Shown piece by piece: positions 1 to 35,130 of a stretch of 35,130 bases of DNA; within the stretch, counting starts at the first letter, position 1; the number at the start of each line of letters is the position of its first letter. This stretch comes from Clostridiales bacterium (GTDB lineage Bacteria; Bacillota; Clostridia; Mahellales; Mahellaceae): assembly GCA_030156435.1 (NCBI GenBank), contig JASGMM010000018.1, positions 1-35,130 of the forward strand. The letters run 5' to 3'. Position numbers and translations under genes: made by a program. The notes under the pieces are model-generated. The model did no database searches, was not told where the DNA came from, and saw only the letters and a list, made by a program, of their open reading frames with translations.

Positions 1-20
1 TTAACAACTGTATCTTAACA

Positions 21-50
21 AAGGCTGTAAATCTTTATAGATTCAGCCTT
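21..50 (+). terminator. Rho-independent terminator of an upstream gene
   Basis: The arms AAGGCTG (21-27) and CAGCCTT (44-50) pair perfectly. Inside them AATCT (30-34) pairs with AGATT (39-43), leaving a short bulge and a TTAT loop. A T-rich tail (51-58) follows. The gene it serves lies left of the window. The flank on the other side is also A/T-rich, so it might work in both directions. Confidence 0.6.
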
Positions 51-135
51 ATTTATTTAACCAACTGTAATCCGCCACTATTCATATTACGAATCGAAGA
101 AAATAAAAATTGCAACTATTAACACAGCGCCTATG

Positions 136-144
136 TGCTATAAT
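136..144 (+). promoter_or_regulatory. Extended -10 promoter of the addB-addA operon
   Basis: A perfect TATAAT (139-144) is preceded by TG at 136-137, giving the extended form TGCTATAAT. No good -35 box is seen at 17 bp; TTGCAA (110-115) is 23 bp away, which is too far. The AddB start codon lies 35 bp downstream with an AAAGGAGA ribosome binding site at about 166-173. Confidence 0.55.
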
Positions 145-178
145 GATATAAAGATAAGGTTTTCCAAAGGAGACACAT

Positions 179-2743
179 ATGGATAGTGGTACATTTATCA
201 TATTTCCGACGCGCCATTTGGTCAGACAGTACAGGGACAAGTGCATTAGAGAAAGCACAGCGGGGTTCGCTGCGATAAACGCTATGGCATTCGATGACCT
301 TGTTGACCGATGTATGCCGCGAGCAAATGATATGACATACATAGATGATATGTACAGGCGCTCTATTGTGGACGCTATTATGCGCAAAGAAAGTTTGTCT
401 TATTTTAAACGGATTTTGCCGGGTTATGTATGGACTGTCGCCGAGGATATAGGCGAGCTCAAAATGGCCGGTATAACACCGGACCGATTCAAAAGCTTGT
501 GGCCGGTCGACAGCACTGCCTGGGCTGCCGATATGTATCATATATATGACGGTTATGAAGGAATATTGAGTAGAAATCTGCTGTATGACAAAGAGGATCG
601 ATATATATTGGCAGAGCAAACTTTGTTAAAGGGACCGCCGACTTTTTTATGCAGCGTAAACGAAATGGCATTTATGTACTTTTTCGATGCCACACCACTT
701 CAGCGGCGCATTATAGACGCTGTAAAAAAGCATATACCGTGCAAAGTGGTGGACGGTATTGTGCGCCAAGATGATCATGTGGCGCATATAAAGGCATTAA
801 ATATAAGCATGACAGGTGCATGGGACAGGCGCACCGAGTGTTTATGGATAGCCGATAAGGTAAAAGAACTTCTGCGAGCGGGGTATAAACCTTCGGACAT
901 ATGCATAGTCACGCGCGATGTGGCTGCTTATAAGGAAACGATAGGGTGGGCTTTTAGGCGAAGGGGCTTGCCTGTACCTAGCAATAACGCGAGTTTACTC
1001 GATAACCCTATGATTTCGAGTATACTGCGCTGGTTGGATAGCCTGTGGGACGATAACGTATCGATGGACGCTATAAGCGATGGCGTTTATTTGAAGCCCT
1101 TGAACTTAGAAACGATGAATCTGCCTCTGCAAGATACGCCTGATGCCTATGCGCAAAAACTTATTGATATGCTGAAAAACTCCGGCTTACGGTTTTCCAT
1201 TGCGGAACGCGGGCGTTTAGGAGATATAGAGCGGATGGCGGCCGATATGAAAGCCTATGAGCAGTTTGTACATATTCTGCAGTCGCTGGTGTCGGCGCAA
1301 CAATGGAACGGCATGGTAAACGCTGTGGGCTTGGACGAGTTTTGCGGTGCATTGCGCGACATGTGCAGGCGCGCAGTTTATTGCGACAGTATATCTTACG
1401 GCAAAGCACCTTCTCTGCTCATGCCTAGTGCCGCGCGTGGGCTCGCCTTTCCTGTGATTTTCATGGCAGGCATGGTGGAAGGCGAGTTTCCCAGGGCTAT
1501 ACGAGCTGATTGGCTTATAAAAGACGATGAGCGCTTAAAGGTTGAAGTTATGCCGACGTCGCACGGTTTGCTGGCACAGGAGCGCATCTTCTTCAATCTA
1601 ACCGTACAAGCGGCACAACGCATGCTTTTTATGACATATCCCAAAGTAAAGCCCGATGGTACGCCTGTGCTTATATCATCGTTTGCGGAGGATGTAAAAG
1701 TCTTATTGCCTGATATGCCCGTATACGATGTATCTGTGAATGATATGCTGGACATGCGCGATAATATCCAGCGGGAGACAAAAGGATCGGTCGGCTATAC
1801 GGCTTGCGGCAATATGCAGGTATACATAAAAATCAAATTTCAAAACACTTCCTTTTCGGCCACGGCTTTTAACGAATACGCGATGTGCCCGTACAAGTTT
1901 TTTATGGGCAGGCTGTTGGGATTGAGCGCTGAAGAAGATGAGACGAGGCCCTCGGCATTGGATATAGGCAGCATATATCATGTGGTGCTGAAAGAATTTA
2001 TGCAGGCTTATATAGGCGTCGGCCTTGTGCCGGATAAGCGTGAGCGATATGCTAAACGGTTAAGCGACATAGCCATAAGGTATATCGATACATCCGGTAT
2101 AAAGTCGAAGTATGTGACAGAGGTGCTTTACGATGTGGAAAAACAGCGAATGGTCGCTTTGCTGCTTGCATGGCTGGACGCCGAGCTGGCGCTTGAGCAG
2201 AGGCATAAAGGTGCTTATAAACCATATAGATTGGAGCAGGCTTTCGGCATGGACGGCGCACCGCCGCTTATATTGAGCGATGGTCGATACGACATAAGGC
2301 TTATAGGGCGAATAGATAGAATAGATATAGCCCAAGACGGCCGATTTATTGTATACGATTATAAAAAGGGCAAGAGCACGCCGGACGCGAACGATATAGC
2401 CGACGGCATGGATTTTCAATTGCCGGTATATATATGGGCGGCCGGCAAAATGCTCGAGCATGAAGGCTGCATGCCTGCAGGTGCAGCCTATTATTCGATA
2501 GAGGGGGCGGGATTAGGAGGTATGATGGCTAAGAAAGACAGCGGCATAAATACGCCCAGGCAGAGGAAGGGTGTGCTGGATGATGAAGAATGGGATGATA
2601 TGTTGGAGCGGCTCAAGCGCGAACTTTTTGAGCATTTCGATTCCATAATGTGCGGCGTATATCCAAAACAGCCGAAAAAATGCCCGTTGCGCGATGCTTA
2701 TAACGGGGGATTTTGTGATTTTACAAACATATGCAATGCTTAG
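179..2743 (+). CDS. addB: AddB-like PD-(D/E)XK nuclease/helicase subunit, short form
   Basis: This is the probable partner subunit of an AddAB-type helicase-nuclease, which resects DNA double-strand ends for RecA loading. The last 290 residues carry the RecB-family nuclease: GRIDRID with D713, then YDYKKGK with D727 and K729, and a QLPVYIWAA helix. The nuclease is bracketed by cysteines C570 (in MCPYKFF) and C835, C846 and C852 at the extreme C-terminus, the arrangement of the AddB 4Fe-4S cluster. At 854 aa it is much shorter than Bacillus AddB (about 1,160 aa). The N-terminus starts directly at a FIIFPTRHLVRQY segment, so the N-terminal GxxGxGK nucleotide-binding loop of classical AddB is missing. 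The start is ATG with AAAGGAGA upstream. addA begins 16 bp after the stop, consistent with co-transcription and complex formation. The family is certain; calling it AddB rather than a generic RecB-like nuclease rests on the neighbour. Confidence 0.85.
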   Translation: MDSGTFIIFPTRHLVRQYRDKCIRESTAGFAAINAMAFDDLVDRCMPRANDMTYIDDMYRRSIVDAIMRKESLSYFKRILPGYVWTVAEDIGELKMAGITPDRFKSLWPVDSTAWAADMYHIYDGYEGILSRNLLYDKEDRYILAEQTLLKGPPTFLCSVNEMAFMYFFDATPLQRRIIDAVKKHIPCKVVDGIVRQDDHVAHIKALNISMTGAWDRRTECLWIADKVKELLRAGYKPSDICIVTRDVAAYKETIGWAFRRRGLPVPSNNASLLDNPMISSILRWLDSLWDDNVSMDAISDGVYLKPLNLETMNLPLQDTPDAYAQKLIDMLKNSGLRFSIAERGRLGDIERMAADMKAYEQFVHILQSLVSAQQWNGMVNAVGLDEFCGALRDMCRRAVYCDSISYGKAPSLLMPSAARGLAFPVIFMAGMVEGEFPRAIRADWLIKDDERLKVEVMPTSHGLLAQERIFFNLTVQAAQRMLFMTYPKVKPDGTPVLISSFAEDVKVLLPDMPVYDVSVNDMLDMRDNIQRETKGSVGYTACGNMQVYIKIKFQNTSFSATAFNEYAMCPYKFFMGRLLGLSAEEDETRPSALDIGSIYHVVLKEFMQAYIGVGLVPDKRERYAKRLSDIAIRYIDTSGIKSKYVTEVLYDVEKQRMVALLLAWLDAELALEQRHKGAYKPYRLEQAFGMDGAPPLILSDGRYDIRLIGRIDRIDIAQDGRFIVYDYKKGKSTPDANDIADGMDFQLPVYIWAAGKMLEHEGCMPAGAAYYSIEGAGLGGMMAKKDSGINTPRQRKGVLDDEEWDDMLERLKRELFEHFDSIMCGVYPKQPKKCPLRDAYNGGFCDFTNICNA

Positions 2744-2759
2744 ATGTGGAGTGTGACCT

Positions 2760-5741
2760 ATGGAATACACCGATGCCCAGAGAACTGCTGTATATACGAT
2801 GGATAGGGATATTGCCGTGACAGCGGGGGCCGGCGCCGGCAAAACCCGAGTGCTGGTCGATAGATACATATATATATTAAAGGAAAGGCTGGCCGATATA
2901 GATGAAATAGCGGCCATAACATTTACCGAACGTGCGGCGGCCGAGATGTCGGAGCGCATACGCAAGGCGGCGGATGATGAGATGAAGTCCAGCGATAAGG
3001 ATTATTGGTCGGATGTAAAAGAGCGTTTGACCACTGCTTATATTTCCACTATACACAGCTTTTGCGGCAGGCTGCTGCGCGAGAATCCAGTGGAAGCCGG
3101 GGTGGACCCGTTTTTCGATGTAGTGTCACCGGCGCAGGCTGATATATGGTTGAACGAAGCTATAGCCAAAGCTGTTGTGGATGCATTGGAGCCGAGCGGG
3201 GCTCCGGATGTTCGTCCCCTCATAATGCGCTATGGGTTTGATAAGCTATGCGGAAATATAAAAGCCTTGTATAAGCAGATAAGGGATTGCGGTTTTTTGA
3301 TAGCTGAAGCAGCGCAAAAGACCGATATGGGACAACCGGATGCAGAAGCCGTCATATACATTTTGACGGCATCGGAAGAGAACTATTCAGAAAGGAAACG
3401 CGTCGCCAACAGCCTCGATTATGAGGACATGCAGCGCAAAGCGGTGGAGCTTTTGCAGATGCCCGCCATGCAGGATCTATATAATCATCGGTTTAAATTT
3501 CTCATGGTAGATGAGGGCCAGGATATAAACTATATACAATATAGATTAATTATGAGCATAGCGGGTCATGAGGGATGTTGCCTTTTTGCCGTAGGCGATG
3601 CCAAGCAGTCTATATACCGATTCAGGGGCTCGCAGGTGGAGCTGTTCGATAAGATGGCTGAGGATATCACCGCCAATGGAGGCCGAAAATTGACGATGGC
3701 TGAAAATTTCCGCAGCGTCGGCGGTATAATAGACTTTGTGAACCGGCGGTTTGATAGTTTGATGGATCAGTACGAAGCGGTTAAGCCGGTGAGAAAGGAT
3801 CACGGCTACATATCGGTGGAAATACTGCCCGTTGATGTTAAAGGCTCTATAGACAGTCGCAAACAGGCTGAAGCCGACGCCCTGGCTCGGCGAATAGCGC
3901 ATATGGTAGAGCGCAGGGAAGCGGTGATATACGATGATGCATCAGGAACATTCCGCGCGCCACGGTACGGCGATATAGCCGTGCTGTTTCAAAAACGGAC
4001 ACACCTTTTGCCATTTGAGGATGCATTTGAGCGTTACGGTATACCGTATCAGGAGATAAGCGGCGGCAGTTTTTACGATTGCCAGGAGATAAAGGATATG
4101 ATAAATGCTCTGACCAGCATAGCGCATCCGTCCGATATTATAGCGCTGGCCGGTACGCTGAAGGCTTTTTTCGGCGTTAGCGATGAGGCGCTGCTGGTCA
4201 TGGCAAATTGCGGCGGCATACCATATGTGCTGGACGATACCGATCGATTGCCCGATGTATACCGCATGCCTATAAGCCGTGCGGCCGGGTATATAGCTAA
4301 GTGGCGAGGCATGGCCGATACTATGAATATATCGGATATGGTTCAATTGATATTGGATGACAGCGAATATGAGAGGCATCTGGCATCACAGCGGGGTGGC
4401 GCGCACATGATCAGCAATGTGTGGAAATTCTGCGATATGGCGACGTCGGCGGCCCATAGCGGTATACTGATCGATGAATTCTTAACGCGCATCAGGGCTA
4501 TGGCCGATGCGGCTGACGAAGGCGAAGCACCGCTGGAGCTTGATGGCAATAACGCCGTTTCCATAATGACCGTTCATTCGGCTAAAGGCTTAGAGTTTCC
4601 GGTGGCAGTCATACCGGACATGTCATCGATGTTCCGCAATGATAATCCACCAATGATTTTTGATGTTGATAAGGGCATTGGCATAAAGCCGGACCAGGAT
4701 AGCAAAGCCTCAAAGTGGCAGGATATAAAGGATAAATTGTCAAAGGAACAGCAGCAGGAGCATATGCGCCTTATGTATGTGGCGTTTACGCGGGCGAAAG
4801 ATCGGCTCATCCTGTCCAGCGATGATGTGGACACGACTAAACAAAGACAGCCGTCGTGGTGGAAGTGGCTGAAAGACAGCGGCATATCGCCGGCACAAAA
4901 CAGCCCGCTGCCGGAGACAGCGGCCGCGCTGGATAGCGCTGAGGCACCTGTAAAACATAATGACATTGCTCAAACGGACATGATAGCAGAAGGAATCGCA
5001 CCCGAGCTGGTGTACAGGCCGGTTACACCGCTTATCACATATATGCAATGCCCGCGCCAGTATTACTATGAATACGTACTGCAGCTTGATTCCGAATGGT
5101 TTGCCACACCCGATACCGGTGTTATAGGAGGCCATGCAGAAGGGCTGAGCGCCATCCAGATAGGGGATATAGTGCACAGCATATGCGAGAGATTGAAGAG
5201 CGCCGATGAGATAGATGCTTTAGTAGACGAGGCTTTGAACGGTCTGGATGTAAGCATTCAACTTCGCGAAAGGATAAGGAATATGGTAGCCTCCTATGCG
5301 GAGGGCCCTTATTTTAGCGGTGATACCGATGAAGTCAAGGTAGAGCTGCCATTTATAATGAGGCTGGATGAAAACATAGTGTTGGTAGGACGAATAGACC
5401 GCATGATCATAAAGGATGGGCATGCCACCATTGTGGACTTTAAGACCGGCTTTGTCGATGCTGATAATATAGAAAGCATATCGATGGAATATATGCCGCA
5501 GCTTGCGGCATATGCCATGGCCGCTCGGCAGGTGTTCGGGTTTGTTGTGGACGAAGCTGTCATATATTACCTTGAACCCAATATCGCATATAAGGTGGAT
5601 ATAAGTCCCGAAGCTATAGATGAGGCACGCCGTCGCTTTATCGATGCCGTAAAAGCTATAGAATCAGCAAAAGGAATGGACGATTTCCCTCCATTCCACA
5701 GACATTGCAGCCGTTGCGGGTATAAAATATGCCGGAATTGA
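2760..5741 (+). CDS. addA: AddA-like UvrD/Rep-family helicase-nuclease
   Basis: This is an SF1 3'-5' DNA helicase with a C-terminal nuclease, the motor subunit of an AddAB-type end-resection complex. Visible helicase motifs are the Walker A loop AGAGAGKT (K28), motif II DEGQD (251-255), motif III GDAKQSIYRFRG, motif V TVHSAKGLEFP and motif VI YVAFTRAKDRL. The C-terminal nuclease has GDIVHSICERL, GRIDRM, IVDFKTGF and a PQLAAYAMAA helix. Unusually, the nuclease is framed by C764 (in QCPRQYYYEY) and by C983-X2-C986-X4-C991 at the C-terminus, a likely Fe-S cluster. In Bacillus AddAB only AddB is known to carry one. At 993 aa it is shorter than B. subtilis AddA (about 1,230 aa). It lies 16 bp behind addB and is probably translationally linked to it. 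Confidence 0.92.
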   Translation: MEYTDAQRTAVYTMDRDIAVTAGAGAGKTRVLVDRYIYILKERLADIDEIAAITFTERAAAEMSERIRKAADDEMKSSDKDYWSDVKERLTTAYISTIHSFCGRLLRENPVEAGVDPFFDVVSPAQADIWLNEAIAKAVVDALEPSGAPDVRPLIMRYGFDKLCGNIKALYKQIRDCGFLIAEAAQKTDMGQPDAEAVIYILTASEENYSERKRVANSLDYEDMQRKAVELLQMPAMQDLYNHRFKFLMVDEGQDINYIQYRLIMSIAGHEGCCLFAVGDAKQSIYRFRGSQVELFDKMAEDITANGGRKLTMAENFRSVGGIIDFVNRRFDSLMDQYEAVKPVRKDHGYISVEILPVDVKGSIDSRKQAEADALARRIAHMVERREAVIYDDASGTFRAPRYGDIAVLFQKRTHLLPFEDAFERYGIPYQEISGGSFYDCQEIKDMINALTSIAHPSDIIALAGTLKAFFGVSDEALLVMANCGGIPYVLDDTDRLPDVYRMPISRAAGYIAKWRGMADTMNISDMVQLILDDSEYERHLASQRGGAHMISNVWKFCDMATSAAHSGILIDEFLTRIRAMADAADEGEAPLELDGNNAVSIMTVHSAKGLEFPVAVIPDMSSMFRNDNPPMIFDVDKGIGIKPDQDSKASKWQDIKDKLSKEQQQEHMRLMYVAFTRAKDRLILSSDDVDTTKQRQPSWWKWLKDSGISPAQNSPLPETAAALDSAEAPVKHNDIAQTDMIAEGIAPELVYRPVTPLITYMQCPRQYYYEYVLQLDSEWFATPDTGVIGGHAEGLSAIQIGDIVHSICERLKSADEIDALVDEALNGLDVSIQLRERIRNMVASYAEGPYFSGDTDEVKVELPFIMRLDENIVLVGRIDRMIIKDGHATIVDFKTGFVDADNIESISMEYMPQLAAYAMAARQVFGFVVDEAVIYYLEPNIAYKVDISPEAIDEARRRFIDAVKAIESAKGMDDFPPFHRHCSRCGYKICRN

Positions 5742-6280
5742 AATTAACGATAATTCTATATATGTGCGGAGAGCTTATAGTTTTGCCGCTTATAAATGTA
5801 TTTTTACCACAAAACTGGAGTGTAGAATATTGTTTCTTGGGAAAGAAGGATTTTTTTGTTTCATGTAGAATATCTGTAATAGGAAAGAAAAACCAAAGAG
5901 TACTTTCGAAAACTAGCTGGAAGTTCCATATAACTCCAGAATGATTGAAGTGGCTTTTGGGAGAAAGCCTAACAAGAGGCAGGAACCTAACATGATATAC
6001 CATATGTTGGCATTATTGCGCATTGACAACCTCATAATTGTGTGACTGGCTCAAAGATAAGCTGAAAAAGGATGTAGCAAAGCTAGCCTACCCATATTGG
6101 GCGGATTTGGAAAAGTCAAGACAGAATGCTGACATAAATGGGAGATGATGGGTAAAAATGTAAATAAAATTTTTGAACAAAGATACAATAAGATATAGAT
6201 ATCAGTTGTAGGTAATGATTAACTGGGAATAAAAATGGGTATATATAGTGAATGTTGTAGGTAAGACGATAACAGCTGAG
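5742..6280. other. Gene-poor region, probably degenerate
   Basis: I see no convincing gene in this A/T-rich stretch. A short open frame at 6038-6148 on the + strand would encode about 36 residues including DWLKDKLKKDVAKLAYPYW. It looks like genuine protein composition but has no ribosome binding site, and I do not recognise it; it may be the C-terminal remnant of a lost gene. A 6-bp hairpin (GGCTTT/AAAGCC) sits near 5950-5970. A weak promoter-like pair, TTGAAC at 6173-6178 and TATAGA at 6194-6199, has only a 15-bp spacer and is uncertain. Confidence 0.35.
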
Positions 6281-6350
6281 CCTACGACGTAGGTTTCAAG
6301 GGCTTTCGGAGTTTTCGAAAGCCCTCTATGAAAAATGGAAGGAGGGCTTT
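6281..6350 (+). promoter_or_regulatory. Leader with mutually exclusive hairpins masking the ribosome binding site
   Basis: Three structures lie just before the ABC transporter start. First is the near-palindrome CCTACGACGTAGG (6281-6293). Second, GGGCTTTCG (6300-6308) pairs with CGAAAGCCC (6316-6324). Third, AAAGCCCTC (6318-6326) can instead pair over 9 bp with GAGGGCTTT (6342-6350). That third segment contains most of the SD AGGAGG (6340-6345) of the gene starting at 6354. The second and third pairings share 6318-6324, so they exclude one another. The first hairpin has no T-run and so is not a normal terminator. The arrangement is visible in the sequence; a regulatory role is inference. Confidence 0.45.
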
Positions 6351-6353
6351 GAT

Positions 6354-7118
6354 ATGGATAAATGCATTGCTGTAAGCAATGTCGTTAAAAAGATTAAAGG
6401 CAAATACATATTGAACAATGTAAATTTTAGTGTTAATCGTGGGGAAATCATCGGTATCATCGGACAAAACGGCGCAGGTAAAAGCACATTATTGAAAATA
6501 ATATGCGGTTTATCAAGGCCTACAGCCGGAGAGGTATTGGTAGAAGGTTTGTCCATAACCCAAGAACCCAATAAAATAATGGATAAAGTCGGATTTCTTA
6601 TAGAGGAACCGGCTCTGTACCCTTATCTAACAGCCAAAAATCAATTGGATATGTGTTTAGCTCTACATCGTAAAAGAGAAACGGCATACAGCGATAAAAT
6701 TATTCAAAGATTAGGCATTCATGAATTTCTAGCTGAAAAGATTAAACGATATTCCTCAGGTATGAAACAAAAGTTGGGGATTGCGTGCGCTGTAATCCAT
6801 AATCCATCCATAGTAATTCTGGATGAACCGATAAATTCTCTGGATGTGACGGGTATAAAAGCTCTGAGGGAATTCATCAAGGATATCAATGAAGAGGGTA
6901 AGACGGTTATCATCTCGAGCCATATACTTACGGAGATTGAATATTTATGCGACCGCATCGCTTTAATGGATAAAGGCACTATTATCGAAACAGCTTCTGT
7001 TGAACAAATAAATAGAGATTCAATAAGCAATGGGGATCAAAACGCTTTAGAAGAATATTATTTTAGGAAGGTGGGGATTTATAACGATGATCGACATTCT
7101 GAAAATAGAGATAGCTAA
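6354..7118 (+). CDS. ABC transporter ATP-binding protein (ABC-2 exporter type)
   Basis: This is the cytoplasmic ATPase that powers the membrane partner encoded immediately downstream. It has a Walker A loop GQNGAGKST, a Q-loop region around VGFLIEEPALYPYLTAKNQL, the signature SSGMKQK, Walker B IVILDEP with a D-loop NSLD, and an H-switch region IISSH. The single-domain length (254 aa) and the KIMDKVGFLIEEPALYPYLT stretch resemble the bacitracin/lantibiotic-resistance (BcrA-like) exporter group. The start is ATG with AGGAGG 8 nt upstream; that SD can be hidden in a hairpin (see the leader). The 3' end overlaps the permease gene by 32 nt, so the two are translationally coupled. The exported substrate cannot be told from the sequence. 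Confidence 0.9.
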   Translation: MDKCIAVSNVVKKIKGKYILNNVNFSVNRGEIIGIIGQNGAGKSTLLKIICGLSRPTAGEVLVEGLSITQEPNKIMDKVGFLIEEPALYPYLTAKNQLDMCLALHRKRETAYSDKIIQRLGIHEFLAEKIKRYSSGMKQKLGIACAVIHNPSIVILDEPINSLDVTGIKALREFIKDINEEGKTVIISSHILTEIEYLCDRIALMDKGTIIETASVEQINRDSISNGDQNALEEYYFRKVGIYNDDRHSENRDS

Positions 7119-7854
7119 AATAGTTCGTTCAAAAAGCTTCCTTTGGATGATAATTTTATTAGGCGCTTCAGTATCATTAACCTTGCTGGGAGAGTATTAT
7201 TTTATTGTTGCAAATAAAAATGAGCAGCCTAATGTGGTGCATCTTATTTACTCTTTGTATGCTGTAAATGCGACGACGTTCTTTCCACTAATTATAGCGT
7301 ATTTCTTTATATCTGTATTAAATGATGAGTTTAAGCTTAAAACCATAAAGATTTTATTCGGCAGCATAAGGGATAGAGAAACGATCTATATGGCTAAATT
7401 CATAGCATCAGCCGTCGTATTCGTATCGATATTTTCTATAATGATTCTCGCGAGCACCGTTCTACTTTCCATTGTTACCGATATAAACAGGATTAATATT
7501 GAGTATTATGCTATCACTTACCAGGAAGCGTTATGGAGAATTATAATAACTACGATTATAGGTGAAGTATATTTTTTGTGTATCGGAAGCTATTCTATGC
7601 TCATAGACGCTATCTTTGAGAATCAAGGAGTTGCGGTAATTGTATTTTTTATGACTGTTTTATTATGGTCCGTTATACCGTTACCTCAATGGTTTACAAA
7701 TTACTTCTTTTTAAAGGGACAAACATTTTTTGCTTTTTTGGATATGTTTGAATTCGATTGGCTGGAATTCATGAAATACGTTGCATTGTTTATAGTCTAT
7801 ATAGCGGCTTTTAGTGGGATAGGCTGTTTTATATTCAGCAAAAAACAAATCTGA
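7087..7854 (+). CDS. ABC-2 type transporter permease
   Basis: This is a 255-aa integral membrane protein with about six hydrophobic helices: residues near 18-38, 58-78, 105-130, 150-175, 180-200 and 230-250. It begins with IEIAKIVRSKSFLWMIILL, the cytoplasmic N-terminal helix and first membrane segment typical of ABC-2/BcrB-like permeases. The second loop carries NDEFKLKTIKILFGSIRDRETIYMAK, matching the conserved coupling region ('E...G..K...') of this family. The ATG lies inside the end of the ATPase gene, with AAGGTGGGG upstream. Together the two genes form a minimal exporter. Substrate and physiological role are unknown. Confidence 0.85.
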   Translation: MIDILKIEIAKIVRSKSFLWMIILLGASVSLTLLGEYYFIVANKNEQPNVVHLIYSLYAVNATTFFPLIIAYFFISVLNDEFKLKTIKILFGSIRDRETIYMAKFIASAVVFVSIFSIMILASTVLLSIVTDINRINIEYYAITYQEALWRIIITTIIGEVYFLCIGSYSMLIDAIFENQGVAVIVFFMTVLLWSVIPLPQWFTNYFFLKGQTFFAFLDMFEFDWLEFMKYVALFIVYIAAFSGIGCFIFSKKQI

Positions 7855-7877
7855 TTCTGCGGCAAGGAGTAAAGGAT

Positions 7878-9035
7878 ATGGCTTATACTATAGATAAAAG
7901 GATAATATATTCGGTTATTATTGCTGTTATAATTGCAGGTATTTTGGGAATAACAGCGATAAATCACATGGCTGAAAGCAGATATAACGATCCGGAATAT
8001 GCTCAGATGTATAAAACCGATGAGCTTATACGGCGTATGGAGATATACATACAAAACAACCCTGAGGATATAGATGCTATTTATGAATTGGCGTTGAGAT
8101 ATTTCAGGGATAAAAGGCAGTATGAAAAAGCCGATGCTTTATTAAAGAAGGCTTTACAGATAGACCCTGACAATACAGAGATCATGTCTTTGCGCGCGAC
8201 CGTTATGGAAGATAGCGGGGCTCTGGATGATACGGAAAAACAATTAAGGGATATTTTAACTATTAATCCCAACGATGGAGTTATATGGAGCAGATTGTCT
8301 CAATTGTTGTTTGTTTCGGATAGACAACAGTCGCTTGCCTGTGCTCAAAAGGCTCTTGATATAGTGAAAAACAGCGGCGGAGACATCAAACATTACACTG
8401 ATTGGATTGAAGCATTAACGGTGTTTGAGAAAGATGTCCGATCAAAACCTGCAGAGGCCTTCATGCGTATATTGGATTTTTATGCCGCTCAAGAACGTTT
8501 GCAATTGGAAATATGCGATATGGCACTAAAATACATCGATGATGTTGATGTGAGTGGCATAACGCCGATATTGGAAAAGAAGGGCAAATTAGAGGTTTAC
8601 TATAATGATAACGAAAATGCTATTCAAACATTCCTGAAGCTTATAGACATCAATCCCCAATATGGGTATGGTTATATATTGCTGGCCGATCGCCTGAATA
8701 TAATGGGCAAAACGGCCGAACTGGAGGAACTCGATAGAAGGGTTCTACTTTTGGGCAATGATACTACTGAGAAAAAGATCATAGATGCGATGCTGCTGGA
8801 AGCCAATGGTTTAACGGTTGAATCGATAAAAGCTATGGAAAGCTTGCTCGGCCAAGGCAAATATAAGGATGTAATTCGATATCATCTCGGCATGATGTAT
8901 CAACAAACGGGCGATAATGGAAAAGCATTGGAATACTTTTATTTGCTGTTAAAATCAACAGATAAAACCGATTTTGATTATATAAACGCTATCAAATATG
9001 ATGTTGACTCAAGAAGAGAATCATTGCTATATTAA
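7878..9035 (+). CDS. Membrane-anchored tetratricopeptide-repeat protein
   Basis: A 385-aa protein with an N-terminal signal anchor (about residues 9-28, IIYSVIIAVIIAGILGITA) and TPR units afterwards. The clearest TPR is at about 58-95 (DAIYELALRYF, then KADALLKKALQIDPDN). Others are around 100-135 (KQLRDILTINPNDGVIW), 250-275 (AIQTFLKLIDINPQYGYGY) and 325-355 (YHLGMMYQQTGDNGKALEYF). The repeats probably face outward from a membrane-tethered N-terminus and mediate protein contacts. The gene starts at ATG with GGAGT upstream, 23 bp after the permease, and may belong to the same operon, but no function can be assigned. A weak inverted repeat AAGCCAAC/GTTGGCTT (9034-9041 and 9080-9087), followed by TT, may end the transcript. 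Confidence 0.8.
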   Translation: MAYTIDKRIIYSVIIAVIIAGILGITAINHMAESRYNDPEYAQMYKTDELIRRMEIYIQNNPEDIDAIYELALRYFRDKRQYEKADALLKKALQIDPDNTEIMSLRATVMEDSGALDDTEKQLRDILTINPNDGVIWSRLSQLLFVSDRQQSLACAQKALDIVKNSGGDIKHYTDWIEALTVFEKDVRSKPAEAFMRILDFYAAQERLQLEICDMALKYIDDVDVSGITPILEKKGKLEVYYNDNENAIQTFLKLIDINPQYGYGYILLADRLNIMGKTAELEELDRRVLLLGNDTTEKKIIDAMLLEANGLTVESIKAMESLLGQGKYKDVIRYHLGMMYQQTGDNGKALEYFYLLLKSTDKTDFDYINAIKYDVDSRRESLLY

Positions 9036-9105
9036 GCCAACTAAGAGTTCTTATTCTCCTACTCGTTTACGATCGCAACGTTGGCTTTTAGAGGTATACT
9101 TTAGC

Positions 9106-9114
9106 TGCTATAGT
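9106..9114 (+). promoter_or_regulatory. Extended -10 promoter before the sigma-factor gene
   Basis: TGC followed by TATAGT (9109-9114) makes an extended -10 element 26 bp before the ATG at 9140. No convincing -35 is present at 17 bp (CTTTTA). Moderate support only. Confidence 0.35.
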
Positions 9115-9139
9115 ATATTGTTAATAGGTGGTGAAATTT

Positions 9140-9703
9140 ATGCAGCAAGGTTCTCAGGGTGAATCGCGAAATAAGCTTTTTGAGCATCTGATAATCCCTT
9201 TATGGAGTGAATTATATCGATACATATACTGTATAATAAAGAATAAAGATTTGGCAGATGATGCCTTTCAGAATACCTTGGTAAAGGCTTATATAAACAT
9301 AGACAAAGTGAAGGATTCGGAGTGCTTTAAAAAGTGGCTATTTTCGATAGGCAAAAATGAGTCCTATAACTTGCTCAAGAAGAATATTCGTGATATCAGC
9401 GTTTGTGAAACCGGCTTCACAAACGCTGACGATGATTGTGGCGCACTTTCGCAGGATGACTTTTCGATGCCTTTAGAAGATATGATGATCATTAAAGATG
9501 AACAGGATATAGTTGCAAATGCAATAAACGATTTGATGCCGCAAGAAAGAGATATAATAATTCTGAGATACTATTGCCAATTATCATGGAAGAAAATAAG
9601 CCGTATACAGAATACCAGCAAAAACGCTGCTATAAACAAGCACAAACGCATTATAAAGAAACTGCGCAGGATATTGGAGGCAGAGAACATTACTGGCGAA
9701 TAG
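9140..9703 (+). CDS. ECF-type RNA polymerase sigma factor
   Basis: A 187-aa alternative sigma factor of the sigma-70 ECF group that would direct RNA polymerase to a dedicated promoter set. Region 2 is at about residues 10-85, with DLADDAFQNTLVKAY followed by CFKKWLFSIGKNESYNLLKK. Region 4 is at about 135-183, with LMPQERDIIILRYYCQLSWKKI followed by the helix-turn-helix NTSKNAAINKHKRIIKKLRR. I chose ATG 9140 because AGGTGG (9126-9131) is 8 nt upstream; the in-frame GTG at 9128 lies inside that SD. No anti-sigma gene follows, which is unusual for ECF factors; the nearest downstream gene is a small lipoprotein. The targets are unknown. Confidence 0.88.
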   Translation: MQQGSQGESRNKLFEHLIIPLWSELYRYIYCIIKNKDLADDAFQNTLVKAYINIDKVKDSECFKKWLFSIGKNESYNLLKKNIRDISVCETGFTNADDDCGALSQDDFSMPLEDMMIIKDEQDIVANAINDLMPQERDIIILRYYCQLSWKKISRIQNTSKNAAINKHKRIIKKLRRILEAENITGE

Positions 9704-9743
9704 CAGATTTGATATGGCCAATTGTAAAATTTAAATTTTTGCT

Positions 9744-9770
9744 CCAAAAAGCGTGTGCTTTTCGGGTTTT
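9744..9770 (+). terminator. Hairpin terminator after the sigma-factor gene
   Basis: AAAAGC (9747-9752) pairs with GCTTTT (9757-9762) around a GTGT loop. Flanking CC (9744-9745) can pair with GG (9764-9765), and TTTT follows at 9767-9770. An outer pairing of CAATTG with CAATTG plus AAAA/TTTT may extend the structure from about 9719 to 9776. No gene is seen between 9704 and 9917 apart from this hairpin. Confidence 0.5.
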
Positions 9771-9917
9771 CAATTGTCTATTATATAGAAAGATATTGGA
9801 GGTGATTCCATTGGGCAGAGGATAATATAAATTGAGAATGGAAAGAAAGGAATAACATAAGTTTATAATTTTAAAGGTAGTGTCAAACAAGTAATGTATG
9901 TAAGGGAGGAAATTCCA

Positions 9918-10505
9918 GTGAAAATAAAGTTTTTATGCCTGCTTCTTTCAGCAGTATTTTTGTTTACTTTTGTATCATGTAGTCAGAACAACTCTAATGT
10001 AAGTACATCAGGGGACGCGAATGATCTCGTTGAAGAAGATATATTCGGGAATGTGGTCATTAAGACAGATAACGGATTTAAGTTTCAAAATATTGAATGG
10101 ATGTCCAACCAAGCAGTAATAAAAGAAAAAGCGCCCGAGGCATCCTACGAAGAAAAATTAGACAGGTGGGAAACGCACAAAAAATATGATGATAGAGAGA
10201 TCATAGTGCTTTATCACATGCAGGATGATAAGTTTTGTGGCGGTGAATTTCTTATTAAATTCGATAATGAATCCGATTATGAGGCGTATTTACCGAAAAT
10301 AAAAGAACAGGCAGAAGATTTCTTCAAAGAACCGCCAATGAGCAATTCTTTGGATGATCTTGTAGATGGGAAAGAAGTTGTATGGGAAGGCAAAGATAAA
10401 AGCTATGTTAGGATAATACCTTCTGGGGAAGGGGATTATTATAAAAATGTGATTACCATAAGTGTAGGAGCGCCAATTGATATAGCGCCAAGAGATATAG
10501 ATTAA
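9918..10505 (+). CDS. Putative lipoprotein of unknown function
   Basis: A 195-aa predicted lipoprotein. It has a short basic N-terminus (KIKF), a hydrophobic core LCLLLSAVFLFTF and a lipobox-like FVSC|S at about residues 18-21, followed by an Asn/Ser-rich linker, so it should be anchored on the outer face of the membrane. The mature part is acidic and soluble, with no motif I recognise. The start is GTG 9918 with GGGAGG (9903-9908) upstream; a longer frame from ATG 9894 would put the SD inside the gene and spoil the signal peptide. It follows the ECF sigma gene by about 215 bp, after a terminator-like hairpin, so co-regulation is uncertain. Confidence 0.7.
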   Translation: MKIKFLCLLLSAVFLFTFVSCSQNNSNVSTSGDANDLVEEDIFGNVVIKTDNGFKFQNIEWMSNQAVIKEKAPEASYEEKLDRWETHKKYDDREIIVLYHMQDDKFCGGEFLIKFDNESDYEAYLPKIKEQAEDFFKEPPMSNSLDDLVDGKEVVWEGKDKSYVRIIPSGEGDYYKNVITISVGAPIDIAPRDID

Positions 10506-10611
10506 AGCACTGATGTGTACTATTTTTGCAGCGCTATTTCATACATGGCGTGATGATAGGCAGCATTAAGGAGTAGTACGATAATGGCAGGGTATGAGTA
10601 TTTATGCCCTG

Positions 10612-10728
10612 CTATTGATGCGTTTTTCTGAACGTGCCCGGCGTCATGCCTTCATATTTGCGAAATAAAGAGCAAAAACAGCTCACGCCATTATATCCTA
10701 CGGCGTGGCTTATTTCTTTTATATTAGA
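10612..10728 (-). pseudogene. AraC-family regulator, C-terminal remnant
   Basis: Read on the minus strand, this gives NIKEISHAVGYNGVSCFCSL, then FRKYEGMTPGTFRKTHQ and a stop at 10614-10612. This is the second helix-turn-helix and terminal motif of AraC/XylS regulators (I..IA..VGY.....F.R.FK...G.TP..YR). Only about 39 residues remain; the ligand-binding domain and first helix-turn-helix are missing. The sequence to its right belongs to an unrelated gene on the other strand, so the break is a rearrangement junction near 10725. Confidence 0.75.
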
Positions 10729-10796
10729 TGAAAGAACGATACGGTTCAATGGAAGAACTGAATAAGCGCTGGTATACTAACTTTTGGGGCATACCG
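10728..10796 (+). pseudogene. GH42 beta-galactosidase, internal fragment
   Basis: The + strand reads KERYGSMEELNKRWYTNFWG. This matches the conserved 'RYGTIEELNRAWGTAFW' segment of family GH42 beta-galactosidases, near the catalytic barrel. Only about 22 residues survive before the frame changes into the next fragment at about 10796. AraC regulators and GH42 enzymes are often neighbours in sugar-use loci, so this piece and the AraC remnant may come from one lost locus. The fragment is short, but the motif is distinctive. Confidence 0.55.
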
Positions 10797-11044
10797 CTAA
10801 AGCCGGCACATTGTTGCCTTTAGACGGTGGTATAAGTGCTGCTTTTTTGGCTCCTGTGGGCGATAAATACGAAGATCCGAATCAGTACTCAGCGGTGCTA
10901 AAGATACAGTATGGTCAAATGCGTTTCCTGTTTATGGGCGATGCCGGGTTGGTATCTGAATAGCAAATGCTCAAGTCTGGGCAAGACTTGACAGCTGATG
11001 TTGTGAAAATAGGGCATCACGGTTCAGCTGATGCCACATCCTAA
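10796..11044 (+). pseudogene. ComEC-like metallo-beta-lactamase-fold hydrolase, remnant
   Basis: The frame reads AKAGTLLPLDGGISAAFLAP, then YGQMRFLFMGDAG, an in-frame TAG at 10961-10963, and then KSGQDLTADVVKIGHHGSAD before a TAA at 11042-11044. This is the C-terminal half of the MBL-fold domain found alone or at the end of ComEC/Rec2 DNA-uptake proteins; GDA and the GHHGS metal motif are diagnostic. The N-terminal HxHxDH part is gone and the amber codon breaks the rest. The remaining 11045-11183 contains no gene that I can see. Confidence 0.75.
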
Positions 11045-11183
11045 GAATTTTTGGATTAGGCGGAAGCAATTCCTTTGAATGAAGGTAACTGTAATAATAA
11101 CTTGAGTGTAACAAAAAACTAATACAGAAAATTAAACCCTTATAAAGATTGATTTTACTGTAAAAATGAAGAGAAGGATTGTG

Positions 11184-11795
11184 ATGTTTAAAAATTTATG
11201 TATTACTTTCATAGATGTGAGTTTACTTCTATTACTTTTGGTAGGATGTAATACTACTCAACAACCAGCAAATACGGCAGGTTCTTATACTACAAAATAT
11301 GAGCAGATTCCGGCATCATCTTCTATTCAAGAATTAACGGAGAGCACTATTAATAGTAGATATAAGAATGTAACTGACATTTGCTTTGAAGATTATGAAA
11401 ACATTGACAACATAGGTTATTTGGCCTTTTCTTATAAAAACAAGCAGTTACCATATTGTGGTTTTACCGTGGCACAACAAAATGGAGAACAATATAAATT
11501 ATCTTATTTTGAGGACTATTCTATTGCCGAAAAAGAACCGGTTAGTATTACTCAGTTTATTGGGACTTATCCCGGTACAAAAGATCGGAAATTCCATATA
11601 ACTATAGGATATATTAACAACGATCGAATAAAACAAATAATCCTTTATTATCCCCAGTCTAACGTAAAGGTTATACAATTAGGGGAAGACCAGCATGTTT
11701 TTCTTGATATTAATGTAAATTCTGAAGATTCATTATTGAAAATTGAAGGCAGAGCAAGCAATGAGAATATCGTTTATAAAAAGGATTCCGATTAA
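11184..11795 (+). CDS. Putative lipoprotein of unknown function
   Basis: A 203-aa predicted lipoprotein. The hydrophobic segment VSLLLLLLVG ends in a lipobox LVGC|N at about residues 19-22, followed by a Thr/Gln/Ala-rich linker. The mature part has an FHITIGYINNDRIKQIILYY stretch and a beta-rich C-terminus, but I recognise no family. I chose ATG 11184 because AGAAGGA lies 5 nt upstream; the in-frame ATG at 11166 has no ribosome binding site. Base composition is A/T-richer than the trp genes. It has no sequence resemblance to the lipoprotein at 9918 beyond the signal. Confidence 0.65.
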   Translation: MFKNLCITFIDVSLLLLLLVGCNTTQQPANTAGSYTTKYEQIPASSSIQELTESTINSRYKNVTDICFEDYENIDNIGYLAFSYKNKQLPYCGFTVAQQNGEQYKLSYFEDYSIAEKEPVSITQFIGTYPGTKDRKFHITIGYINNDRIKQIILYYPQSNVKVIQLGEDQHVFLDINVNSEDSLLKIEGRASNENIVYKKDSD

Positions 11796-11986
11796 AGGGG
11801 ATTTCGATAAAGATGAGTCTCAACACTAATATGTATAAATATGTGGCACAAAGGATATCGAACATTTACATAATAAAATTCCAAGATATCAAGAGATATA
11901 TTAAGATAATGGAAGTATTCGGGAGCATAGAAGGTAAAATCATGGCTTGAACAGTATTTATCGCCTATTTTAGAGGAGGATAGGTT
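11796..11986. other. Short intergenic stretch with an unassigned small open frame
   Basis: An open frame from ATG 11831 to TGA 11950 would encode 39 residues (MYKYVAQRISN at the start, VFGSIEGKIMA at the end). It has no clear ribosome binding site and I do not recognise it; it may be a gene remnant. Nothing else stands out. Confidence 0.2.
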
Positions 11987-13028
11987 ATGCTGGTTAAAGA
12001 TGCTAAGGATATCGCTCGTAAGTGGGTTATTGATGAAGGTAGTAAATTGCCGGGTTTTTATGGAGCTTTCTATCATGGTTCGATTAATTGGCTTTCTGAT
12101 AGTTCTATTCTTTCTACAACTTCGGATGTAGACATAATGGTCGTACTTGATGATTCCAACCCATCAGATAAGCTCGGGAAATTCATCTATCAGGATATTA
12201 TTTTAGAAGTTTCATATCTTCCATCCTAATCAGCTTCTATTACCTGATCAGATATTGGCTCAATACCATCTAGCAGGTGACTTTCGAGTGCCGAGCGTTA
12301 TTCTGGATCCATCGGGTCGATTGAGCAATATACAAACAGCTGTAGCTGAAGATTATGCCAAGCGCAAATGGGTTTACAAGAGATGCGAACATGCGATGGA
12401 TAAGATTATGAAAAATCTTCAGAGTTTAAACAATTTGGAACCGTTTCATGATCAGGTTGCTGCTTGGTTGTTCGCGGCAGGTGTGATGTGCCATGTATTG
12501 CTTGTGGCCGGCCTTAAGAATCCAACTGTGCGACGCCGATATTTAGCGGTGAAAGAACTTCTGGAAGAATACGGTTACTCAAATTTTTACGAAATTTTGC
12601 TAGAAGTATTGGGATGTGCCAAGATGAACCGTACTGATGTTGAATGCCATCTCGCAAGACTTGTTGATGTATTTGATGTAGCCAAGAGAATGATTAAAAC
12701 GCCTTTCTTTTTTGCATCTGATATAAGCGATATTGCCCGACCGATTGTTATAGATGGAAGCAAAGAGTTGATTGAGGGTGGCTATCATAGGGAGGCCGTG
12801 TTCTGGATAGCGGCTACTTATTCACGATGTCAGAAGATACTTTATCATGATGCGCCTGTCGAAGTACAGAATAGGTTCACTCCGGGCTATCTGCAATTGC
12901 TTGGCGATCTTGGCATTGCTTCGCCGTTTGACCTTCAACAGCGCGGTGAGCAGATCAAAAAGCTTCTCCCGCAGCTTTGGAGTATTGCAGAAGTTATAAT
13001 TTCAGCTAATTCAGCAGTGGAAAATTAA
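11987..13028 (+). pseudogene. Nucleotidyltransferase-domain protein, frameshifted
   Basis: This is a pol-beta-superfamily nucleotidyltransferase (the superfamily of aminoglycoside/lincosamide nucleotidyltransferases and MNT proteins) split over two frames. The first part starts at ATG 11987 behind a good AGGAGG and has the active-site signature GSINWLSDSS...TSDVDIMVVLDD. It stops at 12229. The second part, in the +1 frame, continues smoothly from HPNQLLLPDQILAQYHLAG (from 12222) to 13028 as a helical C-terminal domain. Removing one base near CTTCCATCC (12218-12226) would restore one protein of about 346 aa. Both halves keep coding character, so the lesion is recent, or a sequencing error. A programmed +1 shift is less likely because no classic slippery site is present. 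The substrate is unknown. Confidence 0.7.
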
Positions 13029-13169
13029 AGACCGCAAGCCGTGTTATGCATATGAAAGGGTGATTAATCAGTCAACAAGCCTATGCACAACGGTACATAA
13101 ATAGTCGCGCAAAAAGGGCTTTGGGTATTTATACAAAATTGGCCGTATCTATCATGAAGGCTGGATGTA

Positions 13170-13178
13170 TGATATAAT
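13170..13178 (+). promoter_or_regulatory. Extended -10 promoter of the PfpI-family gene
   Basis: TGA followed by a perfect TATAAT (13173-13178) lies 33 bp upstream of the ATG at 13212. No good -35 is visible at the expected distance; TTGGCC at 13139-13144 is 28 bp away. Confidence 0.5.
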
Positions 13179-13211
13179 ATATAAAAATCAATGCAAAAGG
13201 AGCTGATTTAT

Positions 13212-13730
13212 ATGGCTTTGGAAGGGAAGAAACTCGTAATGCTTGCAGCTAACGATTATGAGGATCTGGAGTTATGGTATCCTGTTATAAGGTTGCAGGA
13301 AGCCGGAGCTCAGGTTATAGTAGCTGCAGCCAAGCCGGGTACAGTGATGAGCAAACATGGGTATCCTGTAGAGGCGACGGTGGCATTTGCCGATGTAAAA
13401 ACCGACCAAGTGGATGGGGTGTTGGTACCGGGCGGCTGGGCTCCCGATGGCATACGCAGGCATAAAGAGGCCCTCGATGTTGTGCGCCAGATGAATAGGA
13501 GCGGTAAATTAGTGGCTGCCATATGCCATGCCGGATGGGTACTTGCATCGGCCGAGATTTTACAGGGCAGAACAATGACATGTGTGTCGGCTATAAAGGA
13601 TGATGTCATACATGCCGGTGCCAAATACATCGATCAACCCGTGGTGGTGGACGGTAACCTGATTACGTCGCGTACGCCGGCTGATTTACCGCAATATATG
13701 AAAGCAATAGTGGAATTTTTGAGCAATTAA
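13212..13730 (+). CDS. PfpI/DJ-1 family protein (YhbO-like)
   Basis: A 172-aa cytoplasmic protein of the DJ-1/PfpI class I glutamine-amidotransferase-like superfamily. Members are stress-linked and described as proteases, deglycases or glyoxalases. The nucleophile elbow AAICHAGW has the catalytic cysteine C105 and H106; an acidic residue is supplied by YEDLELWYP near residue 18. VDGVLVPGGWAPDGIRRH and NLITSRTPADLPQY are also typical of PfpI/YhbO proteins. I chose ATG 13212, with AAAGGAG about 10 nt upstream, over ATG 13191, which precedes the SD. The gene stands alone between its own promoter and a terminator, so it is probably monocistronic. The exact activity cannot be deduced. Confidence 0.9.
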   Translation: MALEGKKLVMLAANDYEDLELWYPVIRLQEAGAQVIVAAAKPGTVMSKHGYPVEATVAFADVKTDQVDGVLVPGGWAPDGIRRHKEALDVVRQMNRSGKLVAAICHAGWVLASAEILQGRTMTCVSAIKDDVIHAGAKYIDQPVVVDGNLITSRTPADLPQYMKAIVEFLSN

Positions 13731-13798
13731 GCTAAAGACTATCCTTGCCGTAGCTATGGGTATCGATAACCTTATGACATGCTATATCAGGAGCTTAA

Positions 13799-13844
13799 TG
13801 GAATAACGCCTTAGAGAGCAAAAGATTCTATAGGCGTTATTCCA
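13799..13844. terminator. Strong hairpin terminator after the PfpI-family gene
   Basis: TGGAATAACGCC (13799-13810) and GGCGTTATTCCA (13833-13844) pair perfectly over 12 bp, with an inner TAGA/TCTA pair in the loop. The 3' flank is TATTTA, so the T-tract is modest. The region between the two genes contains no other element I can support. Confidence 0.6.
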
Positions 13845-13959
13845 TATTTAAATATATTGTGCTAATATTATAGACATAAGCGTGGGAAAACCTCGGAATT
13901 TCATTGCGGTGATGAGGCAGGTATGTATTTGCAACACTATTGTAGAAAGGATATTATGT

Positions 13960-15132
13960 ATGAGCATACAAGAAGAAGCATTAGAATTACATAAAGAGCA
14001 TAAAGGGAAACTCGAGATAACATCTAAGGTAAAGGTGGAATCTGCTTATGATTTAAGCCTTGCGTATACGCCGGGAGTGGCGGAACCATGCAAGAGGATA
14101 CATGAAAACCGCGACGATGTTTATAAGTATACAATTAAAGGCAATACTATAGCGGTGGTGACAGATGGCACCGCTGTATTGGGATTAGGCGATATAGGCC
14201 CTGAAGCCGGGCTTCCTGTTATGGAGGGTAAAGCTGTGCTGTTTAAGACATTTGGTAATGTAGACGCATTTCCCATATGTCTCGCTACCAAAGACGTGGA
14301 AGAGATCGTTAAAACCGTAAAGCTCATATCGCCAGGATTTGGAGGTATAAACCTTGAAGATATATCAGCACCTAGGTGTTTTGAAATAGAGGAACGTTTA
14401 AAAGCGGAGCTGGATATACCGGTATTCCACGATGATCAACATGGCACCGCAGTAGTCGTGCTGGCAGCTATGATAAATGCCCTTAAGATTACGGGTAAGG
14501 TCCTGGATAACTTGAGCGTGGTCATTAATGGCGCAGGGGCGGCTGGCGTAGCCATAGCCAAATTGCTTATGAAAATGGGCTTAAAGGACGTAGTGCTATG
14601 CGATAGACAAGGAGCCATATATGAAGGAAGAAATGGACTTAATGATATAAAACGGCAGATGGCAACTATAACCAATTTGGATAAGAAAAAAGGAAACCTT
14701 ACCGATGTCATAAAAGGTGCTGATGTGTTCATAGGAGTGTCGTCGCCTGGTGTGCTTACGCCAGATATGGTGCGTACAATGGCGCCAGAGCCGATGGTAT
14801 TTGCTATGGCAAACCCTGTGCCCGAGATATTCCCTGACGAGGCCAAGAGCGCTGGGGCAAGAATAGTGGGTACTGGCCGTTCGGATTTTCCCAATCAGAT
14901 AAACAATGTGCTGGCCTTCCCCGGCATATTTCGCGGAGCGTTAGATGTAAGAGCGCGTCAGATAAATGATGAGATGAAGATAGCAGCAGCTTATGCCATA
15001 GCTGGCTCGGTAAAACCTGAGGAGCTAAACGAAGATTTTATAATACCCTATGCTTTCAATAAAAAAGTAAGCATAAACGTGGCCAAAGCAGTTGCCGAAT
15101 CCGCCAGAAAAACCGGCGTAGCAGCAAAATAA
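13960..15132 (+). CDS. NAD(P)-dependent malic enzyme
   Basis: It oxidatively decarboxylates malate to pyruvate with reduction of NAD(P), linking C4 acids to pyruvate in the cytoplasm. The 390-aa length fits the short bacterial malic enzymes. Diagnostic segments are SLAYTPGVAEPCKRI, VTDGTAVLGLGDIGPEAGLP, metal-site residues in FHDDQHGTAVVVLAAMINAL, and the Rossmann nucleotide loop INGAGAAGVA. I chose ATG 13960 because AAAGGA (13946-13951) lies 8 nt upstream; the longer frame from 13882 has no ribosome binding site and an untypical N-terminus. NAD versus NADP preference cannot be read safely. A transposon-like remnant begins one base after the stop. Confidence 0.95.
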   Translation: MSIQEEALELHKEHKGKLEITSKVKVESAYDLSLAYTPGVAEPCKRIHENRDDVYKYTIKGNTIAVVTDGTAVLGLGDIGPEAGLPVMEGKAVLFKTFGNVDAFPICLATKDVEEIVKTVKLISPGFGGINLEDISAPRCFEIEERLKAELDIPVFHDDQHGTAVVVLAAMINALKITGKVLDNLSVVINGAGAAGVAIAKLLMKMGLKDVVLCDRQGAIYEGRNGLNDIKRQMATITNLDKKKGNLTDVIKGADVFIGVSSPGVLTPDMVRTMAPEPMVFAMANPVPEIFPDEAKSAGARIVGTGRSDFPNQINNVLAFPGIFRGALDVRARQINDEMKIAAAYAIAGSVKPEELNEDFIIPYAFNKKVSINVAKAVAESARKTGVAAK

Positions 15133-15133
15133 G

Positions 15134-15400
15134 AGATTATCAAGGCAAGAATTAGTTAGCACGGTGTGTGGATCCTTAGGTTGGACGATACCTGCAGGAC
15201 GACTAAAATACCGCAGTGTCTACTACTGCTGCAAAAACTAGATGCCGATGGAGTAATGCAGCTACCTGAGATCAAACGCTCTCGCATAAGAAAGGCATCT
15301 ACCAAAAAGCAGTACATAGAATTTGATACCACACCAGTATGAGGAGAGTTATCAGAACATGAGTCTACTTATCTGGAAATTGTAATTGTAGGACAACCAT
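15134..15400 (+). pseudogene. DruA/DUF4338-family protein, N-terminal remnant
   Basis: The first frame reads RLSRQELVSTVCGSLGW, then TIPAGRLKYRS, ending at a TAG (15239-15241). The overlapping second frame continues LLQKLDADGVMQLPEIKRSR to a TGA at 15340-15342, and then GELSEHESTYLEIVIVGQP. Joined, this resembles the N-terminus of DUF4338 proteins (reLv..lCe.lGW..p.GrlK..scr..L..L...GlI.LP). The family includes DruA of the Druantia anti-phage system and many transposase-like, multicopy relatives. A frameshift, a stop and loss of the whole catalytic part make it dead. It starts immediately after the malic-enzyme stop and ends near a dispersed repeat. Confidence 0.6.
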
Positions 15401-15445
15401 CATTCGTCCGCATAGCTGTAAAATAACGATTAAGCGGCATGATGC

Positions 15446-15564
15446 GTCTAAAATAAGATGTTTTTGTACATAGATAACTGTTATAAAGCTAGTTGGGGTA
15501 TGCCAGATTAAATAATTGGTATATGTAGGCCTATGAATTGCCGATTGTAAATTTTTGCTCTTTA
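15446..15564. repeat. Dispersed repeat of about 119 bp, copy 1 (uninterrupted)
   Basis: This stretch, from GTCTAAAATAAGATG to TTTTTGCTCTTTA, is repeated at roughly 80-85% identity at 17303-17376 plus 18982-19025, where an insertion sequence splits the second copy. It contains no open frame shared by both copies and no strong terminal inverted repeat. It may be a MITE-like element, the 3' tail of the neighbouring DruA-like element, or a conserved non-coding repeat of this genome. Confidence 0.7.
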
Positions 15565-15588
15565 TCCCTGAAATGACAACACTTTGTA

Positions 15589-15617
15589 TTGACAAATTAT
15601 CGTTTTTGCGATAATAT
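15589..15617 (+). promoter_or_regulatory. Sigma-A promoter of the thiamine-regulated operon
   Basis: A consensus TTGACA (15589-15594) is separated by exactly 17 bp from TAATAT (15612-15617). GATAAT (15610-15615) is an alternative -10. Transcription would start near 15624, about 35 nt before the TPP riboswitch aptamer. Confidence 0.8.
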
Positions 15618-15658
15618 AGTAATGAAGTTCAAAGGACTTAAATAAAATTAAATAATGA

Positions 15659-15754
15659 CCACTGGGGAGCCAGATTAGGCTGGCTGAGATAGGGGACCGA
15701 TGAATCCTCTGACCCATCGAACCTGATCCGGTTAATGCCGGCGTAGGAATGTGG
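15659..15754 (+). promoter_or_regulatory. TPP riboswitch (THI element)
   Basis: The conserved thi-box elements appear in order: ACTGGGGAGCC (from 15661), GGCTGAGA (CTGAGA at 15684-15689), GACCC (15711-15715), GAACCTGATC (CTGAT at 15723-15727) and GCCGGCGTAGGAATGTGG. The terminal CCAC (15659-15662) and GTGG (15751-15754) close helix P1. This aptamer binds thiamine pyrophosphate. A terminator hairpin follows, so TPP probably stops transcription before the genes at 15826 and 16136. Confidence 0.97.
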
Positions 15755-15767
15755 AATGCGCAAGTAT

Positions 15768-15803
15768 AGGCCATGAATTATCAGGTTCATGGCCTTAATT
15801 TTT
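15768..15803 (+). terminator. Riboswitch expression-platform terminator
   Basis: AGGCCATGAA (15768-15777) pairs perfectly with TTCATGGCCT (15786-15795) and is followed by TAATTTTTAT. It sits between the TPP aptamer and the ribosome binding site (15812-15817), as expected for transcriptional attenuation. Confidence 0.9.
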
Positions 15804-15825
15804 ATATGCAAAGGAGGTGATATAC

Positions 15826-16116
15826 GTGGCAAGTGCAAATGTAAGCCTTCAAGTTTTACCATTAGTCGAAGAAAGGAAACTCAATCATGTAGTAGACGAG
15901 GTAATAGAATATATAAAAGGTACAGGTGTGAAATATGTCGTTGGTCCTATGGAGACAACTATGGAAGGGGAATTGGATGAACTTCTTGAAATAGTAAAAA
16001 AAGCGCAAAAGATATGCGTTAAAAATGGAGCAGATAGGGTGATTTCAGTTGTTAAAATTGATTATAGCACTGATGGGGTGACTATAGATGAAAAAATAAG
16101 CAAATATATCAAATGA
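15826..16116 (+). CDS. Thiamine-binding YkoF/MTH1187-family protein
   Basis: A 96-aa single-domain protein of the MTH1187/YkoF (DUF77) family, small ferredoxin-like folds that bind thiamine or its hydroxymethylpyrimidine (HMP) part. Family features are VSLQVLPLV at the start, YIKGTGVKYVVGPMETTMEG in the middle, and GADRVISVVKIDYSTDG near the end. It lies directly behind a TPP riboswitch and terminator, strong support for a thiamine role. I chose GTG 15826 because AGGAGG (15812-15817) is 8 nt upstream; the in-frame GTG at 15817 overlaps that SD. The AIR-synthase-like gene follows 19 bp later in the same operon. It may carry or buffer thiamine or HMP for that enzyme, which is inference. Confidence 0.88.
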   Translation: MASANVSLQVLPLVEERKLNHVVDEVIEYIKGTGVKYVVGPMETTMEGELDELLEIVKKAQKICVKNGADRVISVVKIDYSTDGVTIDEKISKYIK

Positions 16117-16135
16117 GAAAGGTGTATGATAAACT

Positions 16136-17158
16136 ATGATAGGAAAAGTAAATGATAAATTTTTTAGAGAGTCTATTCTACCTTATATAGGTGCTGTATC
16201 AGATAAAACAGTAATAGGACCGAAAATGGGAGTTGATGCAGCAGTATTAAAGCTTAAAGATACTTACATGGTTATAGCTGAAGATCCTATATTTCCATCT
16301 CCAACCATTTCGCCGGACGATTTCGGATGGATAACAGTACATATAGGTGCAAGCGATGTTGCGGTAATGGGAGTTAAACCTGAAGGTATGACATACTCAT
16401 TGCTTTTACCACCTGAAACAACTGAAGAATATATAGCGGCATTAGTAAAAAGTATTAGCAAATACGCAGCAGAACTCGGTATTGCTATAGTTGGAGGGCA
16501 TACGGGCTATTATGCAGCCGTTAATACGCCTATTATAGGCGGTATTACAGTATTTGGCTTTGGGGAAAAAGTAGTAGCTCCGAATGGCGCTAAAGTTGGT
16601 GATGCGGTAATAATCACCAAGGGCGTTGCTATTGAAGCAGCTAGTTTAATTGCATGCGAGTTAAATGATAAGCTTCATAAGAATGGAATAAAATCAAATT
16701 TAATTGAGAGAGCTAAACAGAGATTTTATGAGATTTCTGTAGTGAAAGAAGCTGAGATATCTGTAAAGATAGGAGGTGTCAACGCCATGCATGATGCCAC
16801 TGAAGGGGGCCTTGCTAGAGGATTGTGGGAAGTGGCAGAAGCATCTGGCGTGGGGCTGCGAATAGAAAAGGGGAAAATCCCAATTTCAGAAGATGTAAAG
16901 ACAATATGTGATTATATAAAATTAAATCCGTTAGAAGTTATAAGTGAAGGTACACTTATATTAACGTGCAATACTGGTAAGGTTGATGAGCTTATGTCAG
17001 CATATGCCAAAGAAGGAATTGATGCTGCTGTAATAGGTACAGTAGTCCCTGAAGAGATGGGTAGATTTTGGATTGATGAGAATGGCACATTAATAGAGTT
17101 AGTTCCGCCGGAGACAGATGAATTTTGGGAGGCGTTTTTTAGTATATTTGACAAGTAA
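16136..17158 (+). CDS. AIR synthase (PurM)-superfamily enzyme, HypE/ThiL-like, TPP-regulated
   Basis: A 340-aa ATP-dependent enzyme of the PurM/HypE/ThiL/SelD superfamily. The N-terminal half has GPKMGVDAAVLKL and MVIAEDPIFPSPTISPDDFG, then HIGASDVAVMGVKPEGMTYS, the metal-ATP region in which ThiL also has a conserved 'sDlaamGa.P'. The C-terminal half has MHDATEGGLARGLWEVAEAS, close to the HypE motif 'RD.TRGGLA'. The C-terminal PR-x-C-G of true HypE is absent, as are selenophosphate-synthetase features. Being behind a TPP riboswitch and a thiamine-binding protein, it may be a thiamine-phosphate kinase variant or another thiamine-salvage enzyme. Superfamily assignment is firm; function is inference. 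ATG 16136 follows AAAGGTG by 11 nt. The following 17159-17302 holds only short repeats (CAAAG/CTTTG). Confidence 0.8.
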   Translation: MIGKVNDKFFRESILPYIGAVSDKTVIGPKMGVDAAVLKLKDTYMVIAEDPIFPSPTISPDDFGWITVHIGASDVAVMGVKPEGMTYSLLLPPETTEEYIAALVKSISKYAAELGIAIVGGHTGYYAAVNTPIIGGITVFGFGEKVVAPNGAKVGDAVIITKGVAIEAASLIACELNDKLHKNGIKSNLIERAKQRFYEISVVKEAEISVKIGGVNAMHDATEGGLARGLWEVAEASGVGLRIEKGKIPISEDVKTICDYIKLNPLEVISEGTLILTCNTGKVDELMSAYAKEGIDAAVIGTVVPEEMGRFWIDENGTLIELVPPETDEFWEAFFSIFDK

Positions 17159-17302
17159 TAGATGTACAGCAAAGCTGCTTTGAAGTCGCCTGAGTTTTGC
17201 ATTTTAGCATAAAGCAGTAGATTGAAAATTGGCATCCTCGGGGTTTGCGTAAGAGAAGCGATAGTAACAATAAATATGATGTTTACCTAAGGGATATAAT
17301 AT

Positions 17303-17376
17303 GTCTAAATTCAGATGTTTTTATATACAGATAACTGCTATAAAGCCAGGTGGGTATGCAAGATCAAATAATTAGC
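17303..17376. repeat. Dispersed repeat, copy 2, left half, with target duplication
   Basis: This aligns with 15446 onward of copy 1 (GATGTTTTTATATACAGATA here). It ends in TAATTAGC (17369-17376), the left 8-bp target-site duplication of the IS256-family element. Confidence 0.75.
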
Positions 17377-17462
17377 GAGACTGTGCAAAATTTTGTGTAT
17401 AGCTGAATAATAAGGTTCCTTTCTGGCGACAATTAGTAACAAAACCAGAAAGGAGCTTTATC

Positions 17463-18686
17463 ATGAGCGTTTTACCAAAAGAAGTAGTACAGGAAATAGT
17501 TAAAGAGAACAATTTCCAGACGCCTCAGGAGATAATAGCCTTTATGAAAGAATCCTTCAGAGATGTCATTCAGGAAATGCTAGAGGCTGAGTTGGAAGTA
17601 GAACTTGGTTATGCCAAGGGAGAAAATCCACCAGCTGGTGCAGAAAATACTAGAAATGGATATGCTCCAAAAACTGTCCGCAGCGAGTTAGGTCCTATTG
17701 AACTAGATATCCCCAGGGATCGTAAAGGACAATTTGATCCTAAAATAGTCCCTAAATACTCCAGAGATGTTTCAGGTATTGAGGATAAGGTTATCTCACT
17801 GTATGCCAGGGGCATGAGTACTCGGGACATTCATGACCAAATTAAAGACCTGTACGGCGTAGAAATTTCTGCTGAGATGGTAAGTAAGATAACTGACCGT
17901 ATAACGCCTGAAATAAAAGAATGGCAGAACAGACCTCTCGAGAGAATATATCCTCTCATCTTCATGGATGCTATACATTACAAGGTGCGTGAAGATGGGC
18001 AGATCAATAAACGTGCTGCTTACGTCGTTATGGGAGTGAACATGGAGGGCAATAAGGATATTCTAGGCATATGGATCGGCGACAACGAATCCGCTAAATT
18101 CTGGCTTGGAATACTAAATGATCTCAAGAACAGAGGCGTGGAGGATGTTCTGGTATTCTGCGTTGATGGCCTGACAGGTATAAAAGAGGCTATTGAGGCT
18201 GCATACCCAAAAGCCGACATACAGAGATGCATAATACACCAATTGCGCAACTCTTTCAAGTATGTATCATATAAAGACATTAAAGAGTTTGCAGGGGACT
18301 TTAAGGGCGTATATACGGCAGCAAACGAAGATATTGCGCTGGATAAACTATGTGAACTTAAGGATAAGTGGGGTAAACAATATCCTTATGCATTCCGCAG
18401 TTGGGAAAACAATTGGGATATATTGAGCCCGTTTTTCAAATACCCGAATGAGGTGCGTAAGATTATGTATACCACTAACATCATCGAGGGATTGAACCGC
18501 CAGTTCAGGAAGGTTACCAAAAGTAAATCTGTATTTCCTTCCGACAGTTCCCTTGAGAAGATGTTATATCTGGCTTCTATGAACATTATGAAGAAATGGA
18601 CACAGAGATACCGTAATTGGGACCAAGTATTGAACCAATTATTAATAATGTATGGTGAGCGTCTAGAAAGCTACGTTATAAACTAA
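17463..18686 (+). CDS. IS256-family (mutator-type) transposase
   Basis: A 407-aa DDE transposase that catalyses copy-paste movement of its element through a circular intermediate. The catalytic triad is visible: D169 in IFMDAIHYKV, D235 in VFCVDGLTGIKEA, and E342 in TTNIIEGLNRQFRKVTKSK. CIIHQLRNSFKYV between D and E is the mutator-family C-x2-H signature. The N-terminal DNA-binding part contains ELEVELGYAKGE and TRNGYAPKTVRSELGPIELD, typical of IS256. Length equals the usual 390-410 aa, with no frameshift. ATG 17463 is preceded by AAAGGAG. Confidence 0.97.
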   Translation: MSVLPKEVVQEIVKENNFQTPQEIIAFMKESFRDVIQEMLEAELEVELGYAKGENPPAGAENTRNGYAPKTVRSELGPIELDIPRDRKGQFDPKIVPKYSRDVSGIEDKVISLYARGMSTRDIHDQIKDLYGVEISAEMVSKITDRITPEIKEWQNRPLERIYPLIFMDAIHYKVREDGQINKRAAYVVMGVNMEGNKDILGIWIGDNESAKFWLGILNDLKNRGVEDVLVFCVDGLTGIKEAIEAAYPKADIQRCIIHQLRNSFKYVSYKDIKEFAGDFKGVYTAANEDIALDKLCELKDKWGKQYPYAFRSWENNWDILSPFFKYPNEVRKIMYTTNIIEGLNRQFRKVTKSKSVFPSDSSLEKMLYLASMNIMKKWTQRYRNWDQVLNQLLIMYGERLESYVIN

Positions 18687-18708
18687 CCAGGTGTAGTTTA
18701 TATAAGAC

Positions 18709-18874
18709 GCTTTCTTTGGCGGCAAAGAAAGCTTGGCAAAGAAACCGGCCCTCATCGCCGGGCGGGCTAGACCCCACAAAAAACAGGCCGAAAAGACATA
18801 CATTACGCCATATAAACAATTATTGCCTAAAACATACAGGTTTATGTATAAAAATACGAGAATTAGGCAATAAT
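18709..18874. repeat. Two perfect hairpins in the non-coding tail of the IS
   Basis: GCTTTCTTTG (18709-18718) pairs with CAAAGAAAGC (18723-18732) around a GCGG loop, 22 bp after the transposase stop. It has no T-run. A second, larger structure pairs ATTATTGCCTAA (18819-18830) with TTAGGCAATAAT (18863-18874), with an inner ACATA/TATGT hairpin. A G/C-rich patch lies between them at about 18745-18790. An open frame of 86 codons across this tail looks accidental. The structures may be a transcription-blocking device, a small RNA or a nested element. Confidence 0.6.
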
Positions 18875-18973
18875 ATGAATATAAAGGTCGTACAATTGCT
18901 ACGAAAACGTAACAAACAGCCTACCGCCAGAAAGGGCTTAAAAGCCCCTATACACAAAATTATTTATACCCCC

Positions 18974-19025
18974 TAATTAGCATATGTAGATCTATGGAAT
19001 GCTGATTGTAAATTTTCGCTCTTTA
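18974..19025. repeat. Dispersed repeat, copy 2, right half, with target duplication
   Basis: TAATTAGC (18974-18981) repeats the left target duplication. The following CATATGTAGATCTATGGAAT to GCTCTTTA (19025) continues the alignment with the last 50 bp of copy 1. Confidence 0.75.
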
Positions 19026-19048
19026 CCTTTGTTTCACCGATGTCCTAA

Positions 19049-19077
19049 TTGCCAAAAACAACGGAATGGGGTATACT
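19049..19077 (+). promoter_or_regulatory. Sigma-A promoter of metG-tatD
   Basis: TTGCCA (19049-19054) and TATACT (19072-19077) are spaced by 17 bp. The predicted transcript starts near 19084, leaving only about 36 nt before the ATG at 19120. There is therefore no room for a T-box or S-box leader. Confidence 0.65.
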
Positions 19078-19119
19078 ACTGATAATAGTTTAATTTGTTT
19101 ATTCCGAAAGGAGCTAAAT

Positions 19120-20658
19120 ATGGTGAAGGGTAAAACCTATTATATAACTACACCTATATATTATCCGAGCGATAAACTGCATATAGGGCATTCCTATACT
19201 ACGGTGGCGGCTGACGCTATGGCGCGCTTTAAGCGGATGACCGGCTATGATGTGTGGTTTCTGACCGGCACCGACGAGCACGGCGAGAAGATAGAGAGAG
19301 TGGCCAGGCAGCATAACGTGACACCGCAGCAGTATGTGGATGATATAGTATCATGGATAAAAAATCTGTGGAAAACAATGGATATATCATATGACCAATT
19401 CATACGTACTACAGACCCAGAACATATGAAGATAGTGCAGACTATATTCAACCGCCTTTATGAGCAGGGAGATATATATAAAGGCGAGTACGAGGGCTGG
19501 TATTGTACGCCGTGCGAGGCATTCTGGACTGAGCTGCAATTGGTTAACGGTAAATGTCCGGACTGCGGCAGGCCAGTTGAGAGGGTGCGCGAGGAGGCTT
19601 ACTTTTTTAAGCTCTCAACGTACCAGGATAGGTTGATAGAGTATATAGAAACCCATCCTGATTTTATACAACCTGCATCGCGGCGGAATGAGATGTTGAA
19701 TAATTTCCTGCGTCCCGGATTAGAGGATTTGTGCGTATCGCGTACATCTTTCAGCTGGGGTATCCCGGTGACCTTCGATCCTAAGCACGTAATATACGTT
19801 TGGATAGATGCTCTCAGCAACTATATAACAGCACTAGGTGCATTAACTGACCATGACGAGGCATTTCGAAAGTATTGGCCGGCAGATGTGCATTTGGTAG
19901 GCAAGGAAATAGTGCGCTTTCATACTATAATATGGCCTGCCATATTGATGGCTTTGGGTCTAGAGCTTCCTAAACAGGTATTTGGCCACGGATGGTTGGT
20001 CATGGATGGCGGTAAGATGTCCAAGTCAAAAGGCAATGTAATAGATCCACTCAAATTGGTCGAACAGTACGGCGTAGATGCTGTGCGCTATTTCCTGCTG
20101 CGCGAGGTACCATTTGGGGCAGACGGTAATTTTTCAAACGAAGCGTTAGTCAATCGTATAAATTCCGATTTGGCCAATGATCTGGGCAACTTGGTTAGCC
20201 GTACGGTAGCTATGGTGGAGAAATATTTTGATGGCGTGTTACCTGTGCCCTCTACTGCTCAACCTATCGATGACGGCTTAAAATCCATGGCTTTGAGTAC
20301 TCCGAAGAAAATGGAGGAGCTGATGGATAAACTCCAATTCAGTAACGCTTTGTCGGAGATATGGGCACTTGTCGCCCGAAGCAATAAATATATAGATGAA
20401 ACTATGCCGTGGGTATTAGCCAGGGACGAAGCACAAAAGGAACGCTTGGGTACAGTGCTCTATAATCTGACCGAGGTCATACGCATGATATCCGTCATGA
20501 TACAACCGTATATGCCCAACACATCGCCCGTGATATGGAAACAAATAGGAGTTGCCGAAGGCCCAACTACATCCTGGCAGAGTTTATACGATTTTGGCGC
20601 GATAGAACCCGGAACAACGGTTAAAAAGGGTCCGGCGCTATTCCCAAGGATACAATAG
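19120..20658 (+). CDS. metG: Methionine--tRNA ligase, short form
   Basis: It charges tRNA-Met with methionine in the cytoplasm. This class I synthetase shows HIGH at residues 21-24 (KLHIGHSY), the zinc-knuckle cysteines CTPCEAFWTE and CPDCGRPV, and KMSKS at 299-303 (GGKMSKSKGNVIDP). The anticodon-binding helical domain follows (FSNEALVNRINSDLANDLGN). At 512 aa it lacks the C-terminal EMAP/Trbp111-like tRNA-binding domain that makes Bacillus MetRS about 660 aa; such shortened forms are known. I chose ATG 19120 with AAGGAG 6 nt upstream over the ATG at 19066, which lies at the promoter -10. tatD follows after 12 bp, a pairing seen in many Firmicutes. Confidence 0.97.
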   Translation: MVKGKTYYITTPIYYPSDKLHIGHSYTTVAADAMARFKRMTGYDVWFLTGTDEHGEKIERVARQHNVTPQQYVDDIVSWIKNLWKTMDISYDQFIRTTDPEHMKIVQTIFNRLYEQGDIYKGEYEGWYCTPCEAFWTELQLVNGKCPDCGRPVERVREEAYFFKLSTYQDRLIEYIETHPDFIQPASRRNEMLNNFLRPGLEDLCVSRTSFSWGIPVTFDPKHVIYVWIDALSNYITALGALTDHDEAFRKYWPADVHLVGKEIVRFHTIIWPAILMALGLELPKQVFGHGWLVMDGGKMSKSKGNVIDPLKLVEQYGVDAVRYFLLREVPFGADGNFSNEALVNRINSDLANDLGNLVSRTVAMVEKYFDGVLPVPSTAQPIDDGLKSMALSTPKKMEELMDKLQFSNALSEIWALVARSNKYIDETMPWVLARDEAQKERLGTVLYNLTEVIRMISVMIQPYMPNTSPVIWKQIGVAEGPTTSWQSLYDFGAIEPGTTVKKGPALFPRIQ

Positions 20659-20670
20659 GGAGGTAGGACA

Positions 20671-21459
20671 TTGCTTATAGATACTCACGCCCATTTAGAC
20701 GATGCACGCTTTGACGAGGATAGAGAGCATGTAATACAACAGCTAAGGCAGGACGGCCTGGACTGCGTTATAAATCCTGGAGCTGATATGGTCTCCTCAA
20801 GCAAGGCTGTAGAATTAGCCCATGCATATGAGTTCATATATGCCGCGGTGGGCGTGCACCCTCAGGATGCTGAACATTTAAACGGTGCAGATTTGGCCGA
20901 ATTAGAGAGATTAGCAGAAGATGATAGGGTAGTGGCTATAGGAGAGATAGGGCTGGATTACCATTACGATGAACCCGGACGTGATATTCAAAGGGCTTGT
21001 TTTAAGGGCCAACTGAAATTGGCCGATAGAGTGGGTAAACCGGTCATTATACATGATCGCGATGCTCACGGCGATATGATGAGCATATTGAAGAATCGTG
21101 GTAAAAACCAAAAGGGCGTATTGCATTGTTTTTCCGGCAGCGTGGAGATGGCTGAGGAATGTTTGAAACTGGGATTTTTAATATCGTTTACCGGCAATAT
21201 AACATTTAAAAATGCCCGCCGGCTTATAGATGTGGTCAAAGCGGTTCCCATAGAGCGCATAATGATAGAAACCGACAGCCCTTACTTATCTCCGGAACCG
21301 CATAGGGGACAAAGGAATTACCCGGGTAATGTGCGTTACGTTGCCCAAAAGATAGCGGAGATAAAGGGGATGCAATACGATGACGTCGTGCGCATAACCG
21401 GACACAATGCCATAAAGCTGTTCGGTCTGACCGAACTGGGTACAAAACGCCATGCCTGA
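20671..21459 (+). CDS. tatD: TatD-family metal-dependent deoxyribonuclease
   Basis: A 262-aa TIM-barrel metallohydrolase, a probable 3'-5' exonuclease linked to DNA repair and quality control. The metal ligands are all present: THAHLD (HxH), GEIGLDYHYDE, IIHDRDAH, LHCFSGS and IETDSPYL. Its start is TTG 20671 with GGGAGGT (20658-20664) upstream; no ATG fits. Length is normal (about 255-265 aa) and the C-terminus HNAIKLFGL is typical, so the gene is complete. Its last 8 bp overlap the frame of a broken radical-SAM gene fragment. It is co-transcribed with metG. Confidence 0.95.
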   Translation: MLIDTHAHLDDARFDEDREHVIQQLRQDGLDCVINPGADMVSSSKAVELAHAYEFIYAAVGVHPQDAEHLNGADLAELERLAEDDRVVAIGEIGLDYHYDEPGRDIQRACFKGQLKLADRVGKPVIIHDRDAHGDMMSILKNRGKNQKGVLHCFSGSVEMAEECLKLGFLISFTGNITFKNARRLIDVVKAVPIERIMIETDSPYLSPEPHRGQRNYPGNVRYVAQKIAEIKGMQYDDVVRITGHNAIKLFGLTELGTKRHA

Positions 21460-21856
21460 AGATCGAGGTGGCAATCCTACCCATGATAGGGTATTGCGAG
21501 CGGTCAGATTACTTCAGCGGCATGGGGTGGAATTCAATATATTGACGGTTGTAAATGACGTTAACGCCAAGAAACCCGAGGCGCTTTTCAATTATTTCTT
21601 CGATATGGGTATAAGGTATATGCAGTTCATACCGTGTTTGGAGACGGATGAGCATGGTGATATAGCGCCATTTTCCGTATCGAAGGATGATTATGGGGAA
21701 TTTCTTTGCCGCATGTTCGATAAATGGTATAATATGGGGCAACCTGAGTGCTATATACGCGATTTAGACGAGCTGATGATATTAAATACAGCCAAAGCAG
21801 ATTCGAACGCTTGGCGGCGAGGTGGAAGGAGGCGCGATGATTGCCTGTGGCCGTAG
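21452..21856 (+). pseudogene. Anaerobic sulfatase-maturase (radical SAM) internal fragment
   Basis: The frame reads EDRGGNPTHDRVLRAVRLLQ, then HGVEFNILTVVNDVNAKKPE, RYMQFIPCLE, and MGQPECYIRDLDEL. This is the middle part of anaerobic sulfatase-maturating enzymes (anSME), which convert an active-site Cys or Ser of sulfatases to formylglycine. The N-terminal radical-SAM CX3CX2C cluster and the C-terminal SPASM cysteines are both absent, so it cannot work. Similarity ends near 21790; the last residues to 21856 look like run-on sequence reaching into the next gene. It lies between the tatD stop and the DUF503 ribosome binding site, apparently a deletion relic. Confidence 0.8.
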
Positions 21857-22125
21857 CTATGGTGGAGATAGCCATACCTTTTGCTCATTCGCTCAAGGAT
21901 AAGAGACACGTGGTCAAAAGCATAATCGCTCGCTTGCGCAATCGTTTCAACGTTTCTGTCGCCGAGATGGAATATATGGACATTTGGCAGCGCGCGATCT
22001 TGGGCATAGCGTGTATATCCAACGATGGAAAGTTTGCCAACGGCGAAATAGATAAAGCCATAGATTATATTGAAAGCAGCGAAGGCGAATATCAGGTGAT
22101 AAATATAGATGTTCAGATACTGTGA
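21841..22125 (+). CDS. DUF503 family protein (YlxP-like)
   Basis: A 94-aa conserved cytoplasmic protein of the DUF503/YlxP family, usually found near infB-rbfA and of unclear, probably ribosome-linked, function. The diagnostic core is HSLKDKRHVVKSIIARLRNR, then FNVSVAEME, and WQRAILGIACISND. The best start is TTG 21841, with AAGGAGG (21826-21832) 8 nt upstream; the ATG at 21837 is in the wrong frame. The N-terminus (MPVAVAMVEIAIPF) is slightly unlike the usual MIVG start. It sits behind the anSME fragment, away from translation genes, and converges with the thioesterase gene with no gap. Confidence 0.85.
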   Translation: MPVAVAMVEIAIPFAHSLKDKRHVVKSIIARLRNRFNVSVAEMEYMDIWQRAILGIACISNDGKFANGEIDKAIDYIESSEGEYQVINIDVQIL

Positions 22126-22620
22126 TTATTCTCTCGAACGGCGCTTTAGGCGCTGCTCTCGCCTTATTATCGCGTCTTGAAACGCTTTGTGCTCATCCGG
22201 CGTTTCTGGCGATACGCAGGGTACGGGTGTGGGATGCCCGTTGTCGTCTAATGCCACGAAAGTCAGATAAGCCTCGTTGGTCAAGCGGCGCTGGCTGGTG
22301 GTCAGATTCTCACCGTAAACGTCTACCGCTACTTCCATAGAAGTACGGCCGGACCATGTTATTTTGCCTCTTAATATGACTAATTCACCTACTTTTATGG
22401 GCTCTTTAAAGTCTAAACTGTCGACTGCTACCGTTACCACCGTATGACCGGAATGTCGTGAAGCCACTATGGCGCCGGCTATATCTATCCAGTGCATAAG
22501 CCTGCCGCCTAAAAGGTTGCCAAGCCCGTTGGCGTCATTGGGCAATACCATCTCTGTCATTTCCACTTTCGACGCCGATGGTGGCTTAAATCCCATATTC
22601 GGATCGCATGCGTTTATCAT
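22126..22620 (-). CDS. Acyl-CoA thioesterase, hotdog fold (YciA/BFIT-like)
   Basis: A 164-aa hotdog-fold thioesterase that hydrolyses acyl-CoA to free acid and CoA. The key motif is NDANGLGNLLGGRLMHWIDI, with the catalytic N/D and the GG-helix of the YciA/acyl-CoA hydrolase group. This is followed by VTVAVDSLDFKEPIKVGELV and a typical VYGENLTTSQRRLTNEAYLTF stretch. The ATG is at 22620-22618 on the minus strand, preceded by AGGAGGAAATGTA. It is transcribed divergently from the trp operon and convergently with DUF503. Substrate chain length cannot be told. Confidence 0.92.
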   Translation of the reverse strand: MINACDPNMGFKPPSASKVEMTEMVLPNDANGLGNLLGGRLMHWIDIAGAIVASRHSGHTVVTVAVDSLDFKEPIKVGELVILRGKITWSGRTSMEVAVDVYGENLTTSQRRLTNEAYLTFVALDDNGHPTPVPCVSPETPDEHKAFQDAIIRREQRLKRRSRE

Positions 22621-22734
22621 TACATTTCCTCCTGCTATTATGTACGATGTCTACCGTTGCTTATAATTTAACATATTTGTATATGATGTTCAAGCACATA
22701 AAATTATCAAGACAAGTATTTCCTGCAAAAAAAT

Positions 22735-22764
22735 TTGACACACCCTTGTCCAATAGTGTATTAT
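22735..22764 (+). promoter_or_regulatory. Sigma-A promoter of the trp operon
   Basis: A consensus TTGACA (22735-22740) is followed after 18 bp by TATTAT (22759-22764). Transcription should start near 22771, just before the (G/U)AG repeats. Confidence 0.8.
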
Positions 22765-22776
22765 AGTAGCAAGATC

Positions 22777-22824
22777 GAGTTAGACGAGATGAGTTTAGAT
22801 GAGATGAGCCGAGAAGAGCATGAG
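22777..22824 (+). promoter_or_regulatory. Probable TRAP (MtrB) binding site: ten (G/U)AG triplets
   Basis: In the leader RNA, triplets GAG or UAG begin at 22777, 22781, 22786, 22791, 22796, 22801, 22806, 22811, 22816 and 22822. Spacers are 1, then 2 repeatedly, and finally 3 nt. An AAG at 22771 could serve as an eleventh. The B. subtilis trp leader has eleven such triplets, wrapped around the 11-subunit TRAP ring when tryptophan is high. The register, the position before trpE and the overlapping antiterminator all match that system. TRAP itself is not encoded in this window. Confidence 0.88.
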
Positions 22825-22869
22825 GAATGAATTTATGACTTTTCGGCCGGAATGATATTCCGGCCTTTT
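22808..22869 (+). terminator. trp leader antiterminator and attenuator terminator
   Basis: Terminator: GGCCGGAAT (22845-22853) pairs with ATTCCGGCC (22857-22865), loop GAT, followed by TTTT (22866-22869). Antiterminator: GCCGAGAAG (22808-22816), inside the (G/U)AG repeats, pairs with CTTTTCGGC (22839-22847) over 9 bp with one G-U. It shares 22845-22847 with the terminator arm, so only one can form. A bound TRAP would block the antiterminator and stop transcription before trpE. Confidence 0.88.
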
Positions 22870-22908
22870 GCATATCTTTTCGGCCTCTCTGGAAAGGAGA
22901 GAGCGTAT

Positions 22909-24381
22909 TTGTACTATCCAGACAGACGAGATTTTTGCGAGATGGCAGCTCAATACGATGTAGTGCCGGTATGGGCTGAATTCATGGCTGATACCATAAC
23001 GCCCATATCCATATTCTCACGCTTTGCTGACAGGCATGGCAGCTTTCTGCTCGAAAGCGTTGAAGGTGGAACGAAATGGGGACGCTATTCTTTCATAGGT
23101 ATCAATCCATCGGCATCATTCGAATTCAAAAATGGTTTGCTTAAAACTGATGCTGGTCAAGTGCTGTGCTCCGATCCCATAGCCTATATGAAGGATTGGA
23201 TGCACCGGCGCCGCTGTCCGCAGATAAAAGATTTACCGCGTTTTTCGGGTGGATGCGCTGGTTATTTTGCCTATGATATCGTAAGGGTGCTCGAACCATT
23301 GCCCGATATGCCTGAAGATGACCTTGAACTGCCCGATGCGCACTTCGTGTTGTGCGATGACCTCATAGTATATGACCATTTAAGACAAAGGATCATCATA
23401 ATAGTTAATGTTAATGTTGAACATGAAAGCGATGCCGCTTATGAGCGAGCCATAGGCAAAATAAAGTTAATGTACGACGAGATAATGTCGCAGCAAGCAT
23501 CTGCGGCCGTCGAACTGCATAAAAACACAGAGAATATATCGCCTATAAGCAATGTATCCCGACAGGAATATGTAGAATGGGTTGAAAGGGCCAAGCAATA
23601 TATACTCGACGGTGATATATTTCAAGTGGTGCTGTCACAGCGATACGAAACGGTGACTGATGCTCATCCATTCGACGTATACAGGGCGCTGAGGACGCTG
23701 AATCCATCACCATATATGTATTATTTTAATTTTGGATATTACCGGATAGCCGGTTCATCGCCGGAGTCGTTAGTCAGGGTGGAGGATGGTATTGTGGAGA
23801 CCTGTCCTATAGCAGGAACCCGCCCGCGCGGCGATACACCTGAACAGGATGTTGAACTGGAAAACGAGCTGCTCAATGACGAGAAGGAGAGAGCCGAACA
23901 TATCATGCTTGTGGATCTCGGCCGCAACGATATAGGCAAGGTGGCTGAATACGGCAGCGTGAGGGTTGAAAACATCATGCATATAGAAAAATATTCCCAC
24001 GTTATGCATCTGGTAACCAATGTTAAAGGCAGGCTCAAGGGTGATAATGACGCCTTCGATGCGCTGGCTGCGTGTTTGCCGGCGGGCACGGTCAGCGGTG
24101 CTCCAAAAGTTAGAGCCATGCAGATAATAGACGAAATGGAGCAGGTGCGCCGCGGGCCATATGCAGGAGCCATAGGGTATATAGGTTATAATGGTAATAT
24201 GGATGTGTGTATAACCATAAGGACGGCTATATTCGTAGGCGAGAAGGTATATGTTCAGGCAGGGGCAGGTATAGTGGCCGATTCGGTGCCTGAGCGCGAA
24301 TATGTGGAAACAGGTAATAAGGCCAAAGCCTTGCTACAGGCTATAGCATCAGTCGAGAAGAGAGGAGTTTTGATGAGATGA
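22909..24381 (+). CDS. trpE: Anthranilate synthase component I
   Basis: It converts chorismate, with ammonia from the glutamine-amidotransferase partner, to anthranilate, the first step of tryptophan synthesis. At 490 aa it shows the feedback-inhibition motif LLES at residues 47-50, and the C-terminal chorismate-binding signatures FQVVLSQRYE, IAGSSPESLVRV, CPIAGTRPRG and DLGRNDIGKV. PAGTVSGAPKVRAMQIIDE and YVQAGAGIVADSVPE follow. I chose TTG 22909 (7 nt after AAGGAGAG) because the product then starts like other TrpE proteins (YYPDRRDF). The SD can fold into CUCUC/GAGAG (22885-22889 and 22897-22901). trpG does not follow. The 3' end overlaps trpD by 4 bp. Confidence 0.97.
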   Translation: MYYPDRRDFCEMAAQYDVVPVWAEFMADTITPISIFSRFADRHGSFLLESVEGGTKWGRYSFIGINPSASFEFKNGLLKTDAGQVLCSDPIAYMKDWMHRRRCPQIKDLPRFSGGCAGYFAYDIVRVLEPLPDMPEDDLELPDAHFVLCDDLIVYDHLRQRIIIIVNVNVEHESDAAYERAIGKIKLMYDEIMSQQASAAVELHKNTENISPISNVSRQEYVEWVERAKQYILDGDIFQVVLSQRYETVTDAHPFDVYRALRTLNPSPYMYYFNFGYYRIAGSSPESLVRVEDGIVETCPIAGTRPRGDTPEQDVELENELLNDEKERAEHIMLVDLGRNDIGKVAEYGSVRVENIMHIEKYSHVMHLVTNVKGRLKGDNDAFDALAACLPAGTVSGAPKVRAMQIIDEMEQVRRGPYAGAIGYIGYNGNMDVCITIRTAIFVGEKVYVQAGAGIVADSVPEREYVETGNKAKALLQAIASVEKRGVLMR

Positions 24382-25415
24382 TAAAGGAAGCTATCGATAT
24401 GTTGGTGAAGGGACAGGACTTGTCGCTGGAACAAGCCATGCAATGCGTTGATATGATAATGAGCGGTCAAGCGACGCAGGCTCAGATAGGCGCGTTTTTA
24501 GCGGCTATGAGCCTCAAAGGCGAAACGGTGGATGAAATAACAGGTGCGGCGTTGGCCATGCGCAGCAAAGCCCAAAGGCTGGAACTTGATATGTATTGCG
24601 TGGACACATGCGGTACAGGCGGAGATAAGGCCGAGACGTTCAATATATCGACGGCTGCGGCTTTTGTTGCTGCAGCGGCCGGCGTGCCGGTGGCCAAACA
24701 CGGTAACCGTTCGGTATCCAGCCGATGCGGCAGCGCCGATGTGCTCGAAGCATTGGGTATAATAACCGATATGCCGCCGTCTTACACAGCCCAATGCATA
24801 AAAGAGGTGGGTATAGGTTTCATGTTCGCACCGGTATACCATACAGCTATGAAGCATGCTGCCGGCCCAAGAAAGGAACTCGGCATCAGAACTATATTCA
24901 ATATTTTAGGTCCTCTGACCAATCCAGCGGGTACCAAAGGGCAAGTGTTGGGGGTTTACGATGGGGCGATGGTGCGGCCGATAGCACAAGTGTTGGCTAA
25001 ACTCGGTACCGACAGGGCTATGGTGGTTCATGGTACAGACGGGTTGGATGAGATAACGGTAGCAGGAGAGACCATGGTTGCTGAAATAAATGGCGAGAGT
25101 ATCGCTGAATATACCATAGCGCCCGAGCACTTTGGACTGGAAAGAGCAACAAAGGAGGCATTAAAGGGCGGAGATCCACAGCACAATGCTGCTATAATAA
25201 GATCGGTATTCAATGGACAAAAAGGTGCTTACCGCGATGCCGTCATTTTAAATAGTGCCGCTGCAATATATGTTGGCAAAAAGGCGGAGACATTGGAAGA
25301 GGCCGTGAATTTAGCGCAAAAGCTCATCGATGACGGCAGTGCCGGCGCAAAGCTGAGCCAGCTTATTGAATTTTGTAACCGCTACGATAAACAACGGCAA
25401 CAAGCAATGGTATGA
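24378..25415 (+). CDS. trpD: Anthranilate phosphoribosyltransferase
   Basis: It transfers phosphoribose from PRPP to anthranilate, the second step of the pathway. The 345-aa length is standard. Signature segments are DTCGTGGDKAETFNISTAAA (PRPP-binding glycine loop), VAKHGNRSVSSRCGSADVLE, FMFAPVYHTAMKHAAGPRKE and GIRTIFNILGPLTNP. It is a stand-alone TrpD with no fused TrpG domain. The ATG overlaps the trpE stop by 4 bp and GAGGAG lies upstream, so translation is coupled. Confidence 0.97.
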   Translation: MIKEAIDMLVKGQDLSLEQAMQCVDMIMSGQATQAQIGAFLAAMSLKGETVDEITGAALAMRSKAQRLELDMYCVDTCGTGGDKAETFNISTAAAFVAAAAGVPVAKHGNRSVSSRCGSADVLEALGIITDMPPSYTAQCIKEVGIGFMFAPVYHTAMKHAAGPRKELGIRTIFNILGPLTNPAGTKGQVLGVYDGAMVRPIAQVLAKLGTDRAMVVHGTDGLDEITVAGETMVAEINGESIAEYTIAPEHFGLERATKEALKGGDPQHNAAIIRSVFNGQKGAYRDAVILNSAAAIYVGKKAETLEEAVNLAQKLIDDGSAGAKLSQLIEFCNRYDKQRQQAMV

Positions 25416-25423
25416 GGTGAATT

Positions 25424-26233
25424 ATGATATTAGAAGACATTGTGGCGGCCAAAGTTATACAATTGCAAATGGAAAAACAACATATATCGCTGGATGGCAT
25501 GAAATATATGCTCAAAAATATGCCGTCCTATAGGAGATACAGTTTCAAAGAAGCTTTAAAAAGGAAAGACGGTCTCTCCATAATAGCTGAGGTAAAAAAA
25601 GCCTCGCCATCCAAGGGTGTTATAGCTGCTGAATTCGATGCGCTGGAAACAGCAAAGGCGTACCAAGTAGGGGGTGCTGACGCCATATCAGTTTTGACCG
25701 AAAGGCGTTTCTTTGAAGGCAGTGATCAATATCTAAGCATGATAAAAAGCCAGGTTGCCATACCTGTACTGCGCAAGGATTTCATAATAGATGTATGGCA
25801 GATATATCAGTCGCGTCTTCTGGGTGCCGATGCTATATTGCTTATTTCAGCTATACTTGATAAAACGTTGCTCAAAAAGTTCTGCATTATAGCCGATATG
25901 CTGGGTATGGATTGCCTTGTTGAGGTTCATAATGAAATGGAGCTTGAAGCAGCGTTGGAGGCCGGGGCCTCTATAATAGGCATAAACAATCGCAACCTCA
26001 ATGATTTCAGTGTAGACCTTTCCACTACTCAAAGGCTTATGAAAGGTATACCGTCCGATAAAATAGTGGTAGCCGAAAGCGGCATACGAGATGCGGATGA
26101 TGTCCGTTATATGGCATCCCTGGGCGTTGATGCGTTGCTGATAGGGGAAACGCTTATGCGCTCCGATTGCCCGGGAAATACCATAAAGCAATTCAAAAAG
26201 GCCGCGGGAGGTTTAGTGGAAAAATATGGTTAA
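25424..26233 (+). CDS. trpC: Indole-3-glycerol phosphate synthase
   Basis: It closes the ring of carboxyphenylamino-deoxyribulose phosphate to indole-3-glycerol phosphate. This 269-aa TIM barrel carries IIAEVKKASPSKGVI (catalytic lysine and phosphate loop), VLRKDFIIDVWQIYQSR, LVEVHNEMELEAAL, IIGINNRNLNDFSVD and VVAESGIRDADDV. It is monofunctional; trpF is separate. ATG 25424 follows GAGGTGA, 8 bp after trpD. It overlaps trpF by 8 bp. Confidence 0.97.
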   Translation: MILEDIVAAKVIQLQMEKQHISLDGMKYMLKNMPSYRRYSFKEALKRKDGLSIIAEVKKASPSKGVIAAEFDALETAKAYQVGGADAISVLTERRFFEGSDQYLSMIKSQVAIPVLRKDFIIDVWQIYQSRLLGADAILLISAILDKTLLKKFCIIADMLGMDCLVEVHNEMELEAALEAGASIIGINNRNLNDFSVDLSTTQRLMKGIPSDKIVVAESGIRDADDVRYMASLGVDALLIGETLMRSDCPGNTIKQFKKAAGGLVEKYG

Positions 26234-26837
26234 AATAAAGATATGTGGCTTGACCGGCGAACGGGATACAACGGCGGTGAACTTATATAAGCCGGATTAT
26301 GTGGGCTTGATATTTGCCCCAGATAGCCGTAGATGTCTTACAATAAAGCGTGCGGCTGAGATTTGTGATATGCTGAATAGCGGTATAAAGCGCGTCGGCG
26401 TATTCGCCGATCAGAGCATGGGCTTTATAAATGAAGCCATACAAAGTTGCAAACTCGACGTTGTGCAGCTTCACGGCAGCGAAGCGCCGAATTTCTGCAG
26501 CAAATTTACAGGCGTAGAGGTGTGGAAAGCGATAAGAGTCAGGGGCCGCAATGACCTCAAAGGTTTGGATGCATGGCCTGTGGATGCTCTATTGCTGGAT
26601 GGGTCGATGCCGGGCAGCGGCCATGCCTTCGATTGGAATTTATTGCACGATATAAGGGTCAAGGGCCGTATAATACTGGCCGGCGGGCTAAATCCATATA
26701 ATGTAAAGATGGCTATAACCACAGCTCGACCCTATGGGGTAGACGTCAGCAGTGGCGTAGAGATCGACGGCTGCAAAGATGCGGATAAAATACGGGAGTT
26801 TATAGAAACAGTGAGGGGGATGGAGGATAATGAATAA
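26226..26837 (+). CDS. trpF: Phosphoribosylanthranilate isomerase
   Basis: It performs the Amadori rearrangement of phosphoribosylanthranilate. This 203-aa TIM barrel has the catalytic cysteine in VKIKICGLT, then [19 protein letters not shown], a catalytic aspartate in [25 protein letters not shown] and GVDVSSGVE. Both flanks overlap neighbours by exactly 8 bp (trpC and trpB), a pattern repeated at trpB/trpA. Confidence 0.97.
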
Positions 26838-28014
26838 AGGACGTTTTGGGCGTTTTGGCGGGCAATATGTGCCCGAGACGCTTATGAATGCGCTGGACGA
26901 ACTGGAGAGGGCATATAACGAAGCCATGGCCGACAATTCATTCATGGAAGAATTAGGTTATTATTTGGATAAATATGTAGGTAGGCCGACACCGTTGTAT
27001 TTTGCTAAGCGGCTTACAGAATACCTGGGTGGTGGCAGGGTATATCTTAAACGCGAAGACTTGAACCATACAGGCGCGCACAAGATAAACAATGCATTGG
27101 GCCAGGGGCTATTGGCCAAGCGCATGGGTAAGAAGAGACTGACGGCTGAAACCGGAGCCGGCCAGCATGGTGTGGCTGCAGCTACGGCGGCAGCGCTTTT
27201 GGGCATGGAGTGCGATGTGTTTATGGGGCGCGAGGATATGGAACGGCAGGCCCTGAACGTATTTCGCATGGAATTGCTAGGGGCAAGGGTGGTACCTGTA
27301 ACCTCCGGTACGGCTACATTAAAGGATGCTACCAATGAAGCCATACGCGATTGGGTATCCAATGTGGAGCATACGCATTATATCATAGGCTCTGTGGTAG
27401 GACCACATCCATATCCGACCATGGTACGCGATTTTCAGCGTATTATAGGCGATGAAACCAGGCAGCAGATAATACAAGCCGAAGAGCGTCTGCCCGATCA
27501 TATTATAGCCTGTGTAGGCGGCGGTAGCAATTCCATGGGTATATTTTATCCGTTTGTAAGCGATGATGCAGTCAAGTTATATGGTGTAGAAGCAGCCGGC
27601 CTGGGCCTCGATACCGATAAACATGCGGCTACTATAAGCAAGGGCAACGTGGGGGTGTTGCATGGCATGATGACGTACTTATTACAGGATAAATACGGTC
27701 AGATACAGCCAGTTTATTCTATATCCGCCGGCTTGGATTATCCTGGAGTGGGCCCGGAACATGCATACCTGCATGATATCGGACGTGTGCATTATACTTC
27801 TGTCACCGATAATGAAGCAATCGAGGCTTTCGAGATGTTGTCTCGCCTAGAGGGCATAATCCCTGCTCTGGAGAGCGCTCATGCGGTGGCGTATGCAGCG
27901 AAGCTGATACCTCAGATATCAAAGGACGATATCATAGTGATAAATATATCGGGCAGAGGGGATAAAGACGTACAATCCATTGCCAAATTAAAGGGGGTAA
28001 ACATCGATGAATAG
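26830..28014 (+). CDS. trpB: Tryptophan synthase beta chain
   Basis: This PLP enzyme joins indole and serine to give tryptophan. At 394 aa it is the TrpB1 type, with [16 protein letters not shown] at the start and the PLP lysine K85 in [24 protein letters not shown], the phosphate-binding [10 protein letters not shown], and a C-terminal [10 protein letters not shown] complete the family pattern. It pairs with TrpA in an alpha2beta2 complex. The gene overlaps trpF and trpA by 8 bp each. Confidence 0.98.
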
Positions 28015-28819
28015 GATAGATGAGCGGTTTGATGAGCTGAAACGGCATGGAAAAAAAGCGCTGATACCATTTATCACAGCTGGGGATCCTGATGTGGAGT
28101 ATACGATGAATACCGTCAGGGCTTTGGAATCAGCTGGCGCCGATATAATAGAGCTTGGCATACCGTATTCCGACCCATTGGCCGATGGGCCGGTGATCCA
28201 GGCATCATCGCAGCGCGCCTTAAAAGGGGGGATGAACCTAGACATAGCATTCGATATGGTGCAAAATCTTCGTATAAATACTTCCATTCCTTTAGTGTTT
28301 TTGATATACTATAATTGTATATATCAATATGGGTTGGAGAAATTCGTTGAACAATGCGGCAAGGCAGGCGTGGATGGCGCGATAGTACCCGATCTGCCTT
28401 ATGAAGAGCGACAGGTGTTGAAACCACTTTTGGATGATGCGCCAGTATACTTTATATCCATGGTGGCGCCGACGTCAGCGCAGCGCATAAAGGAAATAGC
28501 CTCGAGTGCCAAGGGCTTTTTGTACTGTGTATCATCGCTGGGGGTTACGGGCGAGAGACAGGCTTTCGACAGCAACATAGACGCCTTTATGGAAAAGGTA
28601 AATCTATATAGCGCGGTACCCACAGCCCTAGGCTTTGGCATATCCGAGCCGCAACACATGCGCCGCTTGGGTCATTTGGCCGACGGCCTCATAGTGGGTA
28701 GCGCATTGGTGCGGCGGATAGAACAAAAAGCCTCCGATCGAGATATATATGAATTTATGAGGGGATTGAGGCTGGCTCTCGATGAATGTATGGAACAGAC
28801 TATGGGAAATAATAGTTGA
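28007..28819 (+). CDS. trpA: Tryptophan synthase alpha chain
   Basis: It cleaves indole-3-glycerol phosphate to indole, which is channelled to TrpB. This 270-aa TIM barrel has catalytic E49 in [11 protein letters not shown] and D60 in [41 protein letters not shown] and [12 protein letters not shown] are also present. It is the last recognised biosynthetic gene of the operon; a membrane-protein gene starts inside its 3' end. Confidence 0.98.
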
Positions 28820-29285
28820 GATATTTACGCCGGTCAGCGGCCATTGGCTGCGCGAGGGATTGCGCTTGATGGCCGCTAGCTGCGCTTATTTGCTTGTGGC
28901 GGCTGTTGTGTGGGAGGCTGTATATAAATTGGTGACAGCCCTTCAGACATTGTACATACCTATACCGCAGCCGGTGGGACTATTACTGCTGCTGCTTGGC
29001 ATACCTTATTTTGTAATATGGTTTATCTTTGGTAAAAAATTCGGTTCTCATCTAGATGCTAAACCGTTCTTATATGGTTTATTGATAGGCATTATAGGTA
29101 TTATACCTGATACTGCCTATGTTATATATGTATACATGCAGTTGATGAAATACAGCTATGCGACCGAACTTGAACGCATATCGATTATTATCTTGAGCGT
29201 GTTTTGCATAATCCTCCCTATTATGTCCATGTTGGGTACAGTAGATGGATTTAACGATGCTAAAAAAACATCCCACCATATTTGA
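28782..29285 (+). CDS. Small membrane protein of unknown function
   Basis: A 167-aa hydrophobic protein with about four membrane helices: residues near 27-50, 60-80, 95-118 and 135-155. It has a short polar N-terminus ([15 protein letters not shown]) and a C-terminal tail DGFNDAKKTSHHI. The ATG at 28782 lies 38 bp inside the end of trpA, so it is probably translated with the trp operon. I do not recognise the family. A link to tryptophan or aromatic transport is possible only by position. No terminator is evident before the next promoter. Confidence 0.65.
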   Translation: MNVWNRLWEIIVEIFTPVSGHWLREGLRLMAASCAYLLVAAVVWEAVYKLVTALQTLYIPIPQPVGLLLLLLGIPYFVIWFIFGKKFGSHLDAKPFLYGLLIGIIGIIPDTAYVIYVYMQLMKYSYATELERISIIILSVFCIILPIMSMLGTVDGFNDAKKTSHHI

Positions 29286-29310
29286 TTTTACATATCCGTA
29301 GTAGTATAAT
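29282..29310 (+). promoter_or_regulatory. Sigma-A promoter of the ABC export cluster
   Basis: TTGATT (29282-29287) and a perfect TATAAT (29305-29310) are spaced by 17 bp. The -35 overlaps the stop codon of the preceding membrane-protein gene. Confidence 0.75.
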
Positions 29311-29370
29311 TATTCCTAGTAATTAAACTCTTTATATATGGCAAGGGGGAAGGTGGGGAAAATTACTGCT

Positions 29371-30072
29371 ATGGAACCCGTTATAAAAACTGTTTCTGTT
29401 AAGAGGGTGTTCAAATCCGGAGGGGAGAACGTGTATGCCTTAAATGATGTTTCCATTTCTGTTATGCCTGGTACCTTTGTCGCACTTCGCGGACGCTCCG
29501 GTTCTGGCAAAACCACACTCATGAATATACTGGGTGCATTGGATAGGCCTACCGACGGGCAAGTGTTTTTCGAAGGGGCGGAAATAGGCAAGCTTCCCGA
29601 AAATCAAAGAGACGAATTGCGAAGGCATAAATTGGGGTTTGTCTTTCAAGCATCAGCCCTTATACCATTGATGTCTGCTTATGAAAATGTGGAGTTCAGC
29701 CTCAGAATAGCCGGAGTGCCGACCGCTCAAAGGCGCAAGAGGGCTGAGGAGGTATTGGCACTGGTCGGTTTATCCAAACGAATGAAACACAGGCCGATGG
29801 AGATGTCTGGTGGAGAACAACAAAGAGTCGCTATAGCCAGAGCGATGGCTCATAATCCCAGTGTCATATTGGCCGATGAACCTACAGCACAATTGGATAG
29901 CCGTATGGGATTGCAGATAATGAAATTATTCAGGGATCTGGTAGATAAAGAGGGTATAACGATCGTAATGGCTACCCATGATCCCATAATTATGGAGGTG
30001 GCAGATCATGTTTATACCTTGGAAGACGGCAAGGTTGTGGATGAACAAGAGCAACAAAGCAAAGCGCTTTAA
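29371..30072 (+). CDS. ABC transporter ATP-binding protein (MacB/LolD type)
   Basis: A 233-aa ATPase that should drive the FtsX-type permease encoded downstream, a mechanotransmission-type system. Motifs are Walker A GRSGSGKTT, FVFQASALIPLMSAYENVEF (Q-loop), signature SGGEQQRVAIARAM, Walker B VILADEPTAQLD, and ATHDPIIMEVADHVYTLEDG (H-loop). These fit the MacB/LolD/FtsE group. I prefer ATG 29371, preceded by AGGTGGGG at a somewhat long 12 nt. The in-frame ATG at 29338 would add 11 unusual residues and has no SD, so the start is uncertain. It overlaps the membrane-fusion gene by 32 bp. Confidence 0.9.
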   Translation: MEPVIKTVSVKRVFKSGGENVYALNDVSISVMPGTFVALRGRSGSGKTTLMNILGALDRPTDGQVFFEGAEIGKLPENQRDELRRHKLGFVFQASALIPLMSAYENVEFSLRIAGVPTAQRRKRAEEVLALVGLSKRMKHRPMEMSGGEQQRVAIARAMAHNPSVILADEPTAQLDSRMGLQIMKLFRDLVDKEGITIVMATHDPIIMEVADHVYTLEDGKVVDEQEQQSKAL

Positions 30073-31297
30073 AGGGATACTTATTTCATCAGCATTGATA
30101 TTTATGAGCGTGTTATCCGGGTGTGCCATGTTTCCGGAAGAAGAAGAGGTACTGGCTCCTCCGCTTGTTAAGCCAAAACAGGAAGAATACAAATTGGCAG
30201 AGGTTAAGAGGGGCGATATAGTAAACAGGGTAAAGAGCATCGGTACGCTGGTATCATCCAAAGATTATCCTCTTTATTTTGAAGCAGGTGGGCGTCTGGA
30301 TACTATAGCTGTCCAAAGCGGGGATAAAGTAAAAAAAGGACAGGTATTAGCACAATTGGATATAGGTGACTTGGGCACTCAGATAGAATTGGCCAGAATA
30401 AATTTACGCAATGCTCAGATAGAACTTAACAAGGCAAATGATAATCTGAAAGCAGCCAAAGCTGCTCAAAGCTCAGCCCCAGCTCAATTAAATCAGGCTA
30501 AAGCGAATTTAGAGGCTGCCAAGAAAGCGATGGCGGCCGCAGAAGCTGCTGCAAATGCTCAGGATGCTCCTGTCAGCGCCTTGGTAGATGTAATCACAGC
30601 AAAGGAAGCTCTTACAGCGGCTGAGCAAGCCGTCAATAATGCTCAAGCGGCTGTAAATCAAGCCTCTGATAATGCCAAAAACGCTCAATACAATGTGGAA
30701 CAACGCCAAATCGATTTAAAAGCTGCGCAGATCAGGCTGGATGCGTTACTAGGCCAAATGTCTAATTCTCAATTAAAATCACCCATAGACGGTGTCGTGG
30801 TATTTATCGATATGAATATAAAAAAGGGTGACGTGGTGCAACCATTTCAAACACTGGTGCAAGTAGCTGATCCAAGTGATCTCCAGCTAAGTTACGATGC
30901 CGGCCTCCTTAATGATCCCATGCTTATAAGGCCTGACATGAAGGTGCAGATAACTATACGCAATAAAAAGCTTACGGGGAAAGTGATTTCATGCCCATAC
31001 AGTATGCCTGCCGACGTGGATCCCAAAAATAAAAACCAGGTTATCATAAAGGCCGACAATCTTCCTAAAGAAGCGAAGCTAGGCGATAGCGCAGATATAG
31101 AAATAGTGCTCCAACAGAAATCCAATACGCTTATAGTACCGCGCCAGGCAGTGCGCAGCTACATGGGGAGAGAATACGTACAGATATTGGATGGCAGTAG
31201 CAAAAAAGAGATAGATGTAAAGACGGGCATAAAATCTCCTACAGAAGTAGAGATAGTGTCAGGTTTAAAAGAAGGCCAAAAGGTCATATTGAGGTAA
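30041..31297 (+). CDS. Membrane-fusion (HlyD/MacA-family) lipoprotein subunit
   Basis: A 418-aa periplasmic-adaptor-like protein; in a Gram-positive cell it would sit on the outer membrane face. The signal peptide (NKAKRFKGILISSALIFMSV) ends in a lipobox LSGC. A biotinyl-lipoyl-like half (GGRLDTIAVQSGDKVKKGQV) precedes an Ala/Gln/Asn-rich alpha-helical hairpin at about residues 120-240 (coiled coil). After it come the other lipoyl half (SPIDGVVVFIDMNIKKGD), a beta-barrel and a C-terminal VEIVSGLKEGQKVIL. I chose ATG 30041; ATG 30008 has a better SD-like GGAGGTGG, but its first codons are a shadow of the ATPase gene. It likely works with the 968-aa permease. Confidence 0.88.
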   Translation: MNKSNKAKRFKGILISSALIFMSVLSGCAMFPEEEEVLAPPLVKPKQEEYKLAEVKRGDIVNRVKSIGTLVSSKDYPLYFEAGGRLDTIAVQSGDKVKKGQVLAQLDIGDLGTQIELARINLRNAQIELNKANDNLKAAKAAQSSAPAQLNQAKANLEAAKKAMAAAEAAANAQDAPVSALVDVITAKEALTAAEQAVNNAQAAVNQASDNAKNAQYNVEQRQIDLKAAQIRLDALLGQMSNSQLKSPIDGVVVFIDMNIKKGDVVQPFQTLVQVADPSDLQLSYDAGLLNDPMLIRPDMKVQITIRNKKLTGKVISCPYSMPADVDPKNKNQVIIKADNLPKEAKLGDSADIEIVLQQKSNTLIVPRQAVRSYMGREYVQILDGSSKKEIDVKTGIKSPTEVEIVSGLKEGQKVILR

Positions 31298-31310
31298 GGA
31301 GGGCGGCTTA

Positions 31311-34217
31311 ATGGCAGCGGTTGTAATGGTTTTGCGCAAGATGGTCAAAAACCGGTGGCTGGTGCTATGCTTGCTGCTGGGTTTGATAATATCTGTTGCG
31401 CTGGTAAGCAGTATACCGATGTATAGCAGCGGTGTATTGCAAAAGTTATTGACCAAAGATTTGGAAGAATACCAAGTTTCATCGAATAACTATCCGGGTT
31501 CATATCAATTCAGCCTATATTATAAAGAAGAAACCAAGGCTGAAGATAAACCCGATATATATAATGAGTTGGACAGATATATAAAACAGAACGTACCTGG
31601 TATAATAGATAAGCCTTATTTGATGTACACGCAGAATGTTTCATTAGACCCATATAAGATGACCCCAGAGGATCCTAATAAAGTAGATCCGAGACCCAAC
31701 CGTTATGGCAAAATACAGGCATTGATGGATTTCGAAGAACACATAAAGCTCATTGACGGCCGGATGCCCGCCAAAGATAAAGTGGACGGGGTATATGAAG
31801 CGTTAGTCACCGAGGGCGCGCTCAATAAACTGGATATGGTCTTAGGCAATGTGTTTATAATTGATGATCCGGGGGATGAGCAATTTAAGCCCATAAGGAT
31901 CAAACCGGTTGGCGTTTTTGAACCGAAAGATGAGAGGGATTTATATTGGTTTAGAGCCCCATCGGTTTATAACGAAAGCTTTATCATCGATTATGACCTT
32001 TTTAAGAGGGATTTTGTAAACCAAACGCATGCATTGATAAAGAGCAGTAACTGGTATTATGCGTTTGATTATAATACTATACTGGTGCAGGACATAAATA
32101 AGCTGTTGGCAAACCATGTTTCTATAATAAAGGATTTAAACAACATATACAATGGTTTTACTGTTAATGTACCTATGATAGGTATACTTCAGAAATATAC
32201 CGAACAACAAAAGCAGGTCAGCATGCTGCTTTTGGCGTTAAATGTACCTGTGCTGCTTATGCTTATCTTTTATATATTTATGGTATCGTTTTTAATAATC
32301 GATTCGGATAAGAATGAGATAGCGATATTGCGCAGCAGGGGTGCCGGGCGATTCCATATCATGGTTCAATATTTGATAGAGGGTATTATACTGGCCGGTG
32401 TGGCTTTTGTACTAGGGCCGCCGTTGGGGCTCTTGCTTACCAAGTTTCTAGGCACATCCAACGGGTTTATGGAATTTGTTAACAGAAAGGCTTTGCCGGT
32501 GGCATTGAGTGCTAGTGCATATAAGTATGCTTTAATCGCTGCGGCAGCTTCCGTTATAATGTTGTTGATACCAGCCTATTTTGCTTCCAACATAAGCATT
32601 GTTGTCCATAAACAACAGCTTGCCAGATACACCGGGAGTTCATGGTGGCAGAGGTCTTTTATAGATGTTATACTTATGCTCATAGCGGGATACGGTTTAT
32701 ATACATTCAATCAACATCAGCAGGTACTCGCTATAACCAATGCAAATGCCACGGAATTGCAAGTTAATCCTTTGCTGTTTTTTGCGTCTACATTATTCGC
32801 ACTGGGTATCGGGTTATTCTTTCTGCGAATATATCCGTGGATTGTAGAAGCTATATATAGATTGGGCAATAGGTGGTGGACGCCTTCGTTATATGAGACC
32901 TTAACGCAGGTTAGCCGCTCATCCAGGCAATATCAGTTTTTGATGGTATTCCTTATAATGACTATAGCCACCGGCTTATTTAGTGCAAACTCTGCACGTA
33001 CTATAAACAAGAACATAGAGGACCGTATATATTATCAAATAGGCGCCGATGTGGCCATGATGCCGGCTTGGGAGAGCAATGCTCCGCCGGCCGGAGCAAC
33101 GGTGCCGTCATCAACTCCTCAGCCTACTTCTGCACAGGGAGCGGAAAATGGAATAGAAGCGCCTGAGAGGATACAATATTCCGAACCGCCATTTCTGAGT
33201 TATCAGCAATTACCCGGCGTAGAGCATGCTACCAGGGTATTTCAACGCGGTATGGTGGATGTTACAGCAGGCGGACAAAGGGTGAGCGACGTACAGTTGA
33301 TGGCGATAGAACCGTACGATTTTGGATTGACAGCATGGTTCAGGGATGATTTGCTTAAGCCGTATCATATAAATAATTATCTTAACTTGTTATCTCAGGA
33401 ACCTAGCGCAGCGTTGATCTCCAGATCTATGAGCAAGGCTTACGGTATAAATAAAGGAGATTATATATATTTAAGCTGGAACGGCGTGGATGCCGCCAGT
33501 TTTATAGTATATGAGGTTATCGATTATTGGCCGTCGTGGAATCCTAGAAGAAACCCTGAAGAGAGCTTAAACGCAGAATATCTCCCCAACGATCCCATGC
33601 TCGTAGTGGCTAATCTTCCATATGTACAAAATCACCTTGCGCTGGAGCCTTATGAAATATGGCTAAAAATGAAACCAGGGGCAACTAGCGCGGAATTGTA
33701 TAAAGGTATAGAGGATAAAAAGCTTGAAGTAAGTGACTTGAGAGATGCCAGCCAGGAGATAATAAAAATAAAAAACGATCCTATGCAACTTGGACTTAAC
33801 GGTGCTATGACATTGGGATTTATCATATCGTTAGCCATAACGTTTTTGGGCTTTTTACTGTATTGGATACTGTCGATGCGCGGCAGGACCTTTGAATTCG
33901 GCGTGTTGCGCGCTATAGGCATGTCGTTGCCGCAGCTCTTAAGCATGATGGTATGGGAACAGGTCCTGACATCGGGCATGGCTATAGTAGCGGGCATATT
34001 GGTCGGAGGACTGACCAGCACGTTGTTTGTGCCGCTGCTTCAGGTAGCATACAGTGCTGTGAGCCAAGTGCCGCCGTTTAAGGTAATCTCGTATTTTAGC
34101 GATAGGGCGAAACTCTATATAATGGTAGGTATAATGTTGGGATCAGGTCTGGCTATATTAGGCAATATACTGTCACGAATAAAGATAAGTCAGGCCATAA
34201 AGATGGGGGAGGAGTAA
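31311..34217 (+). CDS. Large FtsX-family ABC transporter permease
   Basis: A 968-aa membrane protein with about ten helices. There is one near residues 17-37, a large extracellular domain to about 300, then a first FtsX-like block (LLLALNVPVLLMLIFYIFMV; IEGIILAGVAFVLGPPLGLL; ALIAAAASVIMLLIPAYF). Two further helix pairs follow, then a second extracellular domain (about 590-840). The last FtsX block has GAMTLGFIISLAITFLGFLL and LTSGMAIVAGILVGGL. ILRSRGAGRFHIM and GVLRAIGMSLPQLL are the conserved cytoplasmic coupling motifs. The Pro/Ser-rich stretch at about 595-620 is a linker. The start is ATG with AGGAGGG, 13 bp after the fusion subunit. Such proteins move peptides, lipoproteins or antibiotics; the substrate is unknown here. 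Confidence 0.9.
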   Translation: MAAVVMVLRKMVKNRWLVLCLLLGLIISVALVSSIPMYSSGVLQKLLTKDLEEYQVSSNNYPGSYQFSLYYKEETKAEDKPDIYNELDRYIKQNVPGIIDKPYLMYTQNVSLDPYKMTPEDPNKVDPRPNRYGKIQALMDFEEHIKLIDGRMPAKDKVDGVYEALVTEGALNKLDMVLGNVFIIDDPGDEQFKPIRIKPVGVFEPKDERDLYWFRAPSVYNESFIIDYDLFKRDFVNQTHALIKSSNWYYAFDYNTILVQDINKLLANHVSIIKDLNNIYNGFTVNVPMIGILQKYTEQQKQVSMLLLALNVPVLLMLIFYIFMVSFLIIDSDKNEIAILRSRGAGRFHIMVQYLIEGIILAGVAFVLGPPLGLLLTKFLGTSNGFMEFVNRKALPVALSASAYKYALIAAAASVIMLLIPAYFASNISIVVHKQQLARYTGSSWWQRSFIDVILMLIAGYGLYTFNQHQQVLAITNANATELQVNPLLFFASTLFALGIGLFFLRIYPWIVEAIYRLGNRWWTPSLYETLTQVSRSSRQYQFLMVFLIMTIATGLFSANSARTINKNIEDRIYYQIGADVAMMPAWESNAPPAGATVPSSTPQPTSAQGAENGIEAPERIQYSEPPFLSYQQLPGVEHATRVFQRGMVDVTAGGQRVSDVQLMAIEPYDFGLTAWFRDDLLKPYHINNYLNLLSQEPSAALISRSMSKAYGINKGDYIYLSWNGVDAASFIVYEVIDYWPSWNPRRNPEESLNAEYLPNDPMLVVANLPYVQNHLALEPYEIWLKMKPGATSAELYKGIEDKKLEVSDLRDASQEIIKIKNDPMQLGLNGAMTLGFIISLAITFLGFLLYWILSMRGRTFEFGVLRAIGMSLPQLLSMMVWEQVLTSGMAIVAGILVGGLTSTLFVPLLQVAYSAVSQVPPFKVISYFSDRAKLYIMVGIMLGSGLAILGNILSRIKISQAIKMGEE

Positions 34218-34222
34218 AGCGG

Positions 34223-35130
34223 ATGTTGATGATAGAATGCGAAGAACTGGTCAAGATCTATAAAGTGGCGGATTTAGAAGTAGTGGCACTGCAGGGCTTG
34301 GACTTGGAAGTGGAAGAAGGAGAGCTGTTGGCCGTCATAGGCAACAGCGGCAGTGGCAAAAGTACGTTGCTCAATATGCTGGGCGGATTAGACAGGCCTA
34401 CAGCCGGCAGACTGTTTGTCGACGGTAAAGATTTGCTCAAAATGAGCGATAAGGACCTGGTAAAATATAAGAGGGATACGGTAGGCTTTATATGGCAGAA
34501 CAGCGGCCGGAACCTTATACCATATCTTACAGCGTTGGAAAATGTCGAATTGCCGATGCTTATAGCCGGTAAACTCCTGAAGGAACGCGCTAGAGAGTTG
34601 TTGGAGAGGGTAGGTATGGAGGGTAAGATGAACCGTAAGCTGGGTGAATTATCGGGCGGCGAACAGCAAAGAGTGGCGATATCCATAGCGCTGGCCAATA
34701 ATCCGCGCTTGCTGCTGGCCGATGAGCCGACCGGCTCGGTAGATACCAAGATGGCTGACCAAATACTCGATTTGTTGCGTGAACTCAACCGAAGCATGAA
34801 GATAACGACCGTCATAGTCACGCACGATATGCGCTTGGCCAAGAAGGTGGATAGGGTAGTGGCTATAAGGGACGGCAAGACCAGCAGTGAATTGATACGG
34901 CGCAAGTCCTATGCCGAAGAGCTGGCTGAGATAGAGGCAGGTATAGAGCAAAGCGAAGAGGAAACCCACGAAGAACTGGCCGTATTGGACAGAGCGGGCA
35001 GGCTTCAAATACCGAGAGAATACCTGGAAGCACTGGGGTTGGACGGTGTAAACAAGATAAAAGTGGAGTTGGAGGATGGTAAAATAGTATTGATACCACC
35101 TCAGAATGTGGAGGAAGCGAAAAAAGACGC
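34223..35130 (+). CDS. ABC transporter ATP-binding protein with AbrB-like C-terminal extension (runs off the window)
   Basis: An open frame from ATG 34223 (GGGGGAGGAG 8 nt upstream) runs 302 codons without a stop to the window end, so it is partial. Residues 1-230 form a MacB/LolD-type ATPase: GNSGSGKST, FIWQNSGRNLIPYLTALENV, SGGEQQRVAISIALANNP, LLLADEPTGSVD and VTHDMRLAKKVDRVVAIRDG. After an acidic linker (ELAEIEAGIEQSEEETHEE), residues about 250-295 read LAVLDRAGRLQIPREYLEAL, then KIKVELEDGKIVLIPP. This matches the swapped-hairpin AbrB/MazE fold ('D..GRi.iP...r..lgi..'). Its ATPase part serves the adjacent permease; the extension may regulate or dimerise it. The fold assignment for the extension is by eye. 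Confidence 0.88.
   Translation, partial: MLMIECEELVKIYKVADLEVVALQGLDLEVEEGELLAVIGNSGSGKSTLLNMLGGLDRPTAGRLFVDGKDLLKMSDKDLVKYKRDTVGFIWQNSGRNLIPYLTALENVELPMLIAGKLLKERARELLERVGMEGKMNRKLGELSGGEQQRVAISIALANNPRLLLADEPTGSVDTKMADQILDLLRELNRSMKITTVIVTHDMRLAKKVDRVVAIRDGKTSSELIRRKSYAEELAEIEAGIEQSEEETHEELAVLDRAGRLQIPREYLEALGLDGVNKIKVELEDGKIVLIPPQNVEEAKKD

Follow-up and report, generated by a model that had tools for sequence, protein, structure and literature searches.

A predicted TRAP-controlled attenuator of the Mahella trp operon and its place in a proposed wider clostridial TRAP regulon

The trpEDCFBA operon in the analyzed window (the whole 35,130-nucleotide stretch of contig JASGMM010000018.1 from a Clostridiales bacterium, probably a Mahella species) is preceded by a leader that we predict, with a probability of roughly 0.94, to be a transcription attenuator controlled by TRAP, which is encoded elsewhere in the genome. 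Attenuation of the B. subtilis TRAP type had been proposed in an earlier note made from the sequence alone, and this reading gained support from the anatomy of the leader (Table 1), the presence of mtrB, and conservation. Tryptophan-dependent binding, termination, and ring size are features that we infer by homology. The leader appears to be a TRAP attenuator of the ordinary kind that is well conserved, and TRAP has been little studied in this lineage; the interest of the finding centers on the proposed wider TRAP regulon of Clostridia, with iorAB-paaK as one of its branches.

Table 1. Features of the trp leader and operon (window coordinates)
Feature	Position	Strand	Basis or remark
Sigma-A type promoter, trp operon	22735-22764 (TTGACA 22735-22740, TATTAT 22759-22764)	+	sequence
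Predicted TRAP-binding site, ten GAG/UAG triplets	22777-22824	+	conserved core of nine, 22781-22824
Antiterminator 5′ arm, within last triplets	22808-22816	+	sequence, duplex folding
Antiterminator 3′ arm	22839-22847	+	sequence, duplex folding
Predicted intrinsic terminator, 9-bp stem, GAT loop, TTTT	22845-22869	+	sequence, folding, compensatory pair changes in G002
Possible hairpin over trpE ribosome-binding site (CTCTCT-GGAAAGG-AGAGAG)	22885-22903	+	sequence, conserved in genus
trpE, TTG start after AAGGAG, first gene of trpEDCFBA	22909-24381	+	NCBIfam TIGR00564, 584 bits
trpD, trpC, trpF, trpB, trpA	24378-28819	+	used as blastp references
Weak candidate TRAP site over trpD ribosome-binding site	24355-24377	+	GAG x4, one register position TTG

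Anatomy and conservation of the trp leader

The ten GAG/UAG triplets described between the promoter and trpE were confirmed at all their coordinates, with starts at 22777, 22781, 22786, 22791, 22796, 22801, 22806, 22811, 22816, and 22822 and spacers of 1, 2, 2, 2, 2, 2, 2, 2, and 3 nt, respectively. Transcription is predicted to start near 22771, where an AAG lies upstream of the first triplet. (G/U)AG chains spaced by 2-3 nt reached at most 5 triplets in 400 simulated windows, versus 9 in this leader (10 if the 1-nt spacer is admitted), and the analytic chance expectation of a 9-triplet chain in the window was 1.5e-7.

In the alignment of three Mahella genomes, the promoter was alignable in the congeners, except for the first 12 columns in congener G002, and the nine-triplet core with its 2-nt spacing was conserved in all three. 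The two congeners have GAA and GAT in place of the first triplet (22777), and the 3-nt last spacer was a one-base difference specific to the source genome; thus, nine is the conserved triplet count. TRAP targets usually carry 9-11 repeats (PMC4347634), and seven or more are bound stably by TRAP (PMC4027176). A variant ring or binding register, for which the short first spacer and the count of ten had been taken as possible signs, therefore gained no support: neither the extra triplet nor the 1-nt and 3-nt spacers are conserved, and a count of nine is normal for a TRAP target.

The 9-bp antiterminator and the overlapping 9-bp terminator with its T-run were both verified. The antiterminator arms, GCCGAGAAG and CTTTTCGGC, form 9 bp including one G-U, and the terminator stem-loop, GGCCGGAAT-GAT-ATTCCGGCC (22845-22865), is followed by TTTT (22866-22869). 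The terminator was conserved in the three Mahella genomes, and its stem GGCCGGAAU/AUUCCGGCC was replaced in G002 by GGCCGAAAC/GUUUCGGCC, that is, by two compensatory pair changes. The leader folded better than 200 of 200 shuffles (z=-4.1). The duplex of the triplet region with downstream sequence, including the terminator 5′ arm, reached -17.2 kcal/mol, and 2 of 200 shuffles were equally good.

The sequence CTTTTCGGCC, whose first copy is the antiterminator 3′ arm (22839), is repeated at 22876-22886 and is strictly conserved in the three Mahella genomes; in RNA read beyond the terminator, the second copy could base-pair with the last triplets. Duplexes of triplets with post-terminator sequence in other clostridial leaders scored little better than shuffles. 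Folding gave no support to an additional, translational control at the trpE ribosome-binding site: in equilibrium folding, the unpaired probability of the trpE Shine-Dalgarno sequence was 0.55 whether or not the triplets were masked as by TRAP. Elsewhere in the window, a TPP riboswitch (15653-15767, 77.9 bits) is followed downstream by a 99-aa ORF and one resembling AIR synthase, and a 407-aa ORF (17463-18686) resembles, by eye, an IS256-type transposase.

TRAP, the proposed mechanism, and alternative readings

A search for mtrB, which the earlier note had proposed as a check, revealed a single TRAP (mtrB, TrpBP) gene in the source genome (E=9.4e-38). Its product exceeds the cut-off of the NCBIfam equivalog (PRK13251) and has a 66-residue match to the B. 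subtilis and Geobacillus TRAP structures. The residues T29, T34, Q51, T53, and T56 (own numbering), which we take to be the Trp-pocket positions, are all present. In Mahella, mtrB lies between dnaE and pfkA (L001, G000:C78; neighbor names by eye), whereas the gene in B. subtilis adjoins folE. B. subtilis TRAP contacts each (G/U)AG via Glu36, Lys37, Lys56, and Arg58 (PMC4027176), and the aligned residues E40, K41, K60, and R62 (own numbering) are all found in the encoded protein. Anti-TRAP (rtpA), also sought in view of the earlier note, was not found in the source genome or in 48 other TRAP-encoding Clostridia. The search gave only weak short matches within long frames, mostly of ~380 aa, and one composite match above the cut-off was of the same kind. 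These matches were rejected as anti-TRAP, the long frames being DnaJ-like; such matches would be expected from DnaJ zinc motifs.

When tryptophan is plentiful, Trp-bound TRAP would wrap the nine conserved triplets as they emerge from RNA polymerase and hide 22808-22816, so that the antiterminator could not form and the terminator would halt transcription short of trpE. Under tryptophan shortage, TRAP would be empty, and the antiterminator would form first, claiming the initial three terminator bases and allowing the operon to be read. Counted against such an attenuator were the lack of a 5′ stem-loop, the weaker antiterminator in G002 (49 of 200 shuffles equally good), the unchanged folding of the trpE ribosome-binding site, and the lack of a strict 2-nt-spaced five-triplet array in about half of the TRAP-encoding Clostridia.

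The shortness of the U-run (4 U) and the weaker antiterminator in G002 would also fit an array that binds TRAP and affects only translation or RNA stability, the hairpin being a non-working attenuator. We consider this improbable, since the hairpin is conserved with compensation, lies directly 3′ of the array, and is overlapped by the antiterminator, and the trpE arrays of other Clostridia are mostly followed by a hairpin and U-run as well. Control by a tRNA-sensing Trp T-box, as in many Clostridia, might be expected in a genome with four T-boxes, and related genes in TRAP-less Clostridia are preceded by Trp T-boxes; however, an Rfam scan of the window gave no T-box or other match in the leader, which has only ~100 nt up to the terminator. 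The T-boxes of the source genome precede ilvB, aroF, ilvN-like, and thrS genes, with the specifiers GUA, UUC, CUC, and ACC, not UGG (those of L004 and L005 read by eye). The anatomy of the leader thus refutes a Trp T-box, and we give it next to no weight. Ribosome-mediated attenuation via a Trp-rich leader peptide has an equally negligible probability and is refuted by the lack of UGG codons, given that the 13-codon ORF overlapping the triplets (ATG near 22790, MSLDEMSREEHEE) has no Trp codon and 22771-22870 contains no TGG; the conserved triplet register and the mtrB gene also speak against this mechanism.

The predicted TRAP attenuator resembles that of B. subtilis trpEDCFBA in the order of promoter, (G/U)AG array with 2-3 nt spacers, antiterminator, overlapping terminator, and trpEDCFBA, in the use of the last triplets by the antiterminator, in a TRAP with the same binding residues, and in a trpG that lies apart from the operon and carries triplets at the start. 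It differs in having nine conserved triplets (ten in the source genome) instead of 11 and an array ~6 nt from the predicted start, too close to leave a 5′ stem-loop. The leader is also shorter (~140 nt versus 203 nt in B. subtilis; PMC3913778), and the antiterminator and terminator overlap by 3 nt (22845-22847) rather than 4 nt (+108 to +111 in B. subtilis; PMC4027176). Further differences from B. subtilis are the undetected anti-TRAP, the triplets at trpB2 and paaK, and the location of mtrB. The TRAP of Bacillus halodurans, a 12-mer with 19 NAG triplets (PMC3184956), belongs to the same protein family and mechanism; Mahella has fewer, not more, triplets.

Predicted TRAP targets in Mahella and other Clostridia

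In Mahella, conserved arrays were also found at three further sites, through which the same TRAP would repress translation: six triplets lie at the trpG start, five upstream of trpB2, and nine across the iorB stop and paaK start. In G002, an array precedes a gene for a TrpX-like ABC binding protein. The weak candidate over the trpD ribosome-binding site was kept in 3/3 Mahella genomes, but lies within the end of the trpE coding region; in three other Clostridia, trpD has clear TRAP-type arrays upstream. One-mismatch arrays in G000:C37 and G001:2443086 were rejected as chance, as they lie within threonine-synthase-like and permease-like coding frames.

TRAP was encoded in 89 of 391 sampled genomes of class Clostridia, about a quarter, so the surprise implied in the earlier note at a TRAP leader in this class was unsupported; the triplet number and spacing, which it had suggested comparing in relatives, were conserved both in Mahella and across TRAP-encoding Clostridia. 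The strict five-triplet pattern (KAGNNx5, strict 2-nt spacing) occurred in 26 of 48 TRAP-encoding genomes, sampled as one per genus, versus 1 of 48 TRAP-less Clostridia (Fisher p=5e-9). Tryptophan genes followed 30 of the 37 fetched arrays, namely trpE (11), trpD (3), trpB (4), trpB2 (3), genes for TrpP-family transporters (8), and a gene for a TrpX-like binding protein (1). For 15 of 30 trpE leaders from TRAP-encoding genomes, none of 200 simulations equalled the array. Strong evidence from sequence comparison thus points to the clostridial arrays as TRAP sites.

Two five-triplet arrays ~50-60 nt apart precede a TrpP-family transporter gene in L075, L090, and L094, the second lying just upstream of the transporter start. 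A seven-triplet array in L069 precedes a methyltransferase-like gene and a five-triplet array in L077 an amidohydrolase gene; both genes are possible new TRAP targets. Our search, which covered the open literature, turned up no work on clostridial TRAP targets.

The proposed iorAB-paaK branch

The iorA-iorB-paaK operon (L102, G001:C1:2785000-2793000; L103, G000:C77:1-6000) is the least expected of the predicted targets. Its nine triplets span the iorB stop and paaK start; they are conserved across the genus and have counterparts in other TRAP-encoding genera. The genes encode indolepyruvate:ferredoxin oxidoreductase (iorAB) and a phenylacetate-CoA-ligase-like protein (paaK), often accompanied by a TrpP-like ECF transporter; some species also have trpB2 alongside, which adjoins ior/paaK genes in L307 and L312. 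In G178 and G023 (two genera of one family) and G046 (another family), an array, hairpin, and U-run precede an operon encoding a TrpP-like membrane protein, two ABC ATPases, a CbiQ-type transmembrane protein, IorA, IorB, and PaaK. The TrpP-like protein, the ATPases, and the CbiQ-type protein together are an ECF transporter (Pfam, G178 only). Arrays were located immediately upstream of the paaK start or across it in Mahella, L290, L292, L297, and L252. Among genomes with paaK orthologues, arrays of at least four triplets occurred in the ior/paaK operon of 8 of 23 TRAP-encoding versus 0 of 20 TRAP-less genomes (p=0.004, an optimistic value, since some genomes share a genus and are not independent).

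Three TRAP-less loci carry T-boxes instead, directly before paaK in L302 (7770-8028) and L304 (7718-7970) and before iorA in L315 (4944-5190, minus strand). The specifier was apparently UGG (Trp) in all three according to the Rfam alignment, for which the source genome's thrS T-box (ACC) served as a control; that of L302 was read from the sequence. The Trp T-box is an unrelated RNA that, unlike the TRAP leader, senses uncharged tRNA-Trp without a protein, and with it iorA and paaK would likewise be switched by the tryptophan supply. Two unrelated regulators that shut down their genes at high tryptophan thus converge on iorAB-paaK, and the Trp T-boxes at these three operons suggest that tryptophan represses the genes and that their role is anabolic.

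Methanogens have a second route to aromatic amino acids that starts from aryl acids (Porat et al., taken up together with indolepyruvate oxidoreductase in PMC4162585). The regulatory logic favors the same anabolic use of iorAB-paaK in Clostridia, from which we infer the direction of the enzymes; the route would lead from arylacetate via aryl-acetyl-CoA and arylpyruvate to the aromatic amino acid. The clostridial TRAP regulon is probably, though with considerable reservation, wider than that of Bacillus, free of anti-TRAP, and inclusive of an anabolic iorAB-paaK operon that is shut by plentiful tryptophan via TRAP or, in TRAP-less relatives, via a Trp T-box.

TRAP has been studied almost only in Bacillus; judging from the present data, it is also a widespread regulator of tryptophan genes in Clostridia, where its targets can be predicted and no anti-TRAP was detected. 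The iorAB-paaK genes are usually read as amino-acid fermentation genes, whereas shut-off by tryptophan would point to biosynthesis or salvage; this link is a direct, testable prediction on the direction of these enzymes in anaerobes.
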